Positions 1 to 64,000 of a DNA stretch of 64,000 nucleotides are shown piece by piece. Position 1 is the first letter of the stretch, and every line of letters starts with the position of its first letter. This DNA is from Aliidiomarina sedimenti. GTDB taxonomy: Bacteria; Pseudomonadota; Gammaproteobacteria; Enterobacterales; Alteromonadaceae. The translations under genes were made by a program, and so were the position numbers. The DNA lies in contig NZ_PIPN01000005.1 of assembly GCF_003986955.1 (NCBI RefSeq), positions 62,001-126,000 of the forward strand. The letters are read 5' to 3'. Under the pieces are notes generated by a model. That model did no database searches, was not told the DNA's origin, and saw only the letters and a program-made list of their open reading frames with translations.

Positions 1-253
1 ACTTACTGCCATCCGGTAAAATAAGCACCACAGGGTCCGTCCCGTGATCACGAAAGAAGACCATGGTGATCTCATCTACATGATCGTCAATACGGAACCG
101 GTCACCAAGCAACGGTAATTGATTATCAGGTGCCATTTCGGTTAACCGAAAGGCGTCATACGGATTAGGTAAAGATTCAGCCACCGCTGCTGGCTGGGAT
201 GCCAGCAAGACAGTAAGTGCTAAACCACAACGAATTAACCAGACACGGGCCAA
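1..253 (-). CDS. Secreted protein of unknown function, N-terminal part (runs off the left edge)
   Basis: Only the first 84 codons are in the window. The frame starts at a TTG (251-253) inside the last codons of dnaQ. A strong AGGGAGGGGAG Shine-Dalgarno lies about 6 bases upstream, so translation is probably coupled to dnaQ. The predicted product begins with a signal peptide (LARVWLIRC, then a hydrophobic stretch, cleavage near AVA-ES). The mature part is acidic and contains LPNPYDAFRLTE and GDRFRIDDHVDE. I do not recognise the family. There is no in-frame ATG near the start, so the TTG choice rests on the Shine-Dalgarno and the signal peptide. Confidence 0.6.
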   Translation of the reverse strand, partial: MARVWLIRCGLALTVLLASQPAAVAESLPNPYDAFRLTEMAPDNQLPLLGDRFRIDDHVDEITMVFFRDHGTDPVVLILPDGSK

Positions 254-972
254 AGAGACTCCCCTCCCTTCTTAAGAAGCTTTGCGATGCGTTGCTGATG
301 TGCTGCTTCTTCTTCGGCAGATGCAGGTAAAACCTTTAGCGCTGGCCGCTGATCGGGTAAACGTCGGATGGCGGTGAGGTCAGTCAGCTGACCATCTTTG
401 TCTTTATCTGCCAGCGACAGTTTGCGCTGGCCACCAGTCATCCACAGATAGACATCAGCCAGGATTTCGGCATCGAGTAACGCGCCATGCAGGGTACGGT
501 GTGAATTATCAATGTCGAAACGTTTACACAGCGCATCCAGGCTGGCCCGTTGCCCGGGATACAACTGCCGCGCCAGCGCCAGGGTATCCAATACCCCGGC
601 AATGTCTTTGGTTAAGCCGTATGGCGCATTAATGCGGTTAAACTCAGCATCCATGTGGCCGACGTCGAACGGCGCATTATGAATAACCAGCTCAGCGCCA
701 CGGATAAATTCAACAAACTCATCAACGACTTGCGAAAAAACTGGTTTGTCTTCCAGAAACTCATTGGTAATCCCATGCACGCGGATGGCATCTTCCTCAA
801 CCAGGCGCTCCGGGTTCAGGTAGGCGTGAAAATGGCGCCCCGTCAGTTTACGTTCGATTAACTCAACGCAACCGATTTCGATGATACGATGACCCTGCTT
901 AGGGTCGATACCTGTGGTTTCTGTATCCAGCACAATTTGTCGTTGTGATTTGGAATCAATCAGTTCATGCAT
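235..972 (-). CDS. dnaQ: DNA polymerase III epsilon subunit (3'-5' proofreading exonuclease)
   Basis: This is the proofreading subunit of the replicative polymerase; it removes mispaired 3' nucleotides. The 245-residue protein carries the DEDDh exonuclease motifs: ExoI DTETTG (D16, E18), ExoII HNAPFD (D103) and ExoIII with H162 and D167. These positions match the catalytic residues of E. coli DnaQ. The C-terminal ~60 residues correspond to the segment that binds the polymerase alpha subunit. It is divergent from rnhA, the classic arrangement. Its 3' end overlaps the next gene by 19 bases, suggesting co-transcription. Confidence 0.97.
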   Translation of the reverse strand: MHELIDSKSQRQIVLDTETTGIDPKQGHRIIEIGCVELIERKLTGRHFHAYLNPERLVEEDAIRVHGITNEFLEDKPVFSQVVDEFVEFIRGAELVIHNAPFDVGHMDAEFNRINAPYGLTKDIAGVLDTLALARQLYPGQRASLDALCKRFDIDNSHRTLHGALLDAEILADVYLWMTGGQRKLSLADKDKDGQLTDLTAIRRLPDQRPALKVLPASAEEEAAHQQRIAKLLKKGGESLWPVSG

Positions 973-1081
973 ATCATCAACCTTTTATTTTTGCTGTCGG
1001 GCTGCGTATACTCGACGCTTTCACTGCACCGGCATATCTGTCAGAGCGCTATAGTAGCAACATCAAAACCTGAGAAGAAGC

Positions 1082-1552
1082 ATGCAGACAAAGGACGTAA
1101 CAATATTTACCGATGGCTCCTGTCTAGGCAACCCCGGACCTGGCGGCTACGGGGCGATTTTACGCTACGGAAAACATGAAAAAGAACTGGCTCAGGGTTT
1201 CCGCCTGACCACGAATAATCGAATGGAGTTGATGGCCACAGTGGTCGCACTCAATGCGCTGACCAAAGCCTGCAAAATCGATGTCTACACCGACAGCGAA
1301 TATGTCCGCCAGGGCATTACTAAGTGGATTCAGGGCTGGAAAAAGAAAGGCTGGATGACCAGCGCGAAAAAACCAGTCAAAAACCAGGATCTATGGCAGG
1401 CACTGGATAGCGCAATCGCCCGCCACAAAATTGAATGGCACTGGGTTAAAGGGCATTCAGGTCACCCCGAGAACGAGCGTTGCGATGTCTTAGCACGAAC
1501 CGCCGCCGAACGTGGCCCTCATGATGAAGACCACGGATATCAGCCGGACTAA
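1082..1552 (+). CDS. rnhA: Ribonuclease HI
   Basis: RNase HI cuts the RNA strand of RNA-DNA hybrids, removing R-loops and primers. At 156 residues it has the family length. The carboxylate active site is visible: D11 in FTDGS, E49 in NNRMEL, D71 in YTDSEY and D135 in NERCDVLA, with H125 in the GHSGHPEN loop and the basic KKKGW handle. It is divergent from dnaQ across a 109-bp spacer and convergent with the sulfur genes, only 2 bp from the next stop codon. A TATACT hexamer at 1007-1012 could be its -10 element, but no matching -35 is clear. Confidence 0.97.
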
Positions 1553-1554
1553 CC

Positions 1555-1962
1555 TTACAGGCGCGCTTTGCGCGCCGCGAACCAGCCGATTATCATCATC
1601 AGCACAAAAACCAGCGTAGCGACGCTACCCGATGTCAGTGCCGCTATCGCCGGACCCGGGCAATAGCCGACCAGTCCCCAGCCTAAACCAAACAGCAGCG
1701 CTCCAATCACCAGTGACTTGTCAATGCGATTGCTTTTTGGCAGGTGAAATTGAGTATCACAGACTGGTGCTTTACGCTTACGGATAAGCAAAAACCCGGG
1801 TAAAAAAACTGCCAGTGCCCCTCCCATCACCAATGCCAGGCTTGGGTCCCAGCCCGGACCCAGGTGCAAAAAGCCAAGCACTTTATTGGGGTCGATCATC
1901 GCTGACACCGCAATCCCCGCCGTCATCAGAAGTCCGCTTAGAAAAGCCATTAAAATTACCAT
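1555..1962 (-). CDS. YeeE/YedE family half-transporter, DUF6691 type
   Basis: A 135-residue polytopic membrane protein with about four helices. It carries the GLVGYCPGPA motif of the second half of YeeE/YedE (TsuA-like) sulfur-compound permeases. I chose the ATG at 1960-1962 (MVILMAFLSG), which overlaps the preceding gene by 7 bases. The longer upstream extension would be hydrophilic and would overlap that gene by more than 100 bases. Together with its neighbour it should form one complete permease. The conserved Cys in CPGPA is the type of residue proposed to relay thiosulfate or sulfane sulfur; the substrate here is inferred. Confidence 0.85.
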   Translation of the reverse strand: MVILMAFLSGLLMTAGIAVSAMIDPNKVLGFLHLGPGWDPSLALVMGGALAVFLPGFLLIRKRKAPVCDTQFHLPKSNRIDKSLVIGALLFGLGWGLVGYCPGPAIAALTSGSVATLVFVLMMIIGWFAARKARL

Positions 1963-2378
1963 GTGGCTGCCCCCTGAGTGAATAAGGTTGCAATGAGGAA
2001 GCCCGCAGCCATGAAAATTAACGTGGCTACGATGGAACGCTTCGATAACCGGCCAATACCACAAATACCATGGCCCGAGGTACAGCCCGACCCTACGCCG
2101 GTGCCGACGCCAACCAGTAAGCCAGCCACGACCACTTCCCAGCCAAGATCTGGCGTGGCAAAGGTAAAGTCGGTTAAAATCAGGCCAACCAGCAAAGGCC
2201 CCACTAATAACCCAGCGACAAAGGCCAGCCGCCAGGCCCGACCCTCGGATTGAAATATAGCGCTTGACGCTATACCCGAAATACCGGCTACCCGGCCCAG
2301 CATTAACATCAGCAATAGCGCGCCGCTACCGATGATGGCGCCGCCTATCAGCGCACTAACGGGAGTGAAGTTTTCCAT
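1956..2378 (-). CDS. YeeE/YedE family half-transporter, first half
   Basis: A 140-residue membrane protein with the signature GSGCTSGHGICGIGRLSKRS of the YeeE/YedE family. Its Cys residues lie in a hydrophobic context. It pairs with the downstream DUF6691 gene, whose start overlaps its stop, so the two halves are translationally coupled and probably make a heteromeric channel for thiosulfate or another sulfane-sulfur donor. The rhodanese gene lies 11 bp upstream in the same direction, consistent with import followed by sulfur transfer. The exact substrate cannot be read from the sequence. Confidence 0.88.
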   Translation of the reverse strand: MENFTPVSALIGGAIIGSGALLLMLMLGRVAGISGIASSAIFQSEGRAWRLAFVAGLLVGPLLVGLILTDFTFATPDLGWEVVVAGLLVGVGTGVGSGCTSGHGICGIGRLSKRSIVATLIFMAAGFLIATLFTQGAATW

Positions 2379-2389
2379 TTTTTCTCGCC

Positions 2390-2782
2390 TTACACAGTTG
2401 GCTTGCCGCTATCGACCCAGGCTTGCATCCCACCTGCGACTGAAAACACCTTTTCTAAACCCATTTTCTGCAACGACTCTGCTGCCAGCGCAGAGCGTCC
2501 ACCGGAGCGACAAATCAGGTAAGTTGGACGAGCCTTTAGCTGCTCCAGCGCGACCATAGGTTCGCAGCCACTTGCTGCTACCGATGGATGATTGGCCAAC
2601 TGGAATTCGAGCACGCCGCGCGGCAGATTGATTGCCTCTTTTATATGATGATCGATGTATTCAGCGGGTTCCCGAATATCAATGATCAACGCGTCTGACT
2701 CTGTCACCTGAGCCAGCTCATCAACACTGCATTCAACGATTGCCTGCTTTGCCTCTGCTACTAACTGTTGTGCTGTTTTCAT
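2390..2782 (-). CDS. Rhodanese-like sulfurtransferase
   Basis: Single-domain rhodanese, 130 residues, with no signal peptide, so cytoplasmic. The active-site loop CRSGGRS holds the persulfide-carrying C91. Upstream motifs typical of the fold are IDIREPAEY and the HIKEAINLPRG stretch. A small insertion around residues 65-80 (ANHPSVAASGCEP) includes a second Cys at 72. It sits between the TauE/SafE gene and the two YeeE/YedE half-transporters, so it probably passes sulfane sulfur between transport and detoxification. The acceptor is unknown. Confidence 0.92.
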   Translation of the reverse strand: MKTAQQLVAEAKQAIVECSVDELAQVTESDALIIDIREPAEYIDHHIKEAINLPRGVLEFQLANHPSVAASGCEPMVALEQLKARPTYLICRSGGRSALAAESLQKMGLEKVFSVAGGMQAWVDSGKPTV

Positions 2783-2877
2783 AACCTTGTCTCACCTTAT
2801 ACTGCTTTTTGTGCACGCTGCACTTGACCAAACTACCCTGCTATTCTGATTAATATTAACAGGGCCTAATTAATTCG

Positions 2878-3624
2878 CTATAAAACGGACTGATAAATCA
2901 CCACAGCGGCCATTAACACCAGAAAAACCGCAAATCCGCGCTGCATTTTCTGCTTAGGTAACCGTATGGCCAGCCAGCTGCCGCCAAAACTACCTATCAC
3001 GCCTGCCACAATCATGGTGGCGATTACGCCCATTTCGAACTGATAACCAGCATTCGTCATCGGCACATAGTACTGGGTAAAACCGACCACGGATTTAAGT
3101 GCAATAATAACCAGACTTGTTGCGATCCCGATCGGCATACTTAGCCCACCTAAGAGAACCAATGCCGGGACAATTAAAAAGCCACCGCCAACCCCGACAA
3201 AACCAGTGATACAGCCTACTATCAGACCCTCTGCCATCACTTTCCAGGGTCGTATAACAATGGGGGCACCCAATTCAGGTAAGCGCGCCCGCCACATCAT
3301 GTACGCGGCCACTATCATTAACAGCGAAAATACCAACAGCTGCCAGCGTGGATCTACCATTAAACCCGCGAGCGCGCCGAGCCAGGTTCCAAACACGCCA
3401 GGAACACCGAAAAAGCCAACATGGCGCCAGCTGATTAATTTCTTAAATGCGTTTTGCACCGAACCAAAAAAACTGATCCCGGCCACGATCAGCAACGACG
3501 AGGCAATCGCTACCTGAGGGTCCTGATGCAAAAGATAAAGCAACACCGGCACGGTGAGAATCGAACCACCCGAGCCAAACAAGCCAAGACTGAGGCCTAT
3601 TATCAACGCACCAAAAAGAGCCAT
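2878..3624 (-). CDS. TauE/SafE family sulfite/sulfur-anion exporter
   Basis: A 248-residue integral membrane protein with about eight hydrophobic helices. It has the two half-repeats of the TauE/SafE family, GLSLGLFGSGGSILTVP near the N-terminus and GFVGVGGGFLIVPALV in the middle. Members export sulfite, sulfoacetate or related organic anions. It is the first gene of the sulfur module. AGGA lies 8 bases before the ATG, and a consensus promoter plus a palindrome lie in the 90-bp upstream gap. Linkage to the rhodanese and YeeE/YedE genes supports a role in clearing sulfite or excess sulfur. Confidence 0.9.
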   Translation of the reverse strand: MALFGALIIGLSLGLFGSGGSILTVPVLLYLLHQDPQVAIASSLLIVAGISFFGSVQNAFKKLISWRHVGFFGVPGVFGTWLGALAGLMVDPRWQLLVFSLLMIVAAYMMWRARLPELGAPIVIRPWKVMAEGLIVGCITGFVGVGGGFLIVPALVLLGGLSMPIGIATSLVIIALKSVVGFTQYYVPMTNAGYQFEMGVIATMIVAGVIGSFGGSWLAIRLPKQKMQRGFAVFLVLMAAVVIYQSVL

Positions 3625-3656
3625 CTTTAGATTCCTGCTTATTATCGCCAGCTACC

Positions 3657-3675
3657 ATATTCAAAAATAGAATAT
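3657..3675. promoter_or_regulatory. Palindrome ATATTC-N7-GAATAT, candidate repressor operator of the sulfur module
   Basis: A perfect 6-bp inverted repeat with a 7-base A-rich centre. It lies just downstream of the predicted transcription start and 33 bases before the TauE start codon. The ATTC...GAAT half-sites resemble operators of ArsR-family sulfide/persulfide sensors (BigR, SqrR), which control the same kinds of genes, although those are usually spaced by 8 bases. No regulator gene is nearby, so the assignment is an inference. Confidence 0.5.
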
Positions 3676-3690
3676 ACTTATAACCAATAA

Positions 3691-3718
3691 ATTATAAACG
3701 CAATATTAAGCATGTCAA
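3691..3718 (-). promoter_or_regulatory. Full-consensus sigma-70 promoter, TTGACA-N16-TATAAT
   Basis: On the minus strand TTGACA (3718-3713) and TATAAT (3696-3691) are separated by 16 bases. Both hexamers are perfect. The -35 element contains the stop codon of the upstream methyltransferase gene. The expected start is near 3684, ahead of the ATATTC/GAATAT palindrome. A promoter this strong usually needs repression, which fits the adjacent palindrome. Confidence 0.75.
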
Positions 3719-4452
3719 ATATTTCGACTGCTCGGTGACGGCATGGCTTTCGGGGTTGTAACCTGACGTGCAAACTGGAGAAACCCCGGGCTCGGGGTTA
3801 ATGGGAACACGCGCTTACGGGCAATCAAATAATAGCAGCTGCGCAGCCAGGGAACATAGTTGCACACTCGATTTTCGCTCTCGTGACTGGCATCACTGCG
3901 GCCTGGCCAAAGCGCGCGGCTGCCAGCGTAACCACTGGCCAACACTTCATAGTTCAATAACCCCAGCCAGTCTTCGATCCGGGCCTTACTAAAATAGCGA
4001 CCACTCCATGGAGGTTTGCCCGCACTGCCGGGAAATAACCCGGTCAGGGTTGCCAGCGCGAGCGGATTATACAAGGTTAGGACCAGGTACCCGTCAAACG
4101 CCAGACTACGGTCTGCTTCACGCAGTAACTGGTGGGGGTCATCCGCATACTCAAGTACATGCGCCATGATCACCACATCGACACTGCGCCGGGAAAAAGG
4201 TAATGCGTTCAGCTGGGCCCGCACCCGGGCGTCATCGCCAGGATGTACCGGGACTTTCTCACGTGCCCGGCAACCTTTTGAAATGGCTTCACTTAACCGA
4301 CCCAACTGGAGCGCGTAATCGCCGGCTATGGTTGCCCAGTACGGAGCCAATGCGTTGCGCTCCGCCTGACACAGGTAGCTGCCGTGGGCGAGATCCCGCC
4401 AGGCCAATGGCTGACGTTTGGAACGTGCGACTAAAGCTGGTTTTATTAACAT
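3715..4452 (-). CDS. yafS: YafS-like SAM-dependent methyltransferase
   Basis: Class I methyltransferase-like protein of 245 residues. The central SRRSVDVVIMAHVLEYADDP stretch matches the motif 4 region of the Methyltransf_11 fold, followed by LAFDGYLVLTLYNP. The glycine-rich motif I is not obvious: the region GDYALQLG takes its place, as in YafS proteins. It is divergent from gloB and followed by mltD, exactly the E. coli yafS–gloB–mltD order, which is the main basis for the symbol. AAGGGG lies 5-6 bases before the ATG. Substrate unknown. The last ~30 residues are low-complexity and may be dispensable. Confidence 0.75.
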   Translation of the reverse strand: MLIKPALVARSKRQPLAWRDLAHGSYLCQAERNALAPYWATIAGDYALQLGRLSEAISKGCRAREKVPVHPGDDARVRAQLNALPFSRRSVDVVIMAHVLEYADDPHQLLREADRSLAFDGYLVLTLYNPLALATLTGLFPGSAGKPPWSGRYFSKARIEDWLGLLNYEVLASGYAGSRALWPGRSDASHESENRVCNYVPWLRSCYYLIARKRVFPLTPSPGFLQFARQVTTPKAMPSPSSRNI

Positions 4453-4463
4453 CTAAGGCCCCT

Positions 4464-4479
4464 TATACTGGGCAGTATA
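4464..4479. promoter_or_regulatory. Inverted repeat TATACTG-GG-CAGTATA carrying -10 hexamers in both directions
   Basis: The 49-bp gap between yafS and gloB contains a perfect 7-2-7 inverted repeat. It puts TATACT at 4476-4481 pointing to gloB and TATACT at 4479-4474 pointing to yafS. Each would start transcription roughly 13-15 bases before its gene. No good -35 hexamer is visible for either, so activity would depend on other contacts. It may equally be an operator. Confidence 0.45.
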
Positions 4480-4501
4480 CTCTGACTGAGGATGCAGACT
4501 T

Positions 4502-5266
4502 ATGCAATTACATGCCATTCGTGCGTTTGACGACAATTACATCTGGCTGATTGACGCTAGTGACGATAAGCATTGCGCGGTCGTCGACCCAGGTCAAGCG
4601 GCGCCGGTACTTGAGTACCTGGACAAGCACCAGTTAACACTTAGTGCGATCCTGATTACCCACCATCATCACGACCACACTGGTGGCATTGACGAGTTAG
4701 TGGCGCGCTTCGACTGCCCGGTATTCGGCCCGCATAATAGCATCGCAGGTATTACCCACCGGCTAGAGGATGGTGATACTATCAAGGTGCCTGATCTGCC
4801 TCTTGAATTGGCAGTGCTCGCGTGCCCGGGACACACGCTCGATCATATTGCCTTCTACGCTGAACCCTGGCTGTTTTGCGGTGATACTTTGTTCTCAGCC
4901 GGCTGCGGTCGCATGTTTGAAGGCGAACCAAACCAATTTTTTAGCAGTTTACAGCGTTTTCGACAGCTACCTGAGGATACCCTGGTATATTGCGCTCATG
5001 AGTACACGGCGGCCAACCTTGCCTTTGCAAAGGCGGTGGAACCCGACAACCGTATGCTTGACAAACATTCGCAATGGGTGCAAAAAAAACGTCAACAGGA
5101 TATGCCAACGTTGCCATCTACGTTAGCCTTGGAGGCAGAAATTAACCCCTTTTTGCGCTGTCACTTGCAAAGCGTCAAAGATGCAGCACAAATCCATGCG
5201 CAAACCAGTCTTAGTGACCCGGTAGAAGTCTTTGCCTGTCTACGCAACTGGAAAGATAACTTTTAA
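4502..5266 (+). CDS. gloB: Hydroxyacylglutathione hydrolase (glyoxalase II)
   Basis: Hydrolyses S-D-lactoylglutathione to D-lactate and glutathione, the second step of methylglyoxal detoxification. The 254-residue metallo-beta-lactamase-fold protein has the binuclear-metal motif THHHHDH (residues 53-59). Further ligand regions are CPGHTLDHI, FCGDTLFSAGCGR and VYCAHEYT. The C-terminal HAGH domain with the substrate-binding KKR segment is present. No signal peptide, so cytoplasmic. It is followed by mltD as in E. coli. The glutathione needed would come from gshA at 45-46.6 kb. Confidence 0.96.
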   Translation: MQLHAIRAFDDNYIWLIDASDDKHCAVVDPGQAAPVLEYLDKHQLTLSAILITHHHHDHTGGIDELVARFDCPVFGPHNSIAGITHRLEDGDTIKVPDLPLELAVLACPGHTLDHIAFYAEPWLFCGDTLFSAGCGRMFEGEPNQFFSSLQRFRQLPEDTLVYCAHEYTAANLAFAKAVEPDNRMLDKHSQWVQKKRQQDMPTLPSTLALEAEINPFLRCHLQSVKDAAQIHAQTSLSDPVEVFACLRNWKDNF

Positions 5267-5396
5267 GTCAATGGCATACCAATCAATATGTATCATTGGC
5301 GTAGATTTTGCTTAAATTTACATCAGTAAGTAGCCGCGTAGCGGTTACCTTTAACGATAAAATGGCTTTAAAAGCCGTGCGCTACATAGGTTGTAT

Positions 5397-7003
5397 ATGA
5401 AAAAAATATGTCTTGCGGTACTCGGTGCCCTTGCTTTGTCTGGCTGCCAGGCGACCCAATGGGTTTCTGATAATGTGATGCCGAAGCCTTATACTGACGA
5501 GGAACGCACTCACTCCATGGACGAGGGCCTGGCGTTATACGCGCTAAACGCCCCCGTCAATTTACCGACACCCACCTCGACCGATAGCAGCCTCTCCCCT
5601 CAGCAACAGGCTGACCTGTGGGATCGTATGCGCTTGCAGATGAGCATTGACGTGCCGCTTAACGAACGAGTGCAAACCCATATTGATTGGTACACCCGGC
5701 ATTCCAGCTACATTGATCGCATTTCACAGCAGGCGGCACCGTTTTTATATCTGATTATTGAGCGTATCGAGGAACGTGGGTTACCCGTAGAGCTAGCGCT
5801 GGTCCCGGTGGTCGAGAGTTCCTATGATACCTTTGCCTACTCTCATGGCAGTGCATCAGGCATTTGGCAGTTTATCCCGAGCACGGCAACTTACTACGGA
5901 CTGGATATCAACTGGTGGTACGACGGCCGTCGCGACATCATTGCTGCCACCGATACGGCACTGGATTATCTGGAACGCCTGCACCGTACCTTCGACGGTG
6001 ACTGGCTGCACGCTATGGCTGCATACAATGCCGGCCAGGGCCGGGTCGCCGGAGCTATCCGCCGCAACAAAAATGCCGGTCTGGATACCGATTTCTGGTC
6101 GTTAAACTTACCTCGCGAAACGCAAAACTACGTTCCAAAAATCCTCGCGCTGGCCGAGCTGTTACGTGACAGCCAAAACTATGGCGTTGACTGGCGTTAT
6201 GTTGCCAACCAGCCGGTAACCGCGGTGATTGAACTTGAGAATCAGATTGACTTAGCGCAAGCCGCTGAAATGGCGGGGATGACTTTGCACGAATTGCATC
6301 GTTTTAACTCTGGTTATAATCGCTGGGCTACCGGCCCGGACGGCCCCCATCGTTTACTGCTGCCAGTGGCCAACGCCGAGCAGTTTAACGTTGCCCTGGC
6401 GCAAACGTCGCCTGAGCAGTGGATGAACTGGCAACGCCATCAGGTACAAAGCGGCGAATCGCTGATTCGGATTGCAAATCAATACGGTACAACCGCACGC
6501 GCCATCCAGTTAGCCAATGAACTCGACGGGCACGTTATCCGCCAGGGAGACCATTTATTAATTCCGGTGGCCAGTCTCGATCTCGAAGAATACACGCTGA
6601 GTGCTGAGCAACGCCGCGTATCGACGCAAAACCGTTCGCGAGGCAATCATCGTATTAACCACCAGGTCGCCAGTGGTGATACCTTGTGGGATCTTAGCCG
6701 CAAATACAGCGTGCCGGTACGCAGCTTGGCCTCGTGGAACAATATGGCGCCGGGGGACTTTCTTCGTCCTGGTCAGACGCTGACCATCTGGCGTCAGGAA
6801 CGCCCGTCCAATGCGGGCGATGGCGCGGTGGTCCGGGCGGTGTATTATCAGGTTCGTTCAGGCGATTCGCTGGACCGGATTGCTAATCGTTTCAGTGTTT
6901 CCATTGCGGACATTGAGCGCTGGAATGAGATCAACCGTCAGCGCTTTTTACAGCCAGGCCAACGGCTCACCTTATATGTTGACGTAACCCGGGTAAATAT
7001 CTG

Positions 7004-7004
<1 letters not shown>
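5397..7004 (+). CDS. mltD: Membrane-bound lytic murein transglycosylase D
   Basis: An outer-membrane lipoprotein that cleaves peptidoglycan between MurNAc and GlcNAc, forming 1,6-anhydro ends. From the ATG at 5397 (TAGG 6 bases upstream; a TTG two codons earlier is less likely) the protein has 535 residues. It contains a lipobox LSGC with C17, an SLT family 1 domain at about 110-255 with catalytic E140 in VVESSYD and the GSASGIWQFIPSTA signature, and three LysM domains at about 348-392, 422-466 and 484-528. E. coli MltD has two LysM repeats, so the third is a lineage extension. The stop overlaps the next start as TGATG. Confidence 0.95.
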
Positions 7005-10532
<3,528 letters not shown>

Positions 10533-10558
10533 CGTGTCCTTGTAACCCTTTGTTAGTA

Positions 10559-13500
10559 TCAGGAGGCGTCGGCCAATGCCACGGCCTCATCCACATCGAC
10601 TGCGACCAGGCGACTCACACCTGGTTCCTGCATGGTTACCCCAGCGAGGTGGGTCGCCATCTCCATCGCTATCTTATTATGGCTGATATAAATAAACTGT
10701 ACCGATTCTGACATTTCCTGCACCAATCTACAAAAACGACCCACGTTGGCATCATCCAATGGTGCGTCCACCTCATCGAGCATGCAAAAAGGCGCAGGGT
10801 TCAGGCGAAATATAGCAAATACCAGCGACAATGCCGTTAACGCTTTTTCCCCACCCGAAAGCAAGTGAATAGTGCTGTTCTTCTTGCCCGGTGGGCGCGC
10901 CATGATAGTGACACCGGTTTCCAGCAGGTCGTCGTCCGTCAGTGCCAGGTAGGCACTGCCGCCCCCGAATACTTTAGGGAATAACTGACTCAGATCGCTA
11001 TTGACCTGATCGAAAGTTTTGCGAAAACGTTGCCGTGTTTCTTTATCGATCTTTTTAATCGCATCTTCAAGCAACGCAAGTGATTCGTTCAAATCATCAT
11101 ACTGACTGTCGAGGTAAGCCTTTCGTTCCGCCTGAGCTTCCGCCTCTTCGATCGCCGCCAGGTTAATCGCCCCAAGCTGCTGCAACGAGCGGGCTATCTT
11201 ATCTAGTCGCTGCTGCCATTCACCTTCGTCTGCGTCCTCCGGCATGGCTTCCAGTATTTCTTTTAATGCATAGCCGGTTTCCTGCAACCCTTCGAGCAGA
11301 CTATGACCGCGCTCGCGGGAGGCAGCCAACTCAAGTTTGCTGGCTTCGACCTGCTCTCGCTGCTGCTCAATTTTCTGCTGCACACCTTGCTGGCCGCTGT
11401 TGAGTACGTTCAACTCAGCGTCGACTTCAGCCAGAGCCTCAGCAAATGCCTGTTTCTCCGCCTCAGCGTCTTCACGGCGAGCCAGCGCTTCCGCCAGCTC
11501 TTCCTGTTGTTCGGTCGTATCCTGATCCTGCTGCTGGCCCTGCAGACCCGCTATACGCTCACGTAACGCCTCTTCATTGCTACTGCTGCGTTGCATCGAA
11601 CGCTGCAAATGCGCCTGCGACTGCTGTGCCTGCTGCTGCTTCAGTTGCAGCTGGTGGACATCCTGTTGCACCACCTGTTGCTGGTCGCGCACCGCCTGCA
11701 ATTGTTGCCGTGCCTGACTTAATTGTTGTTGCTGCAGCTGTTCTGCCGGCTCCTGATCACTTACTTCAATACGCAGGCTGTCGAGTTCATCTTCCAACGC
11801 CAGCTTACGTTCTTCCTGTTCGGCCAGGGTCAGCGATAATTCTTCGACACTTTGTTCCAGCTCGTCACGCTCTTGTTGCTGCTGCTCGAGTCGTTGCTGC
11901 AACGATTGCAATTCAGTGCGCTGCTCGAGAACCTGCTGCTGACGGTTGCGCAGTTGCTCAGCAACACGCTCCAGTTCGGTTTCGCTGCGTTGTTTTTTCT
12001 CGCGCAACTCACGTTGCCGTTGCTCCAGCGCCGACGACTGCTGTTCCAATTGCGCGTGATCAGCCTGCCATTGCTGTAAGTTCTGCTGCCAGGCAAGAAC
12101 ACTGTCCGCCGAATCGGTTGGCTGTTGAATACCATCCGGGGTATACAGCCGCCCTGCCTGGTCGACCGCCATCAGGTAGGACTGCTGGCCAAATAACTCT
12201 GCCGCTTCCTCTCCGTCGGCGACCAGTGCCACATTCCGGAACAAGTGCAGATGCGCAGCATCACCAGTTAACCGGGTTGCCAGGCTTTTCGCCGGGGGCG
12301 GCTGAGCAATTTTATGCAGGTGCAACAGTCCCCCCTGGGTTAACGGCGCTTGCAATAATGTTTCAAACTCAGCCTGACGCAACACAGGGGCATGTAGCAG
12401 CGCGCCTGCCACCGCTTCAACGGCACTTTGCCAGCGTGTATCAACCTCCAGCAGCTGCAACAAGGACGGCGCATGCGCCTGGCCCTGAAGCCAGCTATCC
12501 AGTGCTGGCTGCTGAGCTGGTTCGGCACTGGCCAGCAATTGCTCAAACGAAGCAATGCGTCCACTGACTTGTTGCCGCTGACTGTTCAGCTGGTGTACTT
12601 CTACACTCAGCGCCTCCAGTTCAGTCGCTTGTTGCAGGCTATGCTGCTTTGCTGCCTGATGAGTCTGTTCCGCTTCCGCTAACTGCTGTTCACTCTCACT
12701 CAGGGTGGCGCTTAACTGCGTCTGTTCCGCTTGCAAATTCTGTTGCTGTAACTGCGCCAGTCGCGTTTGCGCCTGCTGATACTGCACATCCAGCCGCTGT
12801 TGTAAGCTCTCCATCCCGGCCAGCTCGGTCTGAGCAACCTGGATCCGCTGATTCTTATCGCGCATTCGCTGCGCGAGCGCGTCGGCTTCCTGCTGCTGGT
12901 TTTGCAACGCCTCTTCAAGCTCGAGTAAACGCTCACTGCTTTCTTCCAGCTCAGCCTGTTTAAGCTCAAACTCAGGCTCGAGCTGGAGCAGCGTTTCTGC
13001 TATCAACTCAGCCTCAGCGCTTTCTTCGTCCAGCTGGCTACGTAACTGTTCAAGCTGCAGCGTCGCTTCGTCCAGATCACGCCGTCGTTGGTCCGCCAAC
13101 TGACGTTGATGCTGAATACTCTGTTCCATCCGGGTAATATCATTATTGCACTGGTAGAAAGCTTGCTGCGCTTTATCAAAGTCAGCTTTGAGTTGTGCCT
13201 GGCGTTCACGAAGCTCGGTCTGACCACGTTCACTGCCACGTTGTTCGGCTATCCAGCGCTCTAACTCGGTTTGTTCGTCACGCAGCTGAGCTTCAACCCG
13301 GTCACATTGCTGTTGATAGTGCAGCCAGCGCAATGCCTGCAACTGTGCCTTAAGCGTCCGCTCTTCTGCTTTTAAGGTTTTATAGCGCTGCGCCGCTGCA
13401 GCCTGACGTTGCAATTTGGCAAGCTGGGTGCCCAGTTCGTCGCGCACATCGGTTAATCGTTCCAGGTTTTCCCGCGTGCGGCGCATCCGGCTCTCACTAT

Positions 13501-14038
13501 CCTTGCGTCGCTCTTTGTATTTTGAAATGCCTGCAGCTTCTTCAATAAAGACACGCAGTTCCTGCGGGCGGGACTCGATTAAGCGGGAAATCATACCCTG
13601 TTCAATAATTGCGTAGCTACGTGGCCCTAACCCTGTCCCCAGAAACAGATCCGTAATATCGCGGCGCCGGCACTTACTGCCATTGAGAAAATAGCTGGAC
13701 TGGCCGTCCCGGGTCACCAGGCGTTTAACAGAAATCTCCTGGTAACTGGCATATTCCCCCTGCAAACGTCCTTCACTGTTATCAAAAACCAGTTCAACAC
13801 TGGCACGGGAGACTGGTTTACGCGAATTGGATCCGTTAAAAATAACATCGGTCATTGCATCGCCGCGCAAATTTTTCGCCGAGCTTTCGCCCAGAACCCA
13901 GCGCACCGCGTCAATCACATTTGATTTTCCGCAGCCGTTCGGCCCGACTACACAGGTCATCTGCTCGGGGAAAGGTACTTTGGTTGAGTCAACAAAGGAC
14001 TTAAAACCAGCCAGCTTGATATAATTTAAGCGCATCAT
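10559..14038 (-). CDS. smc: Chromosome segregation ATPase SMC
   Basis: An SMC condensin-type protein that compacts and resolves the chromosome with ScpA and ScpB, both encoded at 60-61 kb. The 1159-residue protein has Walker A GPNGCGKSN (about 32-40), long Gln-rich coiled coils (about 170-500 and 650-1000) around a hinge at about 500-640, the ABC signature LSGGEKALTAL and Walker B FCMLDEVDAPLDDANV near the C-terminus. Start is ATG ATG; either Met is possible. The Gln codons of the coiled coil create long false frames on the other strand. Having SMC–ScpAB rather than MukBEF separates this lineage from enterics and vibrios. Confidence 0.97.
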   Translation of the reverse strand: MMRLNYIKLAGFKSFVDSTKVPFPEQMTCVVGPNGCGKSNVIDAVRWVLGESSAKNLRGDAMTDVIFNGSNSRKPVSRASVELVFDNSEGRLQGEYASYQEISVKRLVTRDGQSSYFLNGSKCRRRDITDLFLGTGLGPRSYAIIEQGMISRLIESRPQELRVFIEEAAGISKYKERRKDSESRMRRTRENLERLTDVRDELGTQLAKLQRQAAAAQRYKTLKAEERTLKAQLQALRWLHYQQQCDRVEAQLRDEQTELERWIAEQRGSERGQTELRERQAQLKADFDKAQQAFYQCNNDITRMEQSIQHQRQLADQRRRDLDEATLQLEQLRSQLDEESAEAELIAETLLQLEPEFELKQAELEESSERLLELEEALQNQQQEADALAQRMRDKNQRIQVAQTELAGMESLQQRLDVQYQQAQTRLAQLQQQNLQAEQTQLSATLSESEQQLAEAEQTHQAAKQHSLQQATELEALSVEVHQLNSQRQQVSGRIASFEQLLASAEPAQQPALDSWLQGQAHAPSLLQLLEVDTRWQSAVEAVAGALLHAPVLRQAEFETLLQAPLTQGGLLHLHKIAQPPPAKSLATRLTGDAAHLHLFRNVALVADGEEAAELFGQQSYLMAVDQAGRLYTPDGIQQPTDSADSVLAWQQNLQQWQADHAQLEQQSSALEQRQRELREKKQRSETELERVAEQLRNRQQQVLEQRTELQSLQQRLEQQQQERDELEQSVEELSLTLAEQEERKLALEDELDSLRIEVSDQEPAEQLQQQQLSQARQQLQAVRDQQQVVQQDVHQLQLKQQQAQQSQAHLQRSMQRSSSNEEALRERIAGLQGQQQDQDTTEQQEELAEALARREDAEAEKQAFAEALAEVDAELNVLNSGQQGVQQKIEQQREQVEASKLELAASRERGHSLLEGLQETGYALKEILEAMPEDADEGEWQQRLDKIARSLQQLGAINLAAIEEAEAQAERKAYLDSQYDDLNESLALLEDAIKKIDKETRQRFRKTFDQVNSDLSQLFPKVFGGGSAYLALTDDDLLETGVTIMARPPGKKNSTIHLLSGGEKALTALSLVFAIFRLNPAPFCMLDEVDAPLDDANVGRFCRLVQEMSESVQFIYISHNKIAMEMATHLAGVTMQEPGVSRLVAVDVDEAVALADAS

Positions 14039-14198
14039 TTATAGCTTTTTATTCGCGAGCCCCTAGTCTAGCGGCAAACCAGACCTGACTACAACTTTGT
14101 CATAACTATGCAAAAATTCCGGGGGATATTTGCAGGCGGCGGCGAAGATACATAGTATTAGCTCCAACCCAACAGACCTGACAATCCCGAGGTGTATT

Positions 14199-14738
14199 TT
14201 GCCGTTTCGCAGGCTGCTTAATCTGCTATCTCTGTTTGCCCTTATCGTCGGCTCCGCACACGCGGAATCCGGCAAAGGAGCCGCCAACAATAAATACACC
14301 CTGAGCACCTCGTTGTGGACGCAACATTTCAACCCTCAACCCGGACAAAATAATAACCAGAATTACATTGGTCTGGAACGGCGTGGGCAGAATATGCTGT
14401 CAATCCCTCTCGATGCACGTTTTCCGGCGTTAGAGAATGCCACGCCGCTACTCGGCTTTGCCTTTTTCAATAACTCGTATTATCAGTCGTCCGTCTACGC
14501 CTATGCCGGGTATGACTATGATATCTGGCAGGGTGACAACAGTGCCCTCTATATAAAGTTAACGGCCGGGTTTATCCATGGCTACCGCGATGAGTATCAG
14601 CACAAAGTGCCGCTGAATGACTATGGGACCTCACCCGCCGCGATTCCCAGCTTTGGTTTTCGCTATAAACAGATCGACAGTGAACTGGTGATATTTGGTG
14701 TTTCCGGTCTCATGTTACTAATTGGTTATAATTTTTAA
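14199..14738 (+). CDS. Outer-membrane beta-barrel protein, small PagP-sized family, function unknown
   Basis: From a TTG at 14199 (CGAGGTG Shine-Dalgarno 5 bases upstream) the product has 179 residues. It carries a signal peptide (LPFRRLLNLLSLFALIVG, cleavage after AHA). The mature part has alternating hydrophobic/aromatic strands, for example YYQSSVYAYAGYDYDIW and YIKLTAGFIHGYRDEY, and ends in LIGYNF, a typical C-terminal Phe of an outer-membrane barrel. Size and strand count fit an eight-stranded barrel. Related proteins are often annotated loosely as a glycerol-3-phosphate transporter, which I consider unsupported. An earlier ATG at 14130 gives a worse signal peptide. Confidence 0.7.
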   Translation: MPFRRLLNLLSLFALIVGSAHAESGKGAANNKYTLSTSLWTQHFNPQPGQNNNQNYIGLERRGQNMLSIPLDARFPALENATPLLGFAFFNNSYYQSSVYAYAGYDYDIWQGDNSALYIKLTAGFIHGYRDEYQHKVPLNDYGTSPAAIPSFGFRYKQIDSELVIFGVSGLMLLIGYNF

Positions 14739-14825
14739 CAAAGGCCATTGCCGAACCTAAACATTCATCGTAGTATTAGTAGCTAAGTGTTGATTTATTT
14801 ATTCATGGCCCGAGGTTTTATACCT

Positions 14826-15722
14826 ATGTTCCAGCGCTTACTTTACATTATCGGCTTTTGCATCCTAAGCTCAGCGTCCGCGTCTGAGCAGTCTCCTCCG
14901 CGTATTACCTGGTTAACTGATGTTGACCCTGACGTGCCCGTCGCAACCCCGACGTCCTCTTCTGATATCAATAGTCAGTTACTTGCGCTGTATCAGCCCT
15001 ACCTGAAGGACTTCGATGTCCAGCCACGCTTTGTAAACTCGGCCCGCGCCCAGGCGATGTTGAGCGAACAGGCCCATGTCTGTCGTGGTAAGAGTGTTTA
15101 CAATGAAGAACGTGGTCAGTATGCCTATGCATCGGCCCTGCCTCAGGTGGTTTTCCCGCCGCTGCGATTGTATATGCTGGCCTCTCATCGGCTGGCGGAC
15201 CAGGTCGAAGCGTTAAAGTCCGCTTCAGAAGACGACCATCTCTCATTGCAGGAGGTGCTTTCATTGAGCCCGAATCTCACCCTTGGCCTGGTCCGGGGCC
15301 GTTCCTACGGTGAGGACTTAGATCAAGCGCTGAGCAGAGACCGCCATAGTAACCAGTTGTGGATCCGATCGGTGCCTGATCAAGCGTCCGGGCTTTTCGA
15401 TATGCTCGTCAGTGGACGCATCGACCTCACGATTCATACATCAGTCGCGATGGAACGCTTTATTCAGATGAGTAATCAGGCGCAACCTGACCTTAAAGTC
15501 ATTCCGTTACGTGAAGCGGACCGAGCCTTGCTTGGCTACCTGCTGTGTAATCGTAGCGAGCAGGGCCAGCAGTTTCTGCAAAGCGTCAATCTGGCGATTG
15601 AAGAGCTGAGCCGCACGCAGGAGTACTTTGATATGCATATGAGCTGGGTCCCGGCTGCCGAACGGCCCTATCTGGCACGTTTATACAACGACATCTATGG
15701 TACCAGTTTCCGCGCCGATTAA
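14826..15722 (+). CDS. Periplasmic solute-binding-like protein (family 3 / TIGR02285-like)
   Basis: From the ATG at 14826 (GAGG about 11 bases upstream) the protein has 298 residues. It carries a signal peptide ending near SASA-SE. It opens with ITWLTDVDPDVP and has two alternating alpha/beta lobes, like the extracellular solute-binding family 3 fold. The second lobe contains LTLGLVRGRSYGEDLD and LVSGRIDLTIHTSVAMERF. No ABC permease or ATPase genes are adjacent, so it may be a stand-alone sensor or amino-acid-binding protein rather than a transporter part. It converges with rmuC with a 4-bp overlap. Confidence 0.65.
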   Translation: MFQRLLYIIGFCILSSASASEQSPPRITWLTDVDPDVPVATPTSSSDINSQLLALYQPYLKDFDVQPRFVNSARAQAMLSEQAHVCRGKSVYNEERGQYAYASALPQVVFPPLRLYMLASHRLADQVEALKSASEDDHLSLQEVLSLSPNLTLGLVRGRSYGEDLDQALSRDRHSNQLWIRSVPDQASGLFDMLVSGRIDLTIHTSVAMERFIQMSNQAQPDLKVIPLREADRALLGYLLCNRSEQGQQFLQSVNLAIEELSRTQEYFDMHMSWVPAAERPYLARLYNDIYGTSFRAD

Positions 15723-17011
15723 TCCGCCTCGTCGATGTCCGGAGTTTGTGGCAGACGTTTGTTCGGCTGTACTCCCATCGCCCGGAACTTCTCTACCCGA
15801 CTGATGATGTTGCCTCGCCCTTCGGCTAATTTGTTAAACGCGGAATCCAGGTGCTTTTCGGAGTTTTGCAGCGCGCCGCGCACCTTCTGCATGTCATCGA
15901 CAAAACCAACAAACTTGTCATAAAGCCGGGCTGCGTCTTCAGCAATACGCTGCGCATTCTGGTTCTGATATTCGTACTGCCAGATATTGTGGACCGTGCG
16001 CAGGGCAACCAGCAGGTTGGTCGGGCTAACCAGCATGATATTGTTATCCAAAGCCAGACTAATCAGCTCGGGATCTTTATCCACTGCAAGCAGAAACGCT
16101 GGTTCCAGCGGAATAAACAACAACACATAGTCGAGCGTTCGTACGCCATCTAAACTCTGATAATTCTTTTTGCCAAGCTCTTTTATATGCTGACGCAACG
16201 ACTGCAGATGCTGCTGCATTGCCTGCTCTCGCATGGCCTCATCGTCACTGTTGAAATAGCGTTCGTACGCGGTTAACGACACTTTCGAATCGATAACCAC
16301 ATCTTTGTCATTCGGCAAATGAACCACCACATCGGGCTTAAAGCTTTTTCCCTCTTCATCCCGGTGTTGACGCTGAGTTGTATACTCGTGCCCCTCTCTC
16401 AACCCGGACTGATCGAGCATACGACCCAATACCACTTCGCCCCAGTTGCCCTGCTGCTTATTATCACCCTTTAAGGCCATGGTCAGAGCCTGGGCTTCCG
16501 ACGCCATTTGCTGATTAAGCTGACGTAACTGGTTCAGTTCCTGTTTTAACGACGCCCGTTCCCTGGTTTCATCATTAAACTGCTGAGACACTTGCTGGCG
16601 AAAGGTATCGATTTGCTGACGCAGAGGCGCCAGCGTATGGCTCAATGTTTCCTGGTTTCGTTTATTGAATTGCGCTGAGGTTTGTTCCAGGATGCGTCCG
16701 GCAAGGCGTTCAAACTCTTTTTCGAGGCGCTCCTCACTGCGCTGCAGCAGGCTTATTTTTTCATCCGCATGCTGTTTAATTTGCTCAGACTGAGTGCGAG
16801 TGCTGGCCAGCTTTACCTGAAGTTGTTGTTGGTAGTGCTGTGCTTCACGCAGATCATCCTGCTGCGCTTCGAAGCGCCGGGCAAGTTCGTCGTAACGCGC
16901 TTCCAGCAGGCGTTTAGGTTTCAGGTTCCATAACCCGTAAACACCTGCGCCAAGGGCAAATGTTGTTACCGCGGCAAGGGCCAGCAACCAAACCGGCGAG
17001 CTGAGCTCCAT
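15719..17011 (-). CDS. rmuC: DNA recombination protein RmuC
   Basis: RmuC-family protein, linked in E. coli to suppression of DNA inversions; the fold resembles restriction endonucleases. The 430-residue protein has an N-terminal membrane helix (about 6-28), a coiled-coil region (about 35-170) and the RmuC domain. Visible motifs there are GNWGEVVLGRMLDQSGLREG, FKPDVVVHLPNDKDVVIDSK (the nuclease-like D and DxK residues) and YVLLFIPLEPAFLLAVD. It is preceded by a strong terminator that separates it from fumarase. Confidence 0.95.
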   Translation of the reverse strand: MELSSPVWLLALAAVTTFALGAGVYGLWNLKPKRLLEARYDELARRFEAQQDDLREAQHYQQQLQVKLASTRTQSEQIKQHADEKISLLQRSEERLEKEFERLAGRILEQTSAQFNKRNQETLSHTLAPLRQQIDTFRQQVSQQFNDETRERASLKQELNQLRQLNQQMASEAQALTMALKGDNKQQGNWGEVVLGRMLDQSGLREGHEYTTQRQHRDEEGKSFKPDVVVHLPNDKDVVIDSKVSLTAYERYFNSDDEAMREQAMQQHLQSLRQHIKELGKKNYQSLDGVRTLDYVLLFIPLEPAFLLAVDKDPELISLALDNNIMLVSPTNLLVALRTVHNIWQYEYQNQNAQRIAEDAARLYDKFVGFVDDMQKVRGALQNSEKHLDSAFNKLAEGRGNIISRVEKFRAMGVQPNKRLPQTPDIDEAD

Positions 17012-17031
17012 CTAAAACTCCTTCATTGCTT

Positions 17032-17076
17032 TTCAAATAAAAAGGCCTGTTGCCAATCATATCGGCAACAGGCCTT
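17032..17076 (-). terminator. Rho-independent terminator downstream of fumarase
   Basis: A 13-bp perfect stem, AAGGCCTGTTGCC (17042-17054) with GGCAACAGGCCTT (17064-17076), and a 9-base loop. On the minus strand it is followed by TTTTTATTTG. It lies after the fumarase stop and before rmuC. Confidence 0.85.
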
Positions 17077-17126
17077 GCTTGCATCCATTATAGGCTGCTT
17101 AGGTGTAGCGACTGTCCCAGCTACGC

Positions 17127-18692
17127 TTAGCCTGGAAAGGCATCGGCTTCAGCGATCTTAACCGCCCATGTCGCCGGGCCAGCCTGATGCGCATTGTTCC
17201 CTTGCGCATCCACCGCAACCGTCACCGGCATGTCTTCGACTTCAAACTCGTAGATAGCTTCCATCCCCAGATCATCAAAGGCCACAACCTTGGCTTTCTT
17301 CACCGCTTTGGCCACCAGATAAGCCGCACCGCCGACCGCCATCAGGTAGACAGCCTTGTGTTGCGCAATGCTATCGACTGTCTTCTGGCCGCGCTCTGCT
17401 TTGCCGATCATACCAATAATGCCGGTCTGCTCGAGCATGGTATCAGTGAACTTGTCCATGCGCGTGGCTGTGGTCGGCCCGGCCGGCCCGACTGCCTCGT
17501 CGCCAACCGGATCGACAGGCCCTACGTAGTAAATAAACTTATCGGTAAAGTCGACGGGAAGCGGTTCACCTTTGCTTAGCATGTCGGCGATTCGCTTATG
17601 TGCGGCGTCACGCCCGGTTAACAACTTGCCGCTCAGAAGTACGGTTTCACCCATTTTCCAGTCAAGAACATCGTCTTTTTTAAGCTCATCCAGGTTCACC
17701 CGACGAACATTTTCACCCACTTCAAAGGTAATATCCGGCCAGTCTTCTAGTTTCGGCGGCTGCAAATCGGCAGGTCCCGAGCCATCAAGGGTAAAGTGCA
17801 CATGCCGCGTCGCCGCGCAATTTGGGATCAGAGTGACCGGCTTCGATGCCGCATGGGTTGGCAGCGAGTTAATTTTTACATCGACCACTGTGGTAAGTCC
17901 GCCGAGACCCTGAGCACCAATACCCAGCTTGTTAACCCGTTCAAAGATTTCCAGACGCAGTTCTTCTTCCGCGTTCTGAGGGCCTCGCTCAATAAGTTCG
18001 TGAATATCCACCGGGTCCATTAGCGACTCCTTGGCTAACACCGCGGATTTTTCCGCCGTACCGCCAATGCCGAGACCAATCATACCTGGCGGGCACCAGC
18101 CTGCGCCCATCTTCGGCAGTGTTTCAACCACCCAGTCAGCAACCGAGTCACTCGGATTCAGCATCACCATTTTCGATTTGTTCTCAGATCCGCCACCTTT
18201 GGCCGCGATCATGACATCCACCTTTGCCCCGTGGACCATGTCCAGGTGCACCACCGCAGGCGTGTTGTCACCGGTGTTCTTGCGTGTTCCAGCAGGGTCA
18301 GCGACGATCGAAGCGCGTAATGGGTTATCCGGGTTCAGATACGCGCGACGGGTGCCTTCATCGACCATTTCCTGCACTGTCATATCCGTTTTATCCCACT
18401 GCACATCCATTCCGACTTTGACAAAACAGGTCACAATTCCGGTGTCCTGACAAATTGGGCGGTGTCCCTGGGCTGACATGCGTGAATTCTGCAGCATCTG
18501 CGCGATCGCATGTTTGGCCGCTTCACTTTGCTCGCGTTCATAGGCGTCCGCCAGCGCCTGGACAAAATCCAGCGGGTGATAGTACGAAATAAACTGCAGC
18601 GCATCTGCAATGCTTTCAATAAAATCCTGCTGTTTTATCACTGGCTTGGTGTTGCTTGACTCAGATTTTGCTGACATAGCTTGGGTCGACAT
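17127..18692 (-). CDS. Class I fumarate hydratase (iron-sulfur)
   Basis: Interconverts fumarate and malate in the TCA cycle. From the ATG at 18690-18692 (GAGGTAATT just upstream) it has 521 residues; a longer in-frame extension lacks support. The cysteines that would hold the 4Fe-4S cluster are in ICQDTG, GWCPPGM and NCAATRH. The C-terminal beta domain holds YVGPVDPVGDEAVGPAGPTT. Single two-domain polypeptide of the FumA/FumB kind. It is divergent from pabB and followed by a strong terminator, so monocistronic. I leave the symbol blank because FumA and FumB cannot be told apart. Confidence 0.95.
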   Translation of the reverse strand: MSTQAMSAKSESSNTKPVIKQQDFIESIADALQFISYYHPLDFVQALADAYEREQSEAAKHAIAQMLQNSRMSAQGHRPICQDTGIVTCFVKVGMDVQWDKTDMTVQEMVDEGTRRAYLNPDNPLRASIVADPAGTRKNTGDNTPAVVHLDMVHGAKVDVMIAAKGGGSENKSKMVMLNPSDSVADWVVETLPKMGAGWCPPGMIGLGIGGTAEKSAVLAKESLMDPVDIHELIERGPQNAEEELRLEIFERVNKLGIGAQGLGGLTTVVDVKINSLPTHAASKPVTLIPNCAATRHVHFTLDGSGPADLQPPKLEDWPDITFEVGENVRRVNLDELKKDDVLDWKMGETVLLSGKLLTGRDAAHKRIADMLSKGEPLPVDFTDKFIYYVGPVDPVGDEAVGPAGPTTATRMDKFTDTMLEQTGIIGMIGKAERGQKTVDSIAQHKAVYLMAVGGAAYLVAKAVKKAKVVAFDDLGMEAIYEFEVEDMPVTVAVDAQGNNAHQAGPATWAVKIAEADAFPG

Positions 18693-18807
18693 AATTACCT
18701 CTAGTCCGGCTACAATGGTTGCCCGGCGCAAACCAGGAAACGTGATTCTTAAGCGGCGGTTATGATACTCTGTTTACCTTCAAGCTGCCAGTTAGAGACC
18801 TTGTTAA

Positions 18808-20211
18808 ATGCCTCTGTCATCGTCACCCAATGTAGTACTCAGTCGCGAAGTTCCGTACTCCGACTGGTCCGATACACTGGCTCTGTTCACCCCGTTCAGT
18901 CGCGAACCCTGGGCGTTGCTACTTGACTCGTCAGCCAGTGTTCACCCCAATAGTCGCTACGACATTCTGCTGCGCCAACCGCTGCAGCAACTCAGCGCAT
19001 CGGTTGCAGAGCTGCGTCAGCAAGGGCTGGATCCATTCGAGGAACTGCAACAGCAACTCTCGGCTCAGGCGGACTATAAGGGCGAGCACGACTTGCCATT
19101 TACTGGCGGCGCTGCCGGCTACTTTGCATACGATCTCGGTCGTTTACTGGAGTCCATTGACAGCCCGGACGCAGGGCCTGCAAGCAGTGATATTAATCTG
19201 CCTGATATCGCCCTGGGTTTTTATCAGCACGCATTAATTATCGACCATCAGGAACAGCGCAGTTTTGTCCTTGCCCCCGCCGACCAACTTGAGCACTACG
19301 AGGCGTTCTGGAAGCCTCCACATGCACTGGGGCAATTTGATTTTTCCCTTTGCGGGGCCTGGCAGAGCAACATGACTAAACCTGCCTACCTTGCAAAAAT
19401 TAAGCATATCCATCAGCACCTGCGGGCCGGAAACTGCTACCAGGTAAACCTCGCGCAACGCTTCAGTACCAGCTATCAGGGTGATGAATGGCTTGCTTAC
19501 AGAGCACTTCGTGAGGCAAACCGGGCACCTTTTTCTGCTTTTATGCGCCTGCCTGACGGAGCCATATTAAGTCTGTCACCTGAACGATTTTTACAGACCG
19601 ATGCCACCGGCGCGGTGCAAACAAAGCCTATTAAAGGAACGCGACCGCGCAGTGATGACCCGCAGACTGATACCCTGCAACGGCAACAGCTCGCGAGCTC
19701 GGCCAAAGACCAGGCCGAAAACCTGATGATCGTTGATCTGCTGCGCAATGATTTAAGTCGAACCTGTCTCCCAGGCAGCGTCAAAGTGCCGGCTTTGTTT
19801 GCTATCGAGAGTTTCAATGCGGTGCACCATCTGGTTAGCACAGTCGTCGGCCAACTTGCGACCCCCCAGCAAAGCATCGAGTTGCTGCGTGCGGCGTTTC
19901 CTGGCGGCTCGATTACCGGTGCACCGAAAATCAGCGCCATGCGGATTATTGACTCGCTCGAACCGCACCGACGCAGTGTGTACTGCGGTAGTATCGGCTA
20001 TATTAATAAAGATGGTTCCAGTGATACCAATATTGCGATCCGAACCTTAGTCGCCGCCCAGGGCCACCTGCATTGCTGGGCCGGTGGCGGAATTGTGATG
20101 GATTCAGTAGCGGAAGACGAATATCAGGAAACCTTTGACAAAGTTCAGCGAATTCTCCCTGTACTCACCAGCATGGGTCAGGCTGATCAAGTGAGTCGCG
20201 GTGATGATTAA
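18808..20211 (+). CDS. pabB: Aminodeoxychorismate synthase component I
   Basis: Converts chorismate and ammonia (from PabA) to 4-amino-4-deoxychorismate for folate synthesis. The 467-residue protein has the chorismate-binding domain with AGNCYQVNLAQRF, PGGSITGAPKISAMRIID and YCGSIGYI. The key discriminator is PIKGTRPR: the Lys is typical of PabB, whereas anthranilate synthase has Ala there. The ATG is 4 bases after TTGTT with AGAGAC upstream, a weak ribosome site. The 3' end overlaps the Nudix gene, implying an operon. No pabA is in the window. Confidence 0.94.
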   Translation: MPLSSSPNVVLSREVPYSDWSDTLALFTPFSREPWALLLDSSASVHPNSRYDILLRQPLQQLSASVAELRQQGLDPFEELQQQLSAQADYKGEHDLPFTGGAAGYFAYDLGRLLESIDSPDAGPASSDINLPDIALGFYQHALIIDHQEQRSFVLAPADQLEHYEAFWKPPHALGQFDFSLCGAWQSNMTKPAYLAKIKHIHQHLRAGNCYQVNLAQRFSTSYQGDEWLAYRALREANRAPFSAFMRLPDGAILSLSPERFLQTDATGAVQTKPIKGTRPRSDDPQTDTLQRQQLASSAKDQAENLMIVDLLRNDLSRTCLPGSVKVPALFAIESFNAVHHLVSTVVGQLATPQQSIELLRAAFPGGSITGAPKISAMRIIDSLEPHRRSVYCGSIGYINKDGSSDTNIAIRTLVAAQGHLHCWAGGGIVMDSVAEDEYQETFDKVQRILPVLTSMGQADQVSRGDD

Positions 20212-20815
20212 AACCCGGGAGCAGTTTATTCGCCAGTTCAACCTCGGTCGGCCAAGCCCCACGCGCTTTGTCAAAGAGCTCCCCATCCATTACGATTTGC
20301 GCCCGTCTGCGGTATTAATTGCGCTGGTCGAACAGCCTCAGGGCATTGAAGTAGTATTGACTAAGCGCACCGACCACCTGCGCCACCATGCTGGCCAGAT
20401 TTGTTTTCCGGGCGGCCGCCAGGACGCTGACGATGGTTCATTGCAGGTGACCGCCCTGCGCGAGTTCGAAGAAGAGCTCGGGGTCCCCCGCGATCAGGTA
20501 GAAATTATCGGGCAACTGCCCGACATGCCGGTGATCAGCCGTTTTATGATCCGCCCCTATGTTGGCTTTCTTAAGACGCAGCCCCAGTGGCAACCTTCTC
20601 CGGCTGAAGTTGAAGAAGTTTTCACCGTACCGCTGCACCAGTTGCTCAGTCATCAATTGCATTATGCCTATCAACTGCCACGCTTCGGTGTTCAGCGAGT
20701 GTGGTTCATTCCCTGGCGTGAACGTATGATTTGGGGAGCAACAGCGGCGATTGTGCGGAGTTTAAGCGAGCAGCTTCTGCCCACCACACAGAAGCTGTAC
20801 AGACCACTTAACTGA
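20204..20815 (+). CDS. CoA pyrophosphatase-type Nudix hydrolase
   Basis: Nudix hydrolase of 203 residues related to E. coli NudL (YeaB), predicted to cleave CoA or its derivatives to phosphopantetheine and 3',5'-ADP. The Nudix box reads GGRQDADDGSLQVTALREFE followed by EELGV, with Asp in place of the first Glu as is usual in the CoA subfamily. The upstream element is LTKRTDHLRHHAGQICFPGG, the extended CoAse signature. It overlaps the 3' end of pabB by 8 bases at the ATG (11 at an upstream GTG). Confidence 0.9.
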   Translation: MIKTREQFIRQFNLGRPSPTRFVKELPIHYDLRPSAVLIALVEQPQGIEVVLTKRTDHLRHHAGQICFPGGRQDADDGSLQVTALREFEEELGVPRDQVEIIGQLPDMPVISRFMIRPYVGFLKTQPQWQPSPAEVEEVFTVPLHQLLSHQLHYAYQLPRFGVQRVWFIPWRERMIWGATAAIVRSLSEQLLPTTQKLYRPLN

Positions 20816-20889
20816 GGCTTGCATAAGCCTCGCTTCGCCCCCACACTAGCCGTCATACTAAGCTAATGATATGAATAACGGAGTTTCGA

Positions 20890-22263
20890 ATGATCAGCGT
20901 ATTTGATATGTATAAAGTCGGTATCGGGCCATCCAGCTCGCACACCGTTGGGCCTATGCGTGCTGCCCACGACTTTATGCGTGAAGTCGACAAGCAATAC
21001 GGGGTCAGCAATGTCACCCGGGTTGAAGTCGAGCTGTTTGGATCGCTCGGTCAGACAGGTAAAGGCCATGGCACCGGTAAAGCGGTCATCCTCGGTCTTG
21101 CTGGTGAACTGCCCGAAAGCGTCGATACCAGTAAAATCGATGATTTCCTTGCCGATGTTGAGCAAAGCCAGCAGCTTCCTCTGCTCGGAGAGCATCCGGT
21201 TAAATTCCCGCGTCAGGGCGCAATCGTGTTCCATCGCCGCAAAAGCATGCCGAAGCACGCCAATGCTATGGAGCTGCGCGCCTATCAGGACGAGAACCTG
21301 CTGCACAAAGATCTCTATTACTCGATCGGCGGTGGTTTTATCGTCCGCGATGCGGATTTTGATGAAACACTGGAAGAAGCCATTGAACAAAGCACCAAGC
21401 CGATTCCTCACCCATTCGACTCAGCCGCGGACTTGCTCGAACAATGCAGCCAGCATTCAATTAGTATCAGTCAGCTGATGATGGCAAATGAAAAAGTGGA
21501 ACGCGCCGAGGACGATGTTCGCGCAGGCCTGCTGCATATCTGGAAAACCATGCAGGACTGCATTGACACGGGCATACGTACCGAAGGTATTTTACCCGGT
21601 GGGCTCAAAGTTAAACGCCGGGCACCGGGCCTGCACCAGTGCCTCAGCACGGAAGAACAGAATGACCCAATGGGCGCAATGGACTGGGTAAATCTTTATG
21701 CACTGGCTGTCAATGAAGAGAATGCAGCCGGTGGCCGTATCGTGACCGCACCCACCAATGGTGCGGCTGGTATTATCCCGGCAGTGATGAAATATGCCGA
21801 CACCTTTATTCGTCCGCTGACTGACGATGATGTGGTCAACTTCCTGCTGACCTCGGCGGCTATCGGTATTTTGTACAAGAAAAACGCCTCGATTTCCGGC
21901 GCGGAAGTCGGTTGTCAGGGCGAAGTTGGGGTCGCCTGTTCAATGGCAGCCGGGGCTCTCGCTGAGGTAATGGGTGGCAGCGTACGGCAGGTGGAATGTG
22001 CCGCCGAAATTGGTATGGAGCACAACCTCGGCTTGACCTGTGACCCTGTCGGCGGTCTGGTTCAGGTACCTTGTATCGAGCGCAATGCGATGGGGTCGGT
22101 GAAAGCCATTAATGCTGCACGTCTGGCGCTGCGCGGAACCGGTGATCAGAAAGTCTCGCTGGATAAGGTTATTAAAACTATGTGGGACACCGGTAACGAC
22201 ATGAAAAGCAAATACAAAGAGACCGCCCGTGGCGGCCTCGCCGTTAATATTACGGAGTGTTAA
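20890..22263 (+). CDS. sdaA: L-serine ammonia-lyase, iron-sulfur type
   Basis: Deaminates L-serine to pyruvate and ammonia. The 457-residue single-chain form has the N-terminal beta domain ([15 protein letters not shown]) fused to the alpha domain. Cluster cysteines are in [17 protein letters not shown] and [12 protein letters not shown] lies 5-8 bases upstream of the ATG. It feeds pyruvate into central metabolism, consistent with the amino-acid-using lifestyle suggested by the window. It converges with cysB with 9 bp between stops. sdaA and sdaB are not distinguishable here. Confidence 0.94.
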
Positions 22264-22272
22264 ACAGCAACC

Positions 22273-23340
<1,068 letters not shown>

Positions 23341-23477
23341 CTATATTCTCTAACCGTATAAGATTGTCAATATCTATTCAAAGTGTCAAATATTAGCGTT
23401 GAATGGACTGTATTTTTCTCTGTCCAGGCCGATACATAACCAGAATTCTTTAAACCTTGATCCCGGACGCGCACATT

Positions 23478-24182
23478 ATGCTAAAAGATCACAACCAGGC
23501 AGCCGACTTCGCCACTATTTTAGGGGCTGCGGTGCATGACATGAAAAACTCGCTCTGGCTGTTGCTGCAGAATATTAACGAAGTGTCCGAAGAGCTGGGC
23601 GATACCCCTGCAGGGCGCTCTTTGGCCGATATTCAGTATGAAGCACAACGCCTCAACACCGGGCTCATTCAGCTACTGAGCTTGTACCGCAACGAGTATG
23701 ACGCCTTGCCTGTCAGCCTCGAAGAGCAGTTTGTCGATGAACTCTTCGATGATTTAGTTGAGGATAGCCGTTTTTATGCCCAGCGCCACCGGGTAGAGCT
23801 AAGCATAGATGTTGAATCTGGTTTGACCTGGTTTATGGATCGCACCCTGATCAACGTCCTGCTGCAGGATGTGGTGATTAACGCCCTGCGCTACGCAAAT
23901 CAGCGTGTTCATCTGACTGCTACGGTAGAGGATAACCAGCTGCTTATTACAGTGCGGGACGACGGCGACGGCTACCCTGATGACGTGCTCGCGCAAATGG
24001 CCTCAGGGGAGCCGGATATTCGCTCAGGACGGACGGGGCTGGGCCTCTATTTCGCCCAGCGTATCGCCCAGGGCCACGCCCGCCATAATGTCGCCGGTAG
24101 TATCCAGCTTAGTAATGCCAGCCAGCAGGATGACAACGGCATGCCTGAGCATGGCGGCATTTTAACCTTGCAACTACCGTAA
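23478..24182 (+). CDS. Soluble sensor histidine kinase without an input domain
   Basis: A compact 234-residue kinase with no transmembrane segment or PAS/GAF domain. The dimerisation helix carries the H box AAVHDMKNSLW (H20). The ATPase domain has the N box INALRYANQ, the G1 box DDGDGYP and the G2 box GRTGLGLYFAQRIAQG. Input must come from a partner protein. A double-receiver protein and two other receivers lie within 11 kb but none is adjacent. ATG at 23478 is preferred to a TTG at 23457; neither has a strong Shine-Dalgarno. It precedes a membrane coiled-coil gene by 69 bp. Confidence 0.85.
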   Translation: MLKDHNQAADFATILGAAVHDMKNSLWLLLQNINEVSEELGDTPAGRSLADIQYEAQRLNTGLIQLLSLYRNEYDALPVSLEEQFVDELFDDLVEDSRFYAQRHRVELSIDVESGLTWFMDRTLINVLLQDVVINALRYANQRVHLTATVEDNQLLITVRDDGDGYPDDVLAQMASGEPDIRSGRTGLGLYFAQRIAQGHARHNVAGSIQLSNASQQDDNGMPEHGGILTLQLP

Positions 24183-24251
24183 GTGTAAAAAGTCAGTTAT
24201 TATACGCCCCTGCGGTCAAAATTAATAAAAAATGAAAGGAACGCACAACGC

Positions 24252-25013
24252 ATGCTATACGTCATTATATTGCTTATTGTCGCTCTCGTTTTACTCGCTT
24301 TTGCGGTCAATGCTTACCAACAGCACCGCCAGCGACAGGAGCTGGAACGCCGACAAAAAATGGCTCGTTTTCGTAACACTCTGGATGAATCAGAAACGCT
24401 GATTGCCAATGCCAATGTGTTTCCCGTCGGCCGCAGTCTGATCTATGTTCTGCATGCCCGTGCCCGTGATGCACTGCAGAAGCTGTCTGAAGTTGCGCCT
24501 AAAAATGAACTTTATAAAGAACGTCTGCGCGAGTACGACGAAATTATGAATACACTGCGCCCGGACGATCATACTCTGGTCACAGAAACCTTTGCCCTGC
24601 CTGACGGCGACAAACAGATCATCACCATGATTCAGTCGCTGAAGAAGCTGCGGAGTGTGTTAAAAAGCGAACACAACCGGGGCCGCATCGACTCCAAGCA
24701 CTTTCATGAAGAAGATCGCCGGCTCGAATTTACCCAGCTCAGAATCAACGTAGAAAGCCTTGAGCGGCGCGCCGATGCTGCATTCAATTCCAATCTGACC
24801 GGGTCTGCCCGTCAGTATTATGAGAAAGCCTTATCCACGCTGCGTAACCAAAGCTACTCCAACGAGTACATTGTCGACCACACCACACGGGTTGAAAAAC
24901 GCTTACAGGAAATTACTGACTCGTTGCGCGAAACCAACTCTCGCGATGCGGCAGAGCGTGCAAAAGATGTCGATGAACTGGATGAACTGTTCCAACCGAA
25001 GAAAAAATGGTAA
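24252..25013 (+). CDS. Membrane-anchored coiled-coil protein of unknown function
   Basis: A 253-residue protein with a single N-terminal transmembrane helix (residues 2-22, LYVIILLIVALVLLAFAVNA). A long, highly charged helical region with probable coiled coils follows (about 25-60 and 140-235). The cytoplasmic C-terminus ends DELDELFQPKKKW. AAAGGAA precedes the ATG. Similar proteins in Alteromonadales are sometimes labelled DNA repair ATPases, but I see no Walker motif. The downstream yciH starts 3 bp after its stop, so the two form an operon. Confidence 0.7.
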   Translation: MLYVIILLIVALVLLAFAVNAYQQHRQRQELERRQKMARFRNTLDESETLIANANVFPVGRSLIYVLHARARDALQKLSEVAPKNELYKERLREYDEIMNTLRPDDHTLVTETFALPDGDKQIITMIQSLKKLRSVLKSEHNRGRIDSKHFHEEDRRLEFTQLRINVESLERRADAAFNSNLTGSARQYYEKALSTLRNQSYSNEYIVDHTTRVEKRLQEITDSLRETNSRDAAERAKDVDELDELFQPKKKW

Positions 25014-25016
25014 GTC

Positions 25017-25340
25017 ATGAGCAAGGATTCACGCCTGGTTTACAGTACCGATAGCGGCCGTATTGAACAACCTGAGGCAGCGCCTCAGGTGGGCCCCAGT
25101 GACGGGGTCGTCCGTATTCAACGGGAAACCAAAGGCCGCAAAGGGAAAGGGGTGACCATTATACGCGGTCTGCCCCTGCCCCAGGACGAATTAAAGAAAC
25201 TCGCCAAACAGCTAAAAAAGCTCTGCGGCGTCGGTGGCAGTGTTAAAGACTTCGATATCGAAATGCAGGGTGACCAGCGCGATGCCTGTAAAGCATTTCT
25301 AGAGAAGCAGGGCTATCAGGTTAAACTGGCAGGCGGCTAA
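25017..25340 (+). CDS. yciH: SUI1-family translation factor YciH
   Basis: Bacterial homologue of eukaryotic eIF1/SUI1, reported to affect start-codon fidelity in E. coli. The 107-residue protein has a variable, Pro/Gly-containing N-terminal tail. The SUI1 domain runs from about residue 33, with VRIQRETKGRKGKGVTIIRG, KKLCGVGGSVKD and the QGDQRDACKAFLEKQGY end. It lies 3 bp behind the coiled-coil membrane gene and converges with the HsbR-like gene with a 2-bp gap. Confidence 0.94.
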   Translation: MSKDSRLVYSTDSGRIEQPEAAPQVGPSDGVVRIQRETKGRKGKGVTIIRGLPLPQDELKKLAKQLKKLCGVGGSVKDFDIEMQGDQRDACKAFLEKQGYQVKLAGG

Positions 25341-25342
25341 GC

Positions 25343-26986
25343 TTACATTGGCAGGATGCACTCGACGGTGCGTCCGTTATCGTTCCAGCACAGCTCGCTG
25401 GTTAATTGCCTGATAAGCTGCAACCCACGTCCAAAACCATCATCAGTAGGTTCTTCTGCAACCAGTTCGGCATGGCTGAACCCGGCACCTGAATCAGTCA
25501 CTCTAAGTTTCAAATAGCGTCTGGCTGGACAATACTCAATCCCAAATTCGATCCACCCGTGTTGCAACGCCTGTAAACGCTCCTGGTACAACTGATAGTA
25601 TTGCTCAAACCCTTCCGGCGTGCTCTTCAGGCTTGAATCAAGTTGCAGCAAGCCATGTTCCAGCGCGTTACTGTAGGCCTCCTGAAGAACCGTAAATAAC
25701 TGCGATTTAACCAAGCCAAAACCAGGAATATGAGACAAATCACGGACAATCTGGTTAACCGGATCGAGCTGCTGAATGTCCTCACTGTGCAGGCGTATTT
25801 TGACCTCGAACGGGATCCCGGACGGTGTGGTGTTGTCCTGGCGTGGCTTAAGCCCGGTCGGCCGACAGCGCAACCATGCCATCGACACATCATCACGCTG
25901 CTTCCGCCCAATCATAAGACGCTGCACTGCAGCAGTCAGTTCGCCCATGTTAGTACAGCCCTGCAGCAGCTCCCGCACACCATCCACGCCGAGCATTCCT
26001 TGCTCGGCAGGCAGCTCAGTTAAACCATCGGTATATAAAACCAGGCTATCATCCGGACTGACCCGCAACGACGAAACCCGGCTATCAAATTCATTATCAG
26101 TCAGGATACCAAGCGCCAGATGCTGCGGTTGCAACGCCGCCCAGGCTCGTTGATCAGCACCCAGCAATACCGCAGGCGGTATGCCGCCGTTCCAGTAACT
26201 CACACGCTCCCCCGACGCAGAAAGCTCCACCACTAATGCCGCAAGGAACATGTCGGTAGGCAGTAAATGATGCAACCGCTTGTTAATCTCGCGCACGATC
26301 TCACCGACCGAAGCACCCTGCTCAGTTAAGCTAAAGAAGGTTTGAGAGGTCGGCAATGCACCGACGGCGGCCGATAATCCGTGTCCGGTAAAATCACCCA
26401 GCAACACATAGATGTTGCCTAATGGACCGGGAGCCGCCAGTAACAAATCGCCGTTAAACATCGACATCGGCGACAGGTAGGTATGCAGGTTAGGATAATC
26501 GAGATAATTATGAGCTAACGAATTCTGAAAAATATGTTCAACGATTTGGTGTTCACGTTCGATACGGCTTGAATGATACGCCAGCGCTTTATTCTTTTCA
26601 GCCAGGGAACTACTTAATTCGCGAGTCCGCATGTGCGCGCGTAGTTTGGCTTCCAGCACCACAGGTTCAAACGGCTTACTGATAAAGTCATCACCACCCG
26701 CTTCCAGACACTGTAACAAAGTCTCCTGCTCATCCAGTGCGGTAATAAAAATGATCGGTAAATGGACTTCCCCCGCCAGCTGTTTCAACTTTGGCGCGGT
26801 GGCTAAACCGCTGAGGCCAGGCATAAGTACATCAAGCAGCACCAGGTCTGGGGTAAAACGCGGGTACACGGCAAGCGCGTCAGCGCCGTCGTTAACGGTC
26901 AGGCACTGGTAGCCAAAGCCACGCACCATATCGCTTAGCAGCAACCGGTTCGCAGCCTGGTCGTCGACAATCAGAACGCGCATCAT
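25343..26986 (-). CDS. HsbR-like response regulator with PP2C phosphatase and anti-sigma-type kinase domains
   Basis: A three-domain switch protein of about 547 residues. An N-terminal receiver has its acceptor Asp in LVLLDVLMPG (D52 when counted from the chosen ATG). A SpoIIE/PP2C phosphatase domain follows (LLGDFTGHGLSAAVGALP, LVLYTDGLTEL, QRDDVSMAW). The C-terminus is a GHKL ATPase of the RsbW kind (LQEAYSNALEHG, VTDSGAGF, GFGRGLQLIRQL). This matches HsbR of Pseudomonas, which phosphorylates or dephosphorylates the STAS protein HsbA depending on the receiver state. The start overlaps the STAS gene stop as TGATG. The upstream histidine kinase is not identified. Confidence 0.9.
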   Translation of the reverse strand: MMRVLIVDDQAANRLLLSDMVRGFGYQCLTVNDGADALAVYPRFTPDLVLLDVLMPGLSGLATAPKLKQLAGEVHLPIIFITALDEQETLLQCLEAGGDDFISKPFEPVVLEAKLRAHMRTRELSSSLAEKNKALAYHSSRIEREHQIVEHIFQNSLAHNYLDYPNLHTYLSPMSMFNGDLLLAAPGPLGNIYVLLGDFTGHGLSAAVGALPTSQTFFSLTEQGASVGEIVREINKRLHHLLPTDMFLAALVVELSASGERVSYWNGGIPPAVLLGADQRAWAALQPQHLALGILTDNEFDSRVSSLRVSPDDSLVLYTDGLTELPAEQGMLGVDGVRELLQGCTNMGELTAAVQRLMIGRKQRDDVSMAWLRCRPTGLKPRQDNTTPSGIPFEVKIRLHSEDIQQLDPVNQIVRDLSHIPGFGLVKSQLFTVLQEAYSNALEHGLLQLDSSLKSTPEGFEQYYQLYQERLQALQHGWIEFGIEYCPARRYLKLRVTDSGAGFSHAELVAEEPTDDGFGRGLQLIRQLTSELCWNDNGRTVECILPM

Positions 26987-27291
26987 CAATCGATATGAAA
27001 AAGTTTATCGAAACGGGCTATTTCAAGGATATTACGGATTTCCGGTCGGCAATTAACCAGATGAAAGTTTTTCTCACCCACACCGACTGACTTGCGCATA
27101 TTCAGCAGCATCCCCAGCGCACAACTGTCGATGTATTCGGTTTCACGAAAGTCCACGACCACCGTCTCAGCGCCGTCTTTAAGCTCAGCATAGGACTGTC
27201 GGAATTGCTGGACCAGGCCAAAATCAAATTTGCCTTTGACGTGGATAACAAATTGCTTGTTGTCGTTAGAGTACTCGGTCGAGAGGGTCAT
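26986..27291 (-). CDS. HsbA-like STAS-domain anti-sigma factor antagonist
   Basis: A 101-residue single STAS domain. The phosphorylation loop is EYIDSCALGMLLNM; S56 is at the position recalled for the phosphoserine of Pseudomonas HsbA, with a Cys at 57 where many homologues have Ser. It should be phosphorylated by the kinase domain and dephosphorylated by the PP2C domain of the overlapping downstream gene. In Pseudomonas, HsbA chooses between the anti-sigma factor FlgM and a diguanylate cyclase. Neither partner is encoded in the window, so the output is unknown. Confidence 0.9.
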   Translation of the reverse strand: MTLSTEYSNDNKQFVIHVKGKFDFGLVQQFRQSYAELKDGAETVVVDFRETEYIDSCALGMLLNMRKSVGVGEKNFHLVNCRPEIRNILEIARFDKLFHID

Positions 27292-27436
27292 TTGGTTACC
27301 ATCCGTTATTTAGGTCAGTGCGACAAAGGTAATCAGCAGAAATAATTTTAAATTCATACCTTTGTCCTAGTACAGCTTGTCAAATGCCGTGTGATTTCTT
27401 ACTCTGGTGACCTACAACATATGCAGGAATTATTTA

Positions 27437-28240
27437 ATGTCGGCTCAGTTTAACGCCAGTCAGTTGTCCATTCTACTCATTGAACCTTCCGAGGTACAAC
27501 GCAAAGTCATTACACGCCATCTGGCCGACGCGGGAGTGCGCCAGGTTGACGGTGCAGCGACCATCGCTGAGGCCCAGGAAAAGCTTGGTTACCTGAATCC
27601 GGATCTGGTGGCAAGCGCGATGTACTTCGAGGATGGTGACGCCGACAAAATACTCGACTTTATGTTCTCTCAGCCGCATTTGCGTGATACCCCGTTCATG
27701 CTGGTCAGTAGTGAAACCAAACGCAACTACATCGAACAGTTTAAGCAACTCGGGGTCGTTGCGATTCTGCCCAAGCCATTCACTTTCCCGCATTTAAAGC
27801 GAGCCTTGAATGCAACAATTGATTTAATTGAACCCCAGGCACTGAAGCTAAGTAATTTTGAAACCGAAGATTTGAGCGTGCTGATTGTGGATGACAGCGT
27901 CACTTCGCGTCATTACCTGGGCCGCGTGGTACGTAGTATTGGGATTGAGAATATCGTTGAAGCAGAGAGTGGCGCCCAGGCCATCGAGGTATTACGCGAT
28001 TACCCGGTCGACCTCATTGTCACCGACTATCATATGCCAGAGATGAATGGCGACGAGTTTGCCAAAACCGTGCGCAATGAACTGAACCAGCAACACGTCC
28101 CTATCCTGATGGTTTCGGCCCGTGCCGACGAGCTTCAACTGGAGCAGATTGAGCAAAGTGGGGTCAATGCACTTACCGACAAGCCATTTGAGCCTGAAAC
28201 CTTGCGCACCTTGCTGGCGAGTATTCTTGACGAGCTCTGA
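27437..28240 (+). CDS. Double-receiver response regulator with a degenerate first receiver
   Basis: A 267-residue protein of two CheY-like domains and no effector. The first (about 10-130) has lost the acid pocket (LLIEPSE instead of DD) and has Ala at the acceptor position (DLVASAMYF), though the KPF lysine region is kept. The second (about 145-267) is intact: LIVDDS, acceptor D197 in VTDYHMPEMNG, and KPFEPE. AGGA lies 9 bases before the ATG at 27437; a longer frame from 27407 is not supported. It is divergent from the HsbA/HsbR-like pair and may act as a phosphate sink or adaptor for it (inference). Confidence 0.88.
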   Translation: MSAQFNASQLSILLIEPSEVQRKVITRHLADAGVRQVDGAATIAEAQEKLGYLNPDLVASAMYFEDGDADKILDFMFSQPHLRDTPFMLVSSETKRNYIEQFKQLGVVAILPKPFTFPHLKRALNATIDLIEPQALKLSNFETEDLSVLIVDDSVTSRHYLGRVVRSIGIENIVEAESGAQAIEVLRDYPVDLIVTDYHMPEMNGDEFAKTVRNELNQQHVPILMVSARADELQLEQIEQSGVNALTDKPFEPETLRTLLASILDEL

Positions 28241-28280
28241 GCATAGTCTGAGCGTATAAAAACGACACAGACTCAAACAA

Positions 28281-28316
28281 AAAAGCTGCAGTTTTAACAC
28301 TGCAGCTTTTTATTTT
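28281..28316. terminator. Bidirectional rho-independent terminator
   Basis: A 12-bp stem, AAAAGCTGCAGT (28281-28292) with ACTGCAGCTTTT (28299-28310), and a 6-base loop. T-rich tracts follow on the plus strand (TTTTTATTTTT) and A-tracts lie on the other side. It is between the convergent double-receiver and amidohydrolase genes. Confidence 0.85.
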
Positions 28317-28343
28317 TCACCTATCAGTCATGCACCACTGAGC

Positions 28344-29627
28344 TTAGTCACGACGCTCGCGATACTTGTCCCATAACTGAGTCTGACGACTGCTCATTTC
28401 GACCGCCCGGCCGTCAATAAACATGTAATCTACCGAGTGCTCTAAGGGATCGAGTATATCCCCTTTTGACACCACCAGGCTGGCACTTTTACCCACTTCC
28501 AGTGAGCCGAGACGATCATCAACCCCCATCAGCTTTGCCGGTGCCATGGTGATGGAATAGAGGGCGGTGTCATGATCAAGCCCAAATGCAACCGTATGAC
28601 CGGCAGCAAAAGCGAGGTTGCGGGTGTCCCAGAATCCCGGGTAAGCAAGTGCAAACTCCACGCCCGCCTGCGCCAGCTTGGCTGGGGTCGCAAAGGCCGT
28701 ATCATAGGCATCATCCTGACGCGCCGGTAAGCCGTAAGCATCCCCAAAAACAACCGCGATATTGCGCTGAGCAAGTTCTTCGCCCATCATCCAGGCGTCA
28801 CGCCCACCGATAATCACCGGAGTGATGCCCTGCTCGTCCGCAAACTCGATAGCCTGGGTGATTTGACGGCGGTCATCGGCATGAATAAACAGCGTTTTGG
28901 ACCCATCAAACAAGCCCCGCATACCTTCCCAGCGAACGTCCTGACGTCGCTGAACACCCGCTTGCTGAGCGTCAGCATAGGCTCTGGCCGTGGTAAAAAC
29001 GCGATCCAGTTCATCGCGCATCTCGGCCTGTGCTTCGCGCTGTTCCTCTGGCGAACGCTGTTCCCACGGAGAATTACTAACAGCAACCTGAGGCCAGCTG
29101 ATATGAATACCAATGTCCGACTCAACCAGACTGTCACGGTTGTTCCACCCATCCAGACTCATTAAGCTGGAATTTCCGCGCACCAGATTGCCTTGCGGCA
29201 CCACCTGAGCGTGGGTAATACCATTGTAACGAACCGTTGGGATAATATCGGAGTCCGCATTAAACGCCGTATGAGCGGAAACTTCCGGGGTGATATTGCC
29301 AATTTCATTGGCATCCCGGGTTGCCCGCACGGCTTCCATTTCAACTAACCCCAGCGTGGTATCCAGCGCAATCAAACCAGGGTACACGTGGCGCCCCTCA
29401 ATATTAATGATCTCAGTCCCTTCGGGCAGATTGATATTGCTGCCGATGGCGCTGATTTTACCGTCTTCAAACAACAAGTCGCCCTGAATACGGCCGTCCG
29501 TTATGGTGTGCAGGGTGCCGCCCTGAAGTAAGACTGGTGAGCTCTGTGCACTTCCGGGCGCGACATTGTGAGCCAGCACCGGTGCGGCTAGAACACTCGC
29601 CGCTAGCAAAGTTAATGCATATTTCAT
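28344..29627 (-). CDS. Secreted amidohydrolase-fold protein with a degenerate metal site
   Basis: From the ATG at 29625-29627 (GGAGGA 9 bases upstream) the protein has 427 residues. It has a signal peptide (MKYALTLLAASVLAAPVLA). The amidohydrolase frame is recognisable: GGTLHTITDGRIQGDLLFED, IEGRHVYPGLIA, and a C-terminal VGKSASLVVSKGDI composite domain. The usual HxH after strand 1 is replaced by ALDTTLG, and I see no full metal ligand set, so it may be non-catalytic. Its start overlaps the stop of the 1031-residue upstream gene (ATGA), so the two are co-translated and probably form a complex in the periplasm. Confidence 0.85.
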   Translation of the reverse strand: MKYALTLLAASVLAAPVLAHNVAPGSAQSSPVLLQGGTLHTITDGRIQGDLLFEDGKISAIGSNINLPEGTEIINIEGRHVYPGLIALDTTLGLVEMEAVRATRDANEIGNITPEVSAHTAFNADSDIIPTVRYNGITHAQVVPQGNLVRGNSSLMSLDGWNNRDSLVESDIGIHISWPQVAVSNSPWEQRSPEEQREAQAEMRDELDRVFTTARAYADAQQAGVQRRQDVRWEGMRGLFDGSKTLFIHADDRRQITQAIEFADEQGITPVIIGGRDAWMMGEELAQRNIAVVFGDAYGLPARQDDAYDTAFATPAKLAQAGVEFALAYPGFWDTRNLAFAAGHTVAFGLDHDTALYSITMAPAKLMGVDDRLGSLEVGKSASLVVSKGDILDPLEHSVDYMFIDGRAVEMSSRQTQLWDKYRERRD

Positions 29628-32600
29628 TCGTGCTGTCCTCCATGTTGATGGCCATGAGCAAAGGTTTCTGACCAAACATCGTACTCACTGTCACAATGCC
29701 AGGTTGGCTGTTCTGTCTTATAGCCATTGCTGGCTCCGCGGCTGGCGTTGCTGCCTTCGGCGAGGATCTGCTGAATCAATGCTTGCTGTTCCTGTTGAAT
29801 CAGCTCACGGCGCTCAAGATCCGCCTCACGGTCAAAGAACTTATGACCTTCAATCCAGGTTTGCTGAACCTGAGCATACGCTGACAGCGGATGATTGTTC
29901 CAGAGTACGAAATCGGCATGCTTACCTTCTTCAAGACTCCCGACCAGACTGTCAATTTCCAGCTGCATGGCCGGATACAGCGTAATCATACGCAGGGCTT
30001 CCTGTTCATCCATGCCACAGTAGCGCACTGATTTCGCGGCTTCGATATTCATTCGGCGCTGCAAATCGTTGCTATCTGAGTTAAGGCTGGTCAGCACGCC
30101 TTGTTCCATCATCTCACAGGCGTTGAAAGGAATAGCGTCAAAGGCTTCAACTTTGAATGCCCACCAGTCGGCAAAAGTCGATGCGCGGGCACCATGTTCA
30201 GCCATTTCCGAGGCGACTTTATAGCCCTCCAGAATATGGGTAAAGGTATGAATGCTAAAGCCCAGCTCATCGGCGGTTTCCATCAGTGCTAAGACCTCAG
30301 AAGCGATATAGGAATGAGCGTGAATATGACGTTCCTCGCGCAGAATTTCCAATAACGCGTCTAAGCGATAGTTACGACGCGGTGGTGCCGTTCGTGAACG
30401 CTCACGTCGGCTCATATCGTTGTAGGCTTGCTGCGTCTGCTCGTATTCAGCAGCAGTGCGGAAGAAATCGTGGATAACTGCGACAACACCCATACGGGTT
30501 TGCGGGTAACGGTGATTATTAATCCCCCAGTTACTCTGTTTCACGTTTTCGCCGAGCGCCATCTTAATGGTTGGCGGCGCTTCACTGAACTTAAGTCCTT
30601 CTGCATTCGCTCCCCAGCGCAGCTTAATCGTCTGGCCCTGGCCGCCAATGGGGTTGGCCGAGCCATGCAATAAATGCGCGACCGTGGTGCCACCAGCTAA
30701 AGAACGGTAGATATGAACATCATCCGGATTTACCACATCACCGATGCGAACTTCAGAGGTGACTGCTTCAGTGCCTTCATTGACGCCGCGATCAATGGCG
30801 ATATGGGAATGTTCATCGACAATACCAGGCGTAACATGCATACCAGTCCCATCGATTTCCAGGTAACCTCGAGGGGTTGGTAAATTCTGCCCGACGCTGT
30901 AGATGCGTCCGTCACGTACCACCATGTCCGCGTTTTCCAGAACACCGGCATCTGCAGACGTCCAGATAGTGGCATTTTTAATGATCAGGTTCTGTTGTTC
31001 CGGCAGTTCATCGACCCCTAAGCCAATATTCGGCAAGGTCAGCTGGCTACGGTACTCTGGTGAGCCAGCCTGTCGAGGTGATGTCTGCTCCTCGTCAGGA
31101 TCGCCCTGGCGCTCGGCGACCACAGCATGGTCCTGACCCGTTGCATCGGTGTAACTACCGGATAACTGATCACGGTTGCTGGCACTTAACGAAAAACGGT
31201 ACACACCATTGCCACCAAACGCTTGCATGTCCACCACAAAGTTGAGCTGATGCGCCTCGGCCACTACATGAGTGACGTCAGCCTGCTGGTCATCAACACC
31301 TAGTGTGCCTTTCACATCACCTTGTTGTTGCAAGGTCAGTGTATAGCTTTGCCCTTCAACGTTAATGCTGAACTCGCCGGCAAAGCGGGTTGGGTGCATT
31401 GGTTTCAGCGCGTGTTCCTGGCCCTGAGTCCACACCGAAACAATTTCACCGTCGCTAAACAGGTCACCGCGACTGACCACAAAGTCGGCCATATAGCCAG
31501 GTGCCAGGCGGCCAGCCTTGTCTTCCACACCAGCAATACGTGCAGCCGACGTGGTTAAAGCGGCCAGCGCCGTGTCAGGTTGCAACCCATGATCGATGGC
31601 TTGCCGCACATTGCTCAGAAAATCACTACGGTTTTCAAGCCCGTGCAAGGTGAACGCAAAGTCGACTCCAGCGTTGGCCATTGCAGCCGCATTGCCGGGA
31701 GCGCGTTCCCAATGCCGCAAGTCCGCAACCGACACATCCAGCTCAGCATACTGAGCACTTACATCAGGTGCCGCCGGGTAATTCAATGGCAGAATCAACG
31801 ACGAACCGGTGGCCGCAATATCCGCTAAGCGCGCATATTCAAAGCCCGACCCAACATAGCTGACCGGGACATCGAACTCGCTGAATACCTGGTGCGCACG
31901 CGCAATATCGAGCTCTTCGGTGGTTTCAAAAATAACCCCCTGCTCAGACACATTACTCAGCGCAGCAAGTGCCGCATTGTATTCGAGTACACCACCGCCA
32001 CTCAGAGTCCGGCCCTGAGCCTGCGCGTACCACTGGGCGTCAGACAGGGTCTGGCGAATTAACGCAACACTGCCCATCAACGAGGCCGGATACTGCTGTG
32101 TCGAGCTGCCTTTATCAAACGAGCTAAAATGGCGGGTGACAGGCTGGTATACCACCTGGTTTGGAATGTCATCGGCAAGCGAAACAGTGGTGCCCTGGCC
32201 GCGGAAAATGCCATCCATACGAACGCTCTGAATCGCCGTGAAACCTAATTCACGATAATCATCTGCCTGCTCTGAGTCGGTTGAAAACCCATCCACCCAG
32301 CGCAGTTGAGCATGAATCGCATCATTTGCCGCATTGCCACCAGTGCGTTGGTTGTCGTACTGGGCTGGCTCGCTACGCGTATAGCGTTGCGCGGCCTCAG
32401 CTTCGGTCACCCCGTAATTGCTATAAGGGTCAATAAAGCCCGGGTAAATGGTATAACCGGTTGCATCGATAACCCGCGCCCCCTGAGGCGCCCGGTTGTT
32501 ACGCTGAACCGCAGAAATTTTTCCGTTTTCGATCACCAGCGTAGCATTGTCTAACTGCTCACCAGGTTCGGTCACGATGGTTGCGTTTTGCAATGCAACT

Positions 32601-32719
32601 AAAGTGGGACTGTTGTCGTGGAGGCCGCGAACTGGTGTAGTATTGCCAGCTGACGCTGTCACCACCACAGTTCCCAACGCTGCCAGCAAACAACTTGCCA
32701 GACGCCCTTTCCCCTTCAT
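29624..32719 (-). CDS. Secreted tandem amidohydrolase: degenerate N-terminal and intact C-terminal domain
   Basis: A 1031-residue exported protein with a signal peptide ending near TASAGN. The N-terminal amidohydrolase-like domain (about 40-445) has FIDPYSNYG where HxH should be. A middle beta-rich region (about 450-560) contains GTLGVDDQQ and GVYRFSLSAS. The C-terminal amidohydrolase domain (about 590-980) has an intact site: DEHSHI, HIHAHSYIA, HTFTHILEG and the catalytic Asp region TSLNSDSND. It likely hydrolyses imino- or dipeptides or cyclic amides outside the cytoplasm, like imidazolonepropionase-related enzymes; the substrate is unknown. It ends in a His-rich tail (HGHQHGGQHE). Confidence 0.85.
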   Translation of the reverse strand: MKGKGRLASCLLAALGTVVVTASAGNTTPVRGLHDNSPTLVALQNATIVTEPGEQLDNATLVIENGKISAVQRNNRAPQGARVIDATGYTIYPGFIDPYSNYGVTEAEAAQRYTRSEPAQYDNQRTGGNAANDAIHAQLRWVDGFSTDSEQADDYRELGFTAIQSVRMDGIFRGQGTTVSLADDIPNQVVYQPVTRHFSSFDKGSSTQQYPASLMGSVALIRQTLSDAQWYAQAQGRTLSGGGVLEYNAALAALSNVSEQGVIFETTEELDIARAHQVFSEFDVPVSYVGSGFEYARLADIAATGSSLILPLNYPAAPDVSAQYAELDVSVADLRHWERAPGNAAAMANAGVDFAFTLHGLENRSDFLSNVRQAIDHGLQPDTALAALTTSAARIAGVEDKAGRLAPGYMADFVVSRGDLFSDGEIVSVWTQGQEHALKPMHPTRFAGEFSINVEGQSYTLTLQQQGDVKGTLGVDDQQADVTHVVAEAHQLNFVVDMQAFGGNGVYRFSLSASNRDQLSGSYTDATGQDHAVVAERQGDPDEEQTSPRQAGSPEYRSQLTLPNIGLGVDELPEQQNLIIKNATIWTSADAGVLENADMVVRDGRIYSVGQNLPTPRGYLEIDGTGMHVTPGIVDEHSHIAIDRGVNEGTEAVTSEVRIGDVVNPDDVHIYRSLAGGTTVAHLLHGSANPIGGQGQTIKLRWGANAEGLKFSEAPPTIKMALGENVKQSNWGINNHRYPQTRMGVVAVIHDFFRTAAEYEQTQQAYNDMSRRERSRTAPPRRNYRLDALLEILREERHIHAHSYIASEVLALMETADELGFSIHTFTHILEGYKVASEMAEHGARASTFADWWAFKVEAFDAIPFNACEMMEQGVLTSLNSDSNDLQRRMNIEAAKSVRYCGMDEQEALRMITLYPAMQLEIDSLVGSLEEGKHADFVLWNNHPLSAYAQVQQTWIEGHKFFDREADLERRELIQQEQQALIQQILAEGSNASRGASNGYKTEQPTWHCDSEYDVWSETFAHGHQHGGQHE

Positions 32720-32913
32720 GTGGATCCCCTATATTCTAATTTACTTATATTTTGTGTATGTTCAGGCCAGTAGGCATTAAAACCGACTGAACCGGGAAGC
32801 ACAAGAGAACCGTCCGCTTAGCAAGTTAAATCCACAGCTTTGCTCGACAAACCGCGATAAATCTCTAAACTAAAATAAATTTCAACCTTTACAAATAATT
32901 AAAGGATGCTCTC

Positions 32914-33384
32914 ATGCACACAACTATGCTCCGCTCGCTTAGCCTGCTCACTCTGTTGGGCATTAGCTCGCTCAGCTTTTGCGCCCATTCCTCTGCCTTT
33001 ACCGAAGCAGAGGAAGCCGTCGAATACCGCCAGTCAGCACTCCAGCTGATGCGTGAAAACTTCTCCGTCATGGCCGACATGGTTCGGGGTGACATTGACT
33101 ACGACGCAGCCACCTTTGAAACCCGCGCGGAGGCTTTTTATCATGCCAGCCACTTACCCTGGGATGGGTTCCGTGACGCAGGGGAAAATTTTCGCGGTGA
33201 TGGCGATGCTCTGCCCGCCGTATGGGAAAACTGGGATGATTTCAGTCAGCGCATTGAGCAACTTAAAAGCGATGCCAAAGCATTAAGTGAGGCATCCGCC
33301 AGTCACGACATGAGTACCATTCGTAGCTCCTTTATGAGCACTGCACGCAACTGTCAGCAATGCCATGACCGCTATCGCGAGTAA
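32914..33384 (+). CDS. Cytochrome c-prime
   Basis: A 156-residue periplasmic four-helix-bundle c-type cytochrome. It has a signal peptide (cleavage near AHS-SA) and the C-terminal haem-binding motif CQQCH (residues 147-151) typical of class II cytochromes c. AAAGGATG lies upstream of the ATG. Such proteins bind NO or act as electron carriers. It is followed 15 bp later by a b-type membrane cytochrome, the usual companion, so the pair may form a small redox unit. Confidence 0.94.
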   Translation: MHTTMLRSLSLLTLLGISSLSFCAHSSAFTEAEEAVEYRQSALQLMRENFSVMADMVRGDIDYDAATFETRAEAFYHASHLPWDGFRDAGENFRGDGDALPAVWENWDDFSQRIEQLKSDAKALSEASASHDMSTIRSSFMSTARNCQQCHDRYRE

Positions 33385-33399
33385 CCAGGACGACTAGCA

Positions 33400-34047
33400 A
33401 TGACCCACTTAGTTCGCGTCTGGGACAGTTTCGTCCGCGCCTTTCACTGGATACTGGTGCTATTACTGCTTGGCCTGTGGTTTACCGGCGGTAAAATCGA
33501 TTACATCGACATACACGTCAAGCTGGGGCTGTTCACTCTGGCGCTTCTTATTAGCCGCCTGATGTGGGGAGTCGTCGGCAGTGACAGTGCCCGTTTCGCC
33601 GATTTCGTGCGCGGACCGGTACGCGCGTTGCGCTTTCTGCGCGACGAAATACGCGGCAGAAACCCAGAGCTTGCCGGCCACAACCCGGCCGGTGGCTACA
33701 TGATCCTGCTGCTATTGGCGCTGGTTCTGGCACAGGCAGTAAGTGGGCTGTTTACCAATGATGATCTGTTCTTCATGGGTCCACTGGCGAACTGGGTCGA
33801 GTATGACACTCAGCGCCTTCTAACCCGCTTTCACGGGGCTAATTTTAACTGGATCCTGATTGCTACCGCAGTTCATATTATTGCGATATTTATTTATATG
33901 GCGCGCAATAAAGATCTGATTACGCCCATGTTCAGTGGGAACAAAAAGCTAAGCAAGGACACCGCAAAACCCCGTATCATCAACGGGGGCATTGGCTTTG
34001 CCATTTTTATTGGCAACCTGGTCTGGGTATTTTGGTGGCTTGGTTAG
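33400..34047 (+). CDS. Cytochrome b561-type membrane protein
   Basis: A 215-residue protein with four to five transmembrane helices and histidines placed for two b haems: RAFHWILVLLLLG in helix 1, DIHVKLGLFTLALL in helix 2 and ATAVHIIAIFIYM in helix 4. It belongs to the small cytochrome b/b6-NiFe-hydrogenase-like family that pairs with soluble c cytochromes. AGGA lies 9 bases before the ATG. It is in an apparent operon with cytochrome c-prime. Likely passes electrons from quinol to the c-type partner (inference). Confidence 0.92.
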   Translation: MTHLVRVWDSFVRAFHWILVLLLLGLWFTGGKIDYIDIHVKLGLFTLALLISRLMWGVVGSDSARFADFVRGPVRALRFLRDEIRGRNPELAGHNPAGGYMILLLLALVLAQAVSGLFTNDDLFFMGPLANWVEYDTQRLLTRFHGANFNWILIATAVHIIAIFIYMARNKDLITPMFSGNKKLSKDTAKPRIINGGIGFAIFIGNLVWVFWWLG

Positions 34048-34090
34048 CATGCTACACTAGCCGTTCACTTATACGACGAGCAAGGTTGTT

Positions 34091-34456
34091 ATGCACACAG
34101 TGTTGATTGCCGATGATGATTTCATCAGCCTTGAAGTGCTCAAAGCGATGCTGGATGAGTATCCACTGGATTTACTGGTCGCCAACAATGGCGAAGAAGC
34201 CCTTAAGCTGGCCCGGGAAGGTGAACCCGAGCTGCTTATTCTTGATTACGACATGCCAGATATGACGGGCGCCGAGGTTTGCCGGGCATTGCGCGAAGAC
34301 GCACAATTCAGCGATCTCCCCATTATTGCCTTAACCGGGCATCAAAGTGTCTCAGAACTGAATGCATGCCGCATGGCTGGCATGAACGAAACATTGCACA
34401 AGCCTGTTTCACCGGACAGCCTGCACGTGATTATGCAGCATTATCTGAGTTTGTAA
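34091..34456 (+). CDS. Stand-alone receiver-domain response regulator
   Basis: A 121-residue CheY-like protein consisting only of a receiver. All key residues are present: the acid pocket IADDD (8-10), the acceptor D52 in LLILDYDMPDMTG, the Thr in IIALTGH and the Lys in LHKPVSP. No output domain, so it must act by protein contact. It follows the cytochrome genes by 43 bp and may share their transcript. No cognate kinase is adjacent; the orphan kinase at 23.5 kb is one possibility. Confidence 0.9.
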   Translation: MHTVLIADDDFISLEVLKAMLDEYPLDLLVANNGEEALKLAREGEPELLILDYDMPDMTGAEVCRALREDAQFSDLPIIALTGHQSVSELNACRMAGMNETLHKPVSPDSLHVIMQHYLSL

Positions 34457-34492
34457 GGTAGCAGGCGGATTGAGATCGGACTGAAGCCACCT

Positions 34493-35620
34493 TCAACGTG
34501 CTTTTGCATCATCCGCCTGTTGCAATAAAGCGCTCGACTCGGCCAGAAATGCCTCCGCATCCTCGCCAAACCAGTCGGCTACTTTATTAAACTCGGCAAT
34601 AAAACTGTCCCGGCCGCCCTGTTCCAGCGCTTCCAGTAAATTCGCGAAGCGTTGCAGGTAGCGCCGGATCATGGCGAAATTCTGCGGAGCGTCGAGAATA
34701 ATATCGGCATACAAAGCCGGAGACTGAGCAAACAGCCGCCCGACCATCATCAGTTCGAGACGGTAAATCGGCGAACTCAGGGTTTTTAACTGGTTCAGGC
34801 TGGCATCCTCCTCCATCAGATGAACACCATACGCGAACGTACTCATGTGACGCATGACCTGAATCAGGCTCATGCTTTCGTCGTGAGATGTTGCATCCAG
34901 CCACTCAATATGTGCGCCCCAGGTCTGCAACTGGGTAATTAACCAGCTATAAGTTTCAGCTTGGCGCCCTGCGGTGGCTACAATCAACTGCTTTGCCATG
35001 CTCGATACATTGGGCCCGAACATCGGGTGCAGGCCAACCACGGGCCCCTGGTGAGCCGCCAGCATCGCTTGCAGTGGTCGTGACTTCACTGAGGTTAAAT
35101 CCGCCAGCACGCAATCCTGAGGCAAGTTGGTTAAGCCACTAATCACCGCTTCGGTACTGGCAATAGGCACGCTCACAAGAACCAGTGCCGCATCTGCAAC
35201 CGCGTCTGGTAATGTCTCTGCGTTGTCGGTATCAATCACATGCACCGGGTACCCAGATAATTCAAACCAGTGGGCAAACAGAGAGCCAAGCTGGCCGCGA
35301 CCACCAATGACCACTACAGCGCGATCATCCTCTCGTGCTTTTTTAAAACCGCGACCTTTCTGGCTCAGGTAAGACTCGCGCATCACCCGTCGTAAGACGT
35401 CTTCAGCTAACTGGGGGTTAATTCCCTGCTGACGTGCTTCTTCACGTCTGGCGGCGAGCAATACCCGTTCCCGTTCAGGCACATAAAGCGGTTGGCCTAA
35501 CTGGGATTTAATCTCGCCGATTTCGCCGGTGACCTGTAAACGCTGGGCGAGCAAGCGAACCAGTTCGCTATCAATTGAATCAATCCGGGCACGCAATGCA
35601 TCCAGGGAAGGTTTTGCCAT
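34493..35620 (-). CDS. tyrA: Bifunctional chorismate mutase / prephenate dehydrogenase
   Basis: Makes prephenate from chorismate, then 4-hydroxyphenylpyruvate, committing to tyrosine. The 375-residue protein has an AroQ-type mutase domain (about 1-90: [33 protein letters not shown]). The NAD-binding dehydrogenase starts at [14 protein letters not shown] (about 103) and includes [10 protein letters not shown] and a distal helical region with [13 protein letters not shown]. No attenuator or TyrR box is obvious upstream. It converges with the receiver gene. Confidence 0.96.
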
Positions 35621-35656
35621 GGTTACAATCTCTTTATTAAAGCAAAAGTTTAAACA

Positions 35657-36262
35657 CTAACTGCGTATACCGTTTTGCAACACCTGCCGCAGGACTCCAT
35701 AGGCCCATTGCAGTGACTGCATGGCATCACTACTACCGCCTTTGTCAGGGTGTTTATGGTGCACCTGCTGCCGATACAGACGCTTTAACTGACGTTCATT
35801 TTCCGGCATGGTCTGCACATCCATAATCATCATCGCCTGGCTGCGCTCGTCTGCGCTCACGCTCACCACATCATGGCTGAAGCGACGCCAGAATCCATCC
35901 AGCAATGCTTCCACGTCATCACCACTGGTTTCTTTCAGGTGGCTAATATCCAGATAGTACTCGGCTAAAGGGTCGGTCGACTGAAGTCCTTTATCATGTC
36001 CATCCGCTAAGGGCTGCAGTTCAATCGAAAGCGGCTCAATCCGCAAATCCGAGAAGCCCTCCCCCCGCCACTGTTCACGTAACAGGTAGAGGCAATGAAA
36101 GAGCAGAAAATGAGTCTGAAACAAGCTCAGACTTCCGCGCAGAGCACGCTCGCTCAGTAATTCATAGGGTTCATTCTGTAATATTCGTATCAGTTCAAAC
36201 TCACTCAAGGGTTGCACCTGAGTCAGTAAAATTTCACTGATAGCCTGTTTCATCGCTTGCAT
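35657..36262 (-). CDS. DnaJ-related protein with a C-terminal J-domain fragment
   Basis: A 201-residue protein of the DNA-J-related family found in Alteromonadales and Vibrionales. A long N-terminal domain (about 5-130), including ILLTQVQPLSEFELIRILQ, precedes a C-terminal J domain with the HPD tripeptide at 171-173 in VHHKHPDKGGS. It would stimulate the DnaK ATPase for an unknown client. Two starts are possible (ATG at 36262 or 36253); neither has a strong ribosome site. A terminator lies immediately upstream, so it has its own promoter or depends on readthrough. Confidence 0.82.
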   Translation of the reverse strand: MQAMKQAISEILLTQVQPLSEFELIRILQNEPYELLSERALRGSLSLFQTHFLLFHCLYLLREQWRGEGFSDLRIEPLSIELQPLADGHDKGLQSTDPLAEYYLDISHLKETSGDDVEALLDGFWRRFSHDVVSVSADERSQAMMIMDVQTMPENERQLKRLYRQQVHHKHPDKGGSSDAMQSLQWAYGVLRQVLQNGIRS

Positions 36263-36275
36263 CCATTCACCATAA

Positions 36276-36305
36276 CAAAAAGCTCTGCCGGAGCAGAGCT
36301 TTTTT
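36276..36305 (-). terminator. Rho-independent terminator after the sigma/anti-sigma/DUF4097 operon
   Basis: Stem GCTCTGC (36282-36288) with GCAGAGC (36293-36299) and loop CGGA, flanked by A- and T-tracts on both sides. On the minus strand a T-run follows. It sits between the DUF4097 stop and the DnaJ-related start, and the symmetry allows termination from either side. Confidence 0.85.
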
Positions 36306-36310
36306 CACCG

Positions 36311-37264
36311 CTATTCGCTGCGGGTCCTGAATTCAATGGTGCCACTGACAGATCTCACATCCACTCGCCCCTGCCCGTCGCCCAGGCTAAACCGTAAGTT
36401 GCGGGCTGGCCCATAAGTGGCTCGTTCAGCCTGGTCATCCGACAGATGATTGTTAATCTGACCGCCAGCACTGGTGTTGACACTGAAGCGGGCATCCGCC
36501 GTAGCGGGCAAGTTAAAGATAAGCCGACCGCTGACTGACTGAGCCTGCAGACGTGGGGACGATGCACCCAGTGTCACTTCGGCCCCACCACTCACCGTAT
36601 TCACATCAATCGCAGTGGCATCGGACAGATCAAGTCGCAGCCGACCACTGACCGTCGAAACTGAGACTTCCTCTGCCTGCGACTGCACCTCAATATTGCC
36701 GTTTACGGTTTGATACGCAACCCGTCCGCTTGAGTTGGTGTCCTCAATACCGCCATTCACCGTGCCCAGCTCAATACGTCCCTGATTGTTCTCGCTGCGG
36801 ATATTTCCATTGACTGTTTTCAGACTGACCTGACTACTCAGGTTTTCGCCATGCACCGCGCCGTTGACTGTACTCAGTGAACTGGCACCTTCAATACCCC
36901 GCGCGCGAACATTCGCATTCACGCCTTCAAAGCGGACATCAGCCTGCACAGGGACACGAATAGTTAATCGTGAGCCTGACTGCCGGCTGTCCGCCTGAAC
37001 CTGTTGTGGCATACGAACTTCAAAGCTGGTAAAGCCATCGTCAGACTCTAAGCTATAGCCCTCAGCCAGGCTATCAAGCTCACCCCTGACCTCAAAGGTA
37101 GCCTGATCATGGGCGATAATTTCAACTTCACCGCGCATATTCTTAATGTAAATTCGCTCGTTCGCACTGACCTCACGAGATTCATTGATAACCTCAGCGG
37201 CCATACTCACGCTGCTCAACAAGAGCATGATGCTTGCCAGTGCTACTGCTATATTTTTAGACAT
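36311..37264 (-). CDS. Secreted DUF4097-like beta-helix protein
   Basis: A 317-residue exported protein with a signal peptide (cleavage near SMA-AE). The body is made of ~19-residue strand-turn repeats built on the pattern S/T-V-N/S-G: LSTVNGAVHG, LKTVNGNIRS, LGTVNGGIED, YQTVNGNIEV, VSTVSGRLRL, VNTVSGGAEV and QSVSGRLIF. This is the DUF4097 adhesin-like right-handed beta fold. It is the third gene of an ECF sigma–anti-sigma operon and is probably the sensory or envelope-stress output of that system. It ends at a strong terminator. Confidence 0.85.
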   Translation of the reverse strand: MSKNIAVALASIMLLLSSVSMAAEVINESREVSANERIYIKNMRGEVEIIAHDQATFEVRGELDSLAEGYSLESDDGFTSFEVRMPQQVQADSRQSGSRLTIRVPVQADVRFEGVNANVRARGIEGASSLSTVNGAVHGENLSSQVSLKTVNGNIRSENNQGRIELGTVNGGIEDTNSSGRVAYQTVNGNIEVQSQAEEVSVSTVSGRLRLDLSDATAIDVNTVSGGAEVTLGASSPRLQAQSVSGRLIFNLPATADARFSVNTSAGGQINNHLSDDQAERATYGPARNLRFSLGDGQGRVDVRSVSGTIEFRTRSE

Positions 37265-37274
37265 GAATGTCTCC

Positions 37275-37790
37275 TTAGCTCAGCGTTGCTGAGTGGTAAC
37301 TGGATACGGCCTGTAACCAGGCCAGTTGTTGTTGGTACACATCCTGGAGTTGTTGCAGCAATCCCGGGTTGTGTGGTTGAAAACTAAGAGCAAAACGAAT
37401 CTCTGCCACTGCCGAACGAAACATCTCTAACTGATGCTCCACATCACCCCAGTTGCTGTCCGCGCTCTGCAGAACATGAATCCGCTCAGCGATAGCCGTT
37501 TCATAGGCAGTGATAACCTCGGCTTCTGCGGAGGCTTCCATTGCAATGCTTAAGTCTGGCTGCTGGTCCCCCGACGGCACATAAGTCACCACCAGTAAGA
37601 CACCAACCAGCAAAACACTGGCCACAGCACCCCAAACAAAAGCAAGCCTCCCCTGCGCAGGTTGGTGCGCTTGAGCTTGATCGAGTTCAGGCTCAAGTTG
37701 AGCCCACAAATCAGTTTGCGGGGTAATCTCCCGACTCAGGCGGGCGACCTGTTGATCCAAATATAGATCCGGGTCTTTTTCATGACTCAT
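37275..37790 (-). CDS. Putative anti-sigma factor, single-pass membrane protein
   Basis: A 171-residue protein with a cytoplasmic N-terminus (about 1-48, acidic), one transmembrane helix (about 49-70, LAFVWGAVASVLLVGVLLVV) and a ~100-residue periplasmic helical domain. Its start overlaps the sigma gene stop by 11 bases, so translation is coupled in the usual anti-sigma arrangement. It has no cysteines and no HxxxCxxC motif, so it is not a zinc-redox anti-sigma. The cognate signal is unknown. Function is assigned from position and topology. Confidence 0.75.
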   Translation of the reverse strand: MSHEKDPDLYLDQQVARLSREITPQTDLWAQLEPELDQAQAHQPAQGRLAFVWGAVASVLLVGVLLVVTYVPSGDQQPDLSIAMEASAEAEVITAYETAIAERIHVLQSADSNWGDVEHQLEMFRSAVAEIRFALSFQPHNPGLLQQLQDVYQQQLAWLQAVSSYHSATLS

Positions 37791-38295
37791 GAGATAACGC
37801 CTCCTTCAGCAACTGCCGCGCACGAAAATAATGAGATTTACTACTGCCTTCGGCGATGTGCAGTAACTCAGCAACTTCGCGATGGGTATGCCCTTCAATG
37901 GCAACTAACACAAATACCGCTTTTGCCTGCGCCGGTAAGCGCTGAATCGCTTGCTCGAGTTGATTGTCGAATGCGTCCTCCGCGGTGGCTTCGCTTTCAT
38001 GCTCATCGCCAACCTCGACCAGGCGTACCTGCTCCCGTCGCCACATATCAATCGCTGTGCGCTTAGCGATACTGTGCAGCCAGGTGGTAAACTGGCTGTT
38101 AAATGAGAATTCCGGTAACTGGCGCCATACTTTGATAAAAACCTCCTGAGTGGCCTCCTCCGCTCGCCCGCGGTCACTGCATAAGCGACGGCAAATGGCG
38201 TATACCCGGCCGACATAGCAGTCGTAAAGCTGACGAAACGCCGCTTTATCACCCGCCTGGGCCTGCTCAATTAAGCCTTTCTCAGAATTAGTCAT
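37780..38295 (-). CDS. ECF-type sigma-70 family factor
   Basis: A 171-residue extracytoplasmic-function sigma factor. Region 2 spans about 10-85 (YDCYVGRVYAICRRL, AEEATQEVFIKVWRQLPEF, FTTWLHSIAKRTAIDMWRR). A short acidic linker follows. Region 4 spans about 115-165 (LPAQAKAVFVLVAIEGHTHR, then EVAELLHIAEGSSKSHYFRA). It heads an operon with the putative anti-sigma and DUF4097 genes. Such operons are usually autoregulated, but I cannot identify the -35 sequence it recognises. Confidence 0.92.
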   Translation of the reverse strand: MTNSEKGLIEQAQAGDKAAFRQLYDCYVGRVYAICRRLCSDRGRAEEATQEVFIKVWRQLPEFSFNSQFTTWLHSIAKRTAIDMWRREQVRLVEVGDEHESEATAEDAFDNQLEQAIQRLPAQAKAVFVLVAIEGHTHREVAELLHIAEGSSKSHYFRARQLLKEALSHES

Positions 38296-38374
38296 AGTTG
38301 GTTAATTTATTGCTTTACCTGGTTAGTCGCAGGCGGAAGCAAAAAGGTTTAAACAGGCCTTATTATTTACCCAT

Positions 38375-38403
38375 AAAAAAAGCCCGCACAAAGCGGGCTT
38401 TTC
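38375..38403 (-). terminator. Rho-independent terminator of the rpsP–rimM–trmD–rplS operon
   Basis: Stem AGCCCGC (38381-38387) with GCGGGCT (38393-38399), 5-base loop. On the minus strand it is followed by seven T. It lies about 30 bp after the rplS stop. Confidence 0.88.
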
Positions 38404-38433
38404 TGCAAAACGTTAGCGGGTAAGCTACAAAGC

Positions 38434-38799
38434 TTACTTAGTCGCCAGCTTCTCGCGGATACGTGCAGACTTACCTGAACGCTCACGCAAGTAGTAAAGC
38501 TTAGCACGACGTACCGCACCACGACGCTTCACATTAATGCTATCAACTTGTGGGCTGTGCGTTTGGAACGTACGCTCAACACCTTCACCGTTAGACACTT
38601 TACGAACCGTGAATGCACTGTGCAGACCACGGTTACGCTTACGGATTACAACACCTTCAAAGGCCTGCAAACGCTCGCGTGTTCCTTCTTTAACCTTAAC
38701 ACTCACCACAACGGTGTCGCCCGGAGCAAATTCCGGTAAATCTTGCTTAAGCTGCTCGTCTTCAAGCTGCTTAATAATATTCTGATTAACTTTAGCCAT
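38434..38799 (-). CDS. rplS: 50S ribosomal protein L19
   Basis: Large-subunit protein at the 30S-50S interface. The 121-residue protein is the usual size, with [16 protein letters not shown] near residue 25, [15 protein letters not shown] and the basic C-terminus [20 protein letters not shown]. It is the last gene of the conserved rpsP–rimM–trmD–rplS operon, 32 bp after trmD, and is followed by a strong terminator. Confidence 0.98.
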
Positions 38800-38831
38800 G
38801 ATAATCTCTCTTCCTAGAATTACACTGCCCG

Positions 38832-39593
38832 TTACTCAGCGCCATCCTGATGCTCTTCAATGAAGGCGGTCAGTAATTGCTGTTGCTCGTCAGTCAGAGC
38901 TAGGTTGTTTAAAAGTTCTGGTCGACGCAACCAGGTTCTGCCTAGAGCCTGCTGCATTCGCCATTGACGAATTTTTTCGTGGTTGCCACTCAGTAAAACC
39001 GAGGGCACCTGTTTACCATCCAACACTTCAGGGCGAGTATAATGCGGGCAATCCAGCAAGCCATCAACAAACGAATCCTCTGCTGCTGACGCCTGGTGAC
39101 CCAATACGCCCGGCACTTGTCGTGCAAGGGTATCAATCATCACCATTGCCGGTAACTCACCGCCACTTAACACAAAGTCGCCAATTGACCATTCCTCATC
39201 AATGTCGGATTCAATCACCCGCTCATCAATGCCTTCGTAGCGCCCTGCAACCAGTACCAGTTTATCGTACTGACTTAGCTCCAGAACTCCGCGCTGGTCA
39301 AGCTTGCGCCCTTGTGGTGACAGGTAAATAACCCGGGCACCTTTACCGACCCCTTGTTTCGCTGCAGCAATGGCCGCACGGAGCGGTTCCACCATCATCA
39401 GCATGCCCGGACCACCGCCATAAGGCCGGTCATCAACCGTACGGTGTTTGTCGTGGGTAAAATCACGAGGATTCCACGTTTCGACACTAAGCAGATCCTG
39501 CTCCACCGCGCGGCGGGTCACGCCGTAACTGGTAATTGCTTCAAACATGTCAGGGAATAAACTAACCACCCCAACCTGTAATGCCGCGGCCAT
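38832..39593 (-). CDS. trmD: tRNA (guanine-37-N1)-methyltransferase
   Basis: Methylates G37 next to the anticodon in tRNAs reading CNN codons, preventing frameshifts. The 253-residue protein has the SPOUT knot motifs: [26 protein letters not shown] and [19 protein letters not shown]. The C-terminal tRNA-binding domain ([14 protein letters not shown]) is complete. Its ATG overlaps the rimM stop by one base (TAATG), so translation is coupled. Confidence 0.98.
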
Positions 39594-40120
39594 TAAAAGT
39601 CCGCAGGCCAGTCCACGGTAATCCGTTTTTCTTCACGATCCACTGCAACCACATACTGTGACTGAATGAACGGAATTAAACGCTCCCGCTTTCCAAAAGC
39701 ATCATTGCTGTTTGCCGTCACCACCAGGACATCATTCGATACCGTTGGCAGCATCTGGCTCACCGTGCCCATGTCATAGTTTTCAGTGTTAACCACTTTC
39801 AACCCGACCAGGTCACGCCAGTAAAACTCGTCTTCCGGTAATTCCGGCAGTTTATCTGCCGAAACCGCGATTTGCCGACCTACCCACTGCTGTGCAGCGT
39901 CGCGGTCGTCAATAGTCGCAAACTTGGCAATTAGCCCTTTGTTGTGCCAGCGCCATTGCGCGACCTCAACAGACTGCCAATTCCCTTCCTGGCCTAACAG
40001 CCAGGGTTGGTATTCGAAAATACCTTCGGCCTGATCCGTAAAACTAATGACCTTCAACCAGCCCTTAATGCCATAGACCGCACCTAAGGTGCCTAAAATG
40101 ACTGGGTTGTTGTCGCTCAT
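39593..40120 (-). CDS. rimM: 16S rRNA processing protein RimM
   Basis: Assists maturation of the 30S head and binds S19. The 175-residue protein has the N-terminal RimM barrel ([20 protein letters not shown]) and a C-terminal PRC-barrel ([40 protein letters not shown]). It is second in the rpsP operon, 33 bp after rpsP, and is coupled to trmD. Confidence 0.97.
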
Positions 40121-40153
40121 GTTTACTCCAGAACCGTTAATAAATCAGCAAAG

Positions 40154-40405
40154 TTACGCAGCTGCTTTGTTTGCGTCTTTGACTAATTTTGATACACGCT
40201 CAGACAACTGTGCGCCCTGGCCTACCCAGTGCTCCACACGCCCTAAATCAACGCGTAATTTTTCTTCCTGACCACGTGCTACCGGGTTAAAGAAACCGAC
40301 ATTCTCGATGAAACGACCGTCACGGGCGTTGCGGCTGTCGGTAACAACCATTTGGTAGAATGGACGCTTTTTTGCGCCACCACGTTGTAAACGAATGGTT
40401 ACCAT
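40154..40405 (-). CDS. rpsP: 30S ribosomal protein S16
   Basis: Small-subunit assembly protein of 83 residues from [17 protein letters not shown], the universal start of the family. GAGGACGGT lies just before the ATG at 40403-40405. An in-frame extension to 40507 is the untranslated leader, because it crosses the promoter and hairpin. It heads the operon with rimM, trmD and rplS. Expression is probably set by the promoter at 40480-40507 and the hairpin at the transcript 5' end. Confidence 0.97.
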
Positions 40406-40450
40406 ACCGTCCTCTACAATGTTAATGAATGTTTCTAAGGATAAAGAAAG

Positions 40451-40472
40451 CCTCCCGACCGAAGTCAGGAAG
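40451..40472 (-). promoter_or_regulatory. UUCG-capped hairpin at the 5' end of the rpsP transcript (leader attenuator or 5' stabiliser)
   Basis: In the minus-strand transcript CUUCCUGAC-UUCG-GUCGGGAGG forms a 9-bp stem (two G-U pairs) closed by a UUCG tetraloop. It is followed by CUUUCUUUAUCC. With the promoter at 40480-40507 the transcript would begin at about 40473, so the hairpin occupies the first bases. It could also end transcripts from the upstream corC-like gene. Confidence 0.6.
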
Positions 40473-40479
40473 CGCGCCA

Positions 40480-40507
40480 ATTGTACGCATTTTGATGTGA
40501 AATGCAA
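40480..40507 (-). promoter_or_regulatory. Sigma-70 promoter of the rpsP operon, TTGCAT-N16-TACAAT
   Basis: On the minus strand, TTGCAT (40507-40502) and TACAAT (40485-40480) are 16 bases apart. The bases after the -10 are TGGCGCGC, a GC-rich discriminator typical of stringently controlled ribosomal promoters. Confidence 0.65.
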
Positions 40508-40542
40508 GGTAAAGCTTGGGTTTTGGCTAGCGGCTCAGGCCC

Positions 40543-41829
40543 TTAGCCTGATTTCTTACGTTTGCGTTTACTGGGCATGACGCGAACGGTCTTGATCATG
40601 TTGTTTTCGACCTCAGTGACTTCAATCCGGTACGGACCCACCACGATGCACATCGGGTTTTCCGGAATATCGCCAAAAGCTTCAATGATCAATCCATTAA
40701 TGGTTTTTGGCCCGTCAGTGGGGAAATTCCAGTGCAGATCTTTATTCAGCTCACGCAGATTAGCAGTACCTTCGATCAGGTAGCTTCCATCCGCCTGCAA
40801 CTGGACATGGTCACTCGTGACGCCACTAATAGTAGTGGTAAAGTCACCAACAATTTCTTCAAGGATATCTTCCAGTGTAACCAGCCCCTGAATATCACCA
40901 TATTCGTCAACCACCAGGCCAATGCGCTCTTTATTACGCTGAAACTTCAACAGTTGCACGTTAAGCGGGGTACCTTCAGGAATAAAGTATATATCGCGTG
41001 CAGCGCGCACCAGAGAGGCTTTATCCGGTACTGCCTGGTAGCGGGTGACTAATCGCATCATATCGCGAGCGTGGAGGAAGCCGATGGCATCGTCTATTTG
41101 ACTGCGGAATAGCAATACCCGGGTGTGTTGCATGTTCATCACCTGCTTCATGATGGCAGGCCATTCATCGTTGATATCGATGGCAATGATTTCATTGCGC
41201 GGGATCATAATGTCATCAACGGTCACTTTTTCCAGATCGAGCACACTGACCAGCATGTCCTGGTGACGACTTGGAATCAGCGAGCCCGCTTCATTCACGA
41301 TAGTACGCAACTCGTCAGCGCTCAGTGCATCCCGCTGCTGCTCGTTCGGGTTCATCCCGAACAGTTTCATCATGTTGTTAGTGATGAAGTTTAGTGCAAT
41401 CACGAAGGGGAGCATAACTTTCATCAACAGCGCAATCAGAATCGAACTTGGCATTGCCACCCGTTCAGGGTTCAGTGCAGCAACGGTTTTCGGCGTTACT
41501 TCAGCGAAGATCAGGATAACCAGGGTCAGCACTATGGTCGCAAAGGCGATACCGGCGTCACCGTAGAGACGCATACCGATAATCGTGGCGATTGCCGAGG
41601 CGGCAATATTAACCAGGTTGTTGCCAATTAAAATAAGACCAATCAGACGATCAGGTCGGTCAAGTAATTTACTGACCCGCTTAGCCCCGCGGTCCCCACT
41701 CTGCGCCAGGTGGCGAAGTTTGTAGCGGTTGACCGAGACCATGCCAGTTTCCGTGCCGGAAAAATAGGCAGATATAATAATGAGTACGGCTAATATAATA
41801 AAAAGCGTACTCGTCGATATGTCGTCCAA
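40543..41829 (-). CDS. CNNM/CorC-family membrane protein (YfjD/CorB-like)
   Basis: A 428-residue protein with a DUF21 (CNNM) membrane domain of three to four helices (about 8-150; SAYFSGTETGMVSVN, LILIGNNLVNIAASAIATI). Paired CBS domains follow (about 205-335; TVDDIMIPRNEIIAIDIN, IGLVVDEYGDIQGLVTLEDI). A C-terminal CorC_HlyC domain completes it (about 350-420). It is related to E. coli YfjD and Salmonella CorB, implicated in Mg2+/Co2+ efflux. It follows ypjD and precedes rpsP, as in other gammaproteobacteria. Confidence 0.9.
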   Translation of the reverse strand: MDDISTSTLFIILAVLIIISAYFSGTETGMVSVNRYKLRHLAQSGDRGAKRVSKLLDRPDRLIGLILIGNNLVNIAASAIATIIGMRLYGDAGIAFATIVLTLVILIFAEVTPKTVAALNPERVAMPSSILIALLMKVMLPFVIALNFITNNMMKLFGMNPNEQQRDALSADELRTIVNEAGSLIPSRHQDMLVSVLDLEKVTVDDIMIPRNEIIAIDINDEWPAIMKQVMNMQHTRVLLFRSQIDDAIGFLHARDMMRLVTRYQAVPDKASLVRAARDIYFIPEGTPLNVQLLKFQRNKERIGLVVDEYGDIQGLVTLEDILEEIVGDFTTTISGVTSDHVQLQADGSYLIEGTANLRELNKDLHWNFPTDGPKTINGLIIEAFGDIPENPMCIVVGPYRIEVTEVENNMIKTVRVMPSKRKRKKSG

Positions 41830-41909
41830 GGGGGGTTCCTATTCTATTCGAAAGAGTAATAACTGTACGGCGTTCATGCAATAAGTCAAGGCTGTGAGCA
41901 GCACTCACC

Positions 41910-42704
41910 TCAAGCCAAAAGAACGTCCCGTACAAAGCGACTGCCATAATAGGCAAGAATGAGTAGCAGGCTGGCAATCAGGGTAATAATAACCGCCGGT
42001 TTACCGCGCAGTCCGCGCCAGTAATGAACCACCAGAATACCGTTAAAGGTTAGCCAGGCAACCAGGCTAAGTGAGGTCTTATGCAACTGACCAGGTGCGA
42101 ACATATTTTCGACAAACAAAAATCCGCTGACAATGGCCAGGGTAAGCACGCCAGTCCCTATTGTCAGCAGGCGGAAAAAATAATTCTCCACCGTCATCAA
42201 TGGCGGCAGGTTGTCACTTAACGCCTTCGCTTTGCGCTGCTTAAGCAGTCGATTAAGGTACAACAGTTGTAACGAATACAGTGCAGCCAGAGCAAGAATA
42301 CTAAATGCCAGTAAAGACAGCCCAATATGTAAAGTGACACCCGGTTGCACGGTAATCGCATGGCCTGCGCGCAGCGGCGTCACAGCTACCAGTAGCAGGC
42401 TAAAAATAGCAAAGGTGAAAATAACCGGACGCAGCAGGTTGGCTTCGGCCCGTAAACCACGGCTAAGGTTGAAAATAGATAGCAGTGCCGCAATGATCAA
42501 CAAAGTGGCAGCCATATTGAAGTGGCGGAACCCCGTTTCATTGAGCACCAGCGCGATACTTAACACGTGGGTGAACACCGCGACAGCACTACTGACCTGA
42601 ATGCGACGCTGGCCCCAGCGCGGCGATGCAGCAAAACGCTGGCCGGTAAAAACCACCGCCATCGTGTAACTGACGATGCTAAGCATCAGCAGGAAGCTAA
42701 TCAT
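41910..42704 (-). CDS. ypjD: YpjD, CcsA-like cytochrome c assembly-family membrane protein
   Basis: A 264-residue protein with about eight transmembrane helices. Conserved histidines sit at VSSAVAVFTHVLSIALVL, LHIGLSLLAFSILALAALYS, GQLHKTSLSLVAW and VVHYWRGLRG. The ALYSLQLLYLNRLLK segment is typical of CcsA/ResC-fold proteins such as YpjD. Its exact role is unclear; it was linked to ion resistance or haem handling. It is divergent from ffh and followed by the CNNM gene, matching the E. coli ffh–ypjD–yfjD cluster. Confidence 0.88.
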   Translation of the reverse strand: MISFLLMLSIVSYTMAVVFTGQRFAASPRWGQRRIQVSSAVAVFTHVLSIALVLNETGFRHFNMAATLLIIAALLSIFNLSRGLRAEANLLRPVIFTFAIFSLLLVAVTPLRAGHAITVQPGVTLHIGLSLLAFSILALAALYSLQLLYLNRLLKQRKAKALSDNLPPLMTVENYFFRLLTIGTGVLTLAIVSGFLFVENMFAPGQLHKTSLSLVAWLTFNGILVVHYWRGLRGKPAVIITLIASLLLILAYYGSRFVRDVLLA

Positions 42705-42783
42705 GTCAAGCTGAACCTTGTAGTAGTTGTAAGGTTAGTAAGTGTAAGTTCATGTTTTAAGGAAAGTTCATCATGTTGGGTTG

Positions 42784-42812
42784 AGTATACTGCGCAACAT
42801 CGCCAAACCCAA
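42784..42812 (-). promoter_or_regulatory. Probable ypjD promoter, TTGGGT-N17-TATACT
   Basis: On the minus strand TTGGGT (42812-42807) and TATACT (42789-42784) are separated by 17 bases, about 80 bp before the ypjD start. Confidence 0.5.
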
Positions 42813-42823
42813 CCGTCTTAAGG

Positions 42824-42829
42824 TATAAT
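42824..42829 (+). promoter_or_regulatory. Candidate -10 element of ffh (TATAAT)
   Basis: A perfect TATAAT lies 35 bp before the ffh ATG. No good -35 hexamer is found 16-18 bases upstream, so the promoter is tentative. It faces away from the ypjD promoter next to it. Confidence 0.4.
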
Positions 42830-42863
42830 AGCGCAAACTTTTCCCACAGGACGTAACGTTACT

Positions 42864-44234
42864 ATGTTCGAGAATCTAAGTGAACGATTATCGCAAAGCC
42901 TGCGCAATATTGGTGGTCGCGGCCGCCTGACTGAAGACAATATTAAAGATACTTTGCGCGAAGTGCGCATGGCGCTGCTCGAAGCAGACGTCGCGCTGCC
43001 GGTGGTAAAAGAATTTATTAAGGCAGTCAAAGAGCGGGCTATTGGTGCCGAGGTCAATAAAAACCTCAACCCAGGCCAGGTCTTTATCAAGATTGTGCGT
43101 GAAGAGCTGGAAGCAGCCATGGGCGAGGCAAATGTCCCCCTCGACCTGGCAACTCAGCCACCCGCCGTTATTATGATGGCGGGTTTGCAGGGGGCTGGTA
43201 AAACCACCAGTGTCGGCAAACTGGCTCGTCACCTGAAAGAAAAGCAAAAGAAAAAAGTCATGGTGGTCAGTGCTGACGTCTACCGGCCAGCCGCGATTAA
43301 ACAGCTGGAAACCTTGGCTGCAGAAGTGGATGTTGAATTTTTCCCTTCAACGGTAGACCAGGACCCGGTCACGATTGCCAGTAATGCCATTGCCCAGGCC
43401 CGTAAGCAGTTTATGGACGTGGTACTGGTCGATACCGCAGGTCGCCTGGCGATTGATGAAGCGATGATGGATGAAATCGGTCGCCTGCATAAAGCCATCA
43501 ACCCCATCGAGACGCTATTTGTAGTCGACGCCATGACCGGTCAGGATGCGGCTAACACCGCCCGGGCCTTCAACGAAGCGCTGCCCTTAACTGGTGTTAT
43601 TCTGACCAAAACCGACGGTGATGCGCGCGGTGGTGCGGCGTTGTCGATCCGTCATATAACAGGCAAACCAATTAAGTTTCTTGGGGTTGGCGAAAAAAAT
43701 GATGCCCTCGAACCTTTCCACCCTGACCGGATTGCATCGCGAATTCTGGGCATGGGGGATGTGCTTTCCCTGATTGAAGAAGTTGAGAGCAAAGTTGATC
43801 GGCAGAAAGCCGAGAAAGTGGCAAAGAAAGTCATGAAAAGCGGCAAGTTCAGCCTTGAAGACTTTCGCGATCAGCTGCAGCAAATGAAGAACATGGGCGG
43901 CATGATGGGCATGCTCGACAAACTGCCCGGTATGGGTGCCATGAAAGGCCAGCTACAGGGGCAGATGGACGACAGCCTGACCACCCGGATGGAAGCTATC
44001 ATTAATTCGATGACGCCAAAAGAACGTGAACATCCTGATTTGATAAAAGGTTCACGCAAACGTCGCATCGCGACCGGTTCCGGTACCCAGGTGCAGGACG
44101 TCAATAAACTGCTCAAGCAGTTTACCCAGATGCAAAAAATGATGAAGAAAATGAAAGGTGGCGGCATGCAAAAAATGATGCGCCAAATGGGCGGTAAAAT
44201 GCCACCAGGGATGTTCCCTGGCGGCGGGCGTTAA
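42864..44234 (+). CDS. ffh: Signal recognition particle protein Ffh
   Basis: SRP GTPase that binds 4.5S RNA and targets nascent inner-membrane proteins to FtsY. The 456-residue protein has the N domain (1-85), the G domain (GLQGAGKTTSVGKLA, DTAGR, TKTDGDARGG) and a Met-rich M domain (about 300-456; MKNMGGMMGMLDKLPGM, QMQKMMKKMKGGGMQKMM). It is divergent from ypjD. AGGACG precedes the ATG. Confidence 0.98.
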   Translation: MFENLSERLSQSLRNIGGRGRLTEDNIKDTLREVRMALLEADVALPVVKEFIKAVKERAIGAEVNKNLNPGQVFIKIVREELEAAMGEANVPLDLATQPPAVIMMAGLQGAGKTTSVGKLARHLKEKQKKKVMVVSADVYRPAAIKQLETLAAEVDVEFFPSTVDQDPVTIASNAIAQARKQFMDVVLVDTAGRLAIDEAMMDEIGRLHKAINPIETLFVVDAMTGQDAANTARAFNEALPLTGVILTKTDGDARGGAALSIRHITGKPIKFLGVGEKNDALEPFHPDRIASRILGMGDVLSLIEEVESKVDRQKAEKVAKKVMKSGKFSLEDFRDQLQQMKNMGGMMGMLDKLPGMGAMKGQLQGQMDDSLTTRMEAIINSMTPKEREHPDLIKGSRKRRIATGSGTQVQDVNKLLKQFTQMQKMMKKMKGGGMQKMMRQMGGKMPPGMFPGGGR

Positions 44235-44256
44235 GCAATACGTTTAACCACTACCC

Positions 44257-44943
44257 TTAACCGAACAATAAACGGCGCAGCCAGCCACGGTTGAGCCGTT
44301 CTTCACAACCACGTAACTGACCAGCGTAATTCAGTGAGCGCTGATCGACGCGGCGTGAGGTTGCTACCAACCACTGCTTTTGCAAATAAGTACGACGTTG
44401 ATAGCCGCCCCACCCTTCGTGGTAGTTGAGGTACTGAGCATAGGCGTCCCACTTAGACACGCCATTAATTTGCTGGCTCTTACTAATAAACCAACCCATA
44501 AAATCAATCGCATCAGCGAAGTCGTCGCGCCGCCCACGGCGGTTGCCTGTCTCGCGTATATAGTCATCCCAGGTCATGGTTTTGGCCTGCGCATAGCCAT
44601 AGGCATCGGACACCCGACCCCAGGGAATAAAACCCAGGACATACTTACGCGGCGGTAATGCCCGTGACCGAAACGAGCTTTCCTGATACATCATAGCCAT
44701 AGGTACGTGAACCGGTACGCCCCATTCATCCCGCATCGCTTTAGAGGCTCGCCACCAGTCTCGACGCTCTTCAAAAATATTACAGATATTTTCGGGGTCT
44801 TTCGGAGGAGCGGTCGAGCATGCACCTAAAAATAGCGTGGAAACAACGGCTAAGACAGCAATCGTGATTTTTTTTCGCTTTTTTGCCAGCGACAGGAACT
44901 TTCTGCCTCGCTGCGCCTCTGAGTAAGTAAGCGATTTACACAT
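44257..44943 (-). CDS. Putative lytic transglycosylase lipoprotein (SLT-like)
   Basis: A 228-residue protein. A basic N-terminal tail of ~25 residues precedes a hydrophobic helix and a lipobox FLGAC (Cys ~42). GGGGAAG about 8 bases before the ATG supports this start. The SLT-like domain has the catalytic-type Glu in MMYQESSFRSRAL. It continues with DAYGYAQAKTMTWDDYIRE, FADAIDFMGWFISKS and YLNYHEGWGGY. This family is found beside gshA or in type VI clusters as a peptidoglycan-cleaving lipoprotein. The unusually long segment before the helix could instead make it a type II membrane anchor. It is 39 bp downstream of gshA. Confidence 0.82.
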   Translation of the reverse strand: MCKSLTYSEAQRGRKFLSLAKKRKKITIAVLAVVSTLFLGACSTAPPKDPENICNIFEERRDWWRASKAMRDEWGVPVHVPMAMMYQESSFRSRALPPRKYVLGFIPWGRVSDAYGYAQAKTMTWDDYIRETGNRRGRRDDFADAIDFMGWFISKSQQINGVSKWDAYAQYLNYHEGWGGYQRRTYLQKQWLVATSRRVDQRSLNYAGQLRGCEERLNRGWLRRLLFG

Positions 44944-44982
44944 GATTGGTCTTCCCCTGGACTACATCCCTTTTACGCGCCT

Positions 44983-46581
44983 CTAGCAGGCGCGTTCTTT
45001 TTTCTCTTCTGCTGCTGCAAAATAAGCCTGCAAGTAAGCCGCAAAGGTCCCGCTTTGCTGAGACTCAATTGTGCTTTGCTCTGTTAACGACTTTGTCGCC
45101 AGCGCTTTTAGCTCATCTTCACTGTAATACTCCAGCGACTCCTGCAACAGCTGTTCCCGGTAGTGCTGAGCAAGCTGCATAGCAAACCCCTGTCCGTGCT
45201 GTTGTGCTTTACGCATATCGGCGATCAACTGGCCTGACAGGGTCCGTTCCGGATTATCGATTTGCGGGCCTAAATGACCTAAAACGCAACGGTAGGCATC
45301 ACCACCGTTTGCATTGTCCATCAGTTCTGCCAGGGGTTCCAGCGTCTTGAACAAATCTTTAAGTTGCTCTTTCAACAGCACCTGGTGTTGTCCTTGCTGC
45401 AACCGCAACCGAGGGTCACGACCATCAAGTACCACCTGAGTAAGGTTTCTGCCTGCCTGCTGTTGATCGTCCCAGCTCATTTTGGGACTGTCACTAAGCA
45501 GACAATGCATGAGTAACAAATCGAGAAACAGCATTTGCTCGGCGGTAATCCCCACTGGTGTGTAGGGATTGGTATCCAACGCACGAATTTCAATGTACTC
45601 GACCCCCCCACGCTCAAGAGCCTGGGTTGGAGTTTCACCAGAGTGCGCTGTGCGTTTAGGCCGGATCGGCGCATAGAATTCGTTTTCAATTTGCAGAATA
45701 TTGCTGTTCAGCTGACGGAACTCGCCCTGGTCGTCCTGCACACCAATCTTGGCAAAACGCTCGGATGGTGTCGACACCGCGCGACGCAGGCCATCAATGT
45801 ATTGCTGCGCCGAATCATACGAAATACGCAGTGCCGCCTGCTCTTTGTTGGTGTAACCAAGATCACTCATGCGCAACGCTGTGGCGTACGGCCGGTAACT
45901 CATGCCACCGCCAAATGACTGCAGGTCTACGTCACCCGGGCTATATCGGGTAAAAGAGCTGCATACGACGGGCGACGCACCAAAGAAGTACGGCACGACC
46001 CAGGCATGCTTAAGGAAATTACGGATCAGGTCAAAATACCGTTCCGAACGATAGTCGCTGCAATTCTTGGCCCCATCCTGCGCGGCCAGTTCATCCCACA
46101 GTTGGTCAGACACCGAGAAGTTATAATGCACACCTGCAATGGTCTGCATGACAGCACCGTAACGATGGGTCAGACCCTGACGGTAGGTGCTTTTCATCAT
46201 ACCCACATGGGACGAGCCAAAATCAGCGATACGAATGTCTTTGGGCTCATTAACATAGCAAGGCATGCTTAATGGCCATAAAAGCTCATCCCCAATATGG
46301 CGATAGGTAAAGCGATGTAAATCCCGCAGTTGGGTCAGGGTCTCCCTTACCGAGCGGGAAACCGGAGTAATAAACTCGAGTAAGGACTCCGCGTAATCGG
46401 TGGTAATCAGCGGATGGGTCAAGGTGGCACCAAGAGACTGCGGGTGCATGGTTTGCGCTAACTGACCACTATTGGTAATGCGCAACGTTTCCCGCTCAAC
46501 ACCCCGATTAATTCCAGCAAGGGTTGCTGTTTGCTGGCGCTGACGAAGAGCGTCGAGGCGTGCAGATAAATTCATCGACAA
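44983..46581 (-). CDS. gshA: Glutamate-cysteine ligase
   Basis: First enzyme of glutathione synthesis; joins glutamate and cysteine with ATP. The 532-residue protein is the proteobacterial GshA type, with GINRGVERETLRI, FGSSHVGMMKSTYRQGLTHR, GVHYNFSVSDQLW and the substrate region RGGVEYIEIRALDTNPYTPV. The start is TTG at 46581 (AGGA 6 bases upstream) or ATG at 46575; the E. coli gene also uses TTG. The product links to gloB, which consumes a glutathione conjugate. gshB is not in the window. Confidence 0.95.
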   Translation of the reverse strand: MSMNLSARLDALRQRQQTATLAGINRGVERETLRITNSGQLAQTMHPQSLGATLTHPLITTDYAESLLEFITPVSRSVRETLTQLRDLHRFTYRHIGDELLWPLSMPCYVNEPKDIRIADFGSSHVGMMKSTYRQGLTHRYGAVMQTIAGVHYNFSVSDQLWDELAAQDGAKNCSDYRSERYFDLIRNFLKHAWVVPYFFGASPVVCSSFTRYSPGDVDLQSFGGGMSYRPYATALRMSDLGYTNKEQAALRISYDSAQQYIDGLRRAVSTPSERFAKIGVQDDQGEFRQLNSNILQIENEFYAPIRPKRTAHSGETPTQALERGGVEYIEIRALDTNPYTPVGITAEQMLFLDLLLMHCLLSDSPKMSWDDQQQAGRNLTQVVLDGRDPRLRLQQGQHQVLLKEQLKDLFKTLEPLAELMDNANGGDAYRCVLGHLGPQIDNPERTLSGQLIADMRKAQQHGQGFAMQLAQHYREQLLQESLEYYSEDELKALATKSLTEQSTIESQQSGTFAAYLQAYFAAAEEKKERAC

Positions 46582-46659
46582 AGCAATTCCTATACAATTC
46601 CTGCTATCATGCGGCTAGTGTGCCATATTCGACAGTAAAATACAGCGCAGGGAGTTAAC

Positions 46660-49293
46660 TTGAAGGTTTTATTTAAACCCAGCCAGCTAAATGTATTGCA
46701 GCATCATTTTTGGTGGATCTGCACGTTATTAGTGCTTTCTATTATCGTTCTGCCTGGTATTTGGATCACTATTCCCAGCGCCCTATTGGTCGCCCTGGCT
46801 ACTGCCATCAGTATAGACAACCAGCAAAGCCGACAGAGTAAAACCATCAGTGCTGATAGCTCGCAGGTACTCCGTCAGGTGTTCAACGACCTGCCCAACC
46901 GGGTTTACTGGCGCAATACCGAGTTAAAATTAATTGGCGCCAACCGGGCTTTCCTTGACGATTTTGGCCTTAACGACCTCAATGAAGAGGACTTTGCGCA
47001 ACAGGAATTCGATGCCTTGACCGCCAATAAAGAGCTGTTCCAGCGCGATCAGGCGACCCTGCAGGGGCAGCAGGCATGTAGCAGTGAAGAACTAAAATTA
47101 AAGCTTGGCGAAGCCGCCGACCAGACGCGCTGGGTCGAGCACGCCAGCGCCCCGCTCTACAACGACCATAACGAATTAATTGGTGTTCTCGGCAGCTACT
47201 ATGACATTTCAACAATCAAGGCAGCCACGGTTGAAATGGCAGCTGCAAAAGAAGCAGCGGAGCAGGCAAACCAGTCTAAAAGCGATTTCCTGGCCAATAT
47301 GAGTCATGAAATCCGCACCCCGATTAACGCCATTGTGGGGATGGCTAACCTGGCGCTTAAAACCGAACTGAATCCCAAACAACAACGCTACCTTAAAGTA
47401 ATTAATTCGTCATCCAATGCGCTGCTTGGGGTTATCAATGACATTCTCGATTTCTCCAAGATAGAAGCCAATAAGCTTACTATCGAGCATATTCCCTTTG
47501 ATCTCGACGAGGTGCTCAGCACCCTGGCGGACATGTTCGCCTATAAGGCATACGACAAAGATTTAGAGTTCATTATCAATCTGCCCGCGAACATACCGAC
47601 CATGCTGGTCGGTGATCCCATGCGCCTCAACCAGGTTCTGGTCAACCTGGTCAGCAACGCGATCAAATTTACCGATGAAGGTGAAATTAACGTCTCCTGT
47701 ACCTTGCTCGAACAAAGTGACGATAAAGTCTGGTTGCGCATGTCAGTGACGGACACCGGCATCGGCATGGACGAAGAACAGCGCGCAAACCTGTTTCAGG
47801 CCTTCACTCAGGCTGACACCTCTACTACCCGTAAATTTGGTGGTACCGGGCTGGGGCTGACCATCTCACAACGCCTGATCAAGCTTATGAACGGCGACTT
47901 GGGGGTAATTAGTGCGACCGGGCAGGGATCGACGTTTTACGTCGAAATCGCGTTGCCGTTGCAGCCTAATCAGGACGCATCACACCATCAGTTACTGCTG
48001 GAACGTCTCGAGGGTGTGCGTATCCTGGCCATCGACGACAATCTCAGTACCCGGGAAATGCTCTACGAATTGCTTCGCTCCTACAAAATGGACGCAAAAG
48101 TGGCGCGCAGTGCCGAACAGGGTCTGCAAATCATGCTCGATGCTGAAACCGCGGGCACTCCGTATCAAATAGTTTTGATCGACTGGCGGCTGCCTGGCAT
48201 GGACGGCCTGACCCTGGTCGAAACCATGCAGCAAAAACTGGCTGCAGAGACCATGCCCAAAGCCATTCTGGCGACCGGGTATTACGCGGAAGAACTGGCC
48301 GAGAAAGCAAAACTGGTCGGTGCCTGTGACTTTATAACCAAACCCTATACCACCGCCACCCTGGCGCGGGTTCTGAATACCGCGGTATATGGGAACAGCA
48401 ATACTGATTATGCAAATGCCACCGATACCATCGCTCATCCGGCTAGTTCCGAACGGGTTCCGGTTGCCTTGCGCAATGCACCGTTATTGGTGGTGGAAGA
48501 CAATGAAATTAATCAGCACGTAGCGAAGGAATTGTTACGCGGGCACGGATTCTCGGTGGACATTGCCGAGAATGGTGAGGTCGCAGTGAATATGGTGCAG
48601 AAAAAAGCCTACGCCCTGGTGTTAATGGATATTCAGATGCCAGTGATGGATGGCTATCGCGCCGCCGAAACCATTCGTCAGAATTATAGTTACCAGCAAC
48701 TGCCAATTGTGGCAATGACCGCTAATGCGATGTCTGGTGACGCAGAGCGCTCTCTCGCTGCGGGAATGCAAGGGCATATACCGAAGCCCATTGACGAAGA
48801 CATGCTGCTTAGTCAAATCAGCAAATGGGCCATTCCAGGCCCTTATGACAGCTCTAAACCGGACGACGACGGCGTCCGTGAAACACCGCCGCTGCAGCAA
48901 CATAAGTATCCCCAGGTGAAAGGTATCGAGTTTGCCTCGGCACTGGCGCGTCTCAATCATAACGCGGCGCTTTATATACGCCTGGTCAAGCAGCTAGTCG
49001 ACAGCTACCAGCAAAGCGCGATGAAAGTCGCAGAGTTTATTACCCGCGGAAAACATGATGAAGCACGCCGCTATTTCCACTCGTTAAAAGGCGCCTCGGC
49101 TAACCTCGGCTTAATAGCGCTGGAGAAAAAGGCGGGTCGCCTTGAAGATGCAATGAAAGGCGGCGATATTGCGACTGTAGCAGACTTGATCGGCGGTCTT
49201 GATAAATTACTTAACGAAGCAGAACAAGCCGCCGATGACTTCGCGGCGCTGCATCAGTCCCAGCAAAGTGCCGACACAGGAGCACCCGGATGA
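46660..49293 (+). CDS. BarA-like hybrid sensor histidine kinase with two receivers and an Hpt domain
   Basis: An 877-residue phosphorelay kinase starting at TTG (GGGAG 5 bases upstream). Two N-terminal transmembrane helices (about 16-50) are followed by a PAS domain (about 68-180, LPNRVYWRNTELKLIGANRA). Then come HisKA with H216 in MSHEIRTPINAIVG and HATPase (about 325-440). REC1 has D508 in IDWRLPG, REC2 has D657 in LMDIQMPVMDG, and the C-terminal Hpt has H807 in YFHSLKGASANLG. There is no large periplasmic loop, so sensing is through the membrane or PAS. BarA normally signals to UvrY and the Csr system; csrA is 4 kb downstream, but that link is inference. Confidence 0.93.
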   Translation: MKVLFKPSQLNVLQHHFWWICTLLVLSIIVLPGIWITIPSALLVALATAISIDNQQSRQSKTISADSSQVLRQVFNDLPNRVYWRNTELKLIGANRAFLDDFGLNDLNEEDFAQQEFDALTANKELFQRDQATLQGQQACSSEELKLKLGEAADQTRWVEHASAPLYNDHNELIGVLGSYYDISTIKAATVEMAAAKEAAEQANQSKSDFLANMSHEIRTPINAIVGMANLALKTELNPKQQRYLKVINSSSNALLGVINDILDFSKIEANKLTIEHIPFDLDEVLSTLADMFAYKAYDKDLEFIINLPANIPTMLVGDPMRLNQVLVNLVSNAIKFTDEGEINVSCTLLEQSDDKVWLRMSVTDTGIGMDEEQRANLFQAFTQADTSTTRKFGGTGLGLTISQRLIKLMNGDLGVISATGQGSTFYVEIALPLQPNQDASHHQLLLERLEGVRILAIDDNLSTREMLYELLRSYKMDAKVARSAEQGLQIMLDAETAGTPYQIVLIDWRLPGMDGLTLVETMQQKLAAETMPKAILATGYYAEELAEKAKLVGACDFITKPYTTATLARVLNTAVYGNSNTDYANATDTIAHPASSERVPVALRNAPLLVVEDNEINQHVAKELLRGHGFSVDIAENGEVAVNMVQKKAYALVLMDIQMPVMDGYRAAETIRQNYSYQQLPIVAMTANAMSGDAERSLAAGMQGHIPKPIDEDMLLSQISKWAIPGPYDSSKPDDDGVRETPPLQQHKYPQVKGIEFASALARLNHNAALYIRLVKQLVDSYQQSAMKVAEFITRGKHDEARRYFHSLKGASANLGLIALEKKAGRLEDAMKGGDIATVADLIGGLDKLLNEAEQAADDFAALHQSQQSADTGAPG

Positions 49294-49457
49294 TCCGTTT
49301 ACTATTTTTAATTCCTCTTGTTCTATGCCTGCTTTGGATGCTCTTTCTGACCTACCGGGGGTATAGCTTTACTGAGGGTAAGCAAGGCTTTATCTACATT
49401 CTGGTCATCAGCACCGTGATTGCTGCCTTCTATACTCTGATGTGGTTTATTACCTGA
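49290..49457 (+). CDS. Small two-helix membrane protein coupled to the hybrid kinase
   Basis: A 55-residue frame whose ATG overlaps the kinase stop (ATGA). The product has an N-terminal helix (MIRLLFLIPLVLCLLWMLFL), a short polar loop with YRGYSFTEGKQG and a second helix (FIYILVISTVIAAFYTLMWF), ending in IT. Translational coupling and clean membrane topology support a real gene despite its size. Function unknown; a regulatory subunit of the kinase is possible. No family recognised. Confidence 0.65.
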   Translation: MIRLLFLIPLVLCLLWMLFLTYRGYSFTEGKQGFIYILVISTVIAAFYTLMWFIT

Positions 49458-49458
49458 C

Positions 49459-49507
49459 GCCAGGTTATTTGAGCAGCAGACAGCTGTAAGACTGTCTGCC
49501 GCCTGGC
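49459..49507. terminator. Imperfect hairpin between the kinase operon and oadB, possible bidirectional terminator
   Basis: An inner stem GCAGACAG (49476-49483) with CTGTCTGC (49492-49499) is enclosed by a possible outer stem GCCAGG (49459-49464) with CCTGGC (49502-49507). No strong T-run follows on either strand, so intrinsic termination is uncertain. The position between convergent genes fits. Confidence 0.4.
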
Positions 49508-49548
49508 TCTATGTTACTTGCTCTCTAGTGCGAAGAACGTGTCTCTAG

Positions 49549-50679
49549 CTATCCAACCAGAGCGAGTAAAACACCCGCAGCAACCGCAGAACCAAGTACC
49601 CCGGCTACGTTCGGCCCCATCGCATGCATCAACAGGAAATTCTGTGGATTGGCAGCCAGCCCCTCTTTATTCACCACGCGCGCTGCCATCGGCACTGCAG
49701 AGACGCCCGCAGCACCCAGCAATGGGTTGATAGGGTCTTTGCTGAGTACGTTCATCAGCTTCGCCATGAGCACGCCTGCTGCCGTACCAATCACAAAGGC
49801 CACAGCACCCAGCAGTAAAATCCCCAGGGTTTGCACATTAAGAAACGATGTGGCCGACAGTTGAGCGCCAACCGCCAAGCCGAGGAAAATGGTCACAACA
49901 TTGATGATCTCATTCTGTGCGGCATTGCTCAGGCGCTCGACTACCCCGGATTCGCGCAATAAATTACCTAAGCAGAGCATTCCCACCAAGGGCGTTGCCG
50001 TGGGCAATAATAACGCGGTTAGAACCAACACCATTAACGGAAACAAGATTTTCGCCTTCTTTGAAACCGGCTTTAACTGCTCCATTTTTATTTGCCGTTC
50101 CGCTTTGCTGGTCAGCAAGCGCATAATCGGTGGCTGAATAACCGGCACCAGCGCCATGTAGGAGTAGGCAGCAACGGCAATGGCACCGAGCAGCTCCGGG
50201 GCCAGCTGAGAAGACAGATAAATTGCAGTCGGACCATCGGCACCGCCAATAATCGCAATCGCGGCCGCCTGTTCGAGCGTAAAGCTCATCCCCGGCACCC
50301 AATTCAATGCAATAGCACCAATTAAGGTCGCAAAAATACCAAACTGCGCCGCCGCTCCAAGAATAAACATTTTCGGGTTGCCGAGTACGGCGCTGAAGTC
50401 AGTCATAGCGCCAACACCGAGGAAAATGAGCAGTGGAAAGACGCCAGTGCTGATCCCTACCTCGTAAATGTAATACAGCATACCGCCTGCATCGCTCAGA
50501 CCAGCGAGGGGAATATTGGTTAGGATCGCACCAAACCCAATGGGTAACAGCAATAAAGGTTCAAACTTATGCCGGATTGCGAGATAAATCAGTAGCGCAC
50601 CGACTGCAATCATCAGCAGCATGCCCCACTGCATGTTAGCCAGTCCGGTGCTAACCCATAACTTATGCAAATCTTCCAA
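49549..50679 (-). CDS. oadB: Sodium-pumping oxaloacetate decarboxylase, beta subunit
   Basis: Membrane subunit that couples decarboxylation of carboxybiotin to Na+ export. The 376-residue protein has about nine to eleven hydrophobic segments with the family hallmarks [32 protein letters not shown] (Na+/carboxybiotin Asp region) and [18 protein letters not shown]. The start is TTG with GGGAG 8 bases upstream, 3 bp after the oadA stop. The C-terminus ends in a hydrophobic ALVG. Confidence 0.96.
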
Positions 50680-50682
50680 GGT

Positions 50683-52488
50683 TTATGCTCCCTTTACCGC
50701 TACCAGCTCATCACCAACCTGAACGTTGTCGCCCTCTTTCGCGATTAGACGTGAAACTACGCCGGCGTGTTCAGCACGCACTTCCGTTTCCATCTTCATC
50801 GCCTCAAGAATAACCAGCACGTCCCCTTCGGCCACTTCATCGCCAACTTTGACGTTGTGTTTCCACATGGTGCCTGCCAGCGGTGCGGTAATAATGACCT
50901 CGTCGCCCTCGTTTTTTGTGGGTGCAGATTCTGGCGCTTCACTTTTCTCAGCTGGAGCACCTTTTTCACTTGCAGCCAGGCTGCCGTCAGGGCCGACCTG
51001 GACCGAGAAAACCTTACCATCGACATTGACATCATAACGTTCAACGTTGCTGCTGCTCTTGTCCTTAGAGGCAGGAGCCGCCGACGATGCTTCGGCTTGT
51101 TCGCCTGGCGCCGGTTCAAAGGCATCAGGATTGCCTCGATTCTGTAAGAATTTGAGCCCTACTTCAGGGAAAAGCGCGTAGATCAGAACGTCATCTTCAG
51201 TGTTCTCAGCCAGCTTAATATCCAGCTCGCTCGCCTTGTCTTTCAGCTCAGTCTGCAGGCTTTCCATTTCCGGCTGCAGATTATCAGCTGGGCGGCAGGT
51301 CACAGGCTCAGCGCCTTCCAGCACACGCTTTTGCAGTTCTTCGTTAACTGGAGCAGCTGTCGCGCCGTATTCACCTTTAAGTACCGCTGCGGTCTCTTTT
51401 GAAATTGACTTGTAACGCTCACCGGTCAGCACATTTAACACCGCCTGCGTGCCCACGATCTGAGACGTTGGCGTAACCAGAGGGATGTAGCCAAGATCCT
51501 TGCGTACCGTTGGAATTTCCTTCAGCACCTCATCAAACTTGTCCAGTGCGCCCTGCTCTTTAAGTTGATTCTCCATATTGGTGAGCATGCCACCAGGCAC
51601 CTGAGCCAGCAGGATTCGTGCATCAACCCCTTTTAACGAACCTTCAAACTGCGCATATTTTTTTCGTACATCACGGAAATAAGCAGCAATTTCTTCGAGT
51701 AGCTCGAGATCCAGTCCAGTGTCGCGCTCGGTCCCCTGCACCATGGCCACCAGCGTTTCCGTGGCGGAGTGCCCATAGGTCATACTCATTGAGGAAATCG
51801 CGGTATCAAGCATGTCGATCCCGGCATCAATCGCCTTTTGGTAAGTCGCTGTGCTCAGCCCCGTCGTCGCATGGCATTGCATCGCAATCGGCAGGTCAAC
51901 GGCGTCTTTCAATGCGGTAATCAACGACTCGCATTCATAAGGGCGAAGTAACCCCGCCATGTCCTTAATACAGATTGAATGACAGCCCATGTCTTCCAGT
52001 TCACGGGCCATATCGACCCACTTATCAATGGTATGCACCGGGCTGACAGTGTACGACAAGGTTCCCTGAGCATGCCCTTCATTCTCGATGGTCGCTTTCA
52101 CCGCGGTTTTCAGATTGCGCATGTCGTTCATGGCATCAAAGATACGGAACACATCGACACCGTTCTCTTTGGCCCGGGCGACAAAACGTTCAACCACGTC
52201 GTCGGCGTAGTGACGATAGCCAAGTAAATTCTGTCCGCGCAGTAGCATTTGCTGCGGCGTATTGGGCATAGCTTTCTTAAACTGGCGAATTCTGTCCCAG
52301 GGATCTTCCCCTAAATAACGGATGCAACTGTCAAAGGTCGCTCCGCCCCAGGATTCCAGCGACCAGTATCCAACCTGATCCAATTTTTCGGCGATCGGCA
52401 ACATGTCATCAATACGAAAGCGCGTGGCCAACAGCGACTGATGCGCATCACGCAGTACAACGTCCGTGAGGTAAAGCGGCTTACTCAT
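50683..52488 (-). CDS. oadA: Oxaloacetate decarboxylase, alpha subunit (biotin enzyme)
   Basis: Transfers the carboxyl group of oxaloacetate to biotin, giving pyruvate. The 601-residue protein has a carboxyltransferase TIM barrel ([37 protein letters not shown] with zinc ligands), the PYC-OADA domain, a Ser/Ala/Lys-rich linker (about 465-530) and a C-terminal biotinyl domain with EAMKMETE, K565 being the biotin site. It is the middle gene of oadG–oadA–oadB. The pump gives Na+ motive force, fitting a marine bacterium. Confidence 0.97.
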
Positions 52489-52512
52489 GAAATGGCTCCT
52501 GATAATACGAAA

Positions 52513-52743
52513 TTAATTGGAATGTCGGGATTTACGATATTGGGCAACAGCAGATGCAATCGCGGCCATATGGGCCGAATTCGGGCTGTTGCCTGCAGAT
52601 TGTGGTTGCTTGGCTGGCGATGCCTGTTCCGGCGCCATGCGGGTTAACAAACTCACGCAGCCAGTCAGTACAAGCAGAAAGCAAAATACAGTGGCCATGC
52701 CAATTAGCATCAGCGTAACTGCATCTAGAAGCATAGAAGTCAT
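52513..52743 (-). CDS. oadG: Oxaloacetate decarboxylase, gamma subunit
   Basis: A 76-residue small subunit with one N-terminal helix (about 6-32, LLDAVTLMLIGMATVFCFLL), a Pro/Ser/Gln-rich linker and a conserved C-terminal segment HMAAIASAVAQYRKSRH that contacts the alpha subunit. It is the first gene of the oadGAB operon, 24 bp before oadA. The 175 bp upstream (to the tRNA at 52919) contain no gene; the oad promoter should lie there, but I cannot name it with confidence. Confidence 0.92.
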   Translation of the reverse strand: MTSMLLDAVTLMLIGMATVFCFLLVLTGCVSLLTRMAPEQASPAKQPQSAGNSPNSAHMAAIASAVAQYRKSRHSN

Positions 52744-52918
52744 CTGTTATCTCATCTCCATGTGGTACGACCATTACATAGGAAAGCCAACAAAAATGCA
52801 ACGTTAGCAGGCATGGAAGAGATTAAACTTTGGTGGAATAAAACAATAGCTTCACGCCTGAATCTTCAGGGTAAGCATAGTCGAAACAATGAGGATTTAA
52901 ATCATATGAGGAAAGAAA

Positions 52919-52995
52919 TGGCGCGCTCGGGAGGATTCGAACCTCCGACCGCCTGGTTCGTAGCCAGGTACTCTATCCAGCTGAGCTACGAGCGC
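52919..52995 (-). tRNA. tRNA-Arg(ACG), copy 2
   Basis: Full cloverleaf: acceptor GCGCTCG/CGAGCGC with discriminator G, encoded CCA, anticodon stem CCTGG/CCAGG around loop CTACGAA (anticodon ACG, read as ICG) and T loop GGTTCGAATCC. The sequence matches the copy at 53038-53114 over the whole tRNA. It is last in the Ser–Arg–Arg tandem. Confidence 0.97.
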
Positions 52996-53037
52996 GCTGA
53001 TATCTCTTATAAAGACTTGTTATGTGATGGAAAGGAA

Positions 53038-53114
53038 TGGCGCGCTCGGGAGGATTCGAACCTCCGACCGCCTGGTTCGTAGCCAGGTACTCTATCCAGC
53101 TGAGCTACGAGCGC
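53038..53114 (-). tRNA. tRNA-Arg(ACG), copy 1
   Basis: Same structure and sequence as the copy at 52919-52995, with encoded CCA and anticodon ACG. The spacer between the copies is 42 bp and that to tRNA-Ser 76 bp, so all three are likely cut from one precursor. The order Ser–Arg behind csrA matches the E. coli serV–argVYZQ cluster, which has four Arg copies. Confidence 0.97.
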
Positions 53115-53190
53115 GTCGTTACTTACACATCTATCTAGTCGGGACCATTTTGATGCAGTCACTGTTTATAAAAAACAATTTGCAGAAAAA

Positions 53191-53283
53191 TGGCGGTGAG
53201 GGAGGGATTCGAACCCTCGATGAGGCTACAAACCCCATACTCCCTTAGCAGGGGAGCGCCTTCAGCCGCTCGGCCACCTCACC
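53191..53283 (-). tRNA. tRNA-Ser(GCU)
   Basis: A 93-base class II tRNA with acceptor GGTGAGG/CCTCACC, discriminator G, encoded CCA and anticodon stem CTCCC/GGGAG around loop CTGCTAA (anticodon GCU, codons AGC/AGU). It has a long variable arm and T loop GGTTCGAATCC. It is the first gene of the tRNA transcript. Confidence 0.97.
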
Positions 53284-53301
53284 GCGACTTGATGGGGCAG
53301 A

Positions 53302-53329
53302 ATGATAGCGACTCACAAAAATATGTCAA
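53302..53329 (-). promoter_or_regulatory. tRNA operon promoter, TTGACA-N16-TATCAT
   Basis: On the minus strand TTGACA (53329-53324) and TATCAT (53307-53302) are 16 bases apart. They are followed by TCTGCCCC, a GC-rich discriminator typical of stringently controlled stable-RNA promoters. The mature tRNA-Ser starts 19 bases after the -10. Confidence 0.75.
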
Positions 53330-53412
53330 ACGCTTTTTGCAAAGCACACCATCGTTTGCGTTATATTTAGCCAACTCGGGCAAATAACCTGCAACTTTTA
53401 AGCGCTAGATAC

Positions 53413-53438
53413 AAAAAAGCTGGCGGAAGCCAGCTTTT
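53413..53438 (-). terminator. Rho-independent terminator of csrA
   Basis: A 10-bp stem AAAAGCTGGC (53415-53424) with GCCAGCTTTT (53429-53438), loop GGAA, followed by six T on the minus strand. It begins 9 bp after the csrA stop and separates it from the tRNA promoter. Confidence 0.9.
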
Positions 53439-53446
53439 CTGTAAGG

Positions 53447-53641
53447 TTATTCGTTCGAGTCGGTTGAACTCTCGCCCTTTTCTGCCTGGATGCGCATGTA
53501 AATCTCTTCCCGATGTACCGACACATCTTTTGGTGCGTTGACACCAATTCGAACTTGATTTCCTTTCACACCCAACACTGTCACGGTGACGTCGTCACCG
53601 ATCATCAGGGTTTCACCTACACGGCGGGTTAAGATCAACAT
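53447..53641 (-). CDS. csrA: Carbon storage regulator CsrA (RsmA)
   Basis: RNA-binding global post-transcriptional regulator that binds GGA motifs in mRNA leaders. The 64-residue protein is near the E. coli length (61). It has the RNA-contact strand [20 protein letters not shown] and the C-terminal [12 protein letters not shown]; the R44-region Arg is in HREE. The variable tail is acidic/Ser-rich. It lies between alaS and tRNA-Ser as in E. coli, with its own terminator and a 251-bp upstream region containing a large palindrome. Confidence 0.97.
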
Positions 53642-53734
53642 TCGTCTGCTCCTTCAATACCTTATTCCCAGTACACTCGATCCACTGACGAGAACCTCGC
53701 CGAGGAACAGGCATACTACCAGCCTTTCTTTTAA

Positions 53735-53764
53735 TAGCACTATATCAATACTCATATAGTGCTA
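53735..53764. repeat. Perfect 11-bp inverted repeat in the csrA upstream region
   Basis: TAGCACTATAT (53735-53745) and ATATAGTGCTA (53754-53764) with an 8-base spacer, about 95-125 bp before the csrA start. No U-run follows on the minus strand, so it is a poor terminator for alaS. It could be an operator or an RNA hairpin in the csrA leader. The rest of the 251-bp alaS–csrA gap shows no gene. Confidence 0.6.
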
Positions 53765-53892
53765 CGACGTGCTACACGTTCGGTTACCAGCCTTGGATAG
53801 CCGTTATAGCATAACATAACCTGGCTAAAGTCTAACCGCTAACTTGCTGTGGCAAGGGTAAAGAGCAGGAAAATACGACCAACGTCAGAAAC

Positions 53893-56490
53893 TCATAATC
53901 GTTCGTTCAACCAGGCCGACACAGACTGTAAGGCCACTTCCACGTTTTCCGGCTGTGAGCCCCCTGCCTGAGCCATATCAGGGCGACCTCCGCCTTTACC
54001 GCCAACCTGACTCGCCACATGGTTAACCAGGTCTCCAGCTTTAACTTTAGCAGTTAATGATTTAGTTACACCTGCAATCAGACTTACTTTTTCATCTGAG
54101 CTGGTTGCCAGCATCACAATGCCTTCCCCTAGCTGGTTTTTCAGGTCATCAACCATGCCGCGCAACGATTTTGCTTCAGCGCCTTGCAGCTCCGCAATAA
54201 TCACCTTAACGCCATTCACGTCGACCACCTGGTCAATCAGGCTAGCGCCAGCTTGCTGGCTTAACTGTTGCTGCAAATCCGCAAGTTGCTTCTCTTGCTG
54301 CTTTTGCTTGTCCAGTAATTGCTCAATACGCGATACCAGCGTCGATTGATCAGTTTTGGTCAGCTCTGCCAGTTTCTGCAGTTGTTGTTGCTGCTGCTGG
54401 ATAAAACGAACCGCAGCGGCACCTGTGGTCGCTTCGATACGACGCACGCCGGACGCAATACCACTTTCCTGCAAAATGCGGAAACAGCCAATATCACCAG
54501 TACGAGAGACATGCGTCCCGCCGCAAAGTTCGAGCGAGTAGTCGCCCATTTGCACAACCCTTACGTTGTCGTCGTATTTTTCACCGAATAACGCCATCGC
54601 GCCTTTCGCTTTCGCTTCGTCAACCGGCATAACGGCAGTCGTCAGCTCAGTATTGCGACGAACTTCAGTATTCACCTGAGTTTCAATTTCACGCAGTTGC
54701 TCTGCACTAACCGCCTGACCATGGGCAAAGTCGAAACGCAGGCGTTCTGCATCCACCAACGACCCTTTCTGGGCCACATGTTCACCAAGCACCCGACGCA
54801 GTGCTTCATGGATTAAATGGGTTGCCGAATGGTTACGTTTAATTGCTTCACGGCGTTCCACGTCGATACTTGCAGTCAGTTCCATTCCAATAGCGAGGTC
54901 CGCTATAGCTTCACCATGATGCCCGATGGCTTTCCCGATGTACTGGGTGTCAGTCACGTTAAAAACAGCGTCAGCGGCACTCAGCGTACCTATATCACCA
55001 ACCTGACCACCGCTCTCGGCATAGAATGGCGTGCGTGACAGCACCACGACTCCACTTTGACCGGCAGCTAATTGGCCGACCGCCTTGCCTTCGTGGAACA
55101 ATTCGACAATCTGAGCGCTATCTGAGGTGTTTCCATAGCCGCTAAATTCAGTCACCTGCTCTGACTTCAACTGCTTAGTGTAATCAGTGGTGAACTGAGA
55201 CGCTTGCTGAGCACGTTTTCGCTGCTCGTCCATCGCCGCCGCAAAACCTTCTTCGTCAACTTTGACATCACGCTCACGAGCAACGTCTGCGGTTAAGTCA
55301 AGTGGGAAGCCATAGGTGTCATACAGCTTGAATGCGACATCGCCGGGAATCGTGTCACCCTGCAGCTCACTCAGTGCGTCATCCAGAATGCTCAGTCCGC
55401 GTTGCAAGGTGCGCGCAAACTGCTGTTCTTCCTGCAGCAGTGCCTGTTCGATGCGCTGCTGGTTGCTGACCAACTCGGGGTAGGCTTCGCCCATTTGTTT
55501 AATTAATGCATCCACCAGCTTGTAGAAAAACGGTTCTGTCGCGCCCAGCTTAGTGCCATGGCGAACCGCACGACGGATAATGCGGCGTAACACATAGCCG
55601 CGCCCTTCGTTGGAGGGCAGAACACCATCGGTAATCAGAAACGAACAGGAGCGAATATGATCGGCAATCACGCGCAACGACTGGTTACTAAGATCTTCAT
55701 AGCCGACCGCATTTGCTGCAGCCTGGATCAGCGCGACAAAGGTGTCTGTTTCGTAGTTGGAATGCACACCCTGCATAATCGCAGCAATTCGCTCCAGACC
55801 CATGCCGGTATCAATCGACTGCTTCGCCAGCGGCTCCATGGTGCCATCCGGCTGGCGGTTGTACTGCATGAAAACCAGGTTCCAGATCTCAATGTAGCGG
55901 TCGCCATCTTCTTCAGGGGTGCCGGGAGGACCGCCCCAGACATCAGCGCCGTGGTCATAGAAGATTTCCGAGCAGGGCCCACAGGGTCCGGTATCGCCCA
56001 TCGACCAGAAATTGTCTTTCTCGCCAATACGGCTGATCCGATCTTCCGGTACACCGATTTCTTTGGCCCAGATATCATAGGCTTCGTCATCGGTTTCAAA
56101 CACGGTGACCCATAATTTTTCCGCAGGTAACCCCAACTGACCAGTTAAAAACTGCCAGGAGTACTGGATCGCTTCACGTTTGAAATAGTCGCCAAAGCTG
56201 AAATTGCCCAGCATCTCGAAAAAAGTATGATGGCGGGCGGTATACCCTACGTTTTCCAGATCATTGTGCTTACCACCGGCGCGGACGCAACGCTGTGAAC
56301 TTGTCGCTCGCGTATAGCCACGTTTATCGGTGCCCAGAAACACATCTTTAAAAGGCACCATACCGGCATTCGTAAACAGCAGGGTGTCATCATTGTGGGG
56401 GATCAGGGAGCCACTGGGGACCACTTCGTGGCCGCGCTCAGTAAAGAAGTTTAAAAACGCGGAACGAATCTCGGCGCTGGTCATACTCAT
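53893..56490 (-). CDS. alaS: Alanyl-tRNA synthetase
   Basis: Charges tRNA-Ala. The 865-residue protein has the class II catalytic core ([55 protein letters not shown]), the editing domain with zinc ligands ([28 protein letters not shown]), a coiled coil and the C-Ala domain ending [18 protein letters not shown] lies 8-9 bases before the ATG. It sits between recX and csrA. Confidence 0.98.
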
Positions 56491-56615
56491 GGAAAATGTC
56501 CTAACTTATCTGTTCGTTGCTCGAAAAAAGAATGGCGATTAGCCTACCATAACGTGCTGAGATTGGCACTCAGATTACCCGCGTCTTTTGCTGCGAAAAA
56601 TACGTTACGGGGCGC

Positions 56616-57092
56616 TCAGCAACCGTCGTCCTCATGCACTTTACTGATAGCTGCATAGACATGCGACGACAAAAATCCGCGCGAGGCCAAATGCCGCTGA
56701 CGCCGGGCTTTTTCTTTATCCCCAGTTGCCGCTTCGGTGCCGAAGCGACGCTGGTATCGGTCGGCTGCCACAGCCACCCAGTCAACGTTGGTGGATTCCA
56801 GGATCTGCTCAACCAGCGTTCTCTGGATGCCTTTCTGTGCCATGTCCGAATAAATTTTCAACGGCCCATAGCCCGCTTCAATACGCTGTCGAACATAGCT
56901 TTCAGTAAAACGCTGATCCGATTGCCAGCCGCGTTCCTGCAGTTCACTGATGACCTCATCGACCGCATCAGCTGCAAAGCCCTTATCGCGCAACTTACGG
57001 GCTAATTCGCTGGCTGAGTGCTCGCGTCTTCCAAGTAAAAAAACCGCACGCTGCTCGATTGCTTTCTTGTCATCTGGTTCAACTTTTGCCAT
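56616..57092 (-). CDS. recX: RecA regulator RecX
   Basis: Inhibits RecA filament growth. From the ATG at 57090-57092 (AAGGATATCT directly upstream) it has 158 residues of three-helix repeats: AVFLLGRREHSASELARKLR, VISELQERGWQSDQRFTESY and RQRIEAGYGPLKIYSDMAQK. It precedes alaS by about 125 bp, the normal order, but recA, which usually lies just upstream, is absent here. A SIMPL lipoprotein gene faces away in that position. Confidence 0.92.
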   Translation of the reverse strand: MAKVEPDDKKAIEQRAVFLLGRREHSASELARKLRDKGFAADAVDEVISELQERGWQSDQRFTESYVRQRIEAGYGPLKIYSDMAQKGIQRTLVEQILESTNVDWVAVAADRYQRRFGTEAATGDKEKARRQRHLASRGFLSSHVYAAISKVHEDDGC

Positions 57093-57236
57093 AGATATCC
57101 TTAGCATGCTGGTGAAAACCCAGTGAAACGATCACGCTCAAAGTGAACCTTTTATACCAGCAACCGTTCCAAGCTCCAACTGAGTTCGTTTTCACAATCG
57201 TTCTATACGTCTGTTTTACTAAACAAGGATACATTC

Positions 57237-57938
57237 ATGCGTTCTTTTTCGTTCATCTCAGTCATCACGACTTTGTCACTCACGCTGTTGCTGGTAGCCG
57301 GTTGCAGCGCCCAGGCCAATACCGCTAACGATGAGGACCAGATTGTGGTCTCCGGGCAGGGCACGGTGCACGTGGTGCCCGATACCATGCGCTTTAGCCT
57401 GTGGGTCGAAGCCGACGGCCATCAGCTAAGCCCGATTAAAACCCAGGTCGACCAAATTACTGCCGCCATCTTAAACCAGTTGCAGCAACGCGATATCAAA
57501 AGAGAAGACATGCGTTCGTTCCAGCTGGCAATTCATCCGAAGTATAAACGAGAAGGCGATCAAACCGTACAGGACGGTTTTCAGGTAAGCCGTCAGATTG
57601 ACGTGACCCTGCGTGATGCCAGTAATTTCGACCACCTGATCGACTATGCACTTGCCCAGGGCGTCACGCGTGTGGGAAGTATTCAGTATCAGTTAGGAGA
57701 TGCCAGCGAAGCGTCGCAGCAGGCTTTATTGCGCGCCATTGATGATGCCCACACCAAGGCTACGTTGATCGCTGAACACAGCGACCGCGAGCTTGGTTCA
57801 ATCATCACCATCCGCGAAAGCAGCAGCAACGGCTCCCCTGTTATGCGCATGGCTGCTGAAAGCCGCACAATGGACGTCTCAGAGCCTGGCCAGCAAGCCA
57901 TTAACGCACAGGTTGAAGTCGTTTTCCGCTTACGTTAA
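57237..57938 (+). CDS. SIMPL-domain (DUF541) lipoprotein
   Basis: A 233-residue exported protein with a signal peptide and lipobox VAGC (Cys ~23), so probably anchored in the outer membrane. It contains the SIMPL/DUF541 fold: IVVSGQGTVHVVPDTMRFSL, LQQRDIKREDMRSFQLAIHP, and the C-terminal QQALLRAIDDAHTKATLIAE and INAQVEVVFRL. E. coli YggE is a related protein linked to oxidative stress. It is divergent from recX, and its stop overlaps the convergent agmatine deiminase-like gene by 4 bp. Confidence 0.88.
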   Translation: MRSFSFISVITTLSLTLLLVAGCSAQANTANDEDQIVVSGQGTVHVVPDTMRFSLWVEADGHQLSPIKTQVDQITAAILNQLQQRDIKREDMRSFQLAIHPKYKREGDQTVQDGFQVSRQIDVTLRDASNFDHLIDYALAQGVTRVGSIQYQLGDASEASQQALLRAIDDAHTKATLIAEHSDRELGSIITIRESSSNGSPVMRMAAESRTMDVSEPGQQAINAQVEVVFRLR

Positions 57939-59035
57939 ACCACGGCGTGGCTGGCGCAGTGCCAGCCACCACCGCCGGGTAACAGTGCCCTTGCCGGTAA
58001 CTCGATCACCGTCAGCCGGGGTTCAGCCTGCTCAATTAAACCCCGGGCAAGAGCATCTTCAGGCACGCCAAAAGTTGGCATCGCGTAGATGTCTCCAAGC
58101 CGGATACCGTTGCAGTAGCTGGCACACAGGGGCATACCTGGCGGACGCTGCAATGTATTTGAGCGGCGTCGTATACTAAGCGCCTCGGCTTCGCTCAATT
58201 GCAGTTGCGGCATCGGTAACGGCAGTAACTCGACGGCCAGTTGCTGCTCGCTCAGTTGCTGACGTAAATCGGCAACTGTCTGCTGACACCCTTCGTATTC
58301 AGGGTGCATCGGGTCGTCCGGTAGCGTCACCGCCAGTGTGCGCGGGCTTAAAAACGTCAGCAAATTGTCCGCATGACCACCCGTTTCATCACAGACTAAG
58401 CCCTGTGCCAGGGCAATAATATTGCGTGCTGCAAAGCTATCGCGAAATAACTGATGCAAGGTTTCCTGATTAAGAGTGGGGTTGCGCTTCGGCTCCAGTA
58501 CTGACGAGGCTACATATAGCAATAGTCCCTCGCCATTGGTGTGCAATGAGCCACCTTCCAAGACCAAATCAAGGGGTTCGCGGTCTAACTGATAGCGCTT
58601 ACAAAGCCAGTCGCGGGCCGCCAGGTCATCGGCAAAATCCGGATCAAGGCCGCCCCAGCCATTAAAGCCAGTGAGCAGACTAACAACCCTGCCGGGTTCA
58701 TGGGGCAACGATGTCGGATCGGAGCATGTAGCCGATTGCTGAACATAAAAAGGTGCGCAGTCGCGCACCCATATATCCGCATAATCAACCACATCAAGCT
58801 GAATAGAGGAGAGCTGATGCGTTTTTAACTGCTCGGCTGCATTGGCCGCAGAGGACGAATGCACCTGCAGCACCAGCTGGATTGAACGTGCCTGCAGCAA
58901 GGGCTGCAGTCTGCATAAAGTATCCACAACTGCTTGCTGCGCAGCTACCGCCTGAAACGGCCAGATATCAGTACGCCAGGGCCAGCGCAGTATTAGCGCC
59001 CGCCGAGGCGACCATTCAGGAAGAAGAACGTCCAT
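57935..59035 (-). CDS. Agmatine deiminase / peptidyl-arginine deiminase family enzyme
   Basis: A 366-residue guanidino-group-modifying enzyme starting at [20 protein letters not shown] (ATG 59033-59035, 20 bases inside rluB). Family residues are visible: [44 protein letters not shown] and the catalytic Cys in the C-terminal [12 protein letters not shown]. It likely converts agmatine to N-carbamoylputrescine, but the substrate may differ because the sequence diverges from plant enzymes. No carbamoylputrescine amidase gene is nearby. It is last in the yciV–yciO–scpA–scpB–rluB operon. The Shine-Dalgarno is weak, so coupling to rluB is likely. Confidence 0.85.
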
Positions 59036-59954
59036 TGCGGGTGGAAGGCTTCCTCGCCGGTGATTTTGATTTACTGCGTGGTGATGATTTAGAGCTGTCC
59101 GGCTTGCTACCTGACCCCGCCCGGCCATGCTTACTGCGTCGCACGGCTCGGCGCGCGCGTTGCAGTTGCCGCTTGCCTTCTTTCTTATCAGTCATACTAA
59201 CAAAGCTTTGCTCTTCTTTCGGCAAGTCAACCAGTCTGCGAAGGTAGTTGACGCGGTCTAACGGCAACTCCATCCATGCCCCCTGAACCAGGCCTTTCTC
59301 CAGCTTGACGTCACCATAACGAACGCGGATCAGGCGGCTCACCTGCATTCCCTGAGATTCCCACAAGCGCCGTACTTCACGGTTGCGACCTTCAGTCAGG
59401 GTGACATGGAACCACTGGTTCATCCCTTCGGCAGCCGTTGGCACTATTTTCTTAAAACGGGCGGGCCCATCGTCCAGTTTCACCCCACCGCGCAAGTTAT
59501 GCAGGTGATGGTGCATGACCTCGCCAAACACACGGACCGCATATTCACGTTCAATTTCCCGGCTTGGGTGCATTAATCGGTTTGCCAGTTCACCGTCTGT
59601 AGTAAACAGCAGCAACCCGGATGTATTCACATCCAGTCGGCCGACTGCAATCCAGCGCGCACCATGCAATTTAGGCAGACGGTCATAGACGGTTGGGCGG
59701 CCTTCGGGGTCTTTTCGTGTTACCAGCTCGCCTTCAGGCTTGTGGTACATCAAAACCCGGCACACCATGGACGTTTCGTCTTTGACCACCACTTTATGGC
59801 CGTCGATACGCACGTCGGCCTCGCCTTCAATACGCTCGCCCAACTGAGCCACATGACCGTCCACGCGGATACGTCCGCTGGCAATCATCTGTTCGATTTC
59901 GCGGCGCGAGCCGTGCCCTGAACGGGCCAGTACTTTCTGTAACTTCTCAGTCAT
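59016..59954 (-). CDS. rluB: 23S rRNA pseudouridine(2605) synthase RluB
   Basis: Makes pseudouridine 2605 in 23S rRNA. The 312-residue protein has an S4 RNA-binding domain ([19 protein letters not shown], 4-60) and a RsuA-type catalytic domain with the Asp in [20 protein letters not shown] and [16 protein letters not shown] Lys/Arg/Ser-rich tail (about 255-312) is probably disordered and RNA-binding. It lies 2 bp after scpB, as in many gammaproteobacteria. Confidence 0.95.
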
Positions 59955-59956
59955 AG

Positions 59957-60568
59957 TTAATGCAATGTCGCCTTGGTTTCGCCACGCTCTCGCGTGTCTG
60001 GTTCGTGATCGGCCGCTTGTGGTTCGGCCAGTGCTTCAAGCTCTGGGCGTTCTGCTGCCAGTGCCGGAAGATCCGCTATGGATTGTAAAGAAAAATAATC
60101 TAAAAATGCTTTCGTGGTTGCATACAACGACGGCCGTCCCGGGACTTCTTTCTGCCCCACTACCTTTACCCAGCCACGTTCCTGCAAGGTTCGCATAATC
60201 TGAGTGCTGACAGAAACTCCCCGCACCGCCTCAATCTCTCCGCGGGTGACCGGCTGACGCCAGGCAATCAATGCCAGCGTTTCCAGCAATGCCGCAGAGT
60301 AACGTGGGGACCGCTCCTGCCACATATTTGCCAAAGCCGGTGCCAGTTCGGCACGGGTCTGAAACCGGTAGCCTGAGGCCACTTCCACCAATTGTACCCC
60401 ACGCTCCTGGTAATCTGCTATTAATTCATCCAGGATCTGGCGCAAGCGAGGGCGGTTCAGCTTATATCCGGACAACGCGCCCTGCATCAGCTGATCCAAT
60501 GTGATTGCTTCATTAGCAGCAAACAATGCCGCTTCAACCAGCTGTTTTAACTGACTGTCTTTGATCAT
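59957..60568 (-). CDS. scpB: Segregation and condensation protein B
   Basis: Winged-helix (kite) subunit of the SMC condensin complex. The 203-residue protein has two winged-helix domains ([40 protein letters not shown] with [16 protein letters not shown], and [18 protein letters not shown]). Its start overlaps scpA by 4 bases (ATGA). The partner smc is at 10.6-14 kb. Confidence 0.96.
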
Positions 60569-61347
60569 TTTGCATCCACATAAATCATTGAAAAATTTTC
60601 TGCCTGGGTGAGCCGGATCATGCCCTCTTTATTCAGTTCCAATAACGCCAGAAAGCTAACCACTACCCCGGCACGCCCTTCAGCGACCTCGAAAAGCTGC
60701 TGGAACTGGAGCCGCGGCTGGCTTTGCAGCCGATCCAATATGCTACTCATGCGCTCACGCGTCGACAAGGTTTCACGACTGACATGATGATGCTGGGTTA
60801 CATCGATTTGGCGCATCACCGCGCGCATCGCCGTTACTAAGTCATCTAACCCAACTTGCGGCGGCTCTGGTTCGCTGTCGTCGGCCTGAACCAGCGCACT
60901 CCCAATAAAAAAGTCGCGCTCCTGCTGAGGCTGGCTGTCCAGCTCCATCGCGCCCTGGCGAATAATCTCATATTCTTTCAGGCGGCGGATTAACTCTGCC
61001 CTGGGGTCATCTTCCTCGTCATCTTCTGCCGGCGGCCGCGGTAGCAGCAAGCGGCTTTTAATTTCAGCCAGCATGGCGGCCATCACCAGATAGTCGGCAG
61101 CCAGTTCCAGCTTCAATTCGCGCATCAGGTCGACGTAGGTCATGTACTGGCGAATCACATCGAGAATAGGTAAGTCCAGAATATTCATCTGATCGCGTCG
61201 GATCAGGTACAACAACAGGTCCATCGGGCCACTGAATGCATCCAGCATCAGTTCCAGAGCATCTGGCGGAATATACAGGTTTTCCGGACGTTCCAGTACC
61301 GGTTCGCCACGCACAAAGCCTAAGGGCAAGGACTGCTGTTCAGCCAC
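60565..61347 (-). CDS. scpA: Segregation and condensation protein A
   Basis: Kleisin that bridges the SMC heads. The 260-residue protein has the N-terminal kleisin helices (FSGPMDLLLYLIRRDQMNIL, ELAADYLVMAAMLAEIKSRL), a central acidic stretch with DDEEDDP and the C-terminal winged helix (FQQLFEVAEGRAGVVVSFLA, LLELNKEGMIRLTQ). It precedes scpB with translational coupling and lies 23 bp behind yciO. Confidence 0.96.
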   Translation of the reverse strand: MAEQQSLPLGFVRGEPVLERPENLYIPPDALELMLDAFSGPMDLLLYLIRRDQMNILDLPILDVIRQYMTYVDLMRELKLELAADYLVMAAMLAEIKSRLLLPRPPAEDDEEDDPRAELIRRLKEYEIIRQGAMELDSQPQQERDFFIGSALVQADDSEPEPPQVGLDDLVTAMRAVMRQIDVTQHHHVSRETLSTRERMSSILDRLQSQPRLQFQQLFEVAEGRAGVVVSFLALLELNKEGMIRLTQAENFSMIYVDAK

Positions 61348-61370
61348 TTATGAACTCCTGTTCCGTACTG

Positions 61371-61994
61371 TTAATCCGCAAAGGGGCCCGGGTCGCCCTG
61401 CCCTTCCCGCAGCACGCTAACATCGCCATCGGCCATGTCAATTACTGTGGTCGGTTGCTCGCCAATATGGCCACCGTCAATGATCACCCCAACCTGATTG
61501 CCTAAGCGCTGTTCAATTTCATACGGGTCTGATTCTGCCATTTCATTGCCTGGCAAGATTAAGCTGGTCGACATCAAAGGCTCATTTAATTCAGCCAACA
61601 ATGCCTGCGCTATTGGATTCGCCGGCACCCGCAAACCTATGGTTTTACGTTTTGGGTTCAATAGCCGTTTAGGCACCTCTTTGGTTCCTTTAAGAATAAA
61701 AGTATAACCCCCCGGGGTATTGTTCTTAATCAAACGAAACGCCTGATTATCAACCCGCGCGTACACCGAGAGTTCCGACAGGTCACGTACCATTAAGGTG
61801 AAATTATGGTCCTTGTCGATATCGCGAATCCGGCAAATCTGCATCAACGAATTCTTATCGCCTATCTGGCAGCCAATGGCATAGCCAGAGTCGGTCGGAT
61901 AAATGACTACCGCGCCTTGCCGGATCATTTCGACTGCTTGTTTAATTAAACGCGGCTGTGGGTCTTGCGGATGAATGTACAGGTATTCACTCAT
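61371..61994 (-). CDS. yciO: YciO, Sua5/YciO/YrdC-family protein
   Basis: A 207-residue protein with the YrdC fold: KQAVEMIRQGAVVIYPTDSG, IGCQIGDKNSLMQICRIR, PGGYTFILKGTKEVPKR, KTIGLRVPANPIAQALL and the C-terminal VGVIIDGGHIGEQPTTVID. It is related to the threonylcarbamoyl-AMP synthase TsaC, but the YciO branch is a separate group whose role is less clear. It lies 4 bp after yciV, the E. coli order. Confidence 0.93.
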   Translation of the reverse strand: MSEYLYIHPQDPQPRLIKQAVEMIRQGAVVIYPTDSGYAIGCQIGDKNSLMQICRIRDIDKDHNFTLMVRDLSELSVYARVDNQAFRLIKNNTPGGYTFILKGTKEVPKRLLNPKRKTIGLRVPANPIAQALLAELNEPLMSTSLILPGNEMAESDPYEIEQRLGNQVGVIIDGGHIGEQPTTVIDMADGDVSVLREGQGDPGPFAD

Positions 61995-61998
61995 AAAC

Positions 61999-62874
61999 TT
62001 AATGCCTTTGATCCCTAACTAAGGTACTCAGATCCCAGTGCTGCCAAACGGGTCGGCAGCCATCCGGCAAACTCAAATTACGGCCTAGCTCGCGCCAGCG
62101 GCCAGGGCCATGGAAATCAGAACCTACACTGCTCAGCAGCGTATAGTCATTTGCCAGCTGCGCTAACTGCATGCGTTGCTGCGGCGCCTGTTGACCACTG
62201 GCCACCTCAAGCGCTTCGCCGCCGACATCTTTATAGGCAGCGAGCAATCGTTTCAGCCATTTACTACTCAACTGATACGCCAGTGGATGGGCCAGCGAGG
62301 TAACACCACCCGCCGCCTGAATAGCGCCAACCGCATCTTCCAGGCTACACCACTGAGGGGCCACATACGCACAGTTGCCCTTACCTAAGTAACGTTTGAA
62401 TGCTTCATCCACCGTCGCCACATAACCGCCAGCAACCAGAGCATCCGCCAAATGCTTACGGGTAATCACCTCATCAGCATTGTCCTGTCGCGCCCGCACT
62501 GACTGCAAACAACCTTCGTCAATTTGCTGTTTACTCAATTTGTCTATCATCTGCTCAGCCCGTTCCTGACGTGCCATTTGCTGAGCCGCAATCAACTCAG
62601 TTAGCGCTGTATTGTCAAGATCGAAACACCAACCCAGGACGTGAATTTCATGCCCCTGCCAGCGACTACTAAGCTCAATGCCTGTCACTATCTGTGGCAC
62701 CACGCCGCCAGTCAGTTTGGCCGCCCGCTGACGAGCTTCTGCAATACCGGCCACGCTGTCATGATCGGTTATTGAGATCACTTCGACATGGAGGTTGTGT
62801 GCACGCTCTACCAATTCGCCAGGCGTCAGGCTGCCATCCGACGCAGTGCTGTGCATATGTAAATCAATTTTCAT
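61999..62874 (-). CDS. PHP-domain phosphoesterase YciV (RNase AM)
   Basis: PHP-family 5'-3' exoribonuclease/phosphatase; E. coli YciV (RNase AM) trims 5' ends of rRNA and degrades pAp. The 291-residue protein has the metal motifs IDLHMHSTASDGSLTPGELV, ISITDHDSVAGIAEARQRA, VTGIELSSRWQGHEIHVLGW, SLAHPLAY and SSVGSDFHGPG. It is divergent from the trp leader, as in E. coli, and starts the yciV–yciO–scpA–scpB–rluB–deiminase operon. Confidence 0.93.
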   Translation of the reverse strand: MKIDLHMHSTASDGSLTPGELVERAHNLHVEVISITDHDSVAGIAEARQRAAKLTGGVVPQIVTGIELSSRWQGHEIHVLGWCFDLDNTALTELIAAQQMARQERAEQMIDKLSKQQIDEGCLQSVRARQDNADEVITRKHLADALVAGGYVATVDEAFKRYLGKGNCAYVAPQWCSLEDAVGAIQAAGGVTSLAHPLAYQLSSKWLKRLLAAYKDVGGEALEVASGQQAPQQRMQLAQLANDYTLLSSVGSDFHGPGRWRELGRNLSLPDGCRPVWQHWDLSTLVRDQRH

Positions 62875-62919
62875 CCCACTATCATACGCGTATACGCCTG
62901 TTTAATCATCCATTCAGTA

Positions 62920-62948
62920 TTGACAGCCTCAGTCTCCGTGGGTAAGGT
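62920..62948 (+). promoter_or_regulatory. Candidate trp operon promoter, TTGACA-N17-TAAGGT
   Basis: A perfect -35 TTGACA (62920-62925) and a weak -10 TAAGGT (62943-62948) with 17-base spacing. The start would be near 62955, giving a leader of about 310 bases before trpE. A 7-bp inverted repeat, TTCCTGA (62967-62973) with TCAGGAA (62981-62987), follows. I do not see a recognisable TrpR operator. Confidence 0.55.
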
Positions 62949-63015
62949 ATAGCCAACATAGACAACTTCCTGATCCGTACTCAGGAAATTTTCAGCAGAC
63001 TAAAGCGGATTCGCG

Positions 63016-63153
63016 ATGAAAATCATGCAAATCGATTCAACAACAGTGCACAACAACCAACCTAACCGTTGGTGGTGGCATCACGCAACTATGCGGGTGC
63101 TGTTGTTATCTTTTTGTCTGCAACCAAGCACGTTAGCGCCAACCAGAGCCTAG
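63016..63153 (+). CDS. trpL: trp operon leader peptide (45 residues, WWW control codons)
   Basis: A short frame with ATG at 63016 that includes three consecutive Trp codons at 63070-63078 (NRWWWHH, residues 19-21) and stops at 63153. It lies between the trp promoter and a strong terminator, directly before trpE. It is the classic attenuator sensor: at low Trp-tRNA the ribosome stalls on the Trp codons. The peptide is much longer than E. coli TrpL (14 residues) because ~24 residues follow the control codons. The Shine-Dalgarno is poor. Confidence 0.88.
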   Translation: MKIMQIDSTTVHNNQPNRWWWHHATMRVLLLSFCLQPSTLAPTRA

Positions 63154-63178
63154 CGTCAGCAACGAAAAGAAAATCAAT

Positions 63179-63210
63179 AAAAAAGCCCGCAACCTTTGCG
63201 GGCTTTTTTA
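63179..63210 (+). terminator. trp attenuator terminator (3:4 hairpin)
   Basis: Stem GCCCGCAA (63185-63192) with TTGCGGGC (63196-63203), 3-base loop, followed by six T. The left arm GCCCGCA can instead pair with TGCGGGT at 63092-63098, just after the Trp codons (2:3 antiterminator). A 1:2 stem, AACAACAG (63039-63046) with CTGTTGTT (63100-63107), encloses the Trp codons. Confidence 0.85.
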
Positions 63211-63265
63211 TTGAGCCCGGCAGAGGCAGGCGACGACAATCACTTATTAGATTCGGGAAAATACA

Positions 63266-64000
63266 ATGCAGCCGGCAAAAGATATACAACTTGGTTTTGT
63301 AGAACCTATTTCTATTCGCCTCGACTACCAGGCCGAACCCCTGAGCGTGCTAAATACACTGGCCACTAAGGATGGGGAGCACCTCTTACTCGAATCAGCC
63401 GAAGTCGATTCGAAACAAAACCTGAAAAGTTTGCTGATGGTGGATGCTGCGCTGCGTATTCGCTGTGACGGGCTGCAGGTTGAAGTCAGCGCACTGAGTG
63501 ACAATGGCACGCCGTTACTCGACTATCTTCAACAGCAACTGCTGGAGCAGCACGGCGACCAGTTTACACTTCAGCGTAATGGCACCGAGTTGAGCATTCA
63601 TTGTCCGCAAGCCCCCATTCACCTGAATGAGGATGCCCGATTGCAGGCTCCGGGAAACCTGACCCCACTGCGCCTTTTACAACAGTTAGAAAGCACCCGA
63701 GCGCACCCGTTTGCAGTGTTTCTCGGCGGCGTCTTCGGCTACGACCTGATCGCCAGTTTCGAAGATTTACCCGCGGTCAGTGCCGGCCATAACAACTGCC
63801 CGGATTATCAGTTCTATTTTGCCGAAAGCCTGATTGTCATGGACCACCAGGCGCAGCGTACTGAGCTTATCGCGACACTCATCGGCGGCGACAATCTGGC
63901 GCAACGCGAAGAACGGCTGTATCAGCGCATGGGCGAACTAAGCGCCCGTTTACAACGGCCAAAGCCAGTCAGCCCGGTGACCAGCGAAACGCCTGCAACC
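63266..64000 (+). CDS. trpE: Anthranilate synthase component I, N-terminal part (runs off the right edge)
   Basis: Converts chorismate to anthranilate with TrpG, the first step of tryptophan synthesis. The first 245 residues are in the window, starting at ATG 63266 with GGGA about 9 bases upstream. The N-terminal feedback-binding motif LLLESAEVDSK (residues 47-57) identifies TrpE rather than PabB. It continues with VFLGGVFGYDLIASFEDLP. The chorismate-binding catalytic region lies beyond the window. The gene follows the trpL attenuator. Confidence 0.95.
   Translation, partial: MQPAKDIQLGFVEPISIRLDYQAEPLSVLNTLATKDGEHLLLESAEVDSKQNLKSLLMVDAALRIRCDGLQVEVSALSDNGTPLLDYLQQQLLEQHGDQFTLQRNGTELSIHCPQAPIHLNEDARLQAPGNLTPLRLLQQLESTRAHPFAVFLGGVFGYDLIASFEDLPAVSAGHNNCPDYQFYFAESLIVMDHQAQRTELIATLIGGDNLAQREERLYQRMGELSARLQRPKPVSPVTSETPAT

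Follow-up and report, generated by a model that had tools for sequence, protein, structure and literature searches.

A probable ribosome-mediated attenuator of the trp operon in Aliidiomarina sedimenti with a leader stop codon far beyond segment 2

The region preceding trpE in the window analyzed here (the whole stretch of 64,000 nucleotides) is very probably an attenuator of trp operon transcription that works through the ribosome. This reading rests on comparison and computation, namely on the parts that can be recognized in the region, their conservation and covariation among relatives, and their predicted folds. The principle of attenuation is textbook matter, and what is unusual here is the geometry, in particular the position of the leader stop codon. 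The comparison with related leaders leads us to a further and tentative reading, which we hold to be possible: in the family, the stop codon of the leader peptide would double as a base-pairing part of the attenuator, whereas the lineage of the window would have escaped this double duty, resulting in a run-through attenuator with a basal level of its own.

The features of the locus are collected in table 1. The host genome (G000) has a size of 2.85 Mb and is 99.94% complete; among the named relatives found, Aliidiomarina soli is the closest, its TrpE showing 97% identity over 245 residues. Genes follow 3' of the attenuator in the order trpE, trpG, trpD, trpC/F, trpB and trpA, with neighbors overlapping by a few bases, and the divergent PHP-domain gene on the upstream side is one that we take to be yciV/trpH-like. 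The probable promoter was read from the sequence, the standard promoter scan (requiring at least four of the six bases in each hexamer) having reported no promoter at the trp leader. Its general form, TTGACA followed by a spacer of 16-18 bases and xAxxxT, is present in 61 of 154 leaders versus 2 after mononucleotide shuffling, and its distribution follows the genera: 60 of the 62 leaders from g1 (the genus of the window), g26 and g28 have it, compared with 1 of the 92 found elsewhere.

Table 1. Features of the trp leader region in the window, with the loci of the second leader found in relatives
Feature	Position	Strand	Remarks
Divergent PHP-domain gene, upstream neighbor	61999..62874	-	PF02811
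Probable trp promoter	62920..62948	+	TTGACA 62920-62925, 17-base spacer, TAAGGT 62943-62948; read from sequence
Leader peptide ORF (trpL-like)	63016..63153	+	45 aa, ATG start, TAG stop; start codon uncertain
Three consecutive Trp codons TGGTGGTGG, presumed stall site	63070..63078	+	In frame with leader ORF
Segment 1	63079..63087	+	Forms a compact hairpin with 63092-63099 (loop ACUA); -7.1 kcal/mol alone
Segment 2 core TGCGGGT	63092..63098	+	From comparison of 152 anchored leaders
Antiterminator outer part, 5' arm	63101..63121	+	Predicted pairing with 63159-63179 (MFE of 63088-63196)
Hairpin at top of antiterminator	63130..63156	+	Predicted; holds leader stop 63151-63153
Antiterminator outer part, 3' arm	63159..63179	+	Predicted, MFE of 63088-63196
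Segment 3 GCCCGCA	63185..63191	+	Common to antiterminator and terminator; two columns covary with segments 2 and 4
Intrinsic terminator (3:4)	63176..63212	+	Stem lengthened by A/U pairs; TGCGGGC 63197-63203; six T 63204-63209
trpE	63266..64000	+	First gene of trpE-G-D-C/F-B-A; continues beyond window end; 530 aa in L042
Second-leader loci picked by WFxWWL(L/Q)P			L117, L119, L120, L124, L129, L131, L138, L145, L153, L154, L159, L163, L169, L170, L173, L174, L176
Further second-leader loci			L179-L208; L209-L213, L215

A small ORF with clustered Trp codons, the translation of which is MKIMQIDSTTVHNNQPNRWWWHHATMRVLLLSFCLQPSTLAPTRA, lies directly 5' of the trp biosynthesis genes, and an intrinsic terminator stands between this ORF and trpE. 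All the elements named in an earlier, sequence-only reading of this DNA (the ORF, the Trp codons, the paired segments and the 3:4 terminator stem with its six-T tract) are found where that reading had placed them. The Shine-Dalgarno sequence 5' of position 63016 appears weak by eye, and 63025 and 63046 are further in-frame candidates for the start codon. Taken by itself, the motif of the Trp codons is common: TGGTGGTGG occurs twice in the window, a number also reached in 12 of 100 shuffles, and small ORFs with WW 5' of a terminator-like hairpin are present in two further cases on the minus strand of the window. Because the motif is not rare and has these two look-alikes, it is conservation that carries the case for an attenuator.

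Conservation was followed in the regions upstream of trpE in 17 genomes of the window's genus, 19 and 26 genomes of two related genera, and part of the family sample; in the latter, 195 genomes had a match, and the loci of 113 of them were read, in a non-random choice by similarity of their TrpE to that of the window. Four of the 166 upstream regions scanned gave no candidate (L003, L012, L141 and L155). The regions from L003 to L012 belong outside the family and were left out of the counts, giving 156 family regions, and L043, which is the same locus as L002 (A. soli), was excluded from the counts of leaders, covariation and stop codons. An ORF with WW or WWW followed by a terminator is present in 154 of these 156 regions, the Trp cluster of the 154 leaders being WWW in 146 and only WW in 8. 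In L141 (genome G008) no Trp leader was found within 750 bases 5' of trpE, whereas the genome of L155 has a leader at a greater distance, preceding a gene of DAHP-synthase type (L209). Anchoring on the GGG of segment 2 succeeded for 152 of the 154 leaders, the exceptions being L120 and L173. Between the window and A. soli, the stretch 63016-63212 differs at 1 of 197 positions, as against 58 of 1094 positions in the flanking coding DNA (Fisher p = 0.0012).

The GGG of segment 2 follows the last Trp codon at 12-18 nt in all 152 anchored leaders (at 16 nt in 90 of them), and the 2:3 core of the window, 63092-63098 with 63185-63191, consists of six Watson-Crick pairs and one G-U. The antiterminator shares bases with the terminator, and compensatory changes are found in both. 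At position -2 of the 2:3 pairing, 143 of 152 leaders have standard pairs and at position +3, 131 of 152, compared with 130 and 124 in the best of 2000 shuffles, which ignore the relatedness of the rows and the ranks of which are hence not probabilities. The same two columns form standard pairs within 3:4 in 146 and 151 of 152 leaders (best of 2000 shuffles, 129 and 126), with G-C and A-T exchanged in step across segments 2, 3 and 4. The two outer positions, in contrast, do not covary in 2:3 (103 of 152 at position -3, shuffle mean 101.0; 56 of 152 at position +4, shuffle mean 55.1). A free search for complementarity missed segment 2 in three of the 154 family leaders (L091, L143 and L157). 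The sequence-only reading had named conserved Trp codons and compensatory changes in 2:3 and 3:4 as its own test, and the family comparison, with the 154 regions and the 152 anchored leaders, bears it out.

These data also bear on whether the hairpin could be a plain terminator, for example of an antisense transcript, without any attenuator. The hairpin is flanked by A/T on both sides, and the consensus terminator scan lists that of 63176-63212 on the minus strand only; however, the conservation of the Trp codons at a near-fixed distance and the covariation across three segments argue against this explanation, as does the divergent orientation of the neighboring gene, and we consider it very improbable.

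The pairing that protects segment 2 differs from that originally proposed. Three mutually exclusive pairings had been read from the sequence, of which 2:3 and 3:4 stand as such; the third, 1:2 between AACAACAG (63039-63046) and CTGTTGTT (63100-63107), has its letters in place but shares no base with 2:3. Indeed, 63100-63107 does not overlap with 63092-63098, so that the two helices together would form a pseudoknot and are exclusive only in that sense. We have rejected this pairing as the main protector, the hairpin that does share bases with segment 2 being that of 63079-63087 with 63092-63099. The latter is compact, starts directly after the Trp codons, includes the core of segment 2 and could be masked when a ribosome stalls on these codons. 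Local folding pairs two or all three G of segment 2 with upstream bases in 148 of 152 leaders, whereas 99.2 are expected with the spacer shuffled. The outer helix of 63039-63046 with 63100-63107 is stacked on the compact hairpin in the predicted fold of 63016-63112 and might for this reason be thought to be the working protector, but it has no base in common with the 2:3 core, its 5' strand has already been translated once the ribosome stalls at the Trp codons, and compact pairing of the 1:2 type recurs in the 148 leaders just mentioned; we regard such a role as quite unlikely.

With the compact hairpin as 1:2, the attenuator would work as follows. When charged tRNA-Trp is scarce, the ribosome would stall on 63070-63078 and cover segment 1 (63079-63087), allowing segment 2 (63092-63098 together with 63101-63121) to pair with segment 3 (63185-63191) and 63159-63179; once 2:3 has formed, RNA polymerase would continue into trpE. 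With ample tryptophan, the ribosome would pass segment 2 and reach the stop codon at 63151-63153, upon which 3:4 would pair and transcription would end at 63204-63209. The predicted folding of 62958-63212 has a z of -5.74 with respect to 200 dinucleotide shuffles, and that of 63088-63196 an MFE of -33.8 kcal/mol (z = -4.07), with a long predicted antiterminator extending beyond the 7-bp core. In folds with a ribosome, for which the part covered by the ribosome was omitted from the folded RNA, a stall at the first or third Trp codon gives P(2:3) = 1.00 with RNA to 63192-63200 and P(3:4) = 0.86 or 0.96 at 63204, rising to 1.00 at 63212; when the ribosome is at the stop codon, the RNA 3' of it has P(3:4) = 0.87-1.00. 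In the model a stall thus would fix 2:3 before segment 4 emerges. With no ribosome, P(1:2) is 1.00 with RNA to 63110 and 0.98 to 63150, the equilibrium with RNA to 63192-63200 has P(2:3) = 0.82-0.83 versus 0.17 for 1:2, and P(3:4) is 1.00 from 63204. Since equilibrium keeps neither 1:2 without a ribosome nor 2:3 once segment 4 is out, the switch must hinge on the sequence in which the hairpins fold; the step deciding which hairpin forms first would be that of the classical model, by analogy. The stall, the order of folding and the re-forming of 1:2 behind the ribosome are what we infer for the working of this element.

Comparative trp attenuation is the subject of classical work, and the trp leader of E. 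coli is known to have its stop codon before or at segment 2. The window resembles the E. coli trpL-trpEDCBA system (RF00513) in the tandem Trp codons, the alternatives 1:2, 2:3 and 3:4, the terminator before trpE and, by the reading given above, antitermination depending on a stall. It differs in having three Trp codons instead of two, a stop codon (63151-63153) lying beyond segment 2 (63092-63098) and not before or at it, and a long compound antiterminator as predicted, with no TrpR or operator found. When 4 kb were searched, the Rfam model Trp_leader (RF00513) was matched over its full length at 35.2 bits (E = 0.00012), below its gathering score of 41, and by this score the leader of the window is not filed as RF00513. 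Thr_leader, Phe_leader and AbsR25 obtained more bits than Trp_leader but were set aside, all being below their own gathering scores and their alignments, as far as shown, resting mainly on the terminator. A match of Rfam Trp_leader 5' of trpE in Shewanella is mentioned in PMC2659441. Among the matches listed in our literature search (titles and starts of abstracts), none dealt with trp leaders of Idiomarina or its family.

Dual control of the E. coli type, combining TrpR with attenuation, is not seen in the host genome, where TrpR (PF01371) has no match over the Pfam cut-off (the E. coli control being positive). The same holds for all 196 sampled genomes of the family and all 62 genomes of three genera. 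Matches to PF01371 below the cut-off occur in 10 of the 196 and 5 of the 62 genomes (20.9-25.9 bits, cut-off 27, at about 35-85 of the model) and were taken as other helix-turn-helix proteins. Nor is there in the whole 64-kb window a sequence within three mismatches of the TrpR operator palindrome, in agreement with the previous remark that no such operator is visible. With neither TrpR over the cut-off nor an operator, attenuation is probably the main tryptophan control here, as had been surmised from the sequence. The family counts point to trp attenuation lacking TrpR as a common arrangement in the family as sampled, and repressor-free attenuation may be the family rule. According to PMC1183508, the his leader of Salmonella typhimurium is similar in combining attenuation without a repressor with an extra hairpin, situated between the pause hairpin and the terminator; it differs in responding to another amino acid, and the extra hairpin of the window lies inside the predicted antiterminator.

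The range of distances between Trp codons and segment 2, as well as segments 2, 3 and 4, are shared by the window with the 152 anchored leaders of the family; what sets it apart is the stop codon. The triplet 5' of the CGGG of segment 2 is in the reading frame of the leader in 98 of 152 cases, and is then a stop codon in 76 (52 TAG, 20 TAA and 4 TGA) and a sense codon in 22, 21 of which belong to g1, g26 and g28, the remaining one being L039. Opposite the third base of the stop codon, segment 3 offers a standard partner in 74 of 76 leaders (64 Watson-Crick, 10 G-U), more than in any of 2000 shuffles (maximum 68, mean 61.5); the partner is C opposite TAG in 42 of 52 leaders and T opposite TAA in 18 of 20. 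The second base of the stop codon shows no covariation (57 of 76, shuffle mean 56.1). The stop codon is thus commonly a part of segment 2 in the family, contributing its first bases.

The window has ATG (63091-63093) in place of this stop codon. The T of this ATG pairs with an A in segment 3, and T is also present in segment 4, as in A. soli and L045; a matched T-A-T is found only in these three leaders. All 13 leaders combining TAG or TAA with A in segment 3 at this place have an A-A mismatch, as also has L065 (CAG), and L044 (TCG) has C-A at the same position. In the window, 59 nt separate the GGG of segment 2 from the end of the stop codon, the largest distance among the 152 and the same as in A. 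soli, the next being 41 nt (L045) and 32 nt (L046). Stop codons at least 20 nt past the GGG define a far-stop class of 13 leaders among the 152, which requires at least four changes on a TrpE tree of 76 rows. Of the 17 rows that this tree has for the window's genus, the stop is far past segment 2 in nine, at the end of segment 2 in eight and at its start in none. The distance from stop to terminator is never less than 20 nt in the 152 leaders. The earlier statement was that the leader peptide is unusually long; what stands out is the position of the stop beyond segment 2. Length itself says little, given the uncertainty of the start codons and the 16 of 152 called leader ORFs that exceed 45 aa. 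In a run-through attenuator, the sense codon would leave the pairing base free to vary (position -3 of segment 2 being T, matched by A in segment 3 and by T in segment 4), and the ribosome would traverse segment 2 with the 1:2 hairpin re-forming behind it; we infer the direction of the change, that is, loss of the stop codon in the lineage of the window.

Does the displaced stop matter for regulation? According to Elf and Ehrenberg (PMC1183508), low basal read-through is attained either with a stop codon far downstream in region II or with an extra hairpin, and the basal read-through of E. coli trp is given as about 8%. With their formula as coded here, the value is 0.071 for E. coli trp; for the window it is 0.035, and placing its stop at segment 2 brings it to 0.024, the pause position and the point where the ribosome frees the polymerase being assumed inputs for the window. 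The formula therefore does not support the idea that the long leader lowers basal read-through. In a folding scan with a parked ribosome, segment 2 becomes uncovered again before the ribosome reaches the stop codon, and P(2:3) is often high with the ribosome between the two. For one footprint, P(2:3) of the window is 0.98 with the A site at 63145 and 0.01 at 63151; over the various footprints and modelled RNAs, its value at the stop is 0.01-0.55. The 13 far-stop leaders have a median P(2:3) at the stop of 0.46, compared with 0.00 for the remaining 139 which, taken at face value, would imply a raised rather than a reduced basal level unless 1:2 is the first to form and persists. The models hence do not favor a lowering of basal read-through by the displaced stop. 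The sequence-only reading had expected changed ribosome timing, and a use for it is not upheld by these results, the formula giving 0.035 versus 0.024 and the folding scan being ambiguous.

Two other candidates were considered and not adopted. We do not claim that the stop is placed so that the front of the ribosome blocks the antiterminator, an effect that depends on the footprint and the modelled RNA and fails in other leaders: P(2:3) at the stop is below 0.2 in only three of the 13 far-stop leaders, one of which (L050) lacks 2:3 even when stalled, and the near-identical L001 and L002 give 0.42 and 0.15. The stronger antiterminators of the 13 far-stop leaders (mean -24.3 versus -17.1 kcal/mol) were not used in view of their greater length (73.6 versus 51.5 nt).

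An adaptation to control without TrpR, in which the displaced stop would lower basal read-through by the principle of Elf and Ehrenberg, appears unlikely. A far-downstream stop is one of the two routes to low basal read-through named in that work (PMC1183508), and the host genome has no TrpR over the cut-off; yet the formula yields no gain over a stop at segment 2, segment 2 is exposed again with the ribosome at the stop, and although none of the 196 family genomes has TrpR over the cut-off, a segment-2 stop codon is retained by 76 of the 98 leaders that are in register. Neutral drift, by which the segment-2 stop was lost and translation proceeded as far as the following in-frame stop codon without consequence for regulation, has in our estimate a little less than an even chance. 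Beyond the codons dictated by segment 2 (RV, then L/M), the peptide is not conserved among L001, L044, L045 and L046, the offset of the stop varies (59, 41, 32, 28 and 23 nt) and the difference given by the rate formula is small. Drift fits less well with the recurrence of the far-stop class, the constant minimum of 20 nt to the terminator and the near-identity of the leader ORF between sister species. All three of these features could stem from RNA constraint alone. Given that the peptide after the codons dictated by segment 2 is unconserved, drift is at least as likely as adaptation. It concerns only the stop codon and does not conflict with an attenuator.

Other genera of the family present a second small Trp-rich ORF, situated 3' of the trp terminator and ahead of the first structural gene, which is a lead from relatives and no finding about the window. 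These ORFs first surfaced in a search asking only for clustered Trp. The degenerate pattern W-F-x-W-W-L-x-P-x-Y-A-G-stop is present in 96 of 395 family genomes and 17 of 52 genera; the reversed control pattern is found in none of the 395 genomes, and the 17 genomes listed for the genus of the window gave no match to the pattern itself. At the 17 loci picked by WFxWWL(L/Q)P (table 1), the next residues, which had not been requested, are (I/L)YAG-stop in 17 of 17, with varying codons. The 47 distinct copies, part of which were found by the pattern that itself fixes most residues, vary only at residues 3 (I/L/M), 7 (L/Q) and 9 (I/L), and their codons vary synonymously. Because the peptide is conserved rather than the codons, the sequences suggest a nascent-peptide signal, as in an arrest-peptide leader; a literature search for the peptide string found no mention of it. 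In the 45 copies listed, an ATG lies 30-39 nt past the stop of the second leader, and the next gene is trpE or of DAHP-synthase type. The ORF is far from trpE in L209-L213 and L215, where the next gene is an ORF of 337-338 aa, which in L209 is a DAHP synthase (PF00793, PF18152), the other five being alike by eye. In several genera, represented by these loci, a DAHP-synthase-type gene is thus the first behind the trp attenuator, ahead of trpE, so that entry to the aromatic pathway would share the tryptophan attenuator. As a separate observation, L027, L030, L031 and L214 have two units of Trp-codon ORF and terminator in tandem 5' of trpE, which are apparent double attenuators.

The family constitutes a natural series in which the leader stop codon lies inside segment 2, at its end or far beyond it, with no TrpR found. 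The idea from published modelling that the position of the stop helps to set basal read-through would thereby become testable with matched natural leaders.
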